Source of the DNA: an uncultured Clostridia bacterium
GTDB lineage: Bacteria > Bacillota > Clostridia > Christensenellales > UBA1242
Length of the DNA stretch: 64,000 nucleotides
NCBI GenBank assembly: GCA_944345705.1
Contig: CALVML010000001.1
Coordinates: 49,574 to 113,573, forward strand
Reading direction: 5' to 3'
Numbering within the stretch: the first letter of the stretch is position 1; each line of letters opens with the position of its first letter. Below, one piece after another: positions 1 through 64,000 of the stretch. A program made the position numbers and the translations under genes. Under the pieces are notes generated by a model. The model saw nothing but the letters and a program-made list of their open reading frames with translations, was not told the DNA's origin and searched no databases.

Positions 1-1
1 A

Positions 2-802
2 ACAAAAGGCGAAAAGAGTATATCAAATTTGATACATTTTGTGACTTATGGAATAATCGTTGTAATCGTCTTATCCATTGTCGTCAAAATGATTACTATG
101 ACTACAAATACAATCTTCACTTTAAAAAATCAAATGGATGCCATTTTTCCACTATTACTAACTTTACTGACTGCAGTAGGTGGTACAGTTTCAGTGAGTG
201 TTTATCAGCCAGCTATGGCATTACTGTCAAGCGTCATAATCAATCTATTTACTTATGTTCTTATGCCACTCTTTATATTCTCAATTATTTTCAGTGTAGT
301 ATCTAATCTTTCAAATACTATAAAACTTGATAAATTTACATCATTTTTTAATAGTACATTCAAATGGATAACAGGTTTAATTTTCACGATATTCACTGCA
401 TTTCTATCTATACAAGGTATAACTGCAGGCTCGATAGACGGAATTTCAATCAAAACCGCAAAATATGCGATAAAATCTTATGTTCCAATCTTAGGCTCTT
501 ATATAAGTGACGGTATGGGTGTAATTTTGGCTTCATCAAATCTAATTAAAAACGCGGTCGGTGCAAGTGGCTTATTTTTACTTTTAGCAAGTATTATCAC
601 ACCGATCTTGCAACTAGTATTATTCATGTTGGCACTAAAACTTGTCAGTGCCATCATAGAGCCTTTAGGTAGTAAACAAATTGCAAATTTTGTATCTTCT
701 CTTTCAAAAAACATGACTTTATTAATTGTAACTATTGTAGGCATAGCCTTTGCAAGTTTTATAACAATTGGACTTGTAATGTGCAGTGCAAATATCTTCT
801 AG
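2..802 (+). CDS. spoIIIAE: Stage III sporulation protein AE (5' end outside window)
   Basis: SpoIIIAE is a polytopic membrane protein of the SpoIIIA-SpoIIQ channel that links mother cell and forespore during engulfment. The reading frame is open to the left edge, so the start is missing. About 266 C-terminal residues are present, against roughly 390 in the family. The visible part is almost entirely hydrophobic, with about six or seven membrane spans and short Gly/Ser-rich loops. It is followed within a few bases by spoIIIAF, AG and AH, the standard order, and this context makes the call secure. A TTG at 29 is an internal codon rather than the start, because the frame continues upstream in family-like sequence. 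Confidence 0.9.
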   Translation, partial: TKGEKSISNLIHFVTYGIIVVIVLSIVVKMITMTTNTIFTLKNQMDAIFPLLLTLLTAVGGTVSVSVYQPAMALLSSVIINLFTYVLMPLFIFSIIFSVVSNLSNTIKLDKFTSFFNSTFKWITGLIFTIFTAFLSIQGITAGSIDGISIKTAKYAIKSYVPILGSYISDGMGVILASSNLIKNAVGASGLFLLLASIITPILQLVLFMLALKLVSAIIEPLGSKQIANFVSSLSKNMTLLIVTIVGIAFASFITIGLVMCSANIF

Positions 803-813
803 GAGGCGAAAGT

Positions 814-1314
814 ATGCTTTCGGAATTATCAAATTGGATACTTTCAATAGCAGGAATAATTTGTGTTTCAGTCATTGTCGAACTTATTTTGCCTGATGGA
901 CAAATGAATAGATATATAAAGGGAATATTTTCATTTATCATTATTTTGGTAGTTATTATGCCTATACCAAAATTGTTAAATAGAGATTTTGACTTTTCTA
1001 ATATATTCGATAATAGTGGATATGAAATAGACAGTGATTACCTCTATCAAGTCAATCTTGACAAGATGAATAGTGTGAAAAATGAGATTGAAAAACAGAT
1101 TGAAAAAAGAGGCTATCTTAATGTTGTGGTATCTATAAATTGTGACATTTTTGATAACAGTATGCAATATAAATCTATTTTTGTCGATTTATCTGATTTA
1201 GTCATATCTGGACAAGCGGAGCATAACAATATATCGAAGATTAAGAAGGATATATCAAGCATTATTATGGCAATTATTGATATAGACGAGGAGGCAATCT
1301 TATATGACGGATAG
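814..1314 (+). CDS. spoIIIAF: Stage III sporulation protein AF
   Basis: A 166-residue protein of the SpoIIIA channel complex. Two hydrophobic helices occupy roughly residues 5-50, with the segment VELILPDGQMNRYIKGIFSF between and around them typical of SpoIIIAF. A soluble ring-building-type domain follows. The start is ATG 814, placed 7 bases after AGGAGG (801-806), which lies on the spoIIIAE stop codon; an in-frame GTG-like start further upstream would lie inside spoIIIAE. The end overlaps spoIIIAG by 11 bases, indicating translational coupling within the operon. Confidence 0.88.
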   Translation: MLSELSNWILSIAGIICVSVIVELILPDGQMNRYIKGIFSFIIILVVIMPIPKLLNRDFDFSNIFDNSGYEIDSDYLYQVNLDKMNSVKNEIEKQIEKRGYLNVVVSINCDIFDNSMQYKSIFVDLSDLVISGQAEHNNISKIKKDISSIIMAIIDIDEEAILYDG

Positions 1315-1846
1315 TTTTAAAACAAGAATTAAAAGTATGTTTGAGAAAGTAAGAAAAATTAAACATATAGAGATCTATCTAACAGTTTTCGTTGCAATAA
1401 TAATCGCCATAATATATTTTTCACTTATTTCTTCAAATAGCGCTCAAGGCGACTCATCTACAAATGATGACAATATAACTCAAGAATTTTCATCTTCCAT
1501 GGAATATGTAAACTATCTTGAGAATAAACTTGAAAATGTATTAACAAAAGTCAAAGGTGCAGGAAATGTTGAAGTTGCAATCACACTAGAAAAAGGTTTT
1601 GAGTACATCTATGCAACTGAAGAAGAAACCAAAACGACATCTAATGGGACAAGCATTACAAGCGAAACTGTTGTTATGGTCGATGGACAACCTTTATTAC
1701 TCGAAGAAATCTATCCTATTGTGCAGGGCATTGTGGTAGTATCAAGTGGAGCTGATGACTTAAGCGTTAAACTTAATATACTATCGGTTTTGCAGACTGT
1801 GATAGAAATAGACAACTCTAAGATAAATATAATTTGCGGAAATTAA
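1304..1846 (+). CDS. spoIIIAG: Stage III sporulation protein AG
   Basis: A 180-residue protein with a short cytoplasmic N-terminus, one membrane span (about residues 22-44), a Ser/Asn/Asp-rich linker and a C-terminal ring-building domain. The segment LTKVKGAGNVEVAITLEKG is characteristic of SpoIIIAG, which in Bacillus forms the large oligomeric ring of the feeding-tube channel. Its ATG lies inside the end of spoIIIAF, and spoIIIAH begins 11 bases after its stop, so the four genes are one transcription unit. Expression in the mother cell under SigE and SigG is known for relatives but is not visible here. Confidence 0.9.
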   Translation: MTDSFKTRIKSMFEKVRKIKHIEIYLTVFVAIIIAIIYFSLISSNSAQGDSSTNDDNITQEFSSSMEYVNYLENKLENVLTKVKGAGNVEVAITLEKGFEYIYATEEETKTTSNGTSITSETVVMVDGQPLLLEEIYPIVQGIVVVSSGADDLSVKLNILSVLQTVIEIDNSKINIICGN

Positions 1847-1857
1847 AAGGAGTTAAT

Positions 1858-2331
1858 ATGAAAAAAAGAACAAAAATTATAATAATTACAGTTATGGTTT
1901 TACTTCTCGGTGTAACAGGCTTTTTAAATGTTATGCTAAATAATTCTGTAAGCAATAGTGACAATGACAATACACAAACTACGGCTAGTTATTTTCAAAC
2001 CTATCGTTCAGATAGAGAATCTACTCGCGACCAAGAAATGCTCTATTATGATGCAATTATTGCAAGTGAAACCTCAACAGAAGACGCCATCAAAAGTGCA
2101 GAGGAAAGCAAACTTGCTCTTATTGAACAAATGGAACAAGAACTCGTTGTTGAAGGTTTAATCAAAGCAAAAGGCTTTGAAGATTGTGTAGTAACTATTT
2201 CAGGCGAAAATATCAATGCGGTTGTTAAGGCAAGTGAATTGTCGTCAGCTCAAGTTGCTCAAATTGTTTCAATATTGCAAGCACAATTTAATGTTGATAT
2301 TGATTATATCAAAATTATTCCTGTAGAATAA
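1858..2331 (+). CDS. spoIIIAH: Stage III sporulation protein AH
   Basis: A 157-residue bitopic protein. The N-terminal membrane span is at about residues 5-27. An extracytoplasmic helix-rich, Glu/Ser-rich region follows, and then the YscJ/FliF-like ring domain (about residues 95-155). In relatives the extracellular domain of SpoIIIAH pairs with forespore SpoIIQ. ATG 1858 is preferred because AAAGGAG (1846-1852) sits correctly in front of it; an in-frame TTG at 1834 overlaps spoIIIAG and has no site. This is the last gene of the spoIIIA group, and a 47-base gap separates it from the next gene. Confidence 0.9.
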   Translation: MKKRTKIIIITVMVLLLGVTGFLNVMLNNSVSNSDNDNTQTTASYFQTYRSDRESTRDQEMLYYDAIIASETSTEDAIKSAEESKLALIEQMEQELVVEGLIKAKGFEDCVVTISGENINAVVKASELSSAQVAQIVSILQAQFNVDIDYIKIIPVE

Positions 2332-2378
2332 TTGCAAAATTGTAAAGTTTTGTGCTATACTATGGTGTATAGGAGATT

Positions 2379-2747
2379 ATGATGACACAATCAAACAAAA
2401 CACTACAGAAAAAGGGCAAAGTTGAAATTGATAGAGATATTCTTTTATCTATTATCAACCTTGCAACTAAAGAAATAAACGGCGTACATTCACTTACAAA
2501 CAGTTACCTGCCACTCATAAAAAAACTTGCAAAACCTAAATCTGAAGGCGTGAGTATTAGATTTGATACAAATGGAGCTTTGAATGTTGATGTTTATATC
2601 AAAGTATATATAGGTTATAATGTTCCGGATGTAGCATATAGGGTACAAGAAAATATCAAGAATTCTCTTGCATCTATGGTAGGTCTTAAACCTGGCAAAA
2701 TCAATGTTCATGTTTTAGATGTTGAATGTGATGAGCAGGTGCAGTAA
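2379..2747 (+). CDS. Asp23/Gls24 family envelope stress protein
   Basis: A 122-residue protein matching the Asp23/Gls24 (DUF322) family. It has a short basic N-terminus, the INLATKEINGVHSL motif near residues 26-40, and the C-terminal segment YRVQENIKNSLASMVGL followed by a beta strand ending VLDVECDEQ. Such proteins associate with the membrane or envelope in Firmicutes; their molecular role is not well defined. This gene lies immediately before nusB, the usual position in Clostridia and Bacilli, and its stop overlaps the nusB ATG by one base. Two consecutive ATG codons are possible starts (2379, 2382); the AGGAG at 2371 fits the second slightly better. Confidence 0.85.
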   Translation: MMTQSNKTLQKKGKVEIDRDILLSIINLATKEINGVHSLTNSYLPLIKKLAKPKSEGVSIRFDTNGALNVDVYIKVYIGYNVPDVAYRVQENIKNSLASMVGLKPGKINVHVLDVECDEQVQ

Positions 2748-3136
2748 TGAGAGCATACGCTAGGGAACTTGCATTTCAAATCATCTTTGAAAAACTTTTC
2801 GTCAAAAATCAAGATATTGACGAAGAGTTTTTTGTGTCATTAAAAAAAGAAGAAGACAGGGAATTTGCAATTAGTATCGTAAGAAATTACATAGACAATA
2901 GAGAAGAAATTGAAAAACTTATTGAAAGCCATTTGATAGGTTATGAACTTAGTAGAGTTTTCAAAGTTGACCTTGCTTTAATAAGTGAAGCATTAAGTGA
3001 AATAATTTACTTAAAAACTCCGGTTAGCATTGCTATAAACGAGGTTGTCAATCTTGCAAAAAAATACTCGACTGAGAAGAGCGGAAGATTTATAAATGGC
3101 GTTCTATCAAGCATTGTGAAAGATTTAAATATTTAA
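2747..3136 (+). CDS. nusB: Transcription antitermination factor NusB
   Basis: A 129-residue all-helical protein of normal NusB length. It starts MRAYARELAFQIIFE and ends with the family signature AINEVVNLAKKYSTEKSGRFINGVL. NusB binds boxA RNA with NusE (S10) and promotes antitermination of rRNA transcription. The start ATG overlaps the stop of the Asp23 gene by one base, so the two are probably translationally coupled. xseA follows after 28 bases, the standard nusB-xseA-xseB order of Firmicutes. Confidence 0.93.
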   Translation: MRAYARELAFQIIFEKLFVKNQDIDEEFFVSLKKEEDREFAISIVRNYIDNREEIEKLIESHLIGYELSRVFKVDLALISEALSEIIYLKTPVSIAINEVVNLAKKYSTEKSGRFINGVLSSIVKDLNI

Positions 3137-3164
3137 AGATTTTATTATTTAAAAGCGGAAAATT

Positions 3165-4346
3165 ATGGAAGCAATTACAGTTTCAAAATTAAATAACTAT
3201 ATAAAACAAATATTTGACGCTGAAGAACTTTTGCACAACATACCTGTAGTAGGCGAAATTTTTGGTGTAAGCGTTTCAAGAAATGTCATCTATTTTTCAT
3301 TAAAAGATGAAAGTAGCATGCTTTCTTGTGTTTGCTTTTATCCTAATTTCTTGCCACTTTTAAATGAAGGTGACAAGGTGATTGTTACAGGCTCACCAAA
3401 TTATTATGTCAAGGGTGGAAAACTAAACTTTAATGTAATTAAAGTGGAAAAAGTTGGGCAAGGGCAACTTTATGAAAACTTTTTAAAACTTAAAGATACA
3501 CTTGAAAAAGAAGGACTATTTGATAGTGCACATAAAAAACCGCTTCCTAAAAAGATTGAAAGAATAGGTGTAATAACTTCAAGAGATGGTGCGGTTATTC
3601 AAGATATAAAGAATATTGCATGGCGTAGAAATCCTACAGTCGATATTGTTCTCTATAATACTAGGGTACAAGGCAAAGAGGCAGAAAATGAGATTGCTCA
3701 TGCCATCGATGTTATGGGAAAATATCCTAATATTGATGTGATTATTGTTGCAAGAGGCGGTGGCTCACTTGAAGACCTATGGGCATATAATACTGAGATT
3801 GTGGCTAGAAGTACCTATAATTGTCCAAAGCCAATAATATCTGCAGTCGGGCATGAAACAGATTTTTCAATCATTGATTTTGTAAGCGATTTAAGAGCGC
3901 CTACGCCATCAGCCGCAGCAGAACTATTAACTTTCAATATAGATGATAGAAGAGCAGAAATAGCGGGGATAGAGCAGGTTTTAAAACGCGCAATATCAAA
4001 ATTCATAGAGCTTAAGAAAAATGAAGTCCAGAGATTGTCTTATAGCTTTTTAAACTCCATCGATAGAAAAATTTCAATTTGTCAAAACAACAATATAAAT
4101 TATAAAAATCTTTTTATCCAGACAATTGAAAGATTTTTAAATCAAAAAAATTATGAATTAGGTCTTGCTGAAACAACTATATCCAAAATAAATCCATTAA
4201 AAATTCTTTCCATGGGATTTGCGAAAATAGAGCAAGATGGAAAATCAATAAGTACACTTATGCAATTTGATTATGACAAAGAATTTAATGTTGCGTTCAT
4301 TGATGGAAAACTAAATGCAAAAGCAATCAAAAATAAAGGAGAATAA
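3165..4346 (+). CDS. xseA: Exodeoxyribonuclease VII large subunit
   Basis: The catalytic subunit (393 residues) of exonuclease VII, which degrades single-stranded DNA from both ends and acts in mismatch repair and DNA damage processing. An N-terminal OB-fold (about residues 5-100, with the segment GEIFGVSVSRNVIYFSLKD) precedes the catalytic domain. That domain carries IGVITSRDGAVIQD, the conserved ARGGGSLEDLWAYN and SAVGHETDFSIIDFVSDLRAPTPSAAAE. A long helical C-terminal arm (about residues 260-345) is the part expected to bind many XseB copies. xseB starts one base after its stop. Confidence 0.95.
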   Translation: MEAITVSKLNNYIKQIFDAEELLHNIPVVGEIFGVSVSRNVIYFSLKDESSMLSCVCFYPNFLPLLNEGDKVIVTGSPNYYVKGGKLNFNVIKVEKVGQGQLYENFLKLKDTLEKEGLFDSAHKKPLPKKIERIGVITSRDGAVIQDIKNIAWRRNPTVDIVLYNTRVQGKEAENEIAHAIDVMGKYPNIDVIIVARGGGSLEDLWAYNTEIVARSTYNCPKPIISAVGHETDFSIIDFVSDLRAPTPSAAAELLTFNIDDRRAEIAGIEQVLKRAISKFIELKKNEVQRLSYSFLNSIDRKISICQNNNINYKNLFIQTIERFLNQKNYELGLAETTISKINPLKILSMGFAKIEQDGKSISTLMQFDYDKEFNVAFIDGKLNAKAIKNKGE

Positions 4347-4347
4347 T

Positions 4348-4572
4348 ATGAGCGAAAATATAAATAACAACGAGCTTACTTATGAAAGTGCTACAAAGAA
4401 ACTATATGAAATAATTGATCAAATAGAAAATGGACAGGTGACACTAGAAAAGACAAATTCTCTTCTTGAAGAAGGGAAAAATTTAATAGAATTTTGCTAT
4501 AAATCACTTGATAAAACTAAAGGAAAACTTACAGAAGTCAAAGAGATTTTAGATAAATTAGAAGAGGAGTAA
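4348..4572 (+). CDS. xseB: Exodeoxyribonuclease VII small subunit
   Basis: A 74-residue helical protein with the family pattern LTYESATKKLYEIIDQIENG followed by TLEKTNSLLEEGKNLIEFCYKSL. XseB forms a helical hairpin that decorates the XseA arms and is needed for exonuclease VII activity. ATG 4348 was chosen because AAAGGAG (4336-4342) precedes it and the conserved region begins about 15 residues later; an earlier in-frame ATG would overlap xseA and lacks a site. It is the end of the spoIIIA-nusB-xse cluster. Confidence 0.92.
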   Translation: MSENINNNELTYESATKKLYEIIDQIENGQVTLEKTNSLLEEGKNLIEFCYKSLDKTKGKLTEVKEILDKLEEE

Positions 4573-4674
4573 TAAAAATTTTACTTTATATTTTTTAAAT
4601 TGAAAATTTCTTAGGTTATTCGACAAAATTAGACTTTAGATCATATAAATAATTCTCATTTCATATATTATCAT

Positions 4675-5238
4675 GTGAGAAAAAGATATAATAAAGTGGC
4701 TATCCAAAATTATCAAGGACTAAAAAAATATGTATGGGCTATTAGAATGTTCTTGATAGCTATAAGCCTATCTTTATTTTTTGGTTTTATCAGTCAAACA
4801 CTATTAAATAGCATGGGCATAATAGTTGCGACTATTTGTATTTCATTTTTTATCTTTTTATCAGTTTTATTTGACATGATAGGCATTGCTGCTGCATCTG
4901 CCGATATTGAATATTTTGTTGAACTTGAAAAAAGGAATGAAAAGGGTGCCAGCACTGGAATTAAACTATGCAAACATTCAGAGAAAGTATGTTCATTTTG
5001 TGCAGATGTTGTAGGTGATATTTGTAGTACACTTTGCGGTGCGGGCGGCGCATGTATTGTAGTTGCATTGACAAATCAGATTGCTGATAGCAACATAATA
5101 CTTTTAATTTCAATTTCAGTATCTGCTTTAATCGCAGGCATCAGTATATTTTTTAAAGCTATTATGAAAGAAAGAGCCTTGCGCAGAGCAAATAAGATTA
5201 TTCTTAATATTGCTATAATGCTTGATACATTTCTTTAA
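4675..5238 (+). CDS. Small membrane protein, possibly DUF21-like
   Basis: A 187-residue integral membrane protein with about four hydrophobic spans, near residues 20-42, 48-72, 118-140 and 143-165. The middle holds a soluble segment with three cysteines close together (KLCKHSEKVCSFCADVVGD). The arrangement resembles the N-terminal transmembrane domain of CorB/CorC-type proteins without the CBS part, but the match is impressionistic. GTG 4675 is the first possible start; ATG 4673 is in another frame and is immediately stopped. No ribosome binding site precedes it. A TATATT at 4664 lies five bases upstream, but no convincing -35 accompanies it. Function not recognised. Confidence 0.55.
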   Translation: MRKRYNKVAIQNYQGLKKYVWAIRMFLIAISLSLFFGFISQTLLNSMGIIVATICISFFIFLSVLFDMIGIAAASADIEYFVELEKRNEKGASTGIKLCKHSEKVCSFCADVVGDICSTLCGAGGACIVVALTNQIADSNIILLISISVSALIAGISIFFKAIMKERALRRANKIILNIAIMLDTFL

Positions 5239-5301
5239 TCTCAATTCAATTGAAATAAAGATATAATAATTTAAAAAATATAAAAAATTTTTATTAAATT
5301 A

Positions 5302-5330
5302 TTGACAAATATATTTAGATGTGTTATATT
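5302..5330 (+). promoter_or_regulatory. SigA-type promoter for infC-rpmI-rplT
   Basis: TTGACA (5302-5307) and TATATT (5325-5330) are separated by 17 bases, an almost perfect vegetative promoter. Transcription would start near 5337, just before the structured leader described next. No other promoter candidate was seen before infC. Confidence 0.85.
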
Positions 5331-5340
5331 ATTTAGCGTG

Positions 5341-5450
5341 AAAGAAGAAGTTCCACTTCTCACCAGTTGATAATCGCGTTGACTTGGTTAAAAAACTTTA
5401 TATTGATTTAAAAGGTTTTTGGTGGAATTTTATGATTTCACCAAATTTTT
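5341..5450 (+). promoter_or_regulatory. Ribosomal protein leader / attenuator (L20-leader-like)
   Basis: The leader of infC can adopt exclusive structures. A terminator hairpin pairs 5418-5427 with 5436-5445 (10 pairs including one G-U) and is followed by TTTTT (5446-5450). An alternative pairing joins TTCCACT (5351-5357) to GGTGGAA (5421-5427), which would destroy the terminator. A third small hairpin, AGAAGT/ACTTCT (5346-5360), competes with the antiterminator arm. In Bacillus subtilis L20 binds the infC leader and favours the terminator; the same logic is inferred here from position and structure, not from a covariance search. Confidence 0.75.
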
Positions 5451-5467
5451 ATTAAAAGGGGATTATA

Positions 5468-5986
5468 ATCATTTTTAAGGAATTATTAATAAACGAACAA
5501 ATTCAGGCATCACAAGTTCGTTTAATCGGAGAAAACGGAGAACAATTAGGTATTGTATCAAGAAGTGAAGCACTAGATATTGCAGATCAGCGAGGCTATG
5601 ATTTAGTGCTAATGTCTGGTAATGCTGTGCCACCAACATGCAAGCTTATGAATTATGGAAAATATAAATATGATTCCATAAAGAAAGAAAAAGAGATGAA
5701 GAAATCTCAAAAAATCATTGAAACCAAAGAAGTGCGTCTTTCTATGACTATTGAGGAGCATGATATCGCCTATAGAATATCAAGTGCTACAAAGTTTTTA
5801 AAAGACGGAAATAAAGTAAAGGTTTCACTGCGCATGAAGGGTAGAGAACAGGCTTATGTTAAAAAGGCAATCGAAGTTGTTAAAGATTTCTGTGCAAGAC
5901 TTGCGGAATTCGGTACAACTGAAAAAGAGCCTGAACTTCTTGGACGAAACATATTTGTTATTATAAGCCCGAAAAAGACAAAGTAA
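5468..5986 (+). CDS. infC: Translation initiation factor IF-3
   Basis: IF-3 binds the 30S subunit and checks start-codon pairing. The N-domain begins with ELLINEQIQASQVRL and continues into SGNAVPPTCKLMNYGKYKYD; a basic linker helix and the C-domain (VRLSMTIEEHDIAYR, then RMKGREQAY) follow. No ATG, GTG or TTG precedes the conserved N-terminus in frame. AAAGGGG (5455-5461) is instead followed by ATT, ATA, ATC and ATT codons, so the start is AUC 5468 or AUU 5471, giving about 172 residues. Rare start codons on infC are known in other bacteria and allow autoregulation. ATG 5606 would remove most of the N-domain. rpmI follows 13 bases later. Confidence 0.9.
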   Translation: MIFKELLINEQIQASQVRLIGENGEQLGIVSRSEALDIADQRGYDLVLMSGNAVPPTCKLMNYGKYKYDSIKKEKEMKKSQKIIETKEVRLSMTIEEHDIAYRISSATKFLKDGNKVKVSLRMKGREQAYVKKAIEVVKDFCARLAEFGTTEKEPELLGRNIFVIISPKKTK

Positions 5987-5999
5987 AAGGAGAAAGAAT

Positions 6000-6194
6000 A
6001 TGCCAAAACAAAAAACACACAGTGGTTGCAAAAAACGCTTTAGAGTAACAGCAAGTGGTCAAGTAAAATTTGCAAGACCAGGTAAGGGACACTTCCTTAC
6101 AAAGAAATCACAATCAGTGAAAAAGAAATTGAGAAAGGGATCTTATATTTCAGGAAAGAATGCAGACAACATTAAATCCCTTTTGGCTAAGTAA
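6000..6194 (+). CDS. rpmI: 50S ribosomal protein L35
   Basis: A 64-residue, strongly basic protein of normal L35 length. It starts MPKQKTHSGCKKRFRVTASG and contains the FARPGKGHFLTKKS region. It is preceded by AAAGGAG (5986-5992) and lies between infC and rplT, the universal order in Firmicutes. L35 sits near the 23S rRNA and L15. It is expected to be controlled together with infC and rplT by the leader upstream. Confidence 0.97.
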   Translation: MPKQKTHSGCKKRFRVTASGQVKFARPGKGHFLTKKSQSVKKKLRKGSYISGKNADNIKSLLAK

Positions 6195-6208
6195 TATAGG
6201 AGGGACTT

Positions 6209-6550
6209 ATGAGAATTAAAAGATCAGTAAATGCACTTAAAAAGCGTCGCTCAATCTTAAAAAGCGCAAAAGGATATAGAGGTGCAAAATCAAAACTCTA
6301 CAGAGTTGCAAAACAACAAGTTATGAGAAGTGGTCAATATGCTTACATTGGAAGAAAGCAAAAGAAAAGAGATTTCAGAGCACTTTGGATCACAAGAATT
6401 AATGCTGGTTGCAGACAAAATGGAATTTCATATTCTAGATTTATTGCTGGACTTAAGAGCAAAGGTATTGAACTTAATAGAAAAGTTCTTGCTGATATGG
6501 CGGTTAGAGAGCCAGAAGCATTTGCAAATCTTGTAGGACAAGTTAAATAA
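6209..6550 (+). CDS. rplT: 50S ribosomal protein L20
   Basis: A 113-residue, very basic protein with the L20 pattern: an extended N-terminus [19 protein letters not shown], then [19 protein letters not shown]-type sequence and a globular C-domain ending in [14 protein letters not shown]20 is needed for early 50S assembly, and in Bacillus it represses its own operon by binding the infC leader. AGGAGGG (6197-6203) precedes the start. The stop overlaps the ATG of the methylase gene by one base. Confidence 0.97.
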
Positions 6551-7272
6551 TGCAGAAAGCAAGCAATAATTTAATTAAAGAATTAAAAAAGCAAAAACGA
6601 GAAAATTGTTCTTTGCTTTTTTTGGATAACATCAAAATCATAAACGACGTTATAAAACAAGGTCTTTTGCCAAAATTGATTTTAGTAGACAGTGAATCAA
6701 AGTTTGTATGGGATGATAGTATTGAACATTACCTTGTTGATCATCATGTAATAGAACAACTTGCTGACTCTAAAACACCACAAGGAGTAGTATGTCTAAT
6801 AGAATACATACAAGATATTGTATCCAAGCCAAAAGGGAACTTTTTGCTATTAGATACATTGCAAGATCCTGGTAATGTTGGAACACTTATAAGAACTGCA
6901 ACTGCATGTGGCTTTAGTGATGTGTTTTTACTCGATAGTGTCAAAATAAATAATTCAAAAATGATACGAAGCAGTGTGGGTACAATCTTTAAAATTAAAG
7001 TGCATAGTCTAAGCAAACAAGAATTTATTTCATATTTTTCTGATTGGCATCTGCCACTATTAAAAGCAGATATGAATGGTGAAAACATATTTAACACGAA
7101 ATTTCCAAAACAGATAGGTATAGTTCTTGGAAATGAAGGTAATGGTGTATCGCAAGAAATTAGCGATTTTTGTGATCAAGCAATATCCATACCTATGCAA
7201 AACGATGTTGAAAGCCTTAATGTTGCAGTAAGTGGCTCAATTATAATGTACCAAATTATACAGAAACAATGA
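6550..7272 (+). CDS. TrmH/SpoU family RNA 2'-O-methyltransferase
   Basis: A 240-residue SPOUT enzyme that would transfer methyl from SAM to a 2'-hydroxyl of rRNA or tRNA. The N-terminal substrate-binding domain (about residues 1-95) is followed by the knotted domain. Its three motifs are visible: DPGNVGTLIRTATACGF, IGIVLGNEGNGVS and MQNDVESLNVAVSGSIIMYQ. It is translationally coupled to rplT (ATGs and stops overlap by one base), the position seen for YsgA-like rRNA methylases in Firmicutes. The exact target nucleotide cannot be read from the sequence. Confidence 0.88.
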   Translation: MQKASNNLIKELKKQKRENCSLLFLDNIKIINDVIKQGLLPKLILVDSESKFVWDDSIEHYLVDHHVIEQLADSKTPQGVVCLIEYIQDIVSKPKGNFLLLDTLQDPGNVGTLIRTATACGFSDVFLLDSVKINNSKMIRSSVGTIFKIKVHSLSKQEFISYFSDWHLPLLKADMNGENIFNTKFPKQIGIVLGNEGNGVSQEISDFCDQAISIPMQNDVESLNVAVSGSIIMYQIIQKQ

Positions 7273-7638
7273 TATCAGCCATATATCGTTTTACTTTGTT
7301 TTTACTAAAAAAATAATTTGCATTATGAAATATTGTTTCTAAAGAAAAACTTATATTTCTTTTAAAATATATTCAATCATTTGACAAGACAAGTTAAAAT
7401 GATTAAAATATTCATGGATTTAGAAAGAATTTTATAAAAGTATTTACAAATTTAAAGATAGCAAATATACTTAATATTACGAATTTTAATTGGCTATGTA
7501 TACTATTTTATTAAATGGAGTACGCTTATCCATTTAATTAGCATAATACTTTATTCACTTAAATCCAGAACTACAAAAATTTATTTTTTTCTATTTTTTC
7601 ATTCATCTAATCATAATATTTTATAAGGAGAACATAAT
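7273..7638. other. Gene-free stretch with possible promoter and inverted repeat
   Basis: No credible gene. It contains TTGACA (7381-7386) and TAAAAT (7404-7409) spaced by 17 bases on the plus strand, which would give yebC a leader of about 220 bases. An inverted repeat TTAAATGGA/TCCATTTAA (7511-7519 and 7529-7537) with a nine-base loop lies within that leader. No terminator with a T-run was found after the methylase gene. Confidence 0.45.
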
Positions 7639-8370
7639 ATGTCAGGACACTCAAAATGGCACAATATACAAGCTAGAAAAGGTAAAAGTGATGCGGCTAG
7701 AGGTAAGATCTTTACTAAAATTGGTCGTGAAATTGCTGTGGTAGTAAAAACAGGAGGTGCTGATCCTATATCTAACCCTAAATTAAGAGATGTAATCGCT
7801 AAAGCAAAACAAAACAATATGCCAAACGATACAATCGAAAGAAGTATTAAAAAGGCATCAGGAGAACTTGCTGGCGTAAACTATGAAAGTTGTACTTATG
7901 AAGGCTATGGGCAAGGTGGTTCTGCTGTTATTGTTGAATGCTTAACTGATAATAAAAATAGAACGGCTGGCGATGTTAGACATTCTTTTGATAAATTTGG
8001 CGGATCACTTGGTAATAGTGGATGCGTAAGTTATCTATTTAATCGAAAGGGCATTGTCGAAGTAGAAAGGACTGATAAAATTGATAGCGATGAATTTATG
8101 CTTGAAGTTTTAGATATGGGTGCTGTAGATATTAACGAATACGACGATACTTTCGAAGTTATCACTCAAGCAAACGAACACAATAAACTTGCAGATCAGC
8201 TTAAAAACGCAGGCTATAATGTTTTGAATAGTGAAACAACTTTAGTACCAGATTCATATATTAATCTTGAAAATGACAAACTTGAAAAGTTCATAAAAAT
8301 GATTGATGCTCTAGAAGATTTAGATGATGTACAACAAGTTTATCACAATGTAAATATTGATGAAGAATAG
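7639..8370 (+). CDS. YebC/PmpR family DNA-binding / translation regulator
   Basis: A 243-residue member of the highly conserved YebC/TACO1 family. It starts with MSGHSKWHNIQARKGKSDAA and has the KAKQNNMPNDTIERSIKKASG helix pair and the EGYGQGGSAVIVECLTDN motif. Members have been described as DNA-binding regulators and, more recently, as factors that help ribosomes through difficult sequences. ATAAGGAG (7622-7629) precedes the ATG. It sits just before ruvC, and in many bacteria yebC is adjacent to ruvCAB. Here a structured repeat and a separate promoter intervene, so ruvC is probably transcribed independently. Confidence 0.93.
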   Translation: MSGHSKWHNIQARKGKSDAARGKIFTKIGREIAVVVKTGGADPISNPKLRDVIAKAKQNNMPNDTIERSIKKASGELAGVNYESCTYEGYGQGGSAVIVECLTDNKNRTAGDVRHSFDKFGGSLGNSGCVSYLFNRKGIVEVERTDKIDSDEFMLEVLDMGAVDINEYDDTFEVITQANEHNKLADQLKNAGYNVLNSETTLVPDSYINLENDKLEKFIKMIDALEDLDDVQQVYHNVNIDEE

Positions 8371-8373
8371 TCT

Positions 8374-8515
8374 ATATTACCAGAAACCGAACTTGCTTGC
8401 AAGGGTGAGGCTGATGGTCATACACACTATGTGATGGACACAATTTATTGTGTTTTTGCGTTTAGCAAATTTAAAATTTAACTTGTTTAAATTTTAACAT
8501 CACATAGTTTATATT
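8374..8515 (+). repeat. Cloverleaf intergenic repeat, single copy (unit A)
   Basis: One unit of a repeat family also present at 47339-48030 and 57314-57578. An outer perfect 10-bp stem CTATGTGATG/CATCACATAG (8427-8436 with 8498-8507) encloses three nearly contiguous hairpins: ACACAAT/ATTGTGT (8438-8453), TTTGC/GCAAA (8455-8469) and TTAAAATTTAA/TTAAATTTTAA (8471-8497). A fourth hairpin CTTGC/GCAAG lies upstream (about 8392-8403), flanked by GAA on the left and GTGAGGCT on the right. The unit lies between yebC and ruvC. No coding potential. Confidence 0.88.
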
Positions 8516-8618
8516 TTGAATATTATGCCACTTTGTAATGAGTGGCATTTTTGATTTGATAATTATTTTATATTTAAAATAATCTTACGAAAGTTCAAAA
8601 CAAAGATGTTATAAATAT

Positions 8619-8647
8619 TTGACTTAAAAGTGATTATGTAGTAAAAT
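8619..8647 (+). promoter_or_regulatory. Promoter of ruvC, start-proximal
   Basis: TTGACT (8619-8624) and TAAAAT (8642-8647) are 17 bases apart. The ruvC ATG begins seven bases after the -10 element, exactly where transcription should start. No ribosome binding site is present, so a leaderless transcript is predicted. Confidence 0.7.
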
Positions 8648-8653
8648 TTAAAC

Positions 8654-9142
8654 ATGGTAATTTTAGGAATTGATCCGGGATATGCAATAATCGGATATGG
8701 TGTAATAGATACAAATGCAAAAGATATGGTGCTCGATTATGGTGCAATTACTACACCTAAAGAGGACACTTTGCCGATAAGGCTTGAAAGTATTGAAGCA
8801 AGTTTAAAATATTTGTTTGATAAATATAAACCTGATGTGGTAGCGATAGAGGAACTCTTCTATTTCAAAAATCAAAAGACTGTCATACAAGTGGCTCAGG
8901 CTAGAGGCGTCATCATTTTAGCTTGTCAAAAATATTGTGGAAATATTTATGAATACACACCACTTCAAATAAAGCAAGCATTAACGGGACAAGGTAGAGC
9001 AGAAAAAGCTCAGGTTCAATATATGGTGAAGGCTATATTAGGACTAGATTCCATTCCTAAACCTGATGATGCCGCAGATGCTCTTGCGGTTGCGATTTGT
9101 CATAGTCAAACAAGTCCTATGTTAAACGCAAACAAGGCATAA
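8654..9142 (+). CDS. ruvC: Holliday junction resolvase RuvC
   Basis: RuvC cuts four-way DNA junctions symmetrically after RuvAB branch migration. At 162 residues it has normal length and the RNase H fold with acidic catalytic residues in LGIDPGYAIIGYG (Asp near residue 6), VVAIEELFYFKN (Glu pair) and PDDAADALAVAICH (C-terminal Asp residues). ATG 8654 is the natural start because the conserved first strand follows at once. It lies 79 bases before ruvA and has its own promoter with no leader. Confidence 0.95.
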   Translation: MVILGIDPGYAIIGYGVIDTNAKDMVLDYGAITTPKEDTLPIRLESIEASLKYLFDKYKPDVVAIEELFYFKNQKTVIQVAQARGVIILACQKYCGNIYEYTPLQIKQALTGQGRAEKAQVQYMVKAILGLDSIPKPDDAADALAVAICHSQTSPMLNANKA

Positions 9143-9221
9143 TAAATCAAATTTGTAGATTAATACATTTTTATATTTGCTTTAGTTTGCTGTTGCAAAA
9201 AGTACTTTTTAAAGGAGAATT

Positions 9222-9812
9222 ATGATTTCATTTTTAGTAGGAATAATTGAAGAAAAAAACGATACAAGCGTTATTGTAAATGTCAATGGAGTTGGCTATG
9301 AAGTCAATGTTTCTTCGAACACATTGGTCACTTTACCTATAGGCGAAATGGTTAAAGTTTTAACATATCTCGCAGTTAGGGAAGATGGAATATATCTCTA
9401 TGGCTTTTCTACACATGAAGAGCGAGAAATTTTTAATAAACTAATAACTGTCAGCGGTGTTGGTCCAAAAGTGGCATTACAAATTTTGTCTGGCCTATCT
9501 TTATCTGATTTATGCATTGCTATCGTCAAGGAAGATACAAAACTTTTATCTAAAATAAAGGGACTTGGGAAAAAGACAGCCGAAAGAATTTGCTTAGAAT
9601 TAAAGGATAAAATCTCTCCACTATCTTTTGGCGACAATTCTGATAATTATCAAGATGACTACAACGAAGATGCGTTGCAGATGGCAATTGATACTCTGGT
9701 AAGTTTGGGAATTAACAAAAATGATGCCTATATGTTAGCAAGAGCCAATGCTGGAAATAATGCCACAGCTGAAGAAATAATTACAAAATCAATTAGGGGG
9801 TATCAAGGCTAA
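9222..9812 (+). CDS. ruvA: Holliday junction branch migration protein RuvA
   Basis: RuvA forms tetramers that hold the Holliday junction flat for RuvB. The 196-residue protein has an N-terminal OB-fold (residues 1-63, ending [16 protein letters not shown]), a double helix-hairpin-helix region with [16 protein letters not shown] and [19 protein letters not shown], a flexible acidic linker and the RuvB-binding C-terminal domain. AAAGGAG (9210-9216) precedes it. The stop codon overlaps the ruvB ATG by one base. Confidence 0.95.
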
Positions 9813-10825
9813 TGGAAGACATCAATAGATTTGTAACCAGCACAAAAAATATGACTGATGCTGAAATCGAAAACTCTCTTAGGCCAAATAGTTTTGATGA
9901 ATATATAGGTCAAACAAAGGTTAAAGAAGCGTTATCAGTCTATATTCAAGCTGCCAAAAATAGAAAGGAAAGTCTAGACCATGTTTTATTATATGGCCCA
10001 CCAGGACTTGGCAAAACCACTTTAAGTCATATCATAGCAAATGAACTTGGCTCTCAATTTAAAGTAACATCGGGCCCAGCTATTGAGCATGCTGCTGATC
10101 TTGCTGCAATACTAACCAATCTAAATCAAAATGATGTTTTATTTATTGATGAAATTCATAGATTAAATAAAACAGTGGAAGAAATTCTATATCCTGCTAT
10201 GGAAGACTTTGCTTTAGACTTTATTGTAGGTAAGGGACCAAGCGCAAGAAATATGCGTCTTAAAATAAAGCCTTTTACTTTGATAGGGGCAACTACGAGA
10301 GCTGGCATGCTTACCAATCCACTCCGTGATAGATTTGGTGTGATTTGTAGGCTTGAACTATATAGCGAAGATGAACTCGCTATAATCATTAGAAGATCAG
10401 CCAAAATTTTAGGCATATCTATAGAAGATGATGCATGCAGGGAAATTGCAAAACGCTCACGCGGTACGCCAAGAATTGCCAATCGACTGCTAAAACGCGT
10501 AAGAGATTATGCACAAGTATTAGGCGAGGGCGTTATCAATAAACAAATAGCTGACAAAACTTTGCAAATAATGGAAATAGACGAACTTGGGCTTGATAAT
10601 ATAGATAGAAAGATTATGCTTTCGATTATCAATAAATTCAGTGGTGGACCAGTTGGACTTGATACTCTAGCTGCTACCATTAGTGAAGACTCGTCAACTA
10701 TCGAAGATGTTTATGAACCATATCTTTTACAACTTGGATTTATTTCAAGAACTCCAAGGGGTAGGGTAGCATTAGAACCTGCTTATAAACATTTTGGCAT
10801 ACCATTTTTAGATAAGCAATCTTAG
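9812..10825 (+). CDS. ruvB: Holliday junction branch migration ATPase RuvB
   Basis: A 337-residue AAA+ motor that drives branch migration with RuvA. Visible motifs are the Walker [10 protein letters not shown] (near residue 65), Walker [10 protein letters not shown], sensor 1 [12 protein letters not shown], the arginine-finger region [12 protein letters not shown], sensor 2 [13 protein letters not shown] and the C-terminal winged helix ending with [17 protein letters not shown]. It is coupled to ruvA by a one-base overlap. RuvC, A and B are therefore all present in order. Confidence 0.97.
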
Positions 10826-10924
10826 AGAATTCTTTTAAAACTAAATTAATTTGTTAGACCTGCCGACGATCTTATACTAACAATATGACTAATAATTTAA
10901 AAAGAAAATTAAAAATATGCTTAA

Positions 10925-10975
10925 AAAATATTGCCGTCTTTTTAATACAAATATAGAGTTAAATAGCAATATTTT
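10925..10975 (+). terminator. Possible terminator after ruvCAB
   Basis: A perfect 10-bp inverted repeat, AAAATATTGC (10925-10934) with GCAATATTTT (10966-10975), has a 31-base loop. The tail is short in T residues, so termination is uncertain. Nothing else between ruvB and queA looks structured. Confidence 0.35.
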
Positions 10976-11040
10976 CTTTAACTAAATATATTTTAAACCA
11001 ATTTGATATACTATATATATGAACTTATAAGGAAAAGAAG

Positions 11041-12084
11041 ATGAATAAAAATAATATAGACTTAATGAAAAAAAGCAGTTACTATTACGATTTGCCACAA
11101 GAGTTAATTGCACAGACGCCAATAGAACCTAGAGATCAATCGCGTCTATTAGTTTATAATAGACAAACAAAAAAGATAGAACATAAAATTTTTAAAGATA
11201 TAATTGATTATCTCAAAGCAGGTGATGTACTTGTTGTCAATAATACAAAAGTTTTGCCGGCAAGATTATATGGCTACAAAGATACAGGAGCAAAAATAGA
11301 AGTTCTTTTACAAAAAAGACTTGACTTATATACTTGGGAAGCTATTTCGAAACCTTTTAAAAGACTAAAGATTGGTACTATTTTAACATTTAGTAAAAAT
11401 CTTTCATGTGAAATTATAGAAAAAGGGAAATACGGGCTTTGCAAAATCAAATTTATTTTTGAAGGTGTATTTGAGGAAAGATTGTCCGAGGTAGGTCAAA
11501 TTCCATTGCCTCCATATATCCATGAAAAACTTCAAAACAAAGATAGATATCAAACAGTATATTCAAAAGTAGAAGGTTCGTCTGCCGCTCCAACAGCTGG
11601 TTTACATTTTACAAAAGAACTTTTGCAAAGAATAAAAGAAAAGGGGATTGAAATAGTCGAAGTTTTACTTCATGTAGGACTTGGAACATTTAAACCTGTT
11701 AAAGAAGAAAATATTTTAGATCATCAAATGCACAGTGAATATATTGAAATGTCGCAAGAGAACGCTGATATTATAAATAAGGCAAAACAAGAAAACAGGA
11801 GAGTGATAGCTGTAGGAACAACAAGTGTCCGAGTACTTGAAAGCTGTGCTGATGAAAATGGTAAAATTCATGCAATAAAAAAAGATACAGATATATTTAT
11901 CTATCCTTCATATAAATTTAAAGTTGTTGACGGACTTATTACAAACTTCCATCTTCCTGAAAGTACACTTATCATGCTTGTATCGGCATTTGCTGGTTTT
12001 GACGAAACAATGCAAATCTATAACGAGGCAGTAAAATCTCAATATCGATTTTTCTCATTTGGAGATGCTATGTTCATAATATAG
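11041..12084 (+). CDS. queA: S-adenosylmethionine:tRNA ribosyltransferase-isomerase
   Basis: QueA adds the cyclopentenediol ring to preQ1 in the tRNA wobble position, giving epoxyqueuosine. The 347-residue protein shows the family motifs [50 protein letters not shown] and [21 protein letters not shown] precedes ATG 11041. tgt follows after 143 bases, and the pair covers the tRNA-dependent steps of queuosine synthesis. No preQ1 synthesis genes occur in this window, so preQ1 may come from elsewhere in the genome or by salvage. Confidence 0.95.
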
Positions 12085-12111
12085 TAGGTTATATGCACAT
12101 ATAACATACTA
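12082..12111. repeat. Inverted repeat between queA and tgt
   Basis: TAGTAGGTTATAT (12082-12094) pairs with ATATAACATACTA (12099-12111), leaving one internal mismatch and a four-base loop. It overlaps the queA stop codon. There is no T-run, so it is a weak terminator candidate; an mRNA-stabilising hairpin is equally possible. Confidence 0.4.
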
Positions 12112-12206
12112 TATATAGTATAATCATAGTATTTCATATAAATTATTATAAAAAATTTCCATAAAGAAAACTCATTTGAGTATAATTTTAAATTTCAAAT
12201 TTTTAA

Positions 12207-13355
<1,149 letters not shown>

Positions 13356-13887
13356 AAAAATTAAAAAAAGTGAATAATTATATCAAACCTGCACAACATA
13401 ATAGCGTGAAGGAGATATGCTTCACATTATAGAAGGAAGTCAAGAATATTTGGGATATCAAATAATTTTGGCTTCTTTTTATTTTATGCAAACATTAAAG
13501 TGTAGATAAATTATAAAAATGCAATAGACTTGCATTCGAATTTCTCGATTTCCCTTAAAATCGTAGTTTTTTTGAATAAAGAAAAAAACAAGGATCAATG
13601 TCTAAGTTATTTTAACATCTTGACAAATCGCGATCCTTAATATAACATAGTAGAAAATTATTTACAATTTTTCTGTCGTATTTATCAGTCTATAATTTTT
13701 ATGATTTCCAAATTCTATATTTTCATTAGGCTAACCGTGGATAGATAGCATGATTTCGCACAACAGCATTGAACTTAAACACCATAATCTCAATTAATAA
13801 ATCTTTCTCACTTTCTTATATGATTGTTATTTAATATTGATTTATCTATTTTAATTTTTAAAACAATCTTATAAACATTTATAAAGA
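13356..13887. other. Gene-free stretch between convergent tgt and recombinase
   Basis: No gene is seen. The left part holds a GTGAAG/CTTCAC hairpin (13406-13425) with ATAAT/ATTAT outside it, then the terminator listed separately. A longer spaced inverted repeat AAGGATC/GATCCTT lies around 13591-13639. The rest is AT-rich and unstructured to the eye. Confidence 0.5.
13436..13480 (+). terminator. Rho-independent terminator after tgt
   Basis: GAAGTCAAGA (13436-13445) pairs with TTTTGGCTTC (13466-13475) with two G-U pairs. The stem extends through TATTTG/CAAATA after one mismatch and is followed by TTTTT. It ends the queA-tgt unit; an additional hairpin just upstream (13406-13425) may be part of the same 3' end. 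Confidence 0.8.
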
Positions 13888-14928
13888 CTAATTTTCAGAA
13901 TTTAGTTTTACTTTATCTGCAACACTTTTTCTCATGTCTTCGCTGATGGCAGCGTAGTGTTTCTTGGTCGTATTTACATCCTTATGACCTAATACATCCG
14001 CTACAATATAAATATCACGCGTTTCTTTATATAAATTTGTGCCGAAAGTACTTCTTAATTTATGCGGCGATATTTTTTTAAGAGGAGATGCAATTTGTGC
14101 AAATTTTTTCACTAAGTTTTCTACAGCACGGATAGAAATTCGTTTATTTTGAAGGGATATAAACATTGCCTTTTCTTCTTTTGGCAACTCAAGAGTTGCG
14201 CGTTTTTCAAGCCATGTTTTTAGTGCCATAGCAACTTCATTAGAAAAATACAACATTGTTTGATTTCCACCTTTTCTTGTAACTAAAAAGGCATTTTGTG
14301 TAAAATCAAAATTCTCAATATTTAAACCAACAAGTTCTGAAATTCTTATGCCTGTACCTAAAAATAATGTTATGATAGCATTATCTCGTTCGAAGGTATT
14401 TTTATTGTACTCTCTTTGTCTATCTGTAAATTCTGTAGGGGATTCAACGGCATTTAAAAGCCTTGATACTTCATCTTTTTCAAGTCTTATAATTTCCTTA
14501 TTATGCAATTTAGGAGTGTCGATTTTACTTGCAACATTTGCTTCAATCATATCATGATTAAAAAGATACTTGAAAAAACTGCGCAAAGAAGCAAGTTTTC
14601 GAGCCTTTCCTTTTTCATCATTTTTATATTGTTTATCGTTTAACTGATAAAACGATAAATAAGATAGATATTGTTCTAGGTTTCTAGATTTAATTTTGTT
14701 TATATCCTCCAAAGTAATTTCACTTTCTTTCTTATGAAATACAAATCTTGATAAATAATTAAAAAAAACATATAAATCCATGGCGTAATTATATCGCGTT
14801 AAAGAAGATGTATTATTTTCAATACCTATAAAATAGTCGAGGCAAAAGTCGGGGAGTTGTTCTAGATATTTCGACATTTTTAATCTATTGCTTAGATCTC
14901 TTTTTTGATAAAAACTTGTTTTTTCCAT
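13888..14928 (-). CDS. Tyrosine recombinase, XerS-like
   Basis: A 346-residue site-specific recombinase with an N-terminal core-binding domain (about residues 20-135) and a catalytic domain. All active-site residues are seen: Arg195 (LGTGIRISELV), Lys219 (TRKGG), His289 and Arg292 (HKLRSTF), His315 (LGHKD) and Tyr325. The single-protein layout with LEQLPDFCLDYFIG at the start and VTRKGGNQ resembles XerS, the one-recombinase chromosome dimer resolution system of streptococci. It stands alone on the minus strand with no excisionase or phage genes beside it, which favours a housekeeping role over an integrative element. The 14-base sequence at 14975-14988 upstream recurs in a hairpin at 17812. 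Confidence 0.8.
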   Translation of the reverse strand: MEKTSFYQKRDLSNRLKMSKYLEQLPDFCLDYFIGIENNTSSLTRYNYAMDLYVFFNYLSRFVFHKKESEITLEDINKIKSRNLEQYLSYLSFYQLNDKQYKNDEKGKARKLASLRSFFKYLFNHDMIEANVASKIDTPKLHNKEIIRLEKDEVSRLLNAVESPTEFTDRQREYNKNTFERDNAIITLFLGTGIRISELVGLNIENFDFTQNAFLVTRKGGNQTMLYFSNEVAMALKTWLEKRATLELPKEEKAMFISLQNKRISIRAVENLVKKFAQIASPLKKISPHKLRSTFGTNLYKETRDIYIVADVLGHKDVNTTKKHYAAISEDMRKSVADKVKLNSEN

Positions 14929-15251
14929 ATTGTTATAATAGCATATTTTTCTAAAAAATCAAACAAATTTCAATATCTATGCGTAAAATACTATGATTTT
15001 TTAAGTTGTTCTTGATTTAATCATAAAATACTGTCAAAAATATAAATGAGATTTTATAACTGGCAAAATAATATAATATCTTCTTTTATTAAAACAAAAA
15101 AAGTATTTTATTTAATTGAAAAAATTGACTTAATAGAAAAATAACATTATAATTAAAATGAACAGGATATATTCTATTATTTTAATATAAAAGAGGGGTT
15201 TGTAATTATAATAAATATTTCCTAATGCAAATACGAATAAAAGGAGCTAAA
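14929..15251. other. Divergent intergenic region between recombinase and serS
   Basis: No gene. Close to the recombinase start is TATTTTTCTAAAAAATC (14943-14959) followed by an AT-rich spacer and ATTTCAA, an arrangement reminiscent of a recombinase core site. ATCTATGCGTAAAA at 14975-14988 is shared with the nested hairpin at 17812-17845. The serS promoter (15125-15153) and a leader of about 90 bases fill the right part. No T-box motif (GGTGGNACC-type) was found before serS. Confidence 0.5.
15125..15153 (+). promoter_or_regulatory. Promoter of serS
   Basis: TTGACT (15125-15130) and TATAAT (15148-15153) are 17 bases apart. The start site would lie near 15160, about 90 bases before the serS ATG. 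Confidence 0.8.
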
Positions 15252-16541
15252 ATGATCGACATAAATTTAATTAGAAATAATCCAGAATTAGTAAAAGAAA
15301 ATATAAAAAAGAAATGTCAAGATGAAAAATTACCTGTGGTTGATGAAGTAATTGATTTCGATAAAAAAGCAAGGACTTTGCAACAAGAAGGTGATGATCT
15401 TCGTGCTAAACGCAATAGTTATTCAAGTCAAATCGGCGCTATGATGCGTGAAAAACAAATTGACAAAGCAAACGAATTAAAGAACATTGTTAAAGCAAAT
15501 AACGAAAGGATAGAAAATATAGATTTACAATTGCAGGAATTAAATAAGGAGATTAAATCTATTATGATGAAAATTCCAAATATTATTGCTGACGATGTTC
15601 CTGTAGGCAAAGATGATAGCGAAAATGTAGAATTAGAAAAATTTGGCGATCCAATTGTACCTGACTATGAAATTCCATATCATGCTGATATTCTTGAAAG
15701 TATCAACGGGTTAGACAAAGAAAGTGCTGGCAGAACAAGTGGCACAGGTTTCTATTACCTAATGGGCGATGCAGCAAGATTACATGAGGCTATGATTGCT
15801 TATGGACGCGATTATATGATTGACCAAGGATTTACTTATTGTATTCCGCCTTTTATGATTAGAAGTGATGTTGTAAATGGCGTTATGAGTTTCGCCGAAA
15901 TGGAAGCCATGATGTATAAGATTGAAAATGAAGATCTATTCCTAGTTGGAACAAGCGAACATAGTATGATAGGCAAATTTAAAGGACAAATTATAAGCGA
16001 ACAAGATCTGCCAATTAAAATGACATCTTATTCTCCATGTTTTAGAAAGGAAGGCGGTGCGCATGGGCTTGAAGAACGCGGATTATATAGAGTTCATCAA
16101 TTTGAGAAACAAGAAATGATTGTAATATGCAAGCCAGAAGATAGCATGGATTACTATAATAAGATGTGGAAATATACAGTAGATATCTTCCGCAATCTTG
16201 AAATACCTGTTCGAACACTTGAATGCTGTAGCGGAGATTTAGCAGATTTAAAAGTAAAAAGTTGCGATGTTGAAGCTTGGAGCCCAAGACAGAAAAAATA
16301 TTTTGAAGTAGGTTCTTGCTCAACACTCGGCGATGCTCAAGCTAGAAGATTAGGAATAAGAGCAAAAGGTGAAAAAGGAACATACTTCTTGCATACTTTA
16401 AACAATACCGTTCTTGCTTCTCCAAGAGCGCTGATAGCATTTTTAGAAAATAATCTACAAGCAGATGGAAGCATAAAAATACCAGCAGTTTTACAGCCTT
16501 ATATGGGCGGTAAGACATCAATAATACCAAAACAAAAATAA
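15252..16541 (+). CDS. serS: Seryl-tRNA synthetase
   Basis: SerRS charges tRNA-Ser and feeds tRNA-Sec synthesis where present. The 429-residue class II enzyme starts MIDINLIRNNPELVKENIKK. Its long coiled-coil arm (about residues 30-100) contacts the tRNA. The catalytic core has motif 2 around SPCFRKEGGAHGLEERGLYRVHQF and motif 3 NNTVLASPRALIAFLENN. ATG 15252 is chosen because AAAGGAG (15240-15246) precedes it; an in-frame ATG nine codons upstream has no site. The gene appears to be single, with its own promoter. Confidence 0.96.
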   Translation: MIDINLIRNNPELVKENIKKKCQDEKLPVVDEVIDFDKKARTLQQEGDDLRAKRNSYSSQIGAMMREKQIDKANELKNIVKANNERIENIDLQLQELNKEIKSIMMKIPNIIADDVPVGKDDSENVELEKFGDPIVPDYEIPYHADILESINGLDKESAGRTSGTGFYYLMGDAARLHEAMIAYGRDYMIDQGFTYCIPPFMIRSDVVNGVMSFAEMEAMMYKIENEDLFLVGTSEHSMIGKFKGQIISEQDLPIKMTSYSPCFRKEGGAHGLEERGLYRVHQFEKQEMIVICKPEDSMDYYNKMWKYTVDIFRNLEIPVRTLECCSGDLADLKVKSCDVEAWSPRQKKYFEVGSCSTLGDAQARRLGIRAKGEKGTYFLHTLNNTVLASPRALIAFLENNLQADGSIKIPAVLQPYMGGKTSIIPKQK

Positions 16542-16637
16542 GTTTTTATTAGATATCTAAATTATTTATTATAATTGTATTAAATTCACTAATGTGAATA
16601 CTTAAATAAACAATCTTTCTTTAAAAAAAGGAAAAAT

Positions 16638-17627
16638 ATGGGTAAATTATTAATTAATAAGGAATTGATCACAAATGTTGCAAATCTCGAGAATAGAAAA
16701 TTTATCAAACAAACCAACAAAATAGTGAATAATTTAGTTGGATTTACTGTTAAACACTTACAAGACAAACTATCTTTTATATCACCCGAAAATGTTATTT
16801 TGCAACCGGCAAATGAACTTCTGACTGGAGCTATTGTAGATAGCTCTGATTTTACCTATATTCTAGGCGTTAATAGTCCGCAACTTGAAATGAACACCTT
16901 AAAAGGTAAATCTTTTTGGGAAAATTTTAAAGAAAAACTAAAATATGCTTGGCAAAATCGAAAATCAATTTTTAATAGAAGGAATCGTAAAAAACGCCGA
17001 AAAAAGAAGAAAAACAATGATTTGGAAATTGAAAAATCGAATAATAAGCCAGTAGTATTAGAAAAATATAAAATTTATAATTTATTAGATGACATACAAA
17101 ACAGTATCGTGCTGTTTTTGTCAGAAACAAGTTTGACTTATCTTTATGATAACCGAATAGAAATAATAGGAAAAGATGATTTTGGAGCTAATACCAGAAT
17201 AAAAATCTATCCAATGATATTTGATGGTAAAAACTATAAATATTATATAGATAAAAAACAAGGATTTTTGAAAATAGATATTGATAATCGAATAAATAAA
17301 GTTCAAGAGAAAATCAATAATGTTGGCAATAACTTTTTTAAGATACTAAAAATTTTGAATTATCTTTTCTACAACACAAACAATTATAATTGTAATCAAA
17401 TTTTCTTAGAAAGTGTAATATGCTCAGTTCCAGACAAGATGTTTCAAGGTGATGATATTTATAATGTGTTTGTTAAAATAATTAATTATTTATCAATTAA
17501 TTCTTTGAATGTAATTTCTATTAATAATCCAAAACTTACTATATATAAAGATATTGCATGTCAAAATTCAGTAATAGGTTTTCGTAAAATGATTAACTCA
17601 ATTGTAAATGAAACAAAATCAATATAA
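16638..17627 (+). CDS. Nucleotidyltransferase-like protein with polybasic insert, unknown function
   Basis: A 329-residue protein I could not name. The C-terminal half, with FFKILKILNYLFYN, the segment IFLESVICSVPDKMF and the final ISINNPKLTIYKDI region, resembles the helical half of bacterial nucleotidyltransferases of the OAS/CD-NTase superfamily. Where the GS...DxD active site would be expected (about residues 62-80) the sequence is TGAIVDSSDFTYILGV, without a clear Asp-x-Asp pair. Between the two halves is a run of basic residues (about 114-125: RRNRKKRRKKKK). AAAGGAAAAA precedes the ATG. It follows serS and is followed by 700 bases of palindrome-rich DNA. The fold assignment is an inference; activity is doubtful. 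Confidence 0.4.
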   Translation: MGKLLINKELITNVANLENRKFIKQTNKIVNNLVGFTVKHLQDKLSFISPENVILQPANELLTGAIVDSSDFTYILGVNSPQLEMNTLKGKSFWENFKEKLKYAWQNRKSIFNRRNRKKRRKKKKNNDLEIEKSNNKPVVLEKYKIYNLLDDIQNSIVLFLSETSLTYLYDNRIEIIGKDDFGANTRIKIYPMIFDGKNYKYYIDKKQGFLKIDIDNRINKVQEKINNVGNNFFKILKILNYLFYNTNNYNCNQIFLESVICSVPDKMFQGDDIYNVFVKIINYLSINSLNVISINNPKLTIYKDIACQNSVIGFRKMINSIVNETKSI

Positions 17628-17798
17628 ATATAAAATCAATTATAATAAGTATTATTAATTATAAATAAAAAATGCACATATAAGCATATTTTGAAATCAA
17701 GAAATAAGAATGAATTTTGTACCAAAACTAAAGATCTAAAATTAATATAAGAAAAATTAAAGTTATAAAAAAATAACATAATAGTTTTAAAAATAATG

Positions 17799-17865
17799 CT
17801 AGTATGCGGTCATCTATGCGTAAAACTTGTGTTTTACGCATAGATAATAAAGTTTTGCATACTAG
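17799..17865. repeat. Nested palindrome (hairpin within hairpin)
   Basis: The outer arms CTAGTATGC (17799-17807) and GCATACTAG (17857-17865) enclose a perfect 15-bp palindrome, ATCTATGCGTAAAAC (17812-17826) with GTTTTACGCATAGAT (17831-17845), loop TTGT. A run of seven T residues follows shortly after the outer arm. The outer arms match the palindromes at 18086 and 63832, where the two arms are separated by only AAT; here the inner palindrome appears to have been inserted between them. Confidence 0.85.
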
Positions 17866-18085
17866 TGTTTTTTTACTCCCTATCAAAAATATCCTATAAT
17901 TATCACTCATAAAAGTCTTAAAATATCATTAAAAATTTCTGGACGTTCCACTCTAACCTTATTATACGTTTTAAATTTTCTGTTTTGCACTTTCATATTT
18001 AATATATTGATATGGGTTTATTCCTTTTATATCACCTATTATTTGCTATAAAACATATTTTTTAACCTTTATTTTTTTTGTTATG

Positions 18086-18108
18086 ACTAGTATGCAATGC
18101 ATAATAGT
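18086..18108. repeat. CTAGTATGC palindrome, copy 2
   Basis: ACTAGTATGC (18086-18095), AAT, GCATAATAGT (18099-18108): the same palindrome as at 63832 with one mismatched pair. It lies 24 bases before the -35 of the PadR-type gene promoter, so it could also serve as a protein-binding site. Confidence 0.65.
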
Positions 18109-18131
18109 TTATATAAATATTTAAAAATATG

Positions 18132-18160
18132 TTGACTATTAAATTTTCTTGTTCTATAAT
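18132..18160 (+). promoter_or_regulatory. Promoter of the PadR-type membrane gene
   Basis: TTGACT (18132-18137) and TATAAT (18155-18160), spacer 17. The predicted leader is about 165 bases long, unusually long for this window. Confidence 0.8.
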
Positions 18161-18332
18161 ACTTTTAGATAATAAAAAAAAATGAGTTATACCCTACTCA
18201 ATTAGTGTTATCCTGTAAAACTTAAAGTTTATTTTTTATAATAACAAAAAGTTTTATTGAGTCGATGTAATATGAAACAAACATATAAACTTAACAACTC
18301 AACTAAAAGTTAAAAGTGATAAGGAAAAAACT

Positions 18333-20615
18333 ATGGATTTATATGCAAAAGGACAACTTTCATTTATGATATTAACTTGCTTACTTGAGCGAGATTTTTA
18401 TGGTCTTGATATTATAAGTGAAATCAATAAAAAAAGCGATGGCAAGATAACTTTAAAGAAGCCTAGTGTATACTCAAATTTGACTAGAATGGAAAAACAA
18501 GGTTATGTTTCTTCATATCTTCAAGACAGTGAATTAGGACCTAACCGAAAATATTATTCAATTACAGAAAAAGGTAGAATTTTCTATAATGATTTAAAAG
18601 ATTATTATGATCGAAATAATATTGACGTATTTAGAGATTTTAAAGACGAGTCAAGTATGGAAAAGAATATACAAATCAATTCTAATCTTGATCCTAACCT
18701 GCTTTCAAAGGTTAATACTCAAATTGTAGAATCTTATACTGCCACTTCTGCATCTAGACAATTGTCTATAAACGAAATTGAAAATGATTCTAATTCTTTA
18801 AATCAAGATATAACTAATATTTCAAAAACAAATACTGTTCAAAATGAAGATATTATAGTCAATAAATATAGCCAAGATATAGAAGAAGAAATCGAAGAAA
18901 CTAATGACGTAGATGAAGATCTTGACTCATATTTTGATTTTTCTGATTTTTCAGAAGATAAAAAAGAGTCTAAAGAATCATTGCAAACAACTAAAAATCT
19001 CAAAGAATCTATCGATAGTCAGCAATCACAATCCACTTATGAAAATGAAAACAACTACGACGATTTCGAAATTGAAAATAAAACACAGATTAAGCAAGAA
19101 CCAGTTGCTAATGAAGAAATTGTAGAAGAAACTACAATATTAAATGAAGAATTATCTTCTACTCAAAATGATAATGAACCTACTCCAAAGTACGAGAGTG
19201 AAAATTATATATCAAACTCACCTACTCAGAATGATGATGTAACTTATAGAAGTGAACAAAATATAGAAGAAGTCACCAAAGTTGAAAATGAAAATAATTC
19301 AATAAATTCAGTTGATAACAATATAAGTATTAATATCACTGAATCAGTAAATAATGATGATATTTCCAAATATTCATATAATCAAGCTAATCTAGAACCA
19401 AACTCTCAGATTAATACTGTCGATGATAATAAAGAGAATAAAATACATAATAATGAAATAACAAACAAAGATGATAATGCTCAAAAAGATGATGGCGTTT
19501 TCTTGTCTAATAAAGATGTAGAAGATTATAATAGACGAATTTATGATATTTCTAAGGATATAAACAAGTATAAACGCAAACGCAGTTTCGCTGAAGATCA
19601 AATATCAATTACGGCAACTGATCCTCTCTATGTATCTAATGAAAGAACAAAGAATAATATTGAAGAATTTAAAAATTCAATTCTCCAAAACAAGTCAAAA
19701 TATACCGAAGAAAAACAGACCTTATATGACTTATTCCATCACAAGAGAGAAGAAACGGAAAGAAATGAGCAGTTGCAATCTAACTCAAAACAAGATGATG
19801 GCAAATTCATTACAGAGCGAGTTGATTTCAATCTTACTAAGTTAGATAAACAAGAAACTACTGTTCAGCAAAGTGAAGAACATTTTCAAGATGATGGTAA
19901 GTTTATAACTAATAGGATAGATGCAGGCAAACTTGAATCTGCTAAAAAAATTGAACCGCCTAGACTCAAAATTGCTGAATCTACTCCTGTTAAAATAAAT
20001 CAGATGCCACCGCCAAAGCGAGATAAATCAATTGATCCATCACATAAAGATATATTAACAAGACTTTATTCTAAAACAAAAACAGCTCAAGATGCCGAGC
20101 TTAGAGAAGATGCTCTCTATGATTATAATGACTTAAAAACTTTTTACAATAAACAAAATATATCATTTAATGAGTATAAAAAACCGGCAGAAAAAGCTGA
20201 GCATAATACAAATAAATTAATGTTAATGCTGTCATCTGCAATATTTGTTCTCGCAACTACCCTATCGGTAATATTGTATGTAATATGTCTTAGATATGGA
20301 CTATTAAATCCAAATACAAACTTCCTATTTGTGTTATTACCAGCATTATTCTTGATCGATGTTGCTCTAAAAGGATATAATTTTTATCGATATCGAAGTT
20401 GGCTTCCAGCTAAAATGATGCCACAATGGCAAATTTGGATATATACAATTCTTGCAATTGGTATTGTCATAGGATTAAACTTTATATTTGGTTTAACTCC
20501 AAACAATTTTGCTCAATTTGCAACAACATTAATATTGCCTATGCTTATGATTTTGGCTATTTTGCCTATTAGGTATTATACAAAGAGATTTATGCTTATA
20601 AAATTTTGGAAATGA
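18333..20615 (+). CDS. PadR-type winged-helix protein with disordered linker and C-terminal membrane domain
   Basis: A 760-residue protein of unusual layout. Residues 1-100 form a PadR-like winged helix: FMILTCLLERDFYGLDIISE, a KKPSVYSNLTRMEKQGYVSS recognition region and KYYSITEKGRIFYNDL. Residues about 105-625 are very rich in Asn, Asp, Glu, Ser and Gln and look disordered. A short motif recurs there: DDGVFLSNK, DDGKFITERVD and DDGKFITNRID. The last 130 residues carry four hydrophobic spans. Ordinary PadR regulators are 100-200 residues and soluble. AAGGAAAAA precedes the start. A membrane-tethered regulator is inferred; its target and signal are unknown. The gene is monocistronic, with a strong promoter and a bidirectional terminator. 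Confidence 0.7.
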   Translation: MDLYAKGQLSFMILTCLLERDFYGLDIISEINKKSDGKITLKKPSVYSNLTRMEKQGYVSSYLQDSELGPNRKYYSITEKGRIFYNDLKDYYDRNNIDVFRDFKDESSMEKNIQINSNLDPNLLSKVNTQIVESYTATSASRQLSINEIENDSNSLNQDITNISKTNTVQNEDIIVNKYSQDIEEEIEETNDVDEDLDSYFDFSDFSEDKKESKESLQTTKNLKESIDSQQSQSTYENENNYDDFEIENKTQIKQEPVANEEIVEETTILNEELSSTQNDNEPTPKYESENYISNSPTQNDDVTYRSEQNIEEVTKVENENNSINSVDNNISINITESVNNDDISKYSYNQANLEPNSQINTVDDNKENKIHNNEITNKDDNAQKDDGVFLSNKDVEDYNRRIYDISKDINKYKRKRSFAEDQISITATDPLYVSNERTKNNIEEFKNSILQNKSKYTEEKQTLYDLFHHKREETERNEQLQSNSKQDDGKFITERVDFNLTKLDKQETTVQQSEEHFQDDGKFITNRIDAGKLESAKKIEPPRLKIAESTPVKINQMPPPKRDKSIDPSHKDILTRLYSKTKTAQDAELREDALYDYNDLKTFYNKQNISFNEYKKPAEKAEHNTNKLMLMLSSAIFVLATTLSVILYVICLRYGLLNPNTNFLFVLLPALFLIDVALKGYNFYRYRSWLPAKMMPQWQIWIYTILAIGIVIGLNFIFGLTPNNFAQFATTLILPMLMILAILPIRYYTKRFMLIKFWK

Positions 20616-20622
20616 GAGATTA

Positions 20623-20672
20623 AAAAAAAGACTTATATTGAAACTTTTATAGTTTAGTATAAGTCTTTTTTT
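20623..20672. terminator. Bidirectional terminator
   Basis: A perfect 15-bp stem, AAAAAAAGACTTATA (20623-20637) with TATAAGTCTTTTTTT (20658-20672). It lies between the convergent PadR-type gene and the exporter-like gene and can work on both strands. Confidence 0.9.
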
Positions 20673-20675
20673 ACT

Positions 20676-21332
20676 TTAATTCTTTTTAATATTTTTTTCT
20701 TTTTTATCTTTTCGTTTCTCTTTGAGTTCCTTAAAAATAGTTATAAATAGATCTGTAAAAAGGAAAAGTAAAATAATGATAAGAGATATTATTAAAATAT
20801 ATGTTATAGAATTTGAAAATACTTCGCAAATTAATGTGATCATTCCAGCTGAAATCATCGCACCTATTACTATTGACAGGAAACCATATCTAATATCCAA
20901 ATTACTAAGCCCAACAATCAAGCTCCCCGTCCAAACACCTGTTAATGGAAGCGGAACAGCAACAAAACCTGTTAGCATAAAGTACTTAGTAAAATTATTC
21001 TTGGCTTGAGTAACCGCACGGCTTTTATTGTAATATTTTTGAAGAAATTTATTTGTCATAAAGCCAGCCATTTTGCTTTTCAATTTTCTCACTATCAAAA
21101 TTATAATAAAGGACGGCAAGAGAGAACCTAAAAAAGCAAATAGAAAAGATTCAAAACCTGTTAAAGCACCTGCTCCCCATATTTCAGTATTCATTCCAAA
21201 CGGAATTGCAATCTTACTTTCTATAGTAGGAATCATTGCCATGAGCATGACAGCAAGCCAAACGCAATCTTGAAAGTTTACACTTATTAAATCTAAAAAG
21301 TTATCCATATTATATTTTATTAAATTATTCAT
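20676..21332 (-). CDS. Small multi-drug export family membrane protein (COG2426-like)
   Basis: A 218-residue membrane protein with about five spans and a Lys-rich cytoplasmic tail. The motif VAVPLPLTGVWTGSLIVGL (about residues 128-146) and the early MIPTIESKIAIPFGM are typical of the small multi-drug export (Sm_multidrug_ex) family, a name resting on limited evidence. An alternative start is Met9. No ribosome binding site is obvious. It is flanked by terminators on both sides and is probably transcribed alone. Confidence 0.75.
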   Translation of the reverse strand: MNNLIKYNMDNFLDLISVNFQDCVWLAVMLMAMIPTIESKIAIPFGMNTEIWGAGALTGFESFLFAFLGSLLPSFIIILIVRKLKSKMAGFMTNKFLQKYYNKSRAVTQAKNNFTKYFMLTGFVAVPLPLTGVWTGSLIVGLSNLDIRYGFLSIVIGAMISAGMITLICEVFSNSITYILIISLIIILLFLFTDLFITIFKELKEKRKDKKEKNIKKN

Positions 21333-21415
21333 ACAATATGATAAGTTTTTCGTAAAACAATAGTAAAAATAGCCATCGCTAAATAGATAGAATTTGTTTT
21401 TTTAATACATTAAAC

Positions 21416-21450
21416 AAAAAGATCGCATTAGAGTTAAATGCGATCTTTTT
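21416..21450 (-). terminator. Terminator after rny
   Basis: A 14-bp stem AAAAAGATCGCATT (21416-21429) with AATGCGATCTTTTT (21437-21450), T-rich on the minus-strand side. It lies 30 bases beyond the rny stop. Confidence 0.9.
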
Positions 21451-21479
21451 ATATTTCTCTTGTAGATAAAATTTTTAAT

Positions 21480-23069
21480 TTATTTTGCTGTTTCGGTAAA
21501 GCGATTTTCGCGAATTACAACTACTTTGATTTGTCCCGGATATTGCATCTCATCTTCTATGCGTTTTGTAATATCTTTGACAAGATACATTGCATCTGTA
21601 TCGCTTATTTGATCAGGTTTTACAATAATTCTAACCTCTCTTCCAGCTTGAATTGCATAAGATTTCTCTACGCCTTTGAAATCATTACATATACCTTCTA
21701 GTTGTTGCAATCGTTTAATATAGTTTTCAAAACTCTCTCTTCTTGCACCAGGTCTAGTACTTGAAATCGCGTCAGCAACTTGTACAATTACTGCTTCAAT
21801 ACAAGCAAATGGAACATCACCGTGATGAGCCTGTATACAATTTATAACTAGATCAGATTCTTTATTTTTTCTTGCAAGATCAACACCGATAGAAACATGA
21901 GTTCCTTCTACTTCATGGTCAAGAGCTTTACCAATATCATGTAAAAGTCCGCCACGCTTAGCAAGCATTACATCTGCATTTAATTCAGTAGCAATCAATC
22001 CCGCAATTATAGATGTTTCAACGCTATGTTTCAAGCAGTTTTGTCCATAGCTTGTCCTAAATTTGAGTCTGCCAAGTACCTTGACAAGTTCTGGTGCAAG
22101 ATTGTAAATTCCTGCATCATTGCAAGCATTCTCACCTGCTTCTTTGATTGTTTTGTCGACTTCTCGAGTGGCCTTTTCAACAATTTCTTCAATTCTTCCC
22201 GGATGAATTCTACCATCAATTATAAGTTTTTCCAAACTTAATCTTGCAATTTCTCTTCTAACAGGATCAAAACTTGAAACGGTGATTGATTCTGGTGTAT
22301 CATCTACAATGAGTTCGACTCCTGTGGCACTTTCAATTGAGCGAATATTTCTTCCCTCACGACCAATAATTCGTCCTTTCATCTCGTCATTAGGCAAGGC
22401 GACTGTTGTTACAGTCATCTCACTTGATAAATCAGTTGCACACCTTTGAATTGCTGACATAACAATGTCTTGAGCGATTTTCTCTCCATTCTCACGTGCT
22501 TCATCTTCAATCTTTTTGACAATGTTGCCCGCGTCTTTTTTAGCTTCTTCTGTAATACTATCAATAAGCAAATCTTTAGCTTGATTTTTAGTGAGTCCAG
22601 AAAGGCTTTCTAACTTTTCAAGCATTTGGTTTTTGATTTCATTTTGTTCTGAAATCTTATCATTCAAAGTTTTCTTGTCATTTTCAAGTTGCACTTTTTC
22701 ATTTTCTAGTTGTTCACTTTTTGCGTCAAGTGCAGTTTCTTTTTTTGTGACATATTCTTCACGCTGATCAAGTCTTTCCTCTTGTTTTTGTATTTCTGCG
22801 CGTCTTTCCCTTGCCTCGTTATTGGCCTCATCTCTAATTTTTTGAGCCTCTTCCTTGGCTTCTAACATTGATTCTTTTTTTATGCTCTTTGCTTCTGCAT
22901 ACGCCTCTTCAATGATTTTTACAGCATTAGTTTTGCTTTTACCAATCTTCTTGTTTGCGACTATTTTATAAATTATAGCTCCGACTACTAAACCTACTAA
23001 TAGGGCAAGTACTCCGCTTACAACTCCGGCATTTACAGCAGCATTGCATAATATGCTTAAACTGCTCAT
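21480..23069 (-). CDS. rny: Ribonuclease Y
   Basis: Membrane-anchored endoribonuclease that starts mRNA decay in many Firmicutes. At 529 residues it has the full architecture: an N-terminal membrane helix (about 12-35), a long charged coiled coil (about 45-190), a KH domain (IIGREGRNIRSIESATGVE, near 225-245) and an HD domain with HSVETS, LLHDIGKA and HHGDVPF metal ligands. The stop is followed by a strong terminator, and a SigA promoter precedes it. Together with RNase J (37841-39700) it shows a Gram-positive-type RNA decay set rather than RNase E. Confidence 0.96.
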   Translation of the reverse strand: MSSLSILCNAAVNAGVVSGVLALLVGLVVGAIIYKIVANKKIGKSKTNAVKIIEEAYAEAKSIKKESMLEAKEEAQKIRDEANNEARERRAEIQKQEERLDQREEYVTKKETALDAKSEQLENEKVQLENDKKTLNDKISEQNEIKNQMLEKLESLSGLTKNQAKDLLIDSITEEAKKDAGNIVKKIEDEARENGEKIAQDIVMSAIQRCATDLSSEMTVTTVALPNDEMKGRIIGREGRNIRSIESATGVELIVDDTPESITVSSFDPVRREIARLSLEKLIIDGRIHPGRIEEIVEKATREVDKTIKEAGENACNDAGIYNLAPELVKVLGRLKFRTSYGQNCLKHSVETSIIAGLIATELNADVMLAKRGGLLHDIGKALDHEVEGTHVSIGVDLARKNKESDLVINCIQAHHGDVPFACIEAVIVQVADAISSTRPGARRESFENYIKRLQQLEGICNDFKGVEKSYAIQAGREVRIIVKPDQISDTDAMYLVKDITKRIEDEMQYPGQIKVVVIRENRFTETAK

Positions 23070-23111
23070 AATTTCCCCTTTTTAAGATAGATCTAAAATT
23101 CTATCAAATCT

Positions 23112-23141
23112 ATTATACTATATTTATAAATATAAAGTCAA
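23112..23141 (-). promoter_or_regulatory. Promoter of rny
   Basis: Read on the minus strand: TTGACT (23141-23136), 18 bases, TATAAT (23117-23112), about 42 bases before the rny start codon. Confidence 0.75.
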
Positions 23142-23275
23142 ACGATTTAGAAAGCAGAAAGTAAATTTTGTAAAAATAGAACAAAATGCGAACTGTTTGA
23201 TTTGCTCAAGCTCATTGCTATTATATATACTCATAAACTTTTGGCATATAAATTTGTCTTTAGATAATGAAAAAA

Positions 23276-23305
23276 GCACCATTTGTAAATTAAATATAAT
23301 GGTGC
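23276..23305 (-). terminator. Terminator after spoIVB
   Basis: GCACCATT (23276-23283) pairs with AATGGTGC (23298-23305); on the minus strand the stem is followed by TTTTTT. It begins about ten bases beyond the spoIVB stop. Confidence 0.8.
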
Positions 23306-23314
23306 AAAAATTAT

Positions 23315-24559
23315 TTATTCTAATTCATTCAACTGCTCAAGCATAAAGTCTGTATATATTCCATAACCCTTGCTTGAATCATTTAAAAATACATGAGTAA
23401 CCGCTCCAATAATTTTACCGTCTTGCACGATCGGACTACCGCTCATTCCTTGAACAATACCCCCAGTAAGTGCAATAAGCCTTTTGTCTTTAACTCTAAA
23501 TACCATACTCTTGTCACTCGATTTGCTTTGGAAGTTTGCTTTAATAATCTCTATATCATATTCTTCTCTTATTCCGCTTACAGCACTGATTATTTTTGCA
23601 CTGCCCGGACGAACGCTTAACCTTCCACCCAATTTATAACTTAAATTTTGATCGATAATAGATGCATTTTCACTTAATTTACCAAATATGCCAAACTTGG
23701 TATTTTTATCTATTGAGCCAATATCGTTACGTTGAACAAAAACGCATTTTAATTCGCCAGGATCATTTTCTCGACCTTTATTTATCCCTACTAATGAGCA
23801 ATTATAAATTTTCCCATCTTTTATTTCTAGAGAATTTTCACTTTTTCCGTTTGTTACAGGATGTCCTAAAGCACCATATCCATAATCGCTTTTGCGAACA
23901 AAAGTCAATGTTCCTATACCAGAAATATCATCTTTTACCCATATACCGAGTTTGACTTTCCCATCTTTATCCTTTAACAAAGGAAGATTAAAACTTTTAA
24001 TTATACCATTTCGCTCTATTTCGACACAAGTTTTTTCGTTATTTACTTTTTCTAAGACATTTGAAATGTCATTAATATCATTAATCTCCTGCCCGTCAAT
24101 CTTTTTTATTACATCACCATTTTTTAAATAACTATTTTGCGAAACCTTCATATTCTCAACATCAACAGAAGATGCACTTATAACCATAGCACCATCCAGA
24201 TAAACTGTCAGTCCTATAGGTACACCACCAGCATAAACTTCCTCTTCAGGAAGAATTTTCATTGTTACTTTCTTAATTGGAATAAAGCCAAAAAGTTTAA
24301 ATATGACTTCGCTTTCGCTGTCTCCATTTTTCCCTGTCTTAACATCGTTTTTATTGAAATCTAACGAAACGAAATTGCCAAATAAATTATCATTTTTAGC
24401 ACTTTCCACTTCTTCAAAACTAGAATATATTGACGAAGGCAACTGATAAAGTTTTACAAAATCAATATTATAAGCAAAATAGGATAAGACCAAAAGAAAA
24501 AAATAAACAAACAAAATTATCTTTTTATTTTTCGTTAAGTTTGACTTGTTCTTTTTCAC
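23315..24559 (-). CDS. spoIVB: SpoIVB serine peptidase
   Basis: SpoIVB is secreted by the forespore and triggers pro-SigK processing by cutting SpoIVFA. The 414-residue protein has an N-terminal membrane/signal helix (about 12-32), a PDZ domain (about 105-195, including LKNGDVIKKIDGQEIND) and the S55 peptidase domain with the catalytic His in YGALGHPVTN and the catalytic Ser in GIVQGMSGSPIVQDG near residue 373. It lies downstream of argR and recN as in Bacillus, but a terminator separates it from recN, and the gene downstream is rny rather than spo0A. Confidence 0.95.
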   Translation of the reverse strand: MKKNKSNLTKNKKIILFVYFFLLVLSYFAYNIDFVKLYQLPSSIYSSFEEVESAKNDNLFGNFVSLDFNKNDVKTGKNGDSESEVIFKLFGFIPIKKVTMKILPEEEVYAGGVPIGLTVYLDGAMVISASSVDVENMKVSQNSYLKNGDVIKKIDGQEINDINDISNVLEKVNNEKTCVEIERNGIIKSFNLPLLKDKDGKVKLGIWVKDDISGIGTLTFVRKSDYGYGALGHPVTNGKSENSLEIKDGKIYNCSLVGINKGRENDPGELKCVFVQRNDIGSIDKNTKFGIFGKLSENASIIDQNLSYKLGGRLSVRPGSAKIISAVSGIREEYDIEIIKANFQSKSSDKSMVFRVKDKRLIALTGGIVQGMSGSPIVQDGKIIGAVTHVFLNDSSKGYGIYTDFMLEQLNELE

Positions 24560-24601
24560 TTATCCCTCCAATTATATAAAAGTTTACATAATCTTGTACA
24601 C

Positions 24602-24626
24602 AAAAAAACTAACCCTAAAGGTTAGT
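24602..24626 (-). terminator. Terminator between recN and spoIVB
   Basis: On the minus strand ACTAACC (24626-24620) pairs with GGTTAGT (24614-24608), five-base loop, followed by seven T residues. It would separate spoIVB transcription from argR-recN. Confidence 0.82.
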
Positions 24627-24663
24627 CTATACTAAATATTTAAAATTATACTACACTAAATAT

Positions 24664-26328
24664 TTATTGATGAATTAAATAATTTTTATCTCTCATTTCC
24701 TGTGCATGCGATAAGGCAATGTTTGAAACCTGTCCACTTATCATCTTTGCAAGATTATAGACAATTTCATCACCTTCCAAATGTTTTACATGAGTAAATG
24801 TCTGTCCATCGCTTTCACTTTTTGAAACAAAATAGAAATCATCTCCAAAACTTGCAACTTGTGGCAAATGTGTAATGCATATAATTTGAGCATGTTTTTT
24901 TATACTAGACAATTTCTCGCCTACAATAACTCCTGTTTCACCACTGATACCAGCATCTATTTCATCAAAAATAAGCGTTTCTACACTTTCATTTTCGGAG
25001 AAAATATTTTTGAAAGCAAGCATAAATCTGCTTAATTCACCGCCTGACGCCGTCTTCGCAAGGGACTTGCTTTGCTGACCAAGATTGGCAGAAAAAACAA
25101 ACTCAACTTTATCTATTCCGTTTGACGAGATCTCGATTTCATCAAAATTGATATTGAAAATGCTAGATTTCATGCCAAGTGCAGATAGTTCTTGCTTAAT
25201 TTTATTTTCAATTATAAGTGCTATTTTCTTTCTTGTGGCAGATAAGTCTTTTGCAGTTTTGAGCAACTTATCATATAACTCCTTTTTCTCTTTTTGATAC
25301 TTTTCAATCAAAAAGTCACTATCTTCAAGTTCATTTAATCTTGCCTTGGCTTTTGATAAAAATTCTTGTACTTTTTGATAAGTGCCACCATACTTTTTAA
25401 ATATATTCTTTATTGTGTCATATCTTAAATCAAGTTGTTCATACTCACGCTCATCAAACTCAGTATTACTTTTTATATCAGCTAGCGTTTCATATATATC
25501 TTCTATTTCATATTTTGCGCTTTCTAATCTTTGATGACAAGAGGCAATACTATCAAAATTTGATACCGATGCAAGCGAAGAAATAGCATAATCAAGATTA
25601 TTTAAACATGAATCGCCATTGTCACTTAACAAACTTTGACAAGATGATATTGCATTAAAGATCTTTTCACTGCTATTCATTAAATCTAGACGCTCTTTAA
25701 CTTGAGTATCTTCATCTTCTTTGATATCTGCCTGCTCAATCTCAGTGATTTGATAATTTAAAAGCGATTTCTCGTGCTCTCTTTCAAACTTGTCACCACC
25801 AAGCGAGTTTATCTTTTTGATTACATCGTTGTAATTAGCATATTCAACTTTTAAATTTTCTTTGATAGGAGCAATTGTATCGTTGTCATATCGATCAAGC
25901 AGCTGTAAATGATTTTTTGAGTTCAATAGTTCTATACTCTCGTGCTGAGAATAACTATCAAGAAGTGCGCTTCCCACCTGCTTTAATAGTGATTGCGTGG
26001 CAATTTGACCATTTATTCTAATAGCAGATTTGCCATCAAGATTTAATGTTCTTGAAATTAATATCTCCTCATCATCAAAGCCAAGAGATTGCATGAAGGC
26101 TTTTGCCTGAGAATTGATATTAGTAAATAGCGCCTCTACTCTCATTTCTGTTTCATTTGATCGCAAAAGAGTTTTATCTGGTTTTGCTCCAAGTGCAAAA
26201 TTTAAAGAATCAAAAATAATACTCTTACCAGCACCTGTTTCACCAAGCAAAATATTTAATCCACTGCCAAAATCAATTGACAATGATTTTATAAGCGCAA
26301 CATTTTTTATGTTTAAAGTTTGAAGCAT
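24664..26328 (-). CDS. recN: DNA repair protein RecN
   Basis: An SMC-like ATPase recruited early to double-strand breaks. The 554-residue protein has Walker A GETGAGKSIIFDSLNF near residue 30, a central coiled-coil region (about 155-365), the ABC signature TASGGELSRFMLAF and Walker B TLIFDEIDAGISG, with the D-loop and H-loop in ICITHLPQVASF. AAGGAGTT precedes the start. It lies 11 bases after argR, so the two form one operon, the usual Firmicutes arrangement. Confidence 0.96.
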   Translation of the reverse strand: MLQTLNIKNVALIKSLSIDFGSGLNILLGETGAGKSIIFDSLNFALGAKPDKTLLRSNETEMRVEALFTNINSQAKAFMQSLGFDDEEILISRTLNLDGKSAIRINGQIATQSLLKQVGSALLDSYSQHESIELLNSKNHLQLLDRYDNDTIAPIKENLKVEYANYNDVIKKINSLGGDKFEREHEKSLLNYQITEIEQADIKEDEDTQVKERLDLMNSSEKIFNAISSCQSLLSDNGDSCLNNLDYAISSLASVSNFDSIASCHQRLESAKYEIEDIYETLADIKSNTEFDEREYEQLDLRYDTIKNIFKKYGGTYQKVQEFLSKAKARLNELEDSDFLIEKYQKEKKELYDKLLKTAKDLSATRKKIALIIENKIKQELSALGMKSSIFNINFDEIEISSNGIDKVEFVFSANLGQQSKSLAKTASGGELSRFMLAFKNIFSENESVETLIFDEIDAGISGETGVIVGEKLSSIKKHAQIICITHLPQVASFGDDFYFVSKSESDGQTFTHVKHLEGDEIVYNLAKMISGQVSNIALSHAQEMRDKNYLIHQ

Positions 26329-26339
26329 CTTTTAACTCC

Positions 26340-26792
26340 TTAACCTAGCATATCACTTAAAGTAACAACACAACTACTAGCTAGAGTGGTAGTTGGAAAA
26401 ATAAGCATTACAGTATCATCACCATATACTGCACCCATAAGTTCATTGATATTTAATTTATCGACGAATGAAGCAATACTGCCTCCAAGTCCCTTCATTG
26501 TTTTGATAACAACAAGATTCATTGCTACTTTAACAGAGATTACGGATTCCTTAAATATTGTTATGTACTTATTTGAAATGACTTGTTCATCCGATCCAAC
26601 AAAACAATATTTATACTTACCAGAACTTGATAAAATTTTTGTAAGACCAAGCTCTTTGATATCTCTTGAAATAGTCGCTTGTGTGATATCAAAGTTTGCA
26701 TTTCGGAGCTCTCTTGCAAGTTCATCTTGCGTTTCAATTTCTTTTGTAGAGATAAGTTCCAATATTTTAGATTGTCGTGCGCTTCTAGCCAT
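26340..26792 (-). CDS. argR: Arginine repressor ArgR/AhrC
   Basis: A 150-residue hexameric regulator that senses arginine. The N-terminal winged helix (residues 1-70) includes ISTKEIETQDELARELRNAN and ITQATISRDIKELGLTKI; the C-terminal domain carries the oligomerisation and arginine-binding segment with SIASFVDKLNINELMGAVYGDDTVMLI. GGAGAATG-type spacing precedes the start. It is the first gene of an operon with recN. Two ARG-box-like sequences flank its promoter, suggesting autoregulation. No arginine biosynthesis genes occur in this window. Confidence 0.94.
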   Translation of the reverse strand: MARSARQSKILELISTKEIETQDELARELRNANFDITQATISRDIKELGLTKILSSSGKYKYCFVGSDEQVISNKYITIFKESVISVKVAMNLVVIKTMKGLGGSIASFVDKLNINELMGAVYGDDTVMLIFPTTTLASSCVVTLSDMLG

Positions 26793-26842
26793 ACATTCTC
26801 CTTAAATCGCTTAATCGCCCATTTTTAAAGGGAAATAGCGAT

Positions 26843-26936
26843 TGTGAATATTTATGAATTTATATATATTCACTCATTTTTGATTATTATACAACATTTT
26901 TTATAATTATGCAAGAGATTTATGCATAAATATTCA
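26843..26936 (-). promoter_or_regulatory. argR-recN promoter with two ARG-box-like sites
   Basis: On the minus strand TTGCAT (26914-26909), 17 bases, TATAAT (26891-26886). A site TGCATAAATATTCA (26923-26936) lies just upstream, and a longer element with TGAAT and ATTCA half-sites (26846-26872) lies just downstream of the expected start. Both resemble the consensus TGAATAATTATTCA bound by ArgR. The placement suits repression by occlusion. Confidence 0.65.
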
Positions 26937-27096
26937 TCAATTTTTCATATATATTTTGAAATATGCAAATTTATAAATTTGTAATCTATAAATACACGCT
27001 TTTATGCATATTGCGATTTTAAAACAATTGAAAATAAAAAACTATCTCAACATTTGAAGTAAACACAAAGATTATGTAATACTTTAAATCATGACA

Positions 27097-27135
27097 TAAA
27101 AAAAGACTGAAGGCTCACTCTCTCCTTTCAGTCTT
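27097..27135 (-). terminator. Terminator after thiI
   Basis: On the minus strand AAGACTGAA pairs with TTCAGTCTT (27135-27127 with 27112-27104), followed by T7. It closes the pheS-pheT-desulfurase-thiI operon. Confidence 0.88.
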
Positions 27136-27188
27136 GTCTATAATCATCAAATTAAAAACTTATAAAATGAAAACACTCTATCTCAGTA

Positions 27189-28355
27189 TTATTGTTTAGG
27201 TTTTACTATTTCTACTACTTCTTCTTTTTCTAAACAATCATCTACTAAATCTTCAATATTCAAATACCCTTCCTCTTTTTCAACTTTACTTGCCACTGGT
27301 TTTATCACAGGATTTTTAGGTAAGAAAACAGTACAACAATCTTCATAAGGCAAGATTGAAATGTCGTAGGTGTCAATATCTCTAGCGACTTTCATAATCT
27401 CTTCTTTATCCATTGCTATACAAGGTCTGAAGACAGGTCTGTTTGCCATAGCACCAGTGACCGCCATACTCTGCATTGTCTGAGAAGCTACTTGCCCTAA
27501 ACTTTCTCCTGTTATAATACAACCTAAATCATATTTATCACAAAGTCTTGACGCAACTCTCATCATAATTCTTCTCATGATTGTAATCATATATTCTGGT
27601 CTGCATCTTTTATGAATTTCCTCTTGCACTTGTGTAAACGAAATTATGTGAAGTTTTATATTATCTACATATTCACACAATTTTTCAGCAAGTGAAAGTA
27701 CTTTTTCTTTTGCTTCAACTGAGGTATAAGGATAACTATGGAAATGCAAAGCTTCAAGTCTTAGTCCACGCTTTGCAATTAGATATCCAGCTACAGGGCT
27801 ATCAATTCCACCTGATAAAAGTAGAAGCCCCTTTCCTGCACTTCCAAGCGGAAGTCCACCCTGACATTTGATTTCATCTACATAGATATATGCTTTGCCA
27901 TTAAGCCTTATATCCACCTTTATTTCAATTTGCGGATTATAAAGATCGACTGATGCAGTCTTATAATTATCTAGCACAACTCCGCCTAAAATCTTCGCAC
28001 ATTCCATTGACGGAATTGGAAACCTTTTATCAGCTCGTTTTACACTTACTTTAAAACTTTTACCTTCGCAATCTATTGTTCTTACAATGCCTTCGATCGC
28101 ATCTCTATCAGCATCAACTTCTTTTGCGAGACTTAAACTATAAAGTCCAAAAACCTTCTTTAATTCACCGACAATATCATCTTCCAAAGAAGCTTGATAA
28201 TCTGAAATTACATATCTACCGAAAGTCTTTTCAAACTTGAAATCATAAGATGAAAGTTTGGTTTTTATATTGCTAATAAGCATACTTTCAAAAATATGCC
28301 TGTTGTCGCCCTTTAAAAATAATTCGCCAAATCTTAGTAATATAACATTTCTCAT
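27189..28355 (-). CDS. thiI: tRNA 4-thiouridine synthase ThiI (short, no rhodanese domain)
   Basis: ThiI adenylates U8 of tRNA and inserts sulfur delivered by a cysteine desulfurase. The 388-residue protein has an N-terminal ferredoxin-like/THUMP region (about 1-165) and a PP-loop ATPase domain with LLLSGGIDSPVAGYL. It lacks the C-terminal rhodanese domain found in the E. coli enzyme, as in Bacillus. ATG 28355 is the start: it overlaps the stop of the desulfurase gene (ATGA) and has GGGAG upstream; an in-frame TTG at 28370 is less likely. The cysteine-rich EDCCTVFLP segment is conserved. It is the last gene of the pheST operon. Confidence 0.93.
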   Translation of the reverse strand: MRNVILLRFGELFLKGDNRHIFESMLISNIKTKLSSYDFKFEKTFGRYVISDYQASLEDDIVGELKKVFGLYSLSLAKEVDADRDAIEGIVRTIDCEGKSFKVSVKRADKRFPIPSMECAKILGGVVLDNYKTASVDLYNPQIEIKVDIRLNGKAYIYVDEIKCQGGLPLGSAGKGLLLLSGGIDSPVAGYLIAKRGLRLEALHFHSYPYTSVEAKEKVLSLAEKLCEYVDNIKLHIISFTQVQEEIHKRCRPEYMITIMRRIMMRVASRLCDKYDLGCIITGESLGQVASQTMQSMAVTGAMANRPVFRPCIAMDKEEIMKVARDIDTYDISILPYEDCCTVFLPKNPVIKPVASKVEKEEGYLNIEDLVDDCLEKEEVVEIVKPKQ

Positions 28356-29470
28356 TTTACTTTCTCCCAAATTTCTCGATAAGTTTGTAAGATAGTCTTA
28401 CCTGCTTTTTCAATATCCTGTAATTGCAAATCTTCACTAAAGGATATTCTTATATGACTTTTAACCCTTTCCTTATCATAGCCAAGACTTTCAAGCACTC
28501 TATTACCCGCTTTCTTTGCAGAACATGCACTACCTATTCCTACAATAACTCCTTTATCCTGTAAAGCACGCATTAATGTTTCGCCATTAACTCCTTTAAA
28601 GCCCACACTTAGTATATAAGGACTTTCAGTTTGCAAGATCTCTACATTTTCATCACTTTCTAATATGTCTGTCATCTTCTTACTTAGCGAGCAGACATAC
28701 TCAAAATTTTTATCAATATCAATTTTCTTGACAGCATCTAACATTGACATAATTCCAGCCACATTCTCAGTGCCAGACCTAAAACCATTCTCTTGCCCGC
28801 CACCAAAAACTATATTTTTAAGAGAGCTAGGATTTCTCACATATAACGCGCCTACTCCTTTTGGCCCATGGAATTTATGTGCACTTATGGTATAGAAGTC
28901 AATATTATATTTATCAACATTTACATTTACCTTGCAAAATGCTTGTACTCCATCTACATGAAAAAGCGCGTTTGGCGCATTTTTTTTACGAAGCATATCT
29001 ATTTTTGCCAAATCATTGATAGCGCCTGTTTCATTGCTGATGTGCATAACAGAAATCAGTCTAGTCTTTTCGTTTAAGACTTTCTCTAATTTTTGATAGT
29101 CCACTTGACCATCATGCCTTAAATCTATAAAATGGACAATGTGACCTTGATTTTTTAATTCTTTCGCAACATTATATACACTTGGATGTTCACCAACTGA
29201 AAATACATATTCATATTTTCCATTACGCATACTTCCACGTATAGCCAAATTATTGCTTTCAGTAGCTCCACCTGTAAAGATAATCGTTCCCTTTTTTGCT
29301 CCCAACTTTTTAAGCAATAAATTGCGAACTTCATTCAACTGCTTTGCTATATCAAGACCTGCTTGATAACTAGCAGATGGATTGAAAAAACGATTGACGG
29401 CATACTCATTGTAAACCCTCACCGCTTCCTCATACATTCTAGTTGTCGCTGCATTATCAAGATATATCAT
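28352..29470 (-). CDS. Cysteine desulfurase, NifS/IscS type (NifZ-like partner of ThiI)
   Basis: A PLP enzyme that takes sulfur from cysteine. The 372-residue fold-type I protein shows MIYLDNAATTRMYEEAV, the PLP-lysine motif ISAHKFHGPKGVGALYV and the catalytic loop GIGSACSAKKAGN near residue 325, placing it in the class I desulfurases. Position between pheT and thiI, with four-base overlaps on both sides, implies it supplies sulfur for 4-thiouridine, as the dedicated desulfurase next to thiI does in Bacillus. No iscU lies beside it. It differs from the SufS-type enzyme at 62606. Confidence 0.92.
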   Translation of the reverse strand: MIYLDNAATTRMYEEAVRVYNEYAVNRFFNPSASYQAGLDIAKQLNEVRNLLLKKLGAKKGTIIFTGGATESNNLAIRGSMRNGKYEYVFSVGEHPSVYNVAKELKNQGHIVHFIDLRHDGQVDYQKLEKVLNEKTRLISVMHISNETGAINDLAKIDMLRKKNAPNALFHVDGVQAFCKVNVNVDKYNIDFYTISAHKFHGPKGVGALYVRNPSSLKNIVFGGGQENGFRSGTENVAGIMSMLDAVKKIDIDKNFEYVCSLSKKMTDILESDENVEILQTESPYILSVGFKGVNGETLMRALQDKGVIVGIGSACSAKKAGNRVLESLGYDKERVKSHIRISFSEDLQLQDIEKAGKTILQTYREIWEKVK

Positions 29471-31866
29471 CTCAAGGTTGCTCCAAATTTATAGCTTAAA
29501 GTCTTAAGCACTTTATTTATAACTTTTGACACTTCTTCGTCTGTCAAAGTTTTATTCATGTCGGATAGTTTGATATTATATGCCATACTTTTCTTGTTTT
29601 CGCCTATCGCATCGCTACGATAAACATCAAATAGTTTTGCATCATAATACAAATTTCCACAGGCAGATTTTATAGATTTCATTAAATCTTCATTTGTAAT
29701 TTGACTATCGACTACCACAGCAAGATCACGCTCAACTATAGGATACTTAGATATCGACTTCATTGTAATTTTCTTTTCACTATATTTTAAAAGATAGTCA
29801 TCATCAAGTTCTGCATAATAGATATCCTTTGGCAAATCATAGTTTTTAGCAACCTGCGGATGAATTTTACCAAAACTTCCAACCTTAGTGTTGCCATCCA
29901 TGATATCCGCTGATACTCCAGGATGCAAGAAAGGTTCGCTTGAACGAATTATATGATAATCAAGCCCTGTCTTTAAAAGCAGATCTTCAACAATACCCTT
30001 TAAATGATAGAAATCAAAGCCACTTTCATAAACCGCAAGAGCTATCATATTCTTTTCAGTTGGCAATTGCTTTAAAGGTAACTCATCGGTTAGATATACC
30101 CTTCCACATTCAAATATCCTTATCTCTTTATTTCCAACTCTTAAGTTGCTTTCGATGTTGGATAGCATTGAATGAGCAAGTGACGTTCTCATAACAGATA
30201 TATCTTCTGTAATAGGATTTGCAATTCGTATTACATTTTGTCTTATATCTTCAAGCCTAAGTTTTTGTACAAATGATGGATTTACAAGAGTGTATGAAAT
30301 ATTTTCATAGAAGCCATGTTCCACAAGAGCATTTCTAAATTTTCGCTCCATAGCAAGTCTAGGATGATGATGTCCTTCGGTGACTTTAGAGTTTTCGAAA
30401 AGAGTATAATCGATCTTATCGTATACATCATATCCATATAGCCTAATCACTTCTTCAGCAATATCATAATCATTTTCAAGATCAATTCTATATGGCGGTA
30501 TTCTGCACTGCATCTTATCGCCATAGAGTTTTGTTTCTATTCCTAAATCATTTAAAATTCTCAGCATATCCTTAGTTGGAATTTCTACGCCAAGGATATC
30601 ATTGATGAGTTTTACTGAAACAACAATATCTCTATAGTCATTTTTCTCTTGCGCGATATCAATCGATCCACGAACAACCTTTCCGCACTTAAGTTTGCTT
30701 ACAAGATGTAAAGCACGCTCCATACCAAGTTTTGCATTTGCAATATTTACACCCTTTGCATAACGCGCTGAAGAATCGGTATTTACGCCTATTTTCCTTG
30801 AAGTTGTTCTAATATTTTTAACATCAAAAACCGCACTTTCTAAGATTGAAATTTTTGTGTTATCATTTATAGAACAGTCTGTTCCTCCTATTACTCCAGC
30901 AATGACCATAGGCTCATTTTCGTTTGCAATAACCATTATACTTTCATCAAGATTATAAGAGTTATGATTTAATGCATCTATTTTTTCGCCAATTTTAGCT
31001 TGTCTTACGATGATCTTATTGCCTTTGATATTCTCTTGATCAAAAGCATGCATAGGCTGTCCAATTTCAATTAGAACATAGTTTGTTATATCAACCATAG
31101 TATTGATAGGCTTTATTCCTACCGCATTAAGCCTTGCTCTCATCCAAAGTGGCGATCTTTCCACCTTCACATCTGTGACTGCACAAGCCATATATCTTTG
31201 GCAATTTGGCGTTTGAACTTCAACATTTACATAGTCACGAACGGTATCTTTGGCATATACATCGATATCATAACTTAAATTAAGTTTTTTCATCTCAAGT
31301 CCAAATAATGCACAAACCTCTCGTGCAAGTCCTATCACACTCAAACAATCAGCTCTATTAGGTGTCACTCCTACATCAAATACAACATCATCCAGCATAA
31401 GAGCTTTTTCTATAGGCTCGCCAACTTTCATGTCACTTGGCAAAATCAAGATGCCATTTACACCAGCACCTTCAAAATAGTTTTCATCTATTCCAAGTTC
31501 TTCGCCAGAGCAGAACATGCCATAACTTTCAACACCACGCATTTTAGTTGGAGAGATATTAACGCCGTTTATTAAGCTAGCTCCCGGCAAACTAACAGGA
31601 ATAACCGCGCCTTCAAACACATTTGTGGCAGCTGTTAAAATCTGTACAATCTTTTCTCCAATATCCACTTGACAAACAACAAGCCTGTCTGCCTGTGGAT
31701 GTTTTTCAATTTTTAAAATCTTTCCTACAACTACATCATGTAAATATTTGTTTTGGTAAACAATTTCTTCAACTTCAAAACCACTTGCAGTTAATTTTTG
31801 CGCTATCTGTTCAGGAGTTGCAGTTATATTAACGAAATCTTTTAGCCAATTATATGTTATCTTCAT
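29467..31866 (-). CDS. pheT: Phenylalanyl-tRNA synthetase beta subunit
   Basis: The 799-residue large subunit of the alpha2-beta2 PheRS. Domains in order are the EMAP/OB-fold tRNA-binding domain (about 40-150, VVGKILKIEKHPQADRL), B3/B4 editing domain (about 205-375), B5 (about 400-470), catalytic-like core, and the C-terminal ferredoxin-like anticodon-binding domain (about 705-799, SISKYPIVERDLAVVVD). The start overlaps the pheS stop by one base and the end overlaps the desulfurase start by four bases, so the operon is tightly coupled. Confidence 0.97.
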   Translation of the reverse strand: MKITYNWLKDFVNITATPEQIAQKLTASGFEVEEIVYQNKYLHDVVVGKILKIEKHPQADRLVVCQVDIGEKIVQILTAATNVFEGAVIPVSLPGASLINGVNISPTKMRGVESYGMFCSGEELGIDENYFEGAGVNGILILPSDMKVGEPIEKALMLDDVVFDVGVTPNRADCLSVIGLAREVCALFGLEMKKLNLSYDIDVYAKDTVRDYVNVEVQTPNCQRYMACAVTDVKVERSPLWMRARLNAVGIKPINTMVDITNYVLIEIGQPMHAFDQENIKGNKIIVRQAKIGEKIDALNHNSYNLDESIMVIANENEPMVIAGVIGGTDCSINDNTKISILESAVFDVKNIRTTSRKIGVNTDSSARYAKGVNIANAKLGMERALHLVSKLKCGKVVRGSIDIAQEKNDYRDIVVSVKLINDILGVEIPTKDMLRILNDLGIETKLYGDKMQCRIPPYRIDLENDYDIAEEVIRLYGYDVYDKIDYTLFENSKVTEGHHHPRLAMERKFRNALVEHGFYENISYTLVNPSFVQKLRLEDIRQNVIRIANPITEDISVMRTSLAHSMLSNIESNLRVGNKEIRIFECGRVYLTDELPLKQLPTEKNMIALAVYESGFDFYHLKGIVEDLLLKTGLDYHIIRSSEPFLHPGVSADIMDGNTKVGSFGKIHPQVAKNYDLPKDIYYAELDDDYLLKYSEKKITMKSISKYPIVERDLAVVVDSQITNEDLMKSIKSACGNLYYDAKLFDVYRSDAIGENKKSMAYNIKLSDMNKTLTDEEVSKVINKVLKTLSYKFGATLR

Positions 31867-32894
31867 TATTTTTTCTCTCCTTTCATTTGCTGTAAAAATC
31901 TAATATCGTTTTTAAATAGGCTTCGAATATTGCTTATGCCATTCAAAAGCATTCCCGCTCTATCAAGCCCAAAACCAAAGGCGAATCCGCGATATTTCTT
32001 ACTATCTATACCAGACATTTCAAGTACCTTTGGATTGACAACTCCCGCGCCAAGAAGCTCAAGCATTCCAGTACCTTTGCAAATATTGCAACCTTTTCCA
32101 TGACAAGTAGGACAGGAAAGATCTACTTCAATACTTGGCTCAGTAAAAGGAAAGAATGAAGGTCTAAAACGAATATAGGTATCCTCACCATAAAGCCTTT
32201 TCATAAGCGTACTAAGCATTGCTTTTAAGTCTGCCATAGAAATATTTTCATCAACAACCAAGCCTTCAAGCTGATGAAAGACAGGACTATGTGTTGCATC
32301 ACTATCATTTCTATAGGTCTTTCCAGGACAGACAATCTTGAATGGCGGTTTTCGCACTTCCATTTCTCTTGCTTGCACTGCAGAAGTTTGAGAACGCAAA
32401 AGAATTTCATCGGTAATAAAGAAAGTGTCTTGCATATCTCTTGACGGATGATTTTTAGGAATATTCATTGCTTCAAAATTGTAATAATCAGTTTCAATCT
32501 CAGGTCCTTCAACAACCGAAAATCCCATATCAACACATATGTCAGTCAATTTATCGATAATATCACTCGTTGGATGTAAAGCACCTATTTTAATGTCTTT
32601 ACTAGGCTCTGTAATATCAATCTTTTCACTTTCCAAACTCTTTTCAAGTTCAGCGTTTTCAATCTCTTGTTCTTTCTTAGCGAACGCCTCCTCAAGTAAT
32701 GATCTTGTTTGATTTATAAGCTGACCTATCTCCTTTCTATTTTCACTTGGCACATCACGCATACCTTTTGAAAGGTTTGTAATCAGTCCATTTTTTCCAA
32801 AGACCTTAACTCTTAACTCGTTTAATTCTTTTCTTGATGCCTTTTCTAGCTCTTGCAATACTTCTTGCTCTAATTTGATAAGCTGTTCTTTCAC
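31866..32894 (-). CDS. pheS: Phenylalanyl-tRNA synthetase alpha subunit
   Basis: The 342-residue catalytic subunit of PheRS. An N-terminal coiled coil (about 1-85) is followed by the class II core: motif 1 region HPTSDIIDKLTDICVDMGF, motif 2 ending in KTYRNDSDATHSPVFHQLEG, FTEPSIEVD and motif 3 GFAFGFGLDRAGML. A CPTCHGKGCNICKGTG insert may bind zinc, a feature of some Firmicutes PheS. AAAGGAG precedes the start. Expression is expected to respond to uncharged tRNA-Phe through the T-box upstream. Confidence 0.97.
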   Translation of the reverse strand: MKEQLIKLEQEVLQELEKASRKELNELRVKVFGKNGLITNLSKGMRDVPSENRKEIGQLINQTRSLLEEAFAKKEQEIENAELEKSLESEKIDITEPSKDIKIGALHPTSDIIDKLTDICVDMGFSVVEGPEIETDYYNFEAMNIPKNHPSRDMQDTFFITDEILLRSQTSAVQAREMEVRKPPFKIVCPGKTYRNDSDATHSPVFHQLEGLVVDENISMADLKAMLSTLMKRLYGEDTYIRFRPSFFPFTEPSIEVDLSCPTCHGKGCNICKGTGMLELLGAGVVNPKVLEMSGIDSKKYRGFAFGFGLDRAGMLLNGISNIRSLFKNDIRFLQQMKGEKK

Positions 32895-33100
32895 TATCCT
32901 TTCTCCTTTTATAACAATATTTTTTCTTCAATTTACCACAGTTTTATTTGCTAAAAATTCTCTTAGTTTGTAATAATTCTTTAAGTCAATGAAAGATTAG
33001 ATAATATTAATGATTTGACATTTTTTGCAACTCTGAATTATCAAAATCAGCTACAAATTACGCTAAACCATCAAATACAAAATAGGACATTTTAAGCAAA

Positions 33101-33480
33101 CAAAAAAAGCTCTCTTCTTCTTTAGGACGAAAGAGAACTTCGTGGTACCACCTAAATTTAATTGACTAAAAAAGTCAATCCTTAATTATCCAATTTACGC
33201 AGGGAACGGCGAGAACTAATAATAGTATAATTTAAACTTTATTTTTAAAGTCCACTACCTATTTTATAAATCAATTTTGTCAGCAAGATTTTAACAAAAA
33301 TTTCTTTTAGTTTATACGAATGCCTTGATTTTTAAAAATAAGCCTTGTTTAAGTTTACTACTTTCGCAATCGCAACTAGAAAGCGAATTCATTGACTCTA
33401 TTATATTCATCTTTCAGCTTAAAATGAACTCTCTGTGATAAATCAAATCAATTACTACTCTTTCATCATAGTCTTTATCG
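33101..33480 (-). ncRNA. T-box leader controlling the pheS operon
   Basis: The T-box core AGGTGGTACCACG lies at 33153-33141 (minus strand). It is followed by a terminator in which AAGTTCTCTT pairs with AAGAGAGCTT and runs into TTTTTTT (33143-33101). Upstream is a long Stem I-like region with AGAGAG, a GCTGAAAG-type segment and a TTC triplet in GAATTCG, which would be the Phe specifier. A SigA promoter begins the leader. Uncharged tRNA-Phe would favour the antiterminator and read-through. The specifier assignment is by eye and needs folding. Confidence 0.88.
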
Positions 33481-33486
33481 CGAATT

Positions 33487-33515
33487 ATTATATCAAAATA
33501 TAAATTTTATGTCAA
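33487..33515 (-). promoter_or_regulatory. Promoter of the pheS T-box operon
   Basis: Minus strand TTGACA (33515-33510), 17 bases, TATAAT (33492-33487): a perfect consensus match. It starts the leader about 590 bases before pheS. Confidence 0.9.
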
Positions 33516-33534
33516 CCAAATATTAGAGCATTAT

Positions 33535-33563
33535 TTGACTTATTTTATAAAAAAGAATATAAT
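33535..33563 (+). promoter_or_regulatory. Promoter of the RluA-family gene, start-proximal
   Basis: TTGACT (33535-33540), 17 bases, TATAAT (33558-33563), with the ATG beginning eight bases after the -10. It is divergent from the T-box promoter, the two -35 elements being 19 bases apart. No ribosome binding site fits between, so a leaderless transcript is predicted. Confidence 0.8.
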
Positions 33564-33570
33564 TCTAAAC

Positions 33571-34431
33571 ATGAAAAAATATGATTTTATCATAACTAAA
33601 GACTACGAAAGCATCTACTTCTTTTTGAAGGAAGCAGGATTTTCAGAAAACTTTATAAAAAATTTGCGAAAGAAAGAAGGATTTTTAAAAATAAACAACG
33701 AAATAGTCTTTATGAATCATCCATTAAAAAAAGATGATGTTTTATCTATAGTAGGCAATCCTAATACAAGTACAAGTATTATGCATTGCATACTACCACT
33801 AGATATAGTATATGAAGATGATTATTATCTTTTACTCAATAAACCTAGCGGACTATCTTCAATGCCAAATAAATCACATTACACCCACAATCTTGCAGGA
33901 GCAATATGTCATTATTTTCATGATGACGAATTTACTTTAAGAATTGCCAATAGGCTTGACAAAGATACGGCAGGACTTTTGCTTGTTGCAAAGGATAGTA
34001 TTGCATTAAATGCTCTTAAGGACTTTAAAAAGATTTATCATGCTATATGCTGCGGCGAAATCGATAAAGATTTAGTTGTAGATAAGCCTATACTTACTAT
34101 AACAGAAAATGGCGTTAATCAAAATAAACGAGTACTTTCTCATCTCGGCAAGAGAGCAACCACCTTTGTTCATCCTATAAAGACAAATGGTAAATATACA
34201 TTAATAGAACTAAAGTTAATAAATGGTAGAACTCATCAAATAAGAGTTCACCTATCTTCTATAGATCATCCACTTTTAGGAGATTGCTTATATGGCTCTC
34301 CTTCAAATCTTATTGATCATACTACTTTGCTTTGTAAAAAGATAAGTTTTTATCATCCATTCTTAAATCAAACACTGACCTTTGATATAGATTATCCAGA
34401 CGATTTTAAAGCACTTTTAAATGAACTTTAG
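33571..34431 (+). CDS. RluA-family pseudouridine synthase
   Basis: A 286-residue enzyme converting uridine to pseudouridine in rRNA or tRNA. The catalytic motif NRLDKDTAGLLLVAKDS contains the essential Asp; ALKDFKKIYHAICCGEI and the C-terminal NGRTHQIRVHLSSIDHPLLGDCLYG are further family motifs. The N-terminal 75 residues look like a reduced S4 domain. ATG 33571 is preferred: the promoter overlaps any upstream start codon in frame, and the predicted transcript begins here. Which uridine is modified cannot be told. A terminator follows. Confidence 0.85.
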   Translation: MKKYDFIITKDYESIYFFLKEAGFSENFIKNLRKKEGFLKINNEIVFMNHPLKKDDVLSIVGNPNTSTSIMHCILPLDIVYEDDYYLLLNKPSGLSSMPNKSHYTHNLAGAICHYFHDDEFTLRIANRLDKDTAGLLLVAKDSIALNALKDFKKIYHAICCGEIDKDLVVDKPILTITENGVNQNKRVLSHLGKRATTFVHPIKTNGKYTLIELKLINGRTHQIRVHLSSIDHPLLGDCLYGSPSNLIDHTTLLCKKISFYHPFLNQTLTFDIDYPDDFKALLNEL

Positions 34432-34479
34432 ATTTTCAATAATTGATGGTCTTATAAAAATAATCTTTTATATAAAAAA

Positions 34480-34508
34480 TGGCGGAAAAGCTACAACCGC
34501 TATTTTTT
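34480..34508 (+). terminator. Terminator after the RluA-family gene
   Basis: GGCGG (34481-34485) pairs with CCGCT (34497-34501) around an AAAAGCTACAA loop, followed by T7. Confidence 0.7.
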
Positions 34509-34523
34509 TCGTTAAATTCTCAT

Positions 34524-34587
34524 AAAAAACCACGAGTTTTAAAGATCACTTTAAAAGTATTTAACTTTTAAATCATTTTACTCGTGG
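34524..34587 (-). terminator. Terminator after the acidic zinc-ribbon gene
   Basis: CCACGAG (34530-34536) pairs with CTCGTGG (34581-34587) with an AT-rich inner stem of TTTAAA and AACTTTTAAA-type sequence; on the minus strand TTTTTT follows. Confidence 0.75.
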
Positions 34588-34615
34588 ATATTTTTAAATT
34601 TACAATTCTGATTAA

Positions 34616-35113
34616 TTATTCGTCATCATCGTCATAATCATAGTCGTCATCATCATCGTCATCAATGTCTTCGTCATCATCAAAATCATCATCGTCATCA
34701 ATGTCAGACATTTCTTCATCATCATCGCTAAAATCTACATCCGCATCTTCTTCGTCGCCGAATTCCATATCGGCAGTAAGTTCATCATCAAGCAATGTTG
34801 AATCTGCTAGATCATCAACTCCACTCATATCATCATCGTCGATCATGTCGTCACTATCATCGACCATATAGTCATTCCAATCATCGTTATCTTCGCCATC
34901 TTCATTGTGATGTTCTTTTAAACAACTCGCACACATAATCTCGTCTTGTTGGATATAGTTTGTCTTACAAATTGGACAAAGCTCAAGATCGATATCATCT
35001 TCAAGATCCTTCTTTGCTTCCATTTCAGCTTTGCACACTGAACAATATTTATCTTTTTTTTGAATATAGTTAAGTTCGCATCTAGGACATCTAATATAGA
35101 CAGGTTTTTTCAT
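34616..35113 (-). CDS. Zinc-ribbon protein with poly-aspartate tail
   Basis: A 165-residue protein of unknown role. The first 70 residues hold two CxxC pairs each: CPRC and CSVC (about residues 9-27), CPICK and CASC (about residues 47-64), like two small zinc ribbons. The remaining 95 residues are mostly Asp and Glu, with runs of up to seven Asp, and must carry a very large negative charge. AAAGGAG precedes the start and a SigA promoter lies 40 bases upstream. The tail could mimic nucleic acid or bind cations or basic proteins; this is inference only. It lies upstream of nothing and is transcribed alone. Confidence 0.7.
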   Translation of the reverse strand: MKKPVYIRCPRCELNYIQKKDKYCSVCKAEMEAKKDLEDDIDLELCPICKTNYIQQDEIMCASCLKEHHNEDGEDNDDWNDYMVDDSDDMIDDDDMSGVDDLADSTLLDDELTADMEFGDEEDADVDFSDDDEEMSDIDDDDDFDDDEDIDDDDDDDYDYDDDDE

Positions 35114-35148
35114 TTTTGTTCTCCTTTATGTCTTTAATATCTTTACAC

Positions 35149-35177
35149 ATTATACATACTCTTATTACAAAAGTCTA
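35149..35177 (-). promoter_or_regulatory. Promoter of the acidic zinc-ribbon gene
   Basis: Minus strand TAGACT (35177-35172), 17 bases, TATAAT (35154-35149). Confidence 0.65.
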
Positions 35178-35205
35178 TCAATTTTTTAATTTTTTTTCAT
35201 TTTTT

Positions 35206-35832
35206 TTAATTTGCTTTTAAGCTTTCTTCCGCTTGACTTTTTCGCATATACATAGGCACGAGTTCATTCACATCAACATAGCTATTTTCTCGCTCTTTTC
35301 TTCTCGCAAGTTCTAGTAATAACTGTGGTGACAATGTTATCCTTTCCTTTGCTATATTTTCTTCTACTACCCCTACAGTAAGCTCTTTAATCTTATCATA
35401 TTCTTCTTTTGAAATCATTTTCTCGCTATCAATTTGCTTACCATCTTTGTCGAATTTACAAATAAATACTCTATTACTCAAAGCGTCAATTGCGCAATAA
35501 AAATCTTTATCTATTATATTGTTTTTTATGTAGTTATATGCTATTAATTCAAATGAAGTTATAGGAAGAATTTTAAATTTATCATTCCCCGCAATAAAAC
35601 CCTTAACTAGCGATATTCCAATTCTAATTCCAGTAAAAGATCCAGGGCCGACCACAACCGCAAAACAATCATTGTCATTTATGTTTTTACCTATATTTTG
35701 AAGGCATTTATCTACACATGGCAAAACATTTTCAGAATGTTTACAATTTGCAGGTAAAGTGCAAAAATCTTGTTTTCCATCAATATCTACGCAAATCAAA
35801 GCTTCCTTGAAAGATGAACATAATGCAATCAT
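35206..35832 (-). CDS. tsaB: tRNA threonylcarbamoyladenosine synthesis protein TsaB
   Basis: A 208-residue ASKHA-fold protein that forms the scaffold with TsaD and TsaE for t6A37 synthesis on ANN-reading tRNAs. Motifs include VVVGPGSFTGIRIGISLVKGF and LPITSFELIAYN; the C-terminus is the shortened lobe usual for TsaB. The start overlaps the tsaE stop by four bases, so the two are coupled. TsaD is not in this window. An acetyltransferase (RimI) often fused or adjacent in Firmicutes is absent here. Confidence 0.9.
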   Translation of the reverse strand: MIALCSSFKEALICVDIDGKQDFCTLPANCKHSENVLPCVDKCLQNIGKNINDNDCFAVVVGPGSFTGIRIGISLVKGFIAGNDKFKILPITSFELIAYNYIKNNIIDKDFYCAIDALSNRVFICKFDKDGKQIDSEKMISKEEYDKIKELTVGVVEENIAKERITLSPQLLLELARRKERENSYVDVNELVPMYMRKSQAEESLKAN

Positions 35833-36272
35833 AAAACTTCGCTCCCAACTATTATCTTTCTCTTATTCTCATCGAGTTTTTCAATATTAACATTTATGTG
35901 TGGACAATTTATAAGCCCCTGTACATTTTCTGGCCATTCCACGATAGATATACCATCGAGAGATTTTAAATCAAAATATTCTTCAAAGCCAAGTTCGTTT
36001 GCCTCTTCTAGACTAGAGAGCCTATACATATCAAAATGATATATAGGATATTTACCACCTTGATAGATATTTAATAAAGTAAAAGTAGGGCTTGTAACCG
36101 TCCCATCAAAACCTAATCCTTTAGCAAAACCCTTGACAAAATGTGTCTTTCCTGCACCTAAATCACCTGTTAAGGTAATTACTACACCCTTGCCAACAGT
36201 TAGTGCCATTTTTTCGCCTACAAGCATTGTCTGCATTTCTGAATTTGTTTCTACTGAAAATAATTGTTTCAT
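35829..36272 (-). CDS. tsaE: tRNA threonylcarbamoyladenosine synthesis ATPase TsaE
   Basis: A 147-residue P-loop protein that regenerates the TsaBD complex. Walker A TLTGDLGAGKTHFVKGFAKG, the switch region TSPTFTLLNIYQG and the HFDMYRL motif, with ISIVEWPENV near the end, identify it. ATG 36272 is chosen: it follows AAGGATATAAT, and the conserved part begins right after; an upstream in-frame ATG would add 26 residues rich in Phe and Asn that do not resemble the family. Confidence 0.92.
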   Translation of the reverse strand: MKQLFSVETNSEMQTMLVGEKMALTVGKGVVITLTGDLGAGKTHFVKGFAKGLGFDGTVTSPTFTLLNIYQGGKYPIYHFDMYRLSSLEEANELGFEEYFDLKSLDGISIVEWPENVQGLINCPHINVNIEKLDENKRKIIVGSEVL

Positions 36273-36436
36273 ATTATATCCTTTGTTCGAATTTTTATTT
36301 TGAAAGAGTAAAAAGTTTAAGTTAAAATAGAATTTCTTGTTAAAAAACAATCAATAGTTTTTAAGTGTTATAGTAACATCATTCTATTTTTTGTATAGTA
36401 TTCATCTCGTTTTAATCTTGAAAGTACAAATTAATC

Positions 36437-36991
36437 TTATTTTTGGTATTGTTCTTTCTTGCTTTTCTTTTGGTTGTAATTATACAACAATATCGCGATA
36501 ATTGCAAGCAAAATACCCTCTATCGCTCCAGCAATTGTATCGGTTAAGAAATGAACTCCGAGTACTAAGCGAGAAAGCATAATTGTTCCTAAAATAAGTA
36601 CCAAAAAAATTCCACATAGGGTTTTTGTTAACTTGCTTGAATGACTTTTTATATTGATATAGAATAGAAAGGTTACAAATAAGCCTGCACTCATGCTATG
36701 ACCTGATGGCATGCTATATCCATCTTCATTGCCATAATTGACTATGTCAGGATAAAGTTCAAAAGGTCTAGATCTTGCTATAATAATTTTTAAAATGTAG
36801 TTGATTACACTTGCACAAATAAATGTAAGAACAAAAACAAGAGACAATTTTTTATCATTAAAAAATAAAATTGCAAATGTAATAAAAGCGCCAAGGAGTC
36901 CACCTAGTAATGTAACTGCTTGAAAAAAGGATATAAAACCGACACCTGTATTAAGTTGCAAAAATCTTATAATTTGCGCTTCAAATAACAT
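36437..36991 (-). CDS. PAP2-family lipid phosphatase
   Basis: A 184-residue membrane phosphatase with about six spans. The three catalytic motifs are clear: KIIIARSRP, PSGHSM and SRLVLGVHFLTD, as in undecaprenyl-pyrophosphate or phosphatidate phosphatases. ATG 36991 is preferred over an in-frame TTG at 37009 because a promoter lies directly upstream (TTGGTT, 17 bases, TACAAT) with the -10 ending eight bases before the ATG, giving an mRNA with essentially no leader. No ribosome binding site is present. The lysine-rich tail is cytoplasmic by charge. Confidence 0.88.
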   Translation of the reverse strand: MLFEAQIIRFLQLNTGVGFISFFQAVTLLGGLLGAFITFAILFFNDKKLSLVFVLTFICASVINYILKIIIARSRPFELYPDIVNYGNEDGYSMPSGHSMSAGLFVTFLFYINIKSHSSKLTKTLCGIFLVLILGTIMLSRLVLGVHFLTDTIAGAIEGILLAIIAILLYNYNQKKSKKEQYQK

Positions 36992-36999
36992 ACTTTTAT

Positions 37000-37028
37000 A
37001 TTGTAACAAATTTAATAAAAAAAACCAA
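37000..37028 (-). promoter_or_regulatory. Promoter of the PAP2 gene, start-proximal
   Basis: Minus strand TTGGTT (37028-37023), 17 bases, TACAAT (37005-37000). The -35 lies within the distal arm and T-run of the terminator for the preceding gene, so both signals share bases. Confidence 0.65.
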
Positions 37029-37055
37029 CTTATTTTAATATCTGTTGGTTTTTAG
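37019..37055 (-). terminator. Terminator after the O-methyltransferase gene
   Basis: Minus strand AAAAACCAAC (about 37054-37045) pairs with GTTGGTTTTT, followed by further T residues. It overlaps the PAP2 promoter. Confidence 0.82.
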
Positions 37056-37146
37056 TGAAATTTCTGTCGAATTTAATCTTTTTTTAAGAATGTTTTCTTC
37101 TCATGCAATAAGAAAAATAGGACGGAATTGATTTTTTATTACTCAC

Positions 37147-37731
37147 CTAAATCTTTTGACTTATTGAAAAGCCATCATCAATGTTATAAAAAGTCGTTAC
37201 TAATTCACTATCGTTTTTTAACGCTTCAATAAATTTCTTCATGTTGTTCACCATTGACCTATGTTTATGTGGCACAAAATCACTATTAACATATCCTAAA
37301 AGATTTATATTGTCCGCGAAGATTATTCCTTTTTTATTTAACAACTGCTTTAAATATGGCAAGTATTTTATATACTGTCCTTTTGCGCCGTCTAAAAATA
37401 CAAGGTCAAATTTTTCACCTGATTTTACAAGATTCTGCAGTGTTTCCAAAGCATCTTGATTGAATAATCTTGTTTGTCTTAAGTAGCCCGCCTTTTCAAT
37501 ATTTTGTTTTGCTAGTTGAAAACGCTCGCTATCTTTTTCTATTGTGTACATTACAACTGAAGCATTATTTTTAAGCATGGCAATTGTTGAGTATCCTACA
37601 GCTGTACCTATCTCTAAAATTTTCTTAACATCTTCCTTGCGAGATATTTCAAGCAGTTTTTCGAGCGTTTTATCTCTAACAATTGGAACATGATTTTCTT
37701 TTGCATAGATTTTTAACTGTTCTAAATCCAT
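37147..37731 (-). CDS. SAM-dependent O-methyltransferase, TrmR/YrrM-like
   Basis: A 194-residue class I methyltransferase of the O-methyltransferase family 3. Motif I VKKILEIGTAVGYSTIAML binds SAM; FDLVFLDGAKGQYIKYL holds the metal-binding Asp region, and GIIFADNINLLGYV follows. In Bacillus the YrrM/TrmR member methylates 5-hydroxyuridine at tRNA position 34; the same role is plausible since the surroundings are rich in tRNA-modification genes, but small-molecule methylation cannot be excluded. It is monocistronic with its own terminator. Confidence 0.8.
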   Translation of the reverse strand: MDLEQLKIYAKENHVPIVRDKTLEKLLEISRKEDVKKILEIGTAVGYSTIAMLKNNASVVMYTIEKDSERFQLAKQNIEKAGYLRQTRLFNQDALETLQNLVKSGEKFDLVFLDGAKGQYIKYLPYLKQLLNKKGIIFADNINLLGYVNSDFVPHKHRSMVNNMKKFIEALKNDSELVTTFYNIDDGFSISQKI

Positions 37732-37840
37732 TTTTATTTCCTTTTGCTTTTCAATGTATAACTACCATCTGCACATTTGATTTTATATTTTCTAAATTAG
37801 CCATATCGCATTTTGATAATTACAACAATAAATTACTCTA

Positions 37841-39700
37841 TTAATCAAGTGTAACGATAGTCAAAATCATTGGTCTACGCTTTGTTCTTCTAAATATAAA
37901 GTTAGATACATTGCGTTTTAGAGAGCTTCTAATTACTGATGGATCAACACCGCGCAGGTCTGACTCTTTTAGTGAAGATATTATGCAAGCCTTAGCATCT
38001 TGTACAAAACTTTCCTGTTCATCTGCGTATACAACACCACGCGTGATTATAAATGGCTCTCCGCTCACCTCACCTGCAACATTGTTTATATTAACACAAA
38101 CCACACAAATTCCATCTTCTGCAAGTTGTTTTCGTTCTCTAAGAACATTGCTATCCATATCTCCTATGCCGAAACCATCAACTAGACGTTGTCCTGCCTT
38201 AACGTAGCCAACTTCCTTAATAGCATTTGCACTCATTTCAACTTGCATACCAATAGTAGCTAGCAAAATATTTCTCTCAGGCATACCGAGTCGCATAGCG
38301 AGTTCTTTATGTGTCTTTAAGTGCCTATATTCACCATGCACAGGTATAAAGAATTTTGGCTTTACAAGACTATGCATGAGTTTTAATTCCTCTTGGCATG
38401 CGTGCCCTGAAGTGTGTACATCGGCAAGTTCGTCATAGATGACATCTGCACCAAGTTTGTAAAGAGCATTGATAACATTATAGACATTTTTTTCATTTCC
38501 AGGTATTGGAGAAGCAGAAAGAATAACTAAATCATTCTCTCTTATTTTAAGACTTTTAAACTCGCCCATAGCCATTCTAGTAAGTGCACTCATAGGTTCG
38601 CCTTGACTGCCTGTTGTAAGAATCAATACTTCGTTGTCAGCGAGTTTATCAACCTTTTCAATGTCTATTATATTATCTCTGTTAAAAGATAGTTCTCCAA
38701 GTTTCATAGCAACTTCACTGACATTGACCATACTTCTACCAGTGAATGCAATTTTCCTTTTATATTTTTCTGCTATGTCCATTATCTGTTGCATTCTGTG
38801 GATATTTGACGCAAAAGTAGCAACAATAATTCTATTGTTTGCATGATTTTTAATGATTTCGTCAAGCGCTCGACCAACCGATTTTTCGCTCATAGAATAA
38901 CCTTTTCTGCAAACGTTTGTACTTTCACATAGCAAAAGATTAACACCCTTTCTTCCTATCTCTCCAAGTCTTGGAAGATCAGTCATTTCACCGTCAATAG
39001 GTTCATAATCAATTTTAAAGTCACCGGTATGAACTACAGTCCCTGCTGGTGTTGTAATACTGAGTGCAAGTGCCCCTGCAATTGAGTGACTAACTTTTAT
39101 AAACTCTATAGCAAAATTGCCTATTTTAAGCACGTTGCGCGGTTTTACTGCAATTGCACGATATTTAATATCGGGATATTCTTTCATCTTGTTTTCAACA
39201 AGAGCCAAAGTCAATCTTGTTCCGTAAATTGGCACATTTATCTGCTGTAAAAAGAAAGGAACTGCACCAATATGATCTTCATGTCCATGAGTAAGCAGGA
39301 GTGCTTTGATTTTAGATTTATTTTCTACTAAGTAGCTTATATCTGGTATAACTATATCAACTCCAGGTAGGTCATCGTCTGGAAAAGTAAGCCCTGCATC
39401 AACAACGACAATCTCATTGTTATATTCAAATGCTGTCATATTCTTGCCTATTTCTCCAACTCCACCTAGGAATGTTATCTTTAGCTTACCAGAACTTTTC
39501 TTTTCTTTAGATGTTATAACAGCACTAGCTTCTTGATTTGCAACAGGATTGCTTGCAACTTTTTGAGTTGCATTTTCAGGTGCCCTATTTTGTGACCTTG
39601 CTAAATTTGTTCTTTTTGTAGTTCTTTTAACTACAGTTTGACCTTGATTTAAAGTGTTATCGATGTTTTTCGTTATGGTTGTATCTTTTGATTGTATCAT
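37841..39700 (-). CDS. Ribonuclease J with N-terminal extension
   Basis: A metallo-beta-lactamase ribonuclease with 5' exo- and endonuclease activity. The core has TFLGGVGEIGKNMTAFEYN, the metal motif LLTHGHEDHIGAVPFF, GALALSITTPAGTVVHTGD, and the beta-CASP motifs and PVHGEYRHLKTH. The C-terminal domain ends IFRRTKRRPMILTIV. ATG 39700 lies ten bases after AGGAGG (39716-39711), giving 619 residues; about 70 N-terminal residues before the core are basic, Asn/Thr/Gln-rich and probably disordered, longer than in Bacillus RnjA. Whether this is the J1 or J2 type cannot be decided. Confidence 0.93.
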   Translation of the reverse strand: MIQSKDTTITKNIDNTLNQGQTVVKRTTKRTNLARSQNRAPENATQKVASNPVANQEASAVITSKEKKSSGKLKITFLGGVGEIGKNMTAFEYNNEIVVVDAGLTFPDDDLPGVDIVIPDISYLVENKSKIKALLLTHGHEDHIGAVPFFLQQINVPIYGTRLTLALVENKMKEYPDIKYRAIAVKPRNVLKIGNFAIEFIKVSHSIAGALALSITTPAGTVVHTGDFKIDYEPIDGEMTDLPRLGEIGRKGVNLLLCESTNVCRKGYSMSEKSVGRALDEIIKNHANNRIIVATFASNIHRMQQIMDIAEKYKRKIAFTGRSMVNVSEVAMKLGELSFNRDNIIDIEKVDKLADNEVLILTTGSQGEPMSALTRMAMGEFKSLKIRENDLVILSASPIPGNEKNVYNVINALYKLGADVIYDELADVHTSGHACQEELKLMHSLVKPKFFIPVHGEYRHLKTHKELAMRLGMPERNILLATIGMQVEMSANAIKEVGYVKAGQRLVDGFGIGDMDSNVLRERKQLAEDGICVVCVNINNVAGEVSGEPFIITRGVVYADEQESFVQDAKACIISSLKESDLRGVDPSVIRSSLKRNVSNFIFRRTKRRPMILTIVTLD

Positions 39701-40126
39701 TAATAACAAACCTCCTTTTTTTCAATCAAAATGTTAAACGATATTTATTTTATACCGTAAAAAAACCGTTTTTATCAAGTTAAATTTTTTATGCAGTTTC
39801 ATTTGCTTAATTAAAAAATCAACACACAAAAAAACAATTTTTATACATTTTTCCATAAAGAAAATGCATAAAAAATCTAATTTAAATAAAATTTTATTTA
39901 AAGTAAAATATAATAATTTTTACTTTTACATTCTTTTGTACTTACATTTCTCATTGTTTCATAAAAATGTAAATTATAATTAAAAAGACTTATAGTTTGA
40001 TAAATTATCTATCACATTCAACCATTTAATTATACACAAATTGAGAGATGATTAAAGATTTTGAAAATCTAATTTTAAATAAGCCTTAAAAGAAATTTTA
40101 ATCTCTTTTATTTAATTAAATAAAAA
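39701..40126. other. Gene-free stretch with RNase J promoter
   Basis: No gene seen in 426 bases. Minus strand TTGATA (39778-39773), 18 bases, TATAAA (39754-39749) is a reasonable promoter for the RNase J gene, with the repeat ACGG/CCGT inside the spacer. The remainder is AT-rich with no stable hairpin recognised and no clear terminator for the membrane protein gene upstream. Confidence 0.5.
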
Positions 40127-41053
40127 TTAAATTATATACTTTGCATCTTCGATTTTATCAACTTCTTCAAGTTTTTTAGGAGAAAGAATTGTATCAGTAT
40201 CCACATAAAATCTCATACCTTGGCTTGAGAAAAATACAACCATTTCAAAAATATGAACAAGTGGAGAAACAAGCGGAAGAATGATGATGATTGAATATAA
40301 TCCAAGAACCATAGATAGTACAATAGCCAAAAGGAAAATTATAAAAGCAGTAGAGAAAACTCGTGCTCCTCTTCTTAAAACAGCTCTCATTCCAATTCCA
40401 AAAGATTTGGCTATATTTTGATTATAGACAACTTTAGCAGGAGCCCAACCAGCATTAAAAGTTTCTTTGAAAGCCATAAGCAAGGATGGTACTATAACAA
40501 AAGCAAAAGGCATTATATAATCAAATACATAATTATCAACCCTAGTAAGTGCCCACATAGAGAGTAAAATTAAAATATTGAATGGTATAGCATATAAAAC
40601 TTTTAGAGAAGAATAGGCAAGTGAAGTTTTTAATGTCTTTAAAAATGTTCCTGTAAAACTTTGCTTTTGACATGATGACATAAAGCCATAAAGCATTTCA
40701 CACATAACTACTCTGCCAATATTGAGAAGAAGTGGCAAAAAGTAAAATGTCAATATGCAAAAGTAGATGCCATAACCAACATTTGTAGTAAAGAGATCTC
40801 TAAAGAATATTAAAACAAAATCAACAGCACTTGTAAGTCCATCAGCAAGGTTAGAACCTAAAAAAATACCTGTATTTGTGACCGATGCAAGACCTGATTG
40901 ATTTATAGCATTTGTAATGATGTCTAAATATTGATTAAAGAAAACACATAGTAATGCAAAATAAATGCCAATAGATAAAATTTGGTAAACTAAAAGTTTC
41001 CAAACTTTATCAAAATTTGCACATAATAATTTTAAAGAGTTTCTAAACATCAT
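40127..41053 (-). CDS. Polytopic membrane protein, unknown function
   Basis: A 308-residue integral membrane protein with about six spans and a charged C-terminal tail (SPKKLEEVDKIEDAKYII). Long amphipathic stretches between spans, several FKETFNAGW- and RRGARVFSTAF-type segments, and an N-terminal FRNSLKLLCANFDKVWKLL helix are seen. It resembles the loosely defined glycerophosphodiester-/DUF975-like membrane proteins of Clostridia in layout only, and I do not recognise it. Two ATG codons open the frame; no ribosome binding site is obvious. It precedes RNase J by 417 bases and is not in an evident operon. Confidence 0.6.
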   Translation of the reverse strand: MMFRNSLKLLCANFDKVWKLLVYQILSIGIYFALLCVFFNQYLDIITNAINQSGLASVTNTGIFLGSNLADGLTSAVDFVLIFFRDLFTTNVGYGIYFCILTFYFLPLLLNIGRVVMCEMLYGFMSSCQKQSFTGTFLKTLKTSLAYSSLKVLYAIPFNILILLSMWALTRVDNYVFDYIMPFAFVIVPSLLMAFKETFNAGWAPAKVVYNQNIAKSFGIGMRAVLRRGARVFSTAFIIFLLAIVLSMVLGLYSIIIILPLVSPLVHIFEMVVFFSSQGMRFYVDTDTILSPKKLEEVDKIEDAKYII

Positions 41054-41171
41054 AATAAAAATACCGATAGTCTTCTCTATTAAAGATTATATAACATTTT
41101 AATTTCTTTTGCAATCAAATATATAAGTAAAAATGACAAAATTTTAATTTTTATAGTTTTTTTTAGATTTT

Positions 41172-41636
41172 TTACTTAATTTCCAATATTTTATAAACTA
41201 TATAATCTCCATTTAACTTAACTTTAATTTCATCACCCTTTTTGTGACCTAAAAGAGCAGATCCAACTGGCGACATGTTGCTTATGATACCGTTTGCTGG
41301 ATCGCTTTCAGTAGAGCCAAGAATTTTATATTCAAGTTCTTCGTCAAATTCTTCATCATAAAGTCTTACAGTTGAGCCTATTTCTACAATCTCTTTAGAA
41401 GATTTTTTGTCATCTACAACTTGACAAGACAAAAGAATATCTTCCATTTCAGATATTTCAGCCTCTACCTGTGCTTGTTCTTCTTTTGCGGCATCATATT
41501 CAGAGTTTTCTGAAAGATCACCAAATTCGCGTGCAGTACCTATTTTTTTACTTACTTCAACTCGTCTTACGGTTTTGTAATAATTTAATTTTTCCTCTAG
41601 TTGTTTTTTACCTTCTGGTGTCAAAATATGTGTCAT
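41172..41636 (-). CDS. greA: Transcription elongation factor GreA
   Basis: GreA rescues backtracked RNA polymerase by stimulating transcript cleavage. The 154-residue protein has the N-terminal coiled coil with the acidic tip (AREFGDLSENSEYDAAKEEQ, residues about 37-56) and the C-terminal FKBP-like domain with SPVGSALLGHKKGDEIKVK. AAAGGAG precedes the start, and a consensus promoter lies about 45 bases upstream. It is monocistronic here. Confidence 0.96.
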   Translation of the reverse strand: MTHILTPEGKKQLEEKLNYYKTVRRVEVSKKIGTAREFGDLSENSEYDAAKEEQAQVEAEISEMEDILLSCQVVDDKKSSKEIVEIGSTVRLYDEEFDEELEYKILGSTESDPANGIISNMSPVGSALLGHKKGDEIKVKLNGDYIVYKILEIK

Positions 41637-41682
41637 CGCTATCTCCTTTTCTAGTTAAAACTTTTAAAGTTATCAGTATTAT

Positions 41683-41711
41683 ATTATACTCATTTTTTAA
41701 TAATAAGTCAA
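41683..41711 (-). promoter_or_regulatory. Promoter of greA
   Basis: Minus strand TTGACT (41711-41706), 17 bases, TATAAT (41688-41683). Confidence 0.85.
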
Positions 41712-41772
41712 TGAATTTTAAAATTTTGTATTTTTTTTATTTACTTGCAAAGAATATACATAAGGAGGAAAT

Positions 41773-42249
41773 ATGTTCACTATCATAGCTTTCATTCTTA
41801 CTCTGCTTGGCTGTATAAACTGGCTTAGCATTGGACTATTACAGTATGATTTTGTTGCTGGTATTTTTGGCTATCAAGCAAGCGTATTCTCAAGAATAAT
41901 CTATATCATCATTGGCGCTGGTGCATTATTTCTAACTTTTAAATTAATAAAAGGTAAAGGTGTAATTGCGGTATTTAGTAAAAATAATAAAAAGGACTTA
42001 AAAAAGAATATTGATAAAATAGGTAATAAAGATGAAGAAAATCTAGATCATGCTTATAGCAGAGTAAACGCAAATATTGAAGCAGGACGCGATCTAGATG
42101 AAAACAGAGATAATCGCAAGCATGACTATAATAATTACTCAAGGCATGATCATATTGATCACTATGACGGCTACACTGACACAAGCCACAATCATCATTC
42201 GTCAAGTAAAAGTTTATTTGATGAAGAATTTAATGATTACGACAGGTGA
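41773..42249 (+). CDS. DUF378 membrane protein with charged His-rich tail
   Basis: A 158-residue protein. The first 65 residues form the two-span DUF378 domain (FTIIAFILTLLGCINWLSIG, then a Phe/Tyr-rich second span). The remainder is hydrophilic: a Lys-rich stretch (about 70-85), then Asp/Arg/Asn and a run rich in His, Tyr and Asp (DHIDHYDGYTDTSHNHHSS). DUF378 proteins are usually only 60-80 residues, so the tail is an addition. AGGAGG (41764-41769) precedes the start. The tail might bind metal; function unknown. Confidence 0.75.
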   Translation: MFTIIAFILTLLGCINWLSIGLLQYDFVAGIFGYQASVFSRIIYIIIGAGALFLTFKLIKGKGVIAVFSKNNKKDLKKNIDKIGNKDEENLDHAYSRVNANIEAGRDLDENRDNRKHDYNNYSRHDHIDHYDGYTDTSHNHHSSSKSLFDEEFNDYDR

Positions 42250-42254
42250 TGAAA

Positions 42255-42338
42255 ATGTTTAAATATCTTTCTTTTTTTTATCTTATTTCTTTATTTCTTG
42301 GAAGCCTTTTTTGCAATTTGCTATTTAACCTATTTTAG
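42255..42338 (+). CDS. Possible 27-residue hydrophobic peptide
   Basis: ATG 42255 opens a 27-codon frame, mainly Phe and Leu with one Cys (MFKYLSFFYLISLFLGSLFC...), five bases after the DUF378 stop, with GGTGATG just upstream as a weak ribosome binding site. It could be one membrane helix. It may be chance, since AT-rich DNA gives such frames often. No homology is claimed. Confidence 0.25.
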   Translation: MFKYLSFFYLISLFLGSLFCNLLFNLF

Positions 42339-42411
42339 AAAAATTCCCAAATAAATTATAGTTATTGAGTTGTTAACAAAATATTATTTATATACCATTT
42401 TTAATTCAAAA

Positions 42412-42526
42412 CTTGGTCTCGCAAGCGAGCAAGACGCCATCTGGCGTCTTTTCTTTGAGCCACCAGGCTCAAAGAAACAATCACTTTTTTGCTCTCACAA
42501 AAAAGTGATGCTCGCTTGCCAAGAGA
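42412..42526. repeat. Cloverleaf element beside rlmH
   Basis: A perfect 10-bp outer stem GCAAGCGAGC/GCTCGCTTGC (42421-42430 with 42510-42519) encloses three perfect hairpins: AAGACGCC/GGCGTCTT (42431-42450), TTCTTTGAGCC/GGCTCAAAGAA (42451-42476) and ATCACTTTTTTG/CAAAAAAGTGAT (42480-42509). TCTC (42417-42420) and GAGA (42523-42526) extend the outer stem past a bulge. Almost every base is paired. GC content is well above the surroundings. It lies between the convergent DUF378 and rlmH genes. Its plan matches the 148-bp repeats, but the sequence is unrelated. Confidence 0.9.
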
Positions 42527-42538
42527 AACCCCTATATT

Positions 42539-42994
42539 TTATTTGTGATAAGTGCTTCCGCTTATTATCATAAAAGCCCTATATATCTGTTCAACCAAAA
42601 CTACCCTAGCGAGATTATGTGGAAGAGTAATTTTGCCGAATGACAATCTAAAGTCAGCCTGCTCCTTCACCTTTTCGCTAACCCCATACGAACCTCCTAT
42701 AATAAAAGTGATTTCACTGTTGGAAAGCGAAACTTTTTCAATTTTCTCAGCAAGTTCATTACTCGTCAACTGTTTCCCCTCGATATCAAGCAATATCTTA
42801 TATCCTCTAGCAGTCCTTAAGATTTCATCCCCTTCGCCTTCCAGACATTTCTGTTTATCAAATTTCTCCTGCTGTGGCAATTCTAAAATCTTAAGTTTAC
42901 AAAATCTAGATACCCTTTTTCCATATTCACTGACAGCATCAATCCAAAATTTTTCTTTTAAAGCACCTACGCATACAATGTTTATATTTATCAT
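42539..42994 (-). CDS. rlmH: 23S rRNA pseudouridine-1915 N3-methyltransferase
   Basis: RlmH methylates pseudouridine 1915 in helix 69 of 23S rRNA. The 151-residue SPOUT protein starts with INIVCVGALKEKFWIDAVSEY and has FIIGGSYGVSEKVKEQA and the C-terminal LARVVLVEQIYRAFMIISGSTYHK, where the final YHK is conserved. It is slightly shorter than the common 159 residues. The cloverleaf element begins 13 bases beyond its stop. Its start overlaps the end of the CPBP protease gene by four bases. Confidence 0.96.
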   Translation of the reverse strand: MININIVCVGALKEKFWIDAVSEYGKRVSRFCKLKILELPQQEKFDKQKCLEGEGDEILRTARGYKILLDIEGKQLTSNELAEKIEKVSLSNSEITFIIGGSYGVSEKVKEQADFRLSFGKITLPHNLARVVLVEQIYRAFMIISGSTYHK

Positions 42995-44136
42995 ATCACA
43001 CCCAATATAAAAGTTAAAATAGTTACAGAAATAGTCAAAACAAATGTCGCAATAAGTAATATTTTTGTCGTCGTATCCATACTTGTTTTTGTATTATCTT
43101 GCATTAATTTCATGTCTATAGTGCTTGAATTCCCAAGAAAATAATTTGTTTGATGATACATCATGTCGAATTCATCGAATTCCATAAATTCAGCTAGGTT
43201 CTCAGAATTTCCGTCTTGAATTTTTGCTATATCTTTGAAATAAGAGTCACGCAAGAATTGATTAAAAATAACTTGATTTAATTTTGTAACACTCTTAAGT
43301 GATGTTTCTTTAAAAAGTGCCTTTACTAGTGCATTTAAAGCAAATAGAAGTAGGACAATAAGTGCAATAACAAAAACTAGTCCTACAAAAGTATTGTTGA
43401 TAAGATTATAGTCTATCCAGGAGAACATAACACCTAAATTTACTCCATGAAAACTAGAATAAGACATCAGCACCCCAATTCCGTTATTAAGAAAATGAAC
43501 GATTATGGCAGGATAAATATTGTCTGAAATTATAGTTATATATCCTAAAAAGAAGCCTATAATTGTAGCATAAAAGAACTGTTCAATATTCAAATGTAAA
43601 AGTCCAAATAACAATCCAGTAATGATGATAGCCTTTTTTGCACCAAGCGTTGAAAAAGATTTTAATAGCATTCCTCTATGCGCTGTTTCTTCACAAATTC
43701 CGGGCAATACCGCAGTAACAATTAGATTTACTATGAATAGCCAAAACGGATAACTTGTCATACTTTGAGAAGTAGTAAAATTATAGCCTAGACTTTCCAA
43801 AATTAAATTGAAGAATGATGCCACGAAGATATTTAGTATATAAACAATTATGCCAATTATAATTGAATAGAAAACCGCTTTCCATGACATTTTTTTAAAG
43901 CCATAAAACTTTAAAACATTCTTTGGCTTTTCCTTTTGTAAAGCAGAAAATAGGAAAACAGAAACTGAGAATAAAAATCCAATTTGAATAAAGGCATTTA
44001 ATATATATTTTGAAGCACTACCAAGAGAATTAAAGAGATTAGTAGAAGACAATATTCGAATCACCGAAAAAAGAACTACAGTTATAAAGTAGCATATAGT
44101 CGAATTTTTTATTGTCTTAGTTTTAATATATTTCAT
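42991..44136 (-). CDS. CPBP-family intramembrane metalloprotease (1)
   Basis: A 381-residue protein with about eight membrane spans. The CPBP/Abi (CAAX protease-like) motifs are ICEETAHRGMLLKSF, with the Glu pair and Arg in the EExxxR pattern, GLLFGLLHLN and IVHFLNNGIG. A soluble insert before the last span (about residues 290-350, rich in acidic residues) distinguishes it. Family members process prenylated or other membrane substrates and, in some bacteria, act in bacteriocin immunity. It overlaps rlmH by four bases. A paralogue lies 300 bases upstream, suggesting duplication. Confidence 0.85.
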   Translation of the reverse strand: MKYIKTKTIKNSTICYFITVVLFSVIRILSSTNLFNSLGSASKYILNAFIQIGFLFSVSVFLFSALQKEKPKNVLKFYGFKKMSWKAVFYSIIIGIIVYILNIFVASFFNLILESLGYNFTTSQSMTSYPFWLFIVNLIVTAVLPGICEETAHRGMLLKSFSTLGAKKAIIITGLLFGLLHLNIEQFFYATIIGFFLGYITIISDNIYPAIIVHFLNNGIGVLMSYSSFHGVNLGVMFSWIDYNLINNTFVGLVFVIALIVLLLFALNALVKALFKETSLKSVTKLNQVIFNQFLRDSYFKDIAKIQDGNSENLAEFMEFDEFDMMYHQTNYFLGNSSTIDMKLMQDNTKTSMDTTTKILLIATFVLTISVTILTFILGVI

Positions 44137-44434
44137 CTTAATCCTTTAATAAATTTTGTCGAATTTTGTCATGTCTACTAAAAGTAAATAAACTCATAGG
44201 ACAATTGAAGACCTTTTCAAATAGTCATTAATATTTATATTTTAATTTATCCATCTATATAACTAATTTCAAACTATCGAAACAAAATTTCGAAATAATT
44301 TCATATTTAAAAATTATGTTCATATTGTCTAGAAATTATCACTCTATTTTCATGCTTATAGAACTATCGGTTTTTTATTAATTAAACTAACAAATGATTA
44401 CTAATTAATATAGTAACAAAATTAAAGTGCTGAT

Positions 44435-45412
44435 TTAAAAATTCATTATAGTGAACATTAGGAAAAATAAAACTGATATACCTATAGATACATAGAAAAC
44501 TATTGGTATCTTGCCATTTTCTTTTTCTATATTATCTTTAGATTTATGCTTAAAATAATATCTGTCTAAAAGAAATATACTTAAAATGGTAAGAAGTAAT
44601 AAAACAATTGCTATCAAATAGAACCACCATTCTCTAGGCAGTGCCACAGACCAACCTGTCATATTTTGTATGAAAGTTAGCAGTACTACTAAGAAATTAT
44701 TTGTAAAATGAATGATGACTGATGATATTAAAGAGCCTGAACGTACTACAGCCCATGCCATAATTGAACCTAATAAAAATGGATATATCAGTTGTTGCAA
44801 ATTTTGATGCATCAATGCAAAGAGTATTGCCGAAATAAATATTGATGCTATATCATTAAACCGCGTTCTTAAACCATTAAGGATAATCCCTCTAAATATA
44901 AGTTCTTCACCAATTGCGGGTAATATTGCCAGCACAAAAACAGATAAAAAGAAAGTTCCCCAGCTTGTAGGATTGATACTAGTTGAAGCCATATTATAAC
45001 CAAGTGAAATCAACAAATCATCAATAATAGAGATGAAATATTGAATTCCAAATAAAGAAATCACCCCTACCACAATCATAATCAAATAGGTATGCCATTT
45101 TAAATTAAATTTAAGATTAATTGCCTTAAAATCTATTTTTTGTATTTTGTTATAAACTAGATATATGCCAAAATAACACAAAATCGAAACTATGCTATAG
45201 GCAGTCATAAACCACATATTGTCTGTGATAACGCTAGCCTCAATCCCGCGCGCACCTGCAATAACATTTGCTATCATGGAAAAAACTAAAGAAACAAGGA
45301 TAGGCAAAATTAAGGCAAACAAAAAAACATTGCCACTATCCTTTAAATTATAAATATTTCTCGAGTATACCACTTGTTCTTTTTTCAAGCTGTTATTTTC
45401 ATTATTATTCAT
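44435..45412 (-). CDS. CPBP-family intramembrane metalloprotease (2)
   Basis: A 325-residue paralogue of the preceding protease with about eight spans. Motifs are IGEELIFRGIILNGLRTRF, ILFALMHQNLQQL and IIHFTNNFLVVL. ATG 45412 is preferred, with GGTG upstream; an in-frame TTG at 45427 is possible. The two proteins share the same order of motifs and similar length, but the soluble insert is absent here. Three hundred bases of AT-rich DNA with no recognised feature separate the genes. Confidence 0.85.
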   Translation of the reverse strand: MNNNENNSLKKEQVVYSRNIYNLKDSGNVFLFALILPILVSLVFSMIANVIAGARGIEASVITDNMWFMTAYSIVSILCYFGIYLVYNKIQKIDFKAINLKFNLKWHTYLIMIVVGVISLFGIQYFISIIDDLLISLGYNMASTSINPTSWGTFFLSVFVLAILPAIGEELIFRGIILNGLRTRFNDIASIFISAILFALMHQNLQQLIYPFLLGSIMAWAVVRSGSLISSVIIHFTNNFLVVLLTFIQNMTGWSVALPREWWFYLIAIVLLLLTILSIFLLDRYYFKHKSKDNIEKENGKIPIVFYVSIGISVLFFLMFTIMNF

Positions 45413-46043
45413 TTTAACACCTAACAAGCATTATACAATATTTCTTCACAAAAGACAAGAAAAGTAAACTAGATATTTAAGAAAAGCTAAATTAGAAAAA
45501 CAATAAAAGTCAACAAAACTAAAAACTAAATATAGATACTACGAAAACAAAGTAAGCAAAATATTAAATCGGATAGCAAATTCTTTCATAGATAAGGCAA
45601 CCAAAATATTTTTATTTATAGAAGAAAACAATTAAAATTTCTTTAAAGTTATAAATATATAATAGAATAAAAAATAATTTTAAAATTTTAAAAGCCAAAT
45701 TTGCTTTCAACTCACTATATAAGTTTAAATAAATTAATTAAAATACCTTCAAACCGCGTGTCGAAAAACACTTAAACTTTGGCAATCAAAGTCGCGACTA
45801 AATGTTTTAAATAAGGGATACCCGCAAAATCAAAGATTTTGTGAGAAAAGGCAGTTGCCCGAGCGATACCGCGTAAAATTATAAAGTAGTTTTCGCCTGA
45901 GCGTAGTTTGCGACGTTGTTTGCTCGCAAAATCACCCTAAAAATTACAAATGTTAAGGGAACCCGAAAAGAAAACAAATGTTAGGGCGTTAGCTTTTCGT
46001 TTCGCTAAAAAACGAAAACAAGCAACAATGCCATTTTCGCCGA

Positions 46044-46340
46044 TGGTGCGGGCGGTGGAAACCCTACCCTAAAAATCTGTCGATTTTCAGGGAACCCATG
46101 TCTCACCCACTGTGGGTTCGACTCCCACCTTGTTTACATAAAAAAAAGACTTACATATTGCATAAATCTTTTTTTAAAACTTTGACTCTCACTGGTGCGG
46201 GCGGTGGAAACCCTACCCTAAAAATCTGTCGATTTTCAGGGAACCCATGTCTCACCCACTGTGGGTTCGACTCCCACCTTGTTTACATAAAAAAAAGACT
46301 TACATATCGCATAAATCTTTTTTAAAACTTTGACTCTCAC
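46044..46340. repeat. Two tandem units derived from the tRNA-Leu 3' end and flank
   Basis: Units 46044-46192 and 46193-46340 differ by one base and one T-run length. Each starts with the acceptor-end sequence TGGTGCGGGCGGTGG of the neighbouring tRNA (minus orientation), continues with about 60 bases of new sequence, then has TGTGGGTTCGACTCCCACC, the T-arm of the same tRNA but in the opposite orientation, and ends with the tRNA's own terminator region. The T-arm part therefore looks inverted between GGTGG and CCACC. Confidence 0.85.
46290..46323 (-). terminator. Terminator of tRNA-Leu
   Basis: Minus strand AAAAAAGATTTA pairs with TAAGTCTTTTTT around CGATATG-type loop, one mismatch, followed by T. 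An identical structure in the duplicated unit lies at about 46140-46176. Confidence 0.75.
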
Positions 46341-46422
46341 TGGTGCGGGCGGTGGGAGTCGAACCCACACGGTTTCCCACTTGCCCCTTAAACAAGCGCG
46401 TCTGCCATTCCGCCACGCCCGC
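46341..46422 (-). tRNA. tRNA-Leu (anticodon AAG)
   Basis: An 82-base gene with encoded CCA (46343-46341). Acceptor GCGGGCG/CGCCCGC, D-arm with GGCGGAATGGCAGACGC, a T-arm GTGGG-TTCGACT-CCCAC and a shortish class II variable arm. The anticodon stem CTTGT/GCAAG encloses the loop TTAAGGG, so the anticodon is AAG (reads CUU; with inosine also CUC/CUA). Aligning to the Bacillus tRNA-Leu loop TTGAGGG supports this reading. A34 leucine tRNAs are unusual in bacteria and imply TadA acting on a non-arginine tRNA. Confidence 0.92.
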
Positions 46423-46763
46423 ACATCTTTTTTACTTTACCGCTTTATTATATTTTTATCTTTTAAGTTTGTCAAGTGTTTTTTAAAAAAATCTTTTCTT
46501 TTTTATAAATTCATTGTTTAACATTATATATTTGAAAGCAACAACTTTATCATAATTAATAAAAACTTAAAATTTAAGATAAAGTATTAACACCAAAATT
46601 TAAATCAATTAATATTTTTTAGTTTTGAATGATATATAATTAAATAATTTTAAAACACGGTATATTGTATCTTGTATGTGCATAATACATACGATATATA
46701 TTATATTAACAAATTTAGTGAGTCAATCATAAATAAATAAGGGATGATCAAAAAGGAGTTTTT
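46423..46763. other. Gene-free stretch between tRNA-Leu and ferritin-like gene
   Basis: AT-rich with no gene. The right part has a dyad GTATGT/ACATAC (46675-46693, imperfectly extended on both sides) about 70 bases before the ferritin-like gene, a possible operator. AAAAAGGAG gives that gene a good ribosome binding site. Confidence 0.45.
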
Positions 46764-47036
46764 ATGAAAAGTATTTTCAACATATTAAATAATCAATCAA
46801 ACAACTATTCCACCATACAAAATTGTCGTGCAGATATTATTGGAGAACTTGAAGCCATAATTCAATATAACGCCCATCTAGAACAAACAGATAACGAAAA
46901 AGCAAAGGAAACTATCAATGATATTATGCTTGAAGAAATGGTTCATGTTGGCCAGCTTTTCGGCTTATTATTTTATCTTAATCCAGAAAGCAAAACACAA
47001 TTCGAAAAAGGCTTAAATGAATTCAACTATAGCTAA
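46764..47036 (+). CDS. Two-helix ferritin-like di-iron protein
   Basis: A 90-residue protein. The segment IIGELEAIIQYNAHLEQ (about residues 25-41) gives Glu28/Glu30, Tyr35 and His38, and IMLEEMVHVGQLFGLLF (about 54-70) gives an ExxH pair, Glu58 and His61. These are the iron ligands of ferritin-like and rubrerythrin-like helices, but only two helices are present instead of four. A metal site would then form across a dimer, as in encapsulated ferritins. No encapsulin gene is nearby. AAAAAGGAG precedes the start. Likely roles are oxygen or iron handling; the precise family was not determined. Confidence 0.65.
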   Translation: MKSIFNILNNQSNNYSTIQNCRADIIGELEAIIQYNAHLEQTDNEKAKETINDIMLEEMVHVGQLFGLLFYLNPESKTQFEKGLNEFNYS

Positions 47037-47231
47037 TTGCATAATTAAGCTTAGAAAAATTAGATTTTAAAGTTAGACAATAATTTCATTAAGGAGTTTG
47101 AATAAAAAATTTAAACTTTTTTCTAAGATTATATTTTTATTAATCGACCCGCTTTCAATTTTTAAAAGTTATGATTTAACATATATTTATTGCAACCACT
47201 CACCTTTTTAAAAACTCTTTACTGAAATAAA

Positions 47232-47271
47232 AAATGCGCCTTTTAAAAATTTCAAATTTAAAGTGCATTTT
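47232..47271 (+). terminator. Possible terminator after ferritin-like gene
   Basis: AAAATGC (47232-47238) and GCATTTT (47265-47271) with an inner CTTTTAAA/TTTAAAG pairing. The stop codon is about 195 bases upstream, so it may end a long 3' region or belong to other RNA. The first 16 bases also occur at about 52229. Confidence 0.45.
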
Positions 47272-47338
47272 GTGCCTAAAATTTCTTAAGACGCATATTT
47301 GTTGATATTATTGTATGTTTAGCAAAGCACAACAAAAC

Positions 47339-48030
47339 TATATCAGAGCGAAACTAATGTTAATTCAAACAATAATGTCACAATTCATTATGGATTTGAT
47401 CAAACTTAATTATAAACAAAGCGAGCAAAACAACATCACCTTGTTTTTATTATCAGAAGCCGAACCAAGCACAACTTTAGTTGTATTTGAGTGAGGCTGA
47501 TGGTCATACATACCGTGATGAACACAATTTATTGTGTTTTTGCGTTTAGCAAAATTAAAATTTAACTTGCTTAAATTTTAACATCACATAGTTTATATTA
47601 TCGGAAGCCGAACCAAGCACAACTTTAGTTGTATTTGAGTGAGGCTGATGGTTATACATACTGTGATGAACACAATTTATTGTGTTTTTGCGTTTAGCAA
47701 AATTAAAATTTAACTTGCTTAAATTTTAACATCACATAGTTTATATTATCGGAAGCCGAACCAAGCACAACTTTAGTTGTATTTGAGTGAGGCTGATGGT
47801 TATACATACTGTGATGAACACAATTTATTGTGTTTTTGCGTTTAGCAAAATTAAAATTTAACTTGCTTAAATTTTAACATCACCTTGTTTATATTATCGT
47901 AAGCCGAACTTGCTTGCAAGAGTGAGGCTGATGGTCATACATACTAAGTGATGAGTATGCGTTAGCACACAAATTCGATAGAATTTATTAAAATTTTATG
48001 CTAATAAAATTTTAACATCACATAGATAAT
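47339..48030 (+). repeat. Tandem array of cloverleaf repeats (five units)
   Basis: Units begin at about 47339, 47453, 47601, 47749 and 47897; the last four starts are spaced by exactly 148 bases. Units 47453, 47601 and 47749 are nearly identical. The first and last are divergent subtypes. Each complete unit has an AGCC/GGCT stem around a hairpin (ACAACT/AGTTGT), then GTGATG ... CATCAC enclosing ACACAAT/ATTGTGT, TTTGC/GCAAA and TTAAAATTTAA/TTAAATTTTAA. The last unit keeps the plan with different hairpins. Units 47339 and 47749 end CATCACCTTG, the others CATCACATAG. It lies between convergent ferritin-like and clpX genes. Confidence 0.92.
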
Positions 48031-48043
48031 ATTCTCAGTTAAA

Positions 48044-49312
48044 TTAACAAACTTTCTTAGCTGAATCTGAATCATTTTTCTTTTTTATAATATCAGGTTG
48101 AGCATTTTCAAATTCTATAAATTTGTCTGTTACTATTATTTTATCTATATCTTTTATGCTAGGCGCTTCGTACATCAATTTTGTCATCTTTTGCTCAATG
48201 ATCGTACGCAGTCCCCTTGCACCAGTTTTAAGTTCAATAGCTTTTTTTGCTATCGCATTTACAGCTTCCTGCGAAAATTCTATCTCTATACCATCCATTC
48301 TAAACATGAGTTTATACTGCTTTATTATAGAATTTTTTGGTTCGGTCAAAATCTTCACTAAAGCCTCTTGGTTAAGTTCGTCTAATCCTACAACTATAGG
48401 CAATCTTCCAATAAATTCAGGTATTAAACCAAATTTCACTAAGTCATCTGGCTGTACATCCTTAAAATTGTTGATTTCTTTCTTTTCTTCCTGAGTTTTT
48501 ATCTCAGCATTAAACCCTAAAGTAGTGTTATTTTTTCTCGTTTCAATGATATCATTTAAACGAACAAAAGCTCCGCCACAAATAAACAAAATATTTGTTG
48601 TATCAATTTGCAACATTTCTTGATTAGGATGCTTTCTTCCACCTTGTGGTGGCACTGAAGCAATTGTGCTTTCGAGTATTTTTAAAAGTGCTTGTTGCAC
48701 TCCTTCACCTGAAACATCACGTGTTATAGAAACATTCCCTGTTTTTCTTGCTATTTTATCTATCTCATCGATATATATAATACCTCTTTGAGCTTTTTCT
48801 ATATCATAGTTCGCGTTTTGGATAAGTTTTAACAATATATTTTCAACATCTTCTCCAACATAACCAGCTTCAGTCAAAGTAGTCGCATCAGCAGCCGCAA
48901 AAGGAACTTGCAAAATCTTTGCTAGAGTCTTAGCAAGCAATGTTTTACCACTTCCTGTAGGACCAATCATAAGGATATTGCTTTTTTCAAGTTCTACTTC
49001 ATTTATTTCATCATCTATTCTAGTCAAATTATAATTAAGTCTTTTATAATGATTATAAACGGCAACAGATAACACCTTTTTTGCCTCATCCTGACCAATA
49101 ATATATTCATCGAGTTTAGCCTTTATTTCACTTGGAGTAGGCAATTCAATTTTTTCAAATTTAGATTTTGGTGTATACTCAGTTACGATATCCTTACATA
49201 TTTCTATACATTCATCACAAATAAATGCTTCCCCATTTGGACTCGCAATCATTTTATTTGCTTCTTTTTGACTTTTACCACAAAAACTGCATTTGCATTC
49301 TTTTTCAGACAT
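48044..49312 (-). CDS. clpX: ATP-dependent protease ATPase subunit ClpX
   Basis: ClpX unfolds substrates and feeds them to ClpP. The 422-residue protein has the N-terminal zinc domain (CSFCGKSQ and ICDECIEIC), Walker [19 protein letters not shown], Walker [15 protein letters not shown], the pore-loop neighbourhood and sensor 2 [15 protein letters not shown]. The IGF loop that binds ClpP is present as the LGFNAE-region neighbour. It starts six bases after clpP ends, in one operon. The repeat array begins 14 bases beyond its stop. Confidence 0.97.
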
Positions 49313-49320
49313 TATTCCTC

Positions 49321-49914
49321 CTAGTTATTATTCTTTTTTCTAGAAACAAAAATTTCATCTATAATACCATACTCCTTAGCTTCTTCTGCAGTCATGTAAT
49401 TATCTCTATCAGTATCCTTTTCAACAATTTCAAGTGGTTTGCCAGTATTTTCACTTAAAATGCTGTTCATTCTATCCTTTATATATTGAATATGTTTAGC
49501 TTGTATTTGAATATCACTAACCTGACCTTGTGCACCGCCCAAAGGTTGATGTATCATAACCTCACTGTTTGGTAAAGCAAATCTTTTCCCTTTAGTACCA
49601 CCAGAAAGCAGAAATGCCCCCATTGAAGCTGCCCTACCTACACAAATCGTTGAAACATCACATTTAATATATTTCATTGTATCATAGATAGCAAGCCCTG
49701 CTGAAACACTGCCACCAGGACTATTTATATAAATGAAGACATCTTTATCAGGATTTTTGCCTTCAAGGTAGATAAGTTGAGCAACAACAATGTTTGCTAT
49801 ATTATCATCTATTTCTCCATTTAAAAAGATTATTCTATCTTCTAATAATCTTGAATAAATATCATAAGATCTTTCGGAATTGCCCGTTTGATCCACAACC
49901 ATAGGTATCAACAT
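49321..49914 (-). CDS. clpP: ATP-dependent Clp protease proteolytic subunit
   Basis: A 197-residue serine protease forming the double heptamer. The catalytic triad is visible at Ser97 ([11 protein letters not shown]), His122 (MIHQPLGG) and Asp171 ([17 protein letters not shown]), the classical numbering. It lies upstream of clpX with a nine-base gap and downstream of tig with 256 bases between, the common tig-clpP-clpX order. It is one of the few places in the window where all family residues are unchanged. Confidence 0.97.
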
Positions 49915-50170
49915 ATAACCCCCTTACATTCTTTATTTTATTTTTTACTCATTAAATTATGATTTTGTGAAAATAACCACATTCTACTTATCTTTAAAGC
50001 ATTTTGCCAAATCAAAATTTATTTTATTCTTGCATAAAATTTTAAATCTATATAATTCTAAAATATTTATTTGTTTTTGATATCTTTTAAAGATTTAAAG
50101 TCCGTTTTCTAATTAAAAGCTAAACTTTCTCAAGATAAAACAACAATGCAACAATATAATTGTATCCTAA

Positions 50171-51445
50171 TTAAGCAATTTTAGACTTAATAAAATTGAT
50201 GACTTTTGTCATAATAGCGTTGTTTTCAAAATAAGCAAAGTCATTTGGAGTTAAAGCCTTCTTAAATTCTTCCATTGACATATTATAACGTGCTGCATAT
50301 TCAGCAAGTGTATCATTTAAGTCTTCTTCGCTTACAGTTATTTTATTTTCAGAAATTATCTTTTGTAATACTAATCTTGTTTTAATATTTTTTTCTGCAT
50401 CTTCGCGTCTTTCTTCCTTAAATTGATCAACAGTTTTGCCAAGATATTCCAAATATCCAGCCATTGTCATTCCTTGATGAGAAAGTCTATGCTCAAAATC
50501 TTCTACCATATGTTCTACTTCATGATCGATCATTGATGCAGGAAGTTCAATATTAGACTTTTCAGCAATTTCATCTAAAACCTTAACTTCAAATTCACGC
50601 TCAACCTTTTCTTTTTCGATATTTTCAAGGTTTTGCTTCATTGCTTTCTTGTATTCTTCAACTGTTTCATACTCAGTAGTATCTGCAATATACTTATCAT
50701 TTATTTCAGGTAAAACTTTTTTCTCTACTTTCTTGAGAGTTGTTTTGAAAACTGCAGGCTTTGATTTTAAATTTTCTGCTGGATAATTATCAGGGAAAGT
50801 TACATTAATATCTTTTTCCTCACCTTTTTTCATACCAACAATTTGATCTTCGAAGCCATCAATAAAAGTATGAGATCCAATCTCAATTCTATAATCATTA
50901 GCAGAGCCACCCTCAAATTTTTCGCCATCTACACCTCCTTCAAAATCAATAGTTGCAAAATCTCCATTTTCAACGGCTTTATCTTCCTCAACATATCTTG
51001 CATGACTCACTCTTTCACGCTCTATTTCATCTTCAATCTGCTTTTCAGTAATTTCTACTTTACCTTTTTTAACCTTGATAGTTTTAAAGTCAGGCAATTT
51101 AAACTCTGGAAGCATATCAAATGTCAATGTAGCTTGAAGTCCTTGATCTACAGTAAAAGAATTCATTTCAACTTTTGGTTGACCTACAGGAATTATATCA
51201 GTATTCTCATTTAAAAATTGATTGTATTCTTGAGATATTATATCGTTGAAAGCATCATCAAAGAATATAGTATCTCCATAATTTTGTTCAATTACTCTTC
51301 TAGGTGCTTTACCCTTTCTAAATCCCTGAATGTTGAACTTGCCTTTGTTAGATTCATAAGCCTTTTCTACAGCATTATTCCACTGTTCACTATTAGCAGT
51401 GATTTTTAATATGCCTTGTTTTTCTTTTTTCTCAAATTTGTACAT
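50171..51445 (-). CDS. tig: Trigger factor
   Basis: Ribosome-associated chaperone and prolyl isomerase. The 424-residue protein has the N-terminal ribosome-binding domain with the signature FNIQGFRKGKAPRRVIEQ, the FKBP-type PPIase domain (about 150-240, beginning ENGDFATIDFEGGVDGEKFEGG) and a helical C-terminal chaperone domain. AAAGGAG precedes the start. A SigA promoter lies about 60 bases upstream. A 255-base AT-rich gap with no recognised feature separates it from clpP. Confidence 0.97.
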   Translation of the reverse strand: MYKFEKKEKQGILKITANSEQWNNAVEKAYESNKGKFNIQGFRKGKAPRRVIEQNYGDTIFFDDAFNDIISQEYNQFLNENTDIIPVGQPKVEMNSFTVDQGLQATLTFDMLPEFKLPDFKTIKVKKGKVEITEKQIEDEIERERVSHARYVEEDKAVENGDFATIDFEGGVDGEKFEGGSANDYRIEIGSHTFIDGFEDQIVGMKKGEEKDINVTFPDNYPAENLKSKPAVFKTTLKKVEKKVLPEINDKYIADTTEYETVEEYKKAMKQNLENIEKEKVEREFEVKVLDEIAEKSNIELPASMIDHEVEHMVEDFEHRLSHQGMTMAGYLEYLGKTVDQFKEERREDAEKNIKTRLVLQKIISENKITVSEEDLNDTLAEYAARYNMSMEEFKKALTPNDFAYFENNAIMTKVINFIKSKIA

Positions 51446-51504
51446 TTTCTTTATCTCCTTTAATTATGTAATCTAAATATTTCTATTTAAATCATTGCAG
51501 GATA

Positions 51505-51533
51505 ATAATAGCACAATCTGAAATTTTAATCAA
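51505..51533 (-). promoter_or_regulatory. Promoter of tig
   Basis: Minus strand TTGATT (51533-51528), 17 bases, TATTAT (51510-51505). Confidence 0.6.
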
Positions 51534-51628
51534 CTAAAAAAAGGGAGTTATTTCGTACAAAACGCAGAATATTGAAGAATAGAATAAACATTTATATTTA
51601 TATATAAATAACCTTTACATTAAAAATA

Positions 51629-51662
51629 AAATCTGCTTAATCATTTAAATGAAAGCAGATTT
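51629..51662 (-). terminator. Terminator upstream of tig
   Basis: Minus strand AAATCTGCTT (51662-51653) pairs with AAGCAGATTT (51638-51629), followed by TATTTTT. It probably ends the 122-residue membrane protein gene and insulates tig. Confidence 0.8.
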
Positions 51663-51734
51663 AAATATCAATTATACATTGAAGCGACTTTATCAAGTTA
51701 GTCAGTATGTAAAAATCTTTATTCACAAATCTAG

Positions 51735-52103
51735 TTAAATAAAATATGTATAAATACAAGTCAAAGCAATAACGATAGCCACTAAAATCTTTATTATGTC
51801 TATTACTTTATATCTTAAGACAGTTTTTTTATATGCCTTTATATATGTATTTTTATCTTTCTCAATATCTTCCATAGTTAAAGAGGTACTATTGATCAAT
51901 TTAATACAATACATTTTAAAATCTTGCTCAAAGTTTTTCACATAATCATTGATATAATTCAATATAAATGTTACCGACCAAAATATAGCAAGTAATAAGG
52001 CAAAGGAAATAGTAAAATATGAAAAACCATGCCATACTTCTCGTAGTACAGCTGTAACAATCATTAAAACAACTAAAATTGTAGTAATAATAAAATTTTT
52101 CAT
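51735..52103 (-). CDS. Small membrane protein, unknown
   Basis: A 122-residue protein with two N-terminal spans (about residues 5-22 and 28-50), a Lys/Asp-rich helical segment (NYVKNFEQDFKMYCIKLI and following), and a third span at the C-terminus (about 98-120). I do not recognise the family. It is followed by a terminator and separated from the next small membrane gene by 190 bases; the two share composition but no clear sequence similarity. Confidence 0.5.
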   Translation of the reverse strand: MKNFIITTILVVLMIVTAVLREVWHGFSYFTISFALLLAIFWSVTFILNYINDYVKNFEQDFKMYCIKLINSTSLTMEDIEKDKNTYIKAYKKTVLRYKVIDIIKILVAIVIALTCIYTYFI

Positions 52104-52291
52104 AAGCCTTTGTAAAAATATTTATAAATCATTGCTTTTATTCACAAAAATTAGACTGTTTACACACTCTCACTCGCTTTAAGCATATATTTATGTCAAA
52201 ATTAAAATTGCCGTGTAAATTAACGGTGTAAAAATGCGCCTTTTATAGTTTCTTTATTCATATCTAGATAGTAAACGCTTAAGAATTATAC

Positions 52292-52621
52292 CTAGATAGT
52301 AAGGATAAATAATATTACAATTGTGACAACAAAAATAACATAACATACTATCCATGCAACATGTTTATGTGTTTTTACCCAAGAATAAGCAAGAATGATA
52401 CTTATTAAATAAGCTATTACTTCTCCAACAGTTCTAAAAGCACTGGCAACAGTTGAATCGTTCTTAAAAATCAATGTAAATAAAAGAGCAATTGCTATAC
52501 AGCCAATACCTATATATGCTACAAGTGATATAAAACTTGAGAAAGAAAAACCAGATGTTTTAATTCTGATTTTTCTTTTTTCATTATCATTTTTCTTTTC
52601 ACTAAGATTATTATTTTCCAT
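52292..52621 (-). CDS. Small membrane protein, unknown
   Basis: A 109-residue protein. The first 22 residues are hydrophilic (Asn, Lys, Arg, Ser) and basic, ending in KIRIKTSGFSF; three membrane spans follow (about 28-48, 56-76 and 85-107). AAGGTAG precedes the start. No family recognised. A TAACAACATACTATATA sequence upstream offers a -10-like TACTATA region but no confident promoter. Confidence 0.5.
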   Translation of the reverse strand: MENNNLSEKKNDNEKRKIRIKTSGFSFSSFISLVAYIGIGCIAIALLFTLIFKNDSTVASAFRTVGEVIAYLISIILAYSWVKTHKHVAWIVCYVIFVVTIVILFILTI

Positions 52622-52844
52622 TCTAACTACCTTATATAGTATGTTGTATATTAGACTACATACAATTTATGATTATTAAGATTAATCAAAGTCAAGTTTA
52701 AATATAATTTTTAATATTTTAAATAATAATCAAAACTTGTACTTTTAAGTTTTTTTACATACAGAATTTAAATTTGGCTTTCTATGATTTTTTACTTATA
52801 TTACCCAAGACTCTATGGTTATAGATTTATATAAAAATTTTGAT

Positions 52845-53903
<1,059 letters not shown>

Positions 53904-54011
53904 TTATTAACTACTTTTCTAGTTTAAATATGACTATTTGTTTTTAAATTTACATATTATTTACAGCATTATTATTGACTTTAGAAATTGCAAATTCAAA
54001 TAATCTAAAAT

Positions 54012-54905
54012 TTATACATCTTCTTCATCTATTTCGTCTATATCTTCATCTAGTTCTTCATCATAATCTTCATAACTTTCGTCATCTTCAAGTCCATCAA
54101 CTTGATAAATTTCTTCTTCGTCTTCAGGTACATATTCGGTTGCTATGCTGAAATGTTTTTTTCCAACTATACAATTAAACATAATGACAATTACTAGCAA
54201 TAAAAATATAGCGAACATAATTACATCTAAGCAAAATAATAGTAAACCTATAACAATACTGACATTTACAAACAAACTGACTACCGTTGTAACAGCTACT
54301 CCTATCACAAGCGCCAGTATTGCAAAAAGCAAATATTTAATATTCGTTTTCTTATCAATACTTGTCTTAACAGGGTTCCCGCTAACTTCGACAGTACCCT
54401 GACTCACTCCATGCCAGCGATCCACTCGGCTTGAATAACTTAAGTTTGCCGATTGCAACACCACTGAAGCAACATCCTCTTTAAAATCAATCACTGATGT
54501 GTCACCAGCATATAGTTTTACTCCTAAACACATTTTTAGCACTTTCTGCCAAAGCATTACAAAGATTTTTTTAAAACCATTATTTTTATTTTGACAAACA
54601 GTGATATCATATTTAGAATTCAGGAAACGATCTAATTCTATTGCAGAGATTGGTCGTCGCATAATAACCAGTTCACCAGTAGGAATAAATCTTGAAAGCG
54701 CATTGATTATTTCTTCCCTATTAGCTCCATCTAAATATTCAATAATATTTATATTTTCACTTTCTAAATCTTGTACATATTGCAACTGATTTTGTACTAC
54801 ACCAACATATACGGTTATCTCATCATTTCCCGATAGGTCCGAGAGTATTTTTCGATAGTTCTTTGCATTGTTTTCAATTGGCACTATTATATTAATCATT
54901 TTCAC
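54012..54905 (-). CDS. Degenerate GT2-like membrane protein with acidic tail
   Basis: A 297-residue protein. Residues 1-180 follow the layout of a family 2 glycosyltransferase of the dolichol-phosphate type: INIIVPIENNAKNYRKILSDL, a KVLKMCLGVKLYAGDTSVIDF segment and LSYSSRVDRWHGVSQGTVEV. The acidic DxD metal site expected in the middle is not evident, so catalysis is doubtful. Two spans follow (about 192-240), then a tail of about 45 residues rich in Asp and Glu. The gene starts one base after the rpiB stop. Function unknown; a membrane-bound sensor or scaffold is conceivable. Confidence 0.5.
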   Translation of the reverse strand: MKMINIIVPIENNAKNYRKILSDLSGNDEITVYVGVVQNQLQYVQDLESENINIIEYLDGANREEIINALSRFIPTGELVIMRRPISAIELDRFLNSKYDITVCQNKNNGFKKIFVMLWQKVLKMCLGVKLYAGDTSVIDFKEDVASVVLQSANLSYSSRVDRWHGVSQGTVEVSGNPVKTSIDKKTNIKYLLFAILALVIGVAVTTVVSLFVNVSIVIGLLLFCLDVIMFAIFLLLVIVIMFNCIVGKKHFSIATEYVPEDEEEIYQVDGLEDDESYEDYDEELDEDIDEIDEEDV

Positions 54906-54906
54906 C

Positions 54907-55329
54907 TCAATATTTTTTTATTCTTCTTGCGTGTCTTCCACCCTCAAAGTCTGTTGTCAAGAAAACTTTAACTATTTTTATCGCTTTTCTTTTATTCATA
55001 AATCGTCCCGGTAAGCATAGAACATTTGCATCATTATGTCTGCGAGCTAAAGAAGCAAATTGCTCATTCATACACAGCGCAGCTCTTATTTTAGGATTTC
55101 GATTGGCTACAATACTCATTCCAATTCCTGTTCCACAAATATAAATTCCTACATTCCGATCATCTTCAATAACCTTTTGGTTTGCTGACTTAGCAAAATC
55201 AGGATAATCATCAAGCTGTTCTCTGCTATAGCATCCTACATCAATTGCTATAATATTTTCCTTGTTGAAGAATTTCTTGATTTCTTCTTTGAGTATAAAA
55301 CCAGCATGATCACTTGCTAAAATTATCAT
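54907..55329 (-). CDS. rpiB: Ribose-5-phosphate isomerase B
   Basis: Interconverts ribose-5- and ribulose-5-phosphate in the pentose phosphate pathway. The 140-residue protein has MIILASDHAGFILKEEIKKF, the catalytic Cys loop YICGTGIGMSIVANRNPKIRAALC and NDANVLCLPGRFM. It lies between the arginine-phosphatase-like gene (three-base gap) and the GT2-like gene. The rsfS-ywlE-rpiB order with ywlE is common in Firmicutes. Confidence 0.94.
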   Translation of the reverse strand: MIILASDHAGFILKEEIKKFFNKENIIAIDVGCYSREQLDDYPDFAKSANQKVIEDDRNVGIYICGTGIGMSIVANRNPKIRAALCMNEQFASLARRHNDANVLCLPGRFMNKRKAIKIVKVFLTTDFEGGRHARRIKKY

Positions 55330-55332
55330 AAA

Positions 55333-55755
55333 CTATCTCCATTTAATTAATTTATCAATCAGGACATTAATTCCATCAATTAAATCATTACAAGTTTGTA
55401 AGTACACCTCTTCGCCTTGTCCATAAGGATCAAGAATTTCCTTGCCAATAAGCGCTTTAAATGAAATGACTTTATTTGATTTGATTTGATTTTTTTGTCC
55501 TTCTGTCATAGTGACATATAGTATATTATTGTCAATTTTTTTAAGTTTAATAGATTTTCTATCCTTTGCATTGGCCTTGAAAAATTTTAACGCATTTTTA
55601 GCATTTTCTGTTATATTTTCTCCATTTGCATTTAACCCTTTGGAGCTAACCGAGATATCTTTTATCTTCCTGTCTTTAAGATTTTTTTTCATAAGCCTTT
55701 CTGCCATGATAGATCGGCATGTATTTCCAGTGCAAACAAAGCATACTTTAATCAT
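55333..55755 (-). CDS. Low-molecular-weight phosphatase, YwlE-like arginine phosphatase
   Basis: A 140-residue protein with the phosphatase loop VCTGNTCRSIMAE (Cys8, Arg14) and the acid motif DPYGQGEEVY. The Thr following GN (CTGNTCR) matches YwlE, in which this Thr selects phosphoarginine, whereas tyrosine phosphatases usually have Ile. ATG 55755 is chosen because GAGG lies upstream and the family N-terminus begins there; longer frames would run into rsfS. Clp protease genes and the arginine kinase McsB would be its natural partners, but McsB is not in this window. Confidence 0.8.
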   Translation of the reverse strand: MIKVCFVCTGNTCRSIMAERLMKKNLKDRKIKDISVSSKGLNANGENITENAKNALKFFKANAKDRKSIKLKKIDNNILYVTMTEGQKNQIKSNKVISFKALIGKEILDPYGQGEEVYLQTCNDLIDGINVLIDKLIKWR

Positions 55756-55795
55756 TTTTACCTCGCCATATTTAGCCTTTGTTTTATCTAGTTGA

Positions 55796-56140
55796 TCAAT
55801 TGGAGTTTTTACCTTTTTTCTTTGCAAGTTCAACTTTTTTTGATTGCCATAATTTATCTAGATTGTATTTTTCTCTTGCTCTTATAGTAAAGCAATGAAT
55901 TATTATGTCGTCAAGATCAAAAATAATCCATTCGCCTTTATTATAACCTTCTGGCATTTGCTCTAGTCCAAATTCTTCTACTATAGATTTTGCTATCTTT
56001 TTATTAGTCATTTCATCAGGACAAGAAGTTATAAATAAATAATCGAAATCCTGTTTCTCATTAGATATATCATAAACTGCAACATCCTTATATTTTCTTT
56101 CAAGTAAATAATTATATAAATGTAAAATTTTTTCTTCCAC
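55796..56140 (-). CDS. rsfS: Ribosomal silencing factor RsfS
   Basis: RsfS binds L14 on the 50S subunit and blocks subunit joining when nutrients are scarce. The 114-residue protein has YKDVAVYDISNEKQDFDYLFIT, GYNKGEWIIFDLDDIIIHCFTIRAREKYNLDKLW, the conserved core. It begins the minus-strand operon rsfS-ywlE-rpiB-GT2-like, with a SigA promoter directly upstream. Confidence 0.92.
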   Translation of the reverse strand: MEEKILHLYNYLLERKYKDVAVYDISNEKQDFDYLFITSCPDEMTNKKIAKSIVEEFGLEQMPEGYNKGEWIIFDLDDIIIHCFTIRAREKYNLDKLWQSKKVELAKKKGKNSN

Positions 56141-56173
56141 GCTCTTCCCCTTAAATATACATTTCTTTTAATC

Positions 56174-56203
56174 ATTATAATATTTTTAACCTAGCAAAGT
56201 CAA
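56174..56203 (-). promoter_or_regulatory. Promoter of rsfS operon
   Basis: Minus strand TTGACT (56203-56198), 18 bases, TATAAT (56179-56174). Confidence 0.75.
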
Positions 56204-56207
56204 ACAA

Positions 56208-57044
56208 ATGTCTAAATTAATAAAAAATGTCAATAAATTTTATATGAAGAAATTTTTATTTTTGTTTCAACAATTTATCAAATGCTCTCTTATATTCTTT
56301 ATCGCGTTTATTTGGCTAAGATTTTTCTTGAAAGAATTATGGCAAATACTTCTTTCAGCATTTATCATTACCCTAGTTATAGAAATAGGAACATTTTTGC
56401 TAACAAGAAAGAAAAGCAATTCATCTTATTTGAAATTAAAAGAAAAAGAAGATGCAGATGATATGTACTTTTCATTAATAAACTCAAATTATATAGATTT
56501 TTTATTCAACCTTTTTTCAACACGATTTGGTAAAATTGAGAAAAGGAAAGAATTTATAAAAATAAAAAGCGAACAGGAAAATCTAATAGTATACCTAATG
56601 CCATCTCTAGACACAATAAACGCTCCAGCGATAGTGAATATCATAAAAAAATTTAAAAATGTACATTTTGACAAACTCATGATTATCTGCTATGATTATG
56701 ATGCATCTTGCAATGCCATCTTACAAAGTTACAATAAAGAAATCTTTCTTTTAAATAGATATGAATGTTACTCATCTATATATAAAGAGTTTGATTTTTA
56801 TCCTATGATAACTCATAAATTTTATAAAAAAGGCAAGCAGACCTTCAAAGATCTCCTTGCATATTCTTTAAATAAATCTAGAGCAAAAGGCTACTTAATT
56901 TCAGCAATAATAATTTTCATAACTAGTTTTTTTGTTCAAATAAATTTATATTATTGTATTATAGCCACGATTCTGTTGTTACTCGCTCTCATATCATACA
57001 TCAACCCAAAGTACAATAAAAAAACCGCAAAAAATTTCTTTTAG
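56208..57044 (+). CDS. Membrane protein with soluble middle domain, unknown
   Basis: A 278-residue protein with spans near residues 20-40 and 45-65, a soluble region of about 150 residues, and two spans near the C-terminus (about 228-268). In the middle, a hydrophobic strand (ENLIVYLMPSLDTINAP) and helix-strand pattern (KLMIICYDYDASCNAIL) recall a nuclease-like alpha/beta fold, but no catalytic motif is clear. There is no ribosome binding site at ATG 56208; an alternative ATG lies 12 codons on (56244). It is divergent from rsfS and followed by a strong terminator. Confidence 0.5.
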   Translation: MSKLIKNVNKFYMKKFLFLFQQFIKCSLIFFIAFIWLRFFLKELWQILLSAFIITLVIEIGTFLLTRKKSNSSYLKLKEKEDADDMYFSLINSNYIDFLFNLFSTRFGKIEKRKEFIKIKSEQENLIVYLMPSLDTINAPAIVNIIKKFKNVHFDKLMIICYDYDASCNAILQSYNKEIFLLNRYECYSSIYKEFDFYPMITHKFYKKGKQTFKDLLAYSLNKSRAKGYLISAIIIFITSFFVQINLYYCIIATILLLLALISYINPKYNKKTAKNFF

Positions 57045-57107
57045 CATGACTTTAAACATATCATTCAATACAAACAAACCATATCAATTTAAAATATCGC
57101 AAGGATG

Positions 57108-57154
57108 AAAAAGCCAAGATTACAGAAACATAATTGTTGTAATCTTGGCTTTTT
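57108..57154. terminator. Bidirectional terminator
   Basis: A perfect 17-bp stem, AAAAAGCCAAGATTACA (57108-57124) with TGTAATCTTGGCTTTTT (57138-57154), T-rich on both sides. It follows the membrane protein gene. Confidence 0.9.
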
Positions 57155-57313
57155 CTAATAAAATACTTGACAGCAAAACCAACAATCTAATTTTATTTGT
57201 TTATAAATTTAAACTTGATCAATTAGTATTTAAAATTGCAAAAAAAACGCAACCACCTTAAAATAAAATTAAGGTTCATCTTTGCAAACACGTACGTGTT
57301 TTCGATAAAAAAA

Positions 57314-57578
57314 CCATGTGATGTAAAATGTTTGTTTTCATAAAATTTTAATAAATTTTAACGAATTTGTATGCTAACGCATACTCATCACATAGTATGT
57401 ATGACCATCAGCCTCACCCTTGCAAGCAAGTTCGGCTTCCGATAATATATTGTATTGCTCACTTTGCTTGCAAACCAAGTTTGCTTATGAAAATCCACAA
57501 TAAATTGTGGCATCACAGTTTGAAACAACATCAGTTTCGCTCAAAAACAACTTTGTTGTGCTTGGCTCAACTTCCAAT
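57314..57578 (-). repeat. Cloverleaf repeats, two units, reverse orientation
   Basis: Reading the minus strand there is a divergent unit (about 57578-57447) followed by a complete unit (57446-57314). The complete unit has CTATGTGATG (57395-57386) and CATCACATGG (57323-57314) as outer stem, a hairpin CTTGC/GCAAG, and GTATGC/GCATAC as first leaf, then AT-rich leaves. The divergent unit has CCACAAT/ATTGTGG and GCAAAC/GTTTGC hairpins and resembles the first unit of the array at 47339. It lies between the convergent membrane-protein and yhbY genes. Confidence 0.88.
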
Positions 57579-57631
57579 AATTTAAAATATACTCATTCTT
57601 GCAAAATTGTAAGCATTTCAGATTTTAAAAC

Positions 57632-57928
57632 CTATAACAATTCGATATGTTTGAAATCTTTTTTTGATGATTTTCGATATATAATCACAGTACTTCCTAT
57701 CACTTGAACAGGCTGTGCTTGCATCTTTGCGCAAATCATTTCCATTATGGCTTTGGCATCAAATTCACTATTTTTTAGAACCTTAATTTTAATAAGTTCT
57801 CGAGCTTCCAATAAGCTATCAATAGCTGCAAAAGAATTTTCGCTTAAACCATCTTTTCCAATCTGCATACATGGCTCAAGAGCATTTCCAAGCCCTCGTA
57901 GCTGTGCCCTTTGTTTAGTTGTCAACAT
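57632..57928 (-). CDS. yhbY: YhbY-type CRM RNA-binding protein
   Basis: A 98-residue single CRM domain, bound to pre-50S ribosomal particles in relatives. It starts LTTKQRAQLRGLGNALEPCMQIGKDGLSEN and contains the GSTVIIYRKS strand and the KVLKNSE motif. AAAGGAG precedes the start. It lies just after obg as is common in Firmicutes; the genes usually following (nadD, yqeK, rsfS) are not adjacent here, being interrupted by repeats and the plus-strand membrane gene. Confidence 0.93.
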   Translation of the reverse strand: MLTTKQRAQLRGLGNALEPCMQIGKDGLSENSFAAIDSLLEARELIKIKVLKNSEFDAKAIMEMICAKMQAQPVQVIGSTVIIYRKSSKKDFKHIELL

Positions 57929-58023
57929 AAACTCTCCTTTAATTTTATAATTACCAAATGTATTTGATAGTTATTAGAAAATAACTATAATTTTGAAATA
58001 ACATTGAATTTTCATAAGTATCT

Positions 58024-59316
<1,293 letters not shown>

Positions 59317-59337
59317 TTAAATTTTATCTGTTTAATA

Positions 59338-60072
59338 CTATATATTGTGTCTAGTATGTACATAATAGTCGCAAATAATTGATAATTTGCAATTTTCGCA
59401 TTGTGGTTTCTGTGCCTTGCAAATATAACGCCCAAAATGAACAAGTTGCAGGTGGAGCTTTCCCCAATCCTTTTCATCAAACGATCTCATAAGAGCTTGT
59501 TCACATTTAAGCGGATTATCAGTCTTACACAGTCCTAATCTATTTGATACTCTTAGTACGTGAGTATCGACTGCAATTGCGTTTCCTTTAAAAGCCTCCG
59601 AATATACAACATTTGCCGTTTTACGCCCTACACCCGATAGCTTTTGAAGCTTGTCCAAACTTTCAGGGACTTGTCCATCATATTCATCAATCAACTGCTT
59701 AGACATTGACAAAATATTTTTTGCCTTATTATGATAAAATCCACATGAATGAATTTTCTTTTCAAGTTCTTCTTGATTTAAAGTCAGCATCGATTGAGGC
59801 GTATTATATTGTTTAAACAGCTCATCACAAACAATATTCACCCTTTTGTCTGTACACTGTGCCGATAATATAACTGCCACTAAAAGTTCATAAGGCGAAC
59901 GATAATTAAGCTCACATTTAGGTTCTGCAAAAAGTTCATCTAAATTAGATTTAATTATTAAATTTTTGTTTTCACTACAAGTTTTCGCATTATCAAAACT
60001 TACATCTTGAGCTTCATCTATACTTGCACTTTCAAAATGAATATTTGCTATCTTTTCTTTCCTTTGTGTCAT
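59338..60072 (-). CDS. nth: Endonuclease III with N-terminal extension
   Basis: Base-excision repair glycosylase/AP lyase for oxidised pyrimidines. The core has the helix-hairpin-helix LSGVGRKTANVV with the catalytic Lys, the catalytic Asp in IAVDTHVLRVSNRL, and the 4Fe-4S motif CKAQKPQCENCKLSIIC. At 244 residues it is longer than the usual 210; the first about 38 residues are hydrophilic and not part of the family, though an internal start would be possible. It sits just downstream of lysS. Confidence 0.94.
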   Translation of the reverse strand: MTQRKEKIANIHFESASIDEAQDVSFDNAKTCSENKNLIIKSNLDELFAEPKCELNYRSPYELLVAVILSAQCTDKRVNIVCDELFKQYNTPQSMLTLNQEELEKKIHSCGFYHNKAKNILSMSKQLIDEYDGQVPESLDKLQKLSGVGRKTANVVYSEAFKGNAIAVDTHVLRVSNRLGLCKTDNPLKCEQALMRSFDEKDWGKLHLQLVHFGRYICKAQKPQCENCKLSIICDYYVHTRHNI

Positions 60073-60085
60073 TTTTTCTCCACAA

Positions 60086-61549
60086 TCATCTCATTAGAGG
60101 GAATAATACAGTATCTCTAATATTTGGAAGATCATATATGAATTGTACAAATCTATCTATTCCAAAACCAAGTCCAGAAATTGGTGGCATTCCATGCTCC
60201 ATGCTTAAAAGGAAATCTTCATCAACATCCATCGTTTCTTCATCACCTTGAGCCTTTTCCTCAAGCTGCTCTTCAAGCAATTTTCTTTGAACAAAAGGAT
60301 CAACAAGCTCTGAATAAGCCTTTACAAGTTCTGCTCCGTCAGCAACAACTTGGAAGGCATCAACAATTCTATCATCTTTATCATTTCGTCTTGCTAGTGG
60401 CATAAGAACAGCTGGATAATTATAAATGATTGTTGGCTCAAAAATTTCAGCCCTAATCTTGCGTTTATAAATGTAATCAATAAGCGTTCTAATACTCTTA
60501 CATTCTTCAAGATCGCCATAAGTAAATAAGTCTTTTTCTACAACTTTTCTTTTAAATTCTCCTAAGTCTGTTTCGCTAAGAAAATCAAATCCTAAAATTT
60601 CACGCAATCTTTCCACATAATTAATTCTAGGCCACTCGCTATCAAAGTCAATTTCTTTACCCTTGCATTGAACTTTTGTTGTTCCGATGCATTCATTTAA
60701 AAGTTTGATGATCATTGTGTGGAAGAATTTTAGATTATCCTCAAAATTCCAATATGAAGCATACCATTCAACTTGTGTAAATTCCTGCAAGTGAGTTGTA
60801 TCCATACCTTCGTTTCTAAAATCTTTGCCAAGTTCATAAACCCTATCAATCCCTGCGCAAATACATTGCTTAAGCCAAGTTTCTTTTGCGATTCTCAAAT
60901 TACACTCTATGTCAAGTGCATTGTGATGAGTATAAAAAGGCTTTGCGCTTGCGCCAGACACGCTTGTTTGAAGGACTGGAGTTTCAACTTCTATAAAGCC
61001 ATTATCTTCAAGATAGCGTCTAATAAATGACTCAACCTTACTTCTAGTTAAAAACACTTTTCGTGACTGCTCATTGGTGATAAGATCAAGATATCTTTGT
61101 CTATAAATTGTTTCGGTATCATTTAGTCCATGAAATTTTTCTGGTAGTGGACGCATTGTTTTAGATAAAAGTGTAACCTTTTCCGCTTTAACAGTCACTT
61201 CCCCTGTTTGAGTGATATAAACTTCACCTTCAACTCCTACAAAATCAGCTATATCAATCATCTTTTTGTAGAAATCATAGTCTTCTTCACTTAATTCATT
61301 TCTACCTACTGAAACCTGTATTTTTGCAAAAAAATCGCGAATTTGAATAAATCCAAATTTGCCCATTACTCTTTTAAAAATTATTCTACCTGCAATTTTT
61401 ACATACTTGCCAACACTTTCTCGTGCCTCGGCAATTGTACAAGTACGCTCAAATTTTTCCTTATAAGGAATTTCCTTCATTTTCTTAAGTTCTTCAATTT
61501 TATTTTTTCTAATATCTACTTCATTGTTGGATATATTTTGTTCAGCCAT
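60086..61549 (-). CDS. lysS: Lysyl-tRNA synthetase (class II)
   Basis: A 487-residue class II enzyme. An N-terminal OB-fold anticodon domain (about 55-150, with VGKYVKIAGRIIFKRVMGKFGF) is followed by the catalytic core: motif 1 near FIRRYLEDNGFIEVETPVL, motif 2 FRNEGMDTTHLQEFTQVEWY and motif 3 GLGFGIDRFVQFI. AAAGGAG precedes the start. It is slightly shorter than many because the N-terminal helix is reduced. A promoter with TTGACT lies upstream. Confidence 0.97.
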   Translation of the reverse strand: MAEQNISNNEVDIRKNKIEELKKMKEIPYKEKFERTCTIAEARESVGKYVKIAGRIIFKRVMGKFGFIQIRDFFAKIQVSVGRNELSEEDYDFYKKMIDIADFVGVEGEVYITQTGEVTVKAEKVTLLSKTMRPLPEKFHGLNDTETIYRQRYLDLITNEQSRKVFLTRSKVESFIRRYLEDNGFIEVETPVLQTSVSGASAKPFYTHHNALDIECNLRIAKETWLKQCICAGIDRVYELGKDFRNEGMDTTHLQEFTQVEWYASYWNFEDNLKFFHTMIIKLLNECIGTTKVQCKGKEIDFDSEWPRINYVERLREILGFDFLSETDLGEFKRKVVEKDLFTYGDLEECKSIRTLIDYIYKRKIRAEIFEPTIIYNYPAVLMPLARRNDKDDRIVDAFQVVADGAELVKAYSELVDPFVQRKLLEEQLEEKAQGDEETMDVDEDFLLSMEHGMPPISGLGFGIDRFVQFIYDLPNIRDTVLFPLMR

Positions 61550-61585
61550 ATTAAATCTCCTTTGCTTAAAAATCTAACTAATACA

Positions 61586-61614
61586 AAATTACCACAATTT
61601 CCAAAATAAGTCAA
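61586..61614 (-). promoter_or_regulatory. Promoter of lysS
   Basis: Minus strand TTGACT (61614-61609), 17 bases, TAATTT (61591-61586). The -10 is weak. Confidence 0.5.
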
Positions 61615-61634
61615 TTTAAATTTGTTTTTTATAT

Positions 61635-62174
61635 TTATTTATATTTGTTTTTATAATAATAGTTATTTTTTAATACCCTGTTCACATAGTTTTTTGTTTC
61701 TTTAAAAGGAATTTCCTTTAAAGACTGACCGTCAGCCGAATATTTTTCGTCTTTAAGCCACTGTCTAACATTGCCTATACCTGCGTTATAAGCGCAAAGT
61801 ACTGTCTTTTGATTAGAAAAAATCTGCTTTAAATAGGAAATATAAAAAGCCCCCATTTGAATATTATATTCGGCGTCTTTCAGCATATCTTCGCTATAGT
61901 CAACATCCATTTTTTCTGCAAGCCATTTTGCTGTATCAGGCATGATTTGCATTATTCCAACCGCCCCTTTGCTTGAAATCGCATCCTCTTTAAAACCACT
62001 CTCAGCATTCGCGACCGAGGCTATAAGCGACGCCGAAATCTGATATTCTTCGGCAACTTTTTCAATTGTTTCGCTATATTTTATAGGATAAAAATAGGCA
62101 TTAAAACAACCTATTAAAAATGCAAGCACGACTGCCAAGAGCACAAGAGAAGTGATTGAATAAAAATATTTCAT
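61635..62174 (-). CDS. Lytic transglycosylase (SLT domain), membrane-anchored
   Basis: A 179-residue protein: N-terminal membrane helix (about 8-30), then a Slt/MltC-type lysozyme-like domain. The catalytic Glu lies in IASVANAESGFKEDAISSKGAVGIMQIMPDTA, here split as VANAESGFKEDA and GAVGIMQIMPDTA, and the second motif is LCAYNAGIGNVRQWL. It would cleave peptidoglycan between MurNAc and GlcNAc in the wall; in spore formers such enzymes serve wall remodelling or sporulation. No operon partner is evident. Confidence 0.88.
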   Translation of the reverse strand: MKYFYSITSLVLLAVVLAFLIGCFNAYFYPIKYSETIEKVAEEYQISASLIASVANAESGFKEDAISSKGAVGIMQIMPDTAKWLAEKMDVDYSEDMLKDAEYNIQMGAFYISYLKQIFSNQKTVLCAYNAGIGNVRQWLKDEKYSADGQSLKEIPFKETKNYVNRVLKNNYYYKNKYK

Positions 62175-62274
62175 AAATATATTTTATTTAATATTTTATT
62201 AATAATACGTTTTGTGCATTACCAATACACTTTAAATTTATTTATACACAACATTTCAGTTTCATTTTTTATGC

Positions 62275-62532
62275 CTAAATACGCGAAATCAATTGTTTTC
62301 CATGTATTACACTCACCTTGAAAAAACCAAAAAAGGTTCTAAAAGGTTGACCTTGCATAAGTGCACGTGCAAGAGTTAAACAGTTTTCTCTAAATCGCAC
62401 ACTTATACCGCAAGTTTTTCCCAAGTCATTTGGTGTTGAAATGATATCACAATAACAACCATTTTTCTTTAGCATATTGAAGAAATATAGAGTTTCATTT
62501 CTTGAAGTAAATACTCCTAAAATATATGACAT
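62275..62532 (-). CDS. DUF3343 (putative Se/S carrier-like) protein
   Basis: An 85-residue protein of the DUF3343 family, with YILGVFTSRNETLYFFNMLKKNG at the start, a conserved Cys in the TCGISVRF motif, and CLTLARAL in the middle. The family has been described as a putative selenium or sulfur carrier. AAAGGAG-like sequence precedes ATG 62532; an upstream in-frame start adds eight residues. It is divergent from the cysteine desulfurase gene, a frequent pairing, which supports a sulfur- or selenium-transfer role. Confidence 0.82.
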   Translation of the reverse strand: MSYILGVFTSRNETLYFFNMLKKNGCYCDIISTPNDLGKTCGISVRFRENCLTLARALMQGQPFRTFFGFFKVSVIHGKQLISRI

Positions 62533-62605
62533 ATCCCTTTCTCCTTTTATGCACAATTTTCCCTCATAAACACTATATTGTTTATATAAAGGAAAGTTGA
62601 CAAAA

Positions 62606-63748
62606 ATGATTTATCTTGATAATAGTGCAAGTACATTTGTAAAGCCAAAAGAAGTAATTAAAGCCGTAAACGATAGTCTTATAAATTATACCGCAAATCC
62701 CGGAAGAAGCGGTCACAAGGCAAGTATCAAAACTGCCTTGAAAATCACAGAAGTAAGGCAAATGCTATCTCAGCACTATAATAACGGCAATATTGATAGA
62801 GTTATCTTCACACAAAACTGCTCTCAAGCTTTAAACATGGCAATTTTAGGCTGTGAAAAGAATGGCGGGCATATTGTGTGCACCGAAAATGAGCACAATT
62901 CCGTCTTAAGACCTTTACAACATCTTAGCGGCAAAGGAAGTGTGAATTATTCTATAGCTTTTCAATCTGACAGCAAAGGAATTAGCCTTGAAGATATTAA
63001 AAGAGAGATAAAACCAAACACTTACATGGTAATATGTAATCATATATCTAATGTCAACGGAGCTATAGCCGATATCAGTTCCATTGGAAAATATTGCAAA
63101 GAACATGGCATAATTTTCCTAGTCGATTGTGCACAAAGTTGTGGCCATATAAAGCTAGACATGAAAAAGGATAATATTGATTTTATAACCATAGCAGGTC
63201 ATAAAGGTTTTTATTCACCACAAAGTATTGGCGCTCTTATAATGAATGAGTCCTTTACTCCAAATCCTATTTTATTTGGCGGAACAGGCACAAATAGTTT
63301 AGAACTTGTTCAGCCAGAATTTCTTCCAGAAAAGTTAGAGGTCGGAACAATATCTTCTCCGCTCATCATAGGACTTGGCGCAGGAATTAATTTCGTCGAG
63401 AAAAATTTTAATGCAATTCAAAATAAAATAGACGACCTAACAACATATATTAATTTTGAACTGAATAAACTCAATGTTCACTGCTATACACAACCTGAAA
63501 ATAGTTATGGCGTAATCGCCTTTAATATTGCAAGCATAGATTCAAATGAAATAGCAAATGTATTAAACGAAAAATACGATATTTGCGTTCGTGGCGGATA
63601 CCACTGTGCCCCAATAAAGCACAAAGCACTTGGCACAATAGGTCAAGGTGCCGTGCGTGTTTCAATATCATATTTCAATACTTTTAGTGAAATTCAAAAA
63701 TTGCTATATGCCATAAAACATATTTTAAAAGATAAAAAGATAACCTAG
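62606..63748 (+). CDS. Cysteine desulfurase, SufS/CsdA-type
   Basis: A fold-type I PLP enzyme of about 380 residues. It starts MIYLDNSASTFVKPKEVIKAV. The PLP-lysine motif is IAGHKGFYSPQSIGAL and the catalytic Cys sits in RGGYHCAPIKHKALGT near residue 340, the class II (SufS-like) arrangement. ATG 62606 is chosen; a TTG three codons upstream has a closer ribosome binding site (AAAGGA, 62588-62593), so the start is uncertain. The opposite DUF3343 gene shares the 73-base intergenic region. A second, class I desulfurase lies at 28352. Confidence 0.88.
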   Translation: MIYLDNSASTFVKPKEVIKAVNDSLINYTANPGRSGHKASIKTALKITEVRQMLSQHYNNGNIDRVIFTQNCSQALNMAILGCEKNGGHIVCTENEHNSVLRPLQHLSGKGSVNYSIAFQSDSKGISLEDIKREIKPNTYMVICNHISNVNGAIADISSIGKYCKEHGIIFLVDCAQSCGHIKLDMKKDNIDFITIAGHKGFYSPQSIGALIMNESFTPNPILFGGTGTNSLELVQPEFLPEKLEVGTISSPLIIGLGAGINFVEKNFNAIQNKIDDLTTYINFELNKLNVHCYTQPENSYGVIAFNIASIDSNEIANVLNEKYDICVRGGYHCAPIKHKALGTIGQGAVRVSISYFNTFSEIQKLLYAIKHILKDKKIT

Positions 63749-63831
63749 ATTTAAGGAATTACTTGAATGTCAAATTAGTTATTAAAACATTACATAATAG
63801 TCCTAAATATCATAAGTATAAGCTTAATTAA

Positions 63832-63862
63832 AAACACTAGTATGCAATGCATACTAGTGTTT
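63832..63862. repeat. CTAGTATGC palindrome, copy 3
   Basis: A perfect 14-bp palindrome, AAACACTAGTATGC (63832-63845) with GCATACTAGTGTTT (63849-63862), loop AAT. It lies between the convergent desulfurase and PNPase-like genes, so it could serve as a terminator hairpin; the same arms occur at 17799 and 18086. Confidence 0.8.
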
Positions 63863-63915
63863 ATTTACGATAGAATTTAATAATTTTATCAAGCCTAATT
63901 TAAAGAGAAAAAACT

Positions 63916-64000
63916 TTATTTATTTTCATCCTTTTCTTCTTTTGGTAGTATTCTCTTAAGGTCAATTCTACCCTTGTCGTCGATTTTAATTACTTCAACC
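63916..64000 (-). CDS. C-terminal end of probable polynucleotide phosphorylase
   Basis: The last 27 residues only, ending ...VEVIKIDDKGRIDLKRILPKEE and an acidic-basic tail. VxVIxIDxxGRIxLxR is the end of an S1 RNA-binding domain, as found at the C-terminus of PNPase. Another S1 protein is possible. The rest lies beyond the window edge. If it is PNPase, the window would hold part of a third RNA decay enzyme with Rny and RNase J. Confidence 0.6.
   Translation of the reverse strand, partial: VEVIKIDDKGRIDLKRILPKEEKDENK

Follow-up and report, generated by a model that had tools for sequence, protein, structure and literature searches.

We interpret a compact stem-and-hairpin structure beside the rlmH gene, in a 64,000-nucleotide stretch of DNA from an uncultured Clostridia bacterium (the window), as a member of a clade-restricted class of short, non-coding, non-autonomous mobile elements that are defined by the shape of a four-way junction. 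We assign this reading a probability of roughly 0.5, and place the rlmH-side element in the second of two groups, A and B, into which the class divides. The window comes from a genome of 1.28 Mb in 37 contigs, for which the titles of some related metagenome-assembled genomes (MAGs) lead us to infer a gut source.

A stem with three hairpins beside rlmH

The element sits between two convergent genes, rlmH and a conserved small gene here termed orfX, with the rlmH stop codon about 20 nt away. Its parts and neighbors are as follows, the outer arms and all three leaves being read directly from the sequence.

41773-42249, plus strand: orfX, a conserved small protein gene placed by tblastn synteny, convergent with rlmH
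42421-42430, plus strand: 5' arm of the outer stem, GCAAGCGAGC
42431-42450, plus strand: leaf 1, a perfect 8-bp hairpin with loop ATCT, terminator-like on the plus strand
42451-42476, plus strand: leaf 2, a perfect 11-bp hairpin with loop ACCA
42477-42479: three unpaired bases between leaf 2 and leaf 3
42480-42509, plus strand: leaf 3, a perfect 12-bp hairpin with loop CTCTCA
42510-42519, plus strand: 3' arm of the outer stem, GCTCGCTTGC
42539-42994, minus strand: rlmH (23S rRNA pseudouridine-1915 methyltransferase), with NCBIfam matches just below the curated cut-off

A first-pass annotation of this DNA had described a perfect 10-bp stem enclosing perfect hairpins of 8, 11 and 12 bp, which positions 42421-42519 contain exactly; it had also counted four unpaired bases, where we find three. 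GC content is elevated (47.8% over the 115-nt stretch that it named, 42412-42526, vs 30.9% for the window), and within the element leaf 3 has an AT fraction of 0.70, compared to 0.45 in leaf 1. The predicted folding energy was -44.7 kcal/mol as DNA (z = -11.0) and -70.3 kcal/mol as minus-strand RNA (z = -10.0), values equaled by 0/200 shuffles in each case. Scanning the window for perfect stems of at least 7 bp with at least two leaves returned two matches, one of them the rlmH-side element, and no match in any of five random sequences of 64 kb; a looser setting gave a single match in the five random sequences. By sequence the element is single-copy in its own genome, with only weaker partial matches elsewhere there, and its orthologs occupy the same position in two sister species (95% in G022, at loci L003 and L072; 97% in locus L071).

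The orfX product has no NCBIfam match, and we infer a membrane protein from its hydrophobic start. Immediately 3' of orfX (42255-42338, plus strand) lies a reading frame for a 27-aa hydrophobic micropeptide, MFKYLSFFYLISLFLGSLFCNLLFNLF, with look-alikes, judged by eye, at the same position in about ten further lineages; it is probably a conserved small gene that has escaped annotation. Elsewhere in the window (46044-46422), two 149-bp tandem copies share a stretch with tRNA-Leu and adjoin an intact tRNA-Leu, and similar sequence was found in L071. This locus and L080 are both filed under the prefix CALWJU01, that is, one MAG, yet carry different rlmH genes, and the bin probably mixes two species.

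Relatives defined by fold

The first-pass annotation had further proposed that the element follows the same plan as a 148-bp repeat family in the window while differing in sequence, and that such elements form a class defined by shape, an idea that the absence of any shape relatives would refute. We searched for relatives irrespective of sequence. To qualify, a candidate needed a fully paired outer stem (8 bp or longer) enclosing three fully paired hairpins (6 bp or longer each), with no joint exceeding 4 nt. Seven elements were detected in 464 kb of the window's own genome and nine in 1.31 Mb comprising 80 named loci, compared to none in five random sequences, each 464 kb long and matched to the own genome in trinucleotide composition. 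A second, strict search (stem score 9, no joint longer than 3 nt, no GC filter) allowed anywhere from two to six leaves. It yielded 33 elements of 80-100 nt in the sampled stretches (7 in the own genome, 11 in G022, 12 in G061 and 3 in G064, with groups A and B pooled and orthologs in the own genome and its sister G022 counted in both), and every one of them (33/33) had exactly three leaves; none had two, or four to six. Applying a GC filter left the same 33. Their junctions are compact, with at most two unpaired bases in 24/33, a property that the search partly imposes through its 3-nt limit on joints.

Controls were nearly devoid of such structures. Under the strict settings, 662,642 bases from 20 other genomes of the genus contained one AT-only four-leaf match, and 926,027 bases from 57 other loci (L093 and L095-L150, which are for the most part more distantly related Clostridia and include Streptococcus and some members of the genus) contained one AT-rich two-leaf match, while random sequence (4 x 464 kb) contained none. 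A looser setting uncovered one A-type element among the 20 genus genomes, in G007, of which a further locus (L295) carries a B-type element. On these sequence data the class appears clade-restricted and is seen in some of the sampled genomes. The shared plan was recovered by both the window scan and the shape search, and the test that could have sunk the class idea instead favored it, with relatives numerous in the own genome and some of its relatives. We refer to the one-stem, three-leaf plan as a clover.

Group A is the 148-bp family itself, with arms of the form GTGATG..CATCAC, a stem and three leaves. Two of its occurrences in the window are relevant here.

8361-8515, plus strand: a single A-family copy, facing an empty site in the sister species G022
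47432-48033, plus strand: an array of 148-bp A-family copies in tandem, with the same one-stem, three-leaf plan

The array adjoins the 3' end of clpX, and its A-A junctions read TTTATATTATCGGAAG or nearly so, a sequence that may resemble part of the Firmicutes dif site. Counting partial copies, A-family matches numbered 17 in the own genome (G000), 23 in G022, 14 in G007, 5 in G061, 7 in G062, 22 in G063, 24 in G064, 46 in G066 and none in G065. A hammerhead ribozyme was considered for the A family and dropped after inspection by eye.

Group B, to which the rlmH-side element belongs, has arms that are mostly unrelated in sequence. Many of its members nevertheless carry, as group A does, an AT-rich leaf beside one arm (AAAWTTTTAA..TTAAAAWTTT), and this leaf, the shape and some shared sites are all that links A to B. 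Both lists exclude rows with GC below 0.19 and score below 26; two G061 rows that the script labeled B (L280 1568 and L281 12715) were reassigned to A by eye, leaving 14 B elements in 200 kb of G061. The set of 29 B elements analyzed below omits duplicates from sister species or the same contig, as well as one poor match (L080 12530). B paralogs in G061 and G064 are alike over the clover and, by eye, not in the flanks, and show compensatory changes in their arms. Several G061 elements (L274 1159-1836, L276 792-3030 and L282 18143-18937) share the hairpin modules AAAAACTCG..GAGTTTTT and AAGGCAAAAC..GTTTTGCCTT under different arms, with further GC-rich palindromes adjoining.

Clovers occupy the rlmH-orfX gap in 6/26 syntenic loci: the three loci of the window clade and L075 (B in each), L078 (B and A) and L080 (two A). 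In the 20 remaining gaps there is a simple hairpin or nothing, with no clover at the threshold used. The B elements of L075 and L078 are alike (87/108 aligned columns), and a tree of RlmH and GreA sets the window clade apart from these two loci, which makes at least two gains at rlmH likely. Support for that inference is partial, as the tree was built by a quick method with a midpoint root and places the window clade beside two long, distant branches. At another site (L171), bounded by a gene and a tRNA-like match, G022 has a B element and G066 an A element, and in the own genome different sequence lies there, implying that A and B use some of the same spots.

Pairing, movement and competing explanations

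Pairing has been maintained in both groups. In 26 A copies from one subfamily, 95.9% of cells were paired (shuffles, 91.0%), and double changes occurred at 14/34 pairs (shuffles, 4.6) and in 35 cells (shuffles, 5.9); the covariation signal vanished once the partner was slid. Three rows returned by the A search proved not to be A clovers and were kept out of the A alignment. Among five B elements compared between the own genome and G022, substitutions affected 2/396 stem, 4/69 loop and 32/989 flank positions, such that stems changed more slowly than flanks (p = 0.0017) and loops did not differ from flanks (p = 0.29); two gaps fell in stems and six in flanks.

Comparison with G022 also demonstrates that A copies are mobile, as far as sequence can establish it. 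Three A copies face empty AT-rich counterparts and show duplication of a TATATT(A)-like target, about 6-7 bp long, and the family's ends, as set by these sites, look unlike each other by eye. Clean empty target sites, which the first-pass annotation had suggested looking for, thus exist for the 148-bp family and could not be demonstrated for the rlmH-side element. No clean empty site emerged for any B element in the comparisons made: L055 2219 and L184 do not differ by a simple insertion, sequence matching next to L155 12575 ends short of the B element, and the surroundings of L187 lack a counterpart in the own genome. Since five B elements, including that beside rlmH, lie at the same places in the own genome and its sister, group B shows no recent movement, and insertion of B elements, the rlmH-side copy included, is inferred. 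A motif sampler run on B flanks scored 187.6 at width 12 and 200.6 at width 16, above nulls of 159-165 and 173-178 that were made with fewer starts, and its motif was too inconsistent to use.

Sequence that is free, leaf number and pairing that are constrained, and A copies that move together make non-autonomous mobility with junction recognition the most likely explanation. In the mechanism we envisage, a single strand would fold as a compact four-way junction of one stem and exactly three hairpins; an enzyme acting in trans would recognize this junction on single-stranded or cruciform DNA, and the sequence would be free to diverge provided that pairing persisted in all four helices. That strands fold in the cell, that shape is what is recognized and that such an enzyme exists are inferences, and our searches found no enzyme that moves clovers. 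More tentatively, and with less confidence than in class membership itself, we suggest mobile DNA defined by shape, in which the three-leaf strand would be the substrate of an unknown recombinase, and copies may diverge and swap hairpin modules while remaining members.

The strongest competitor, which we consider somewhat unlikely though far from negligible, is an RNA-level element, either a strong bidirectional terminator or an RNA-stabilizing 3' structure. The position of the rlmH-side element, just past a stop codon and between convergent transcripts, suits such a role, as do the conserved B stems and two terminator-like matches (0.4 expected in the region), leaf 1 on the plus strand and leaf 3 on the minus strand, both internal to the element and the former resembling an intrinsic terminator. 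By crude ORF calls, the 29 B elements are intergenic and seldom between divergent genes (16 in tandem gaps, 8 convergent, 2 divergent and 3 at edges, compared to 124, 27 and 42 among the own stretches' gaps of 100 nt or longer), and the stop side is the nearer one in 11/16 tandem gaps. This placement is compatible with insertions being tolerated there as well as with terminator function, which keeps the RNA explanation open. Nonetheless, termination does not need three leaves, and the 20 syntenic gaps without a clover also count against this explanation.

Selection acting on a transcript should leave more G-U pairs than A-C mismatches on the transcribed strand. Clover stems in 40 A copies show no such excess (13 G-T vs 17 A-C), in a count of low power in which some mismatches stem from imperfect alignment. 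An energy-chosen A structure, which also pairs the lead domain and tail, has 224 G-T and 77 A-C cells; we set this result aside, though it is unfavorable to a DNA reading, as that fold is not the clover and was picked with G-U pairs allowed. Likewise, the AT-rich leaf of B elements is oriented both ways relative to the nearest gene end (9 vs 7 as computed, and 7 vs 9 after two gene-call corrections), with 4/29 undecided and 9/29 lacking a stop within 200 nt. The crude ORF calls mis-set some neighbors, including those in the window and L075, which were corrected manually, solely for the orientation count. The absence of strand bias in mismatches and orientation leans toward DNA over RNA, at low power. 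A known RNA family was rejected as the element's identity: Rfam returned only a tRNA at gathering score in the window, six sub-threshold matches in the region of the element and only tRNAs in seven clover-bearing loci.

Other explanations fare worse. A site of chromosome architecture, in which the junction is bound and kept for a structure-specific nucleoid or repair protein, would account for the constant leaf number, and four-way junctions are equivalent to the centers of cruciforms and are bound by proteins (PMC9180970). We judge it improbable, however, given that clovers were not seen in the sampled stretches of 19/20 other genus genomes and that A copies are inserted. We hold a mutational by-product to be equally doubtful: template switching within palindromes could keep arms perfect and nest hairpins without selection, in keeping with the perfect stems and with the hairpin modules shared in G061, yet a runaway process should also yield leaf numbers other than three, and flanks change faster than stems. 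Chance coincidence with a long terminator, which the first-pass annotation had named as the fallback, can draw on the single full-length sequence copy in the genome; it is contradicted by the 200 shuffles, the empty random sequences and the many shape relatives, and we regard it as hardly credible. Compared to these alternatives, a mobile class defined by shape remains our preferred reading.

Comparison with known systems

A phage or plasmid origin was rejected, as neither the rlmH-side element nor the A family matched phages or plasmids, and one exact-pattern scan of viral contigs with the A family gave no match. A search of open-access literature revealed no one-stem, three-leaf repeat class among the titles and abstract openings of the matches listed. 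One survey of stem-loop families describes single stem-loops, adjacent pairs and ten families of unspecified more complex structure, such that a branched family there cannot be excluded (PMC2267715).

Small bacterial mobile repeats and MITEs (ERIC, RUP, Correia/NEMIS, RPE, CIR and YAPL) resemble clovers in being intergenic, about 100-200 bp long and stably folded, and some show target duplications; they are described as sequence families forming long stem-loops (two-armed in CIR), often with terminal inverted repeats (PMC2229807, PMC10969869). Clovers differ in having one stem and exactly three leaves in both groups, and group B lacks a common sequence. They do not meet the terminal-inverted-repeat criterion of MITEs, as A ends are unlike by eye and B ends are only the stem arms; target duplication with empty sites is met by A at three sites and by no clean B case, and a multi-copy sequence family exists for A, while the rlmH-side B element is single-copy and some B paralogs occur in G061 and G064. 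Repeat and MITE finders based on sequence or terminal repeats would miss a class held together only by its fold.

In REP/BIME/REPIN systems, which act with RAYT (Y1) nucleases, the folded strand is the recognized form, and the palindromic, extragenic nature of the repeats recalls clovers. REPs, however, are palindromes of 20-40 bp (PMC3733652). A Y1 or REP-associated nuclease, raised by the first-pass annotation, finds no support as the mobilizer, as the own genome has no Y1_Tnp match (0). Matches over the cut-off were found in 3/16 genomes (L304 in G064, L305 in G063 and L306, a short fragment, in G022), which we take to be IS200-type; their fetched surroundings contain no clovers, with hairpins near the gene instead. 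The L304 frame has an internal stop.

The bcr1 repeat of the Bacillus cereus group, about 155 bp long, is a structured mobile intergenic repeat of similar size, from another bacterial group. If an enzyme does read the junction, clovers would offer a natural system for structure-directed DNA recognition, and for such a reading the likeness is to the attC site of integrons, which is recognized by the shape of its folded single strand while its sequence varies. The attC site is one imperfect hairpin beside a cassette, whereas the clover is a stem with three leaves.
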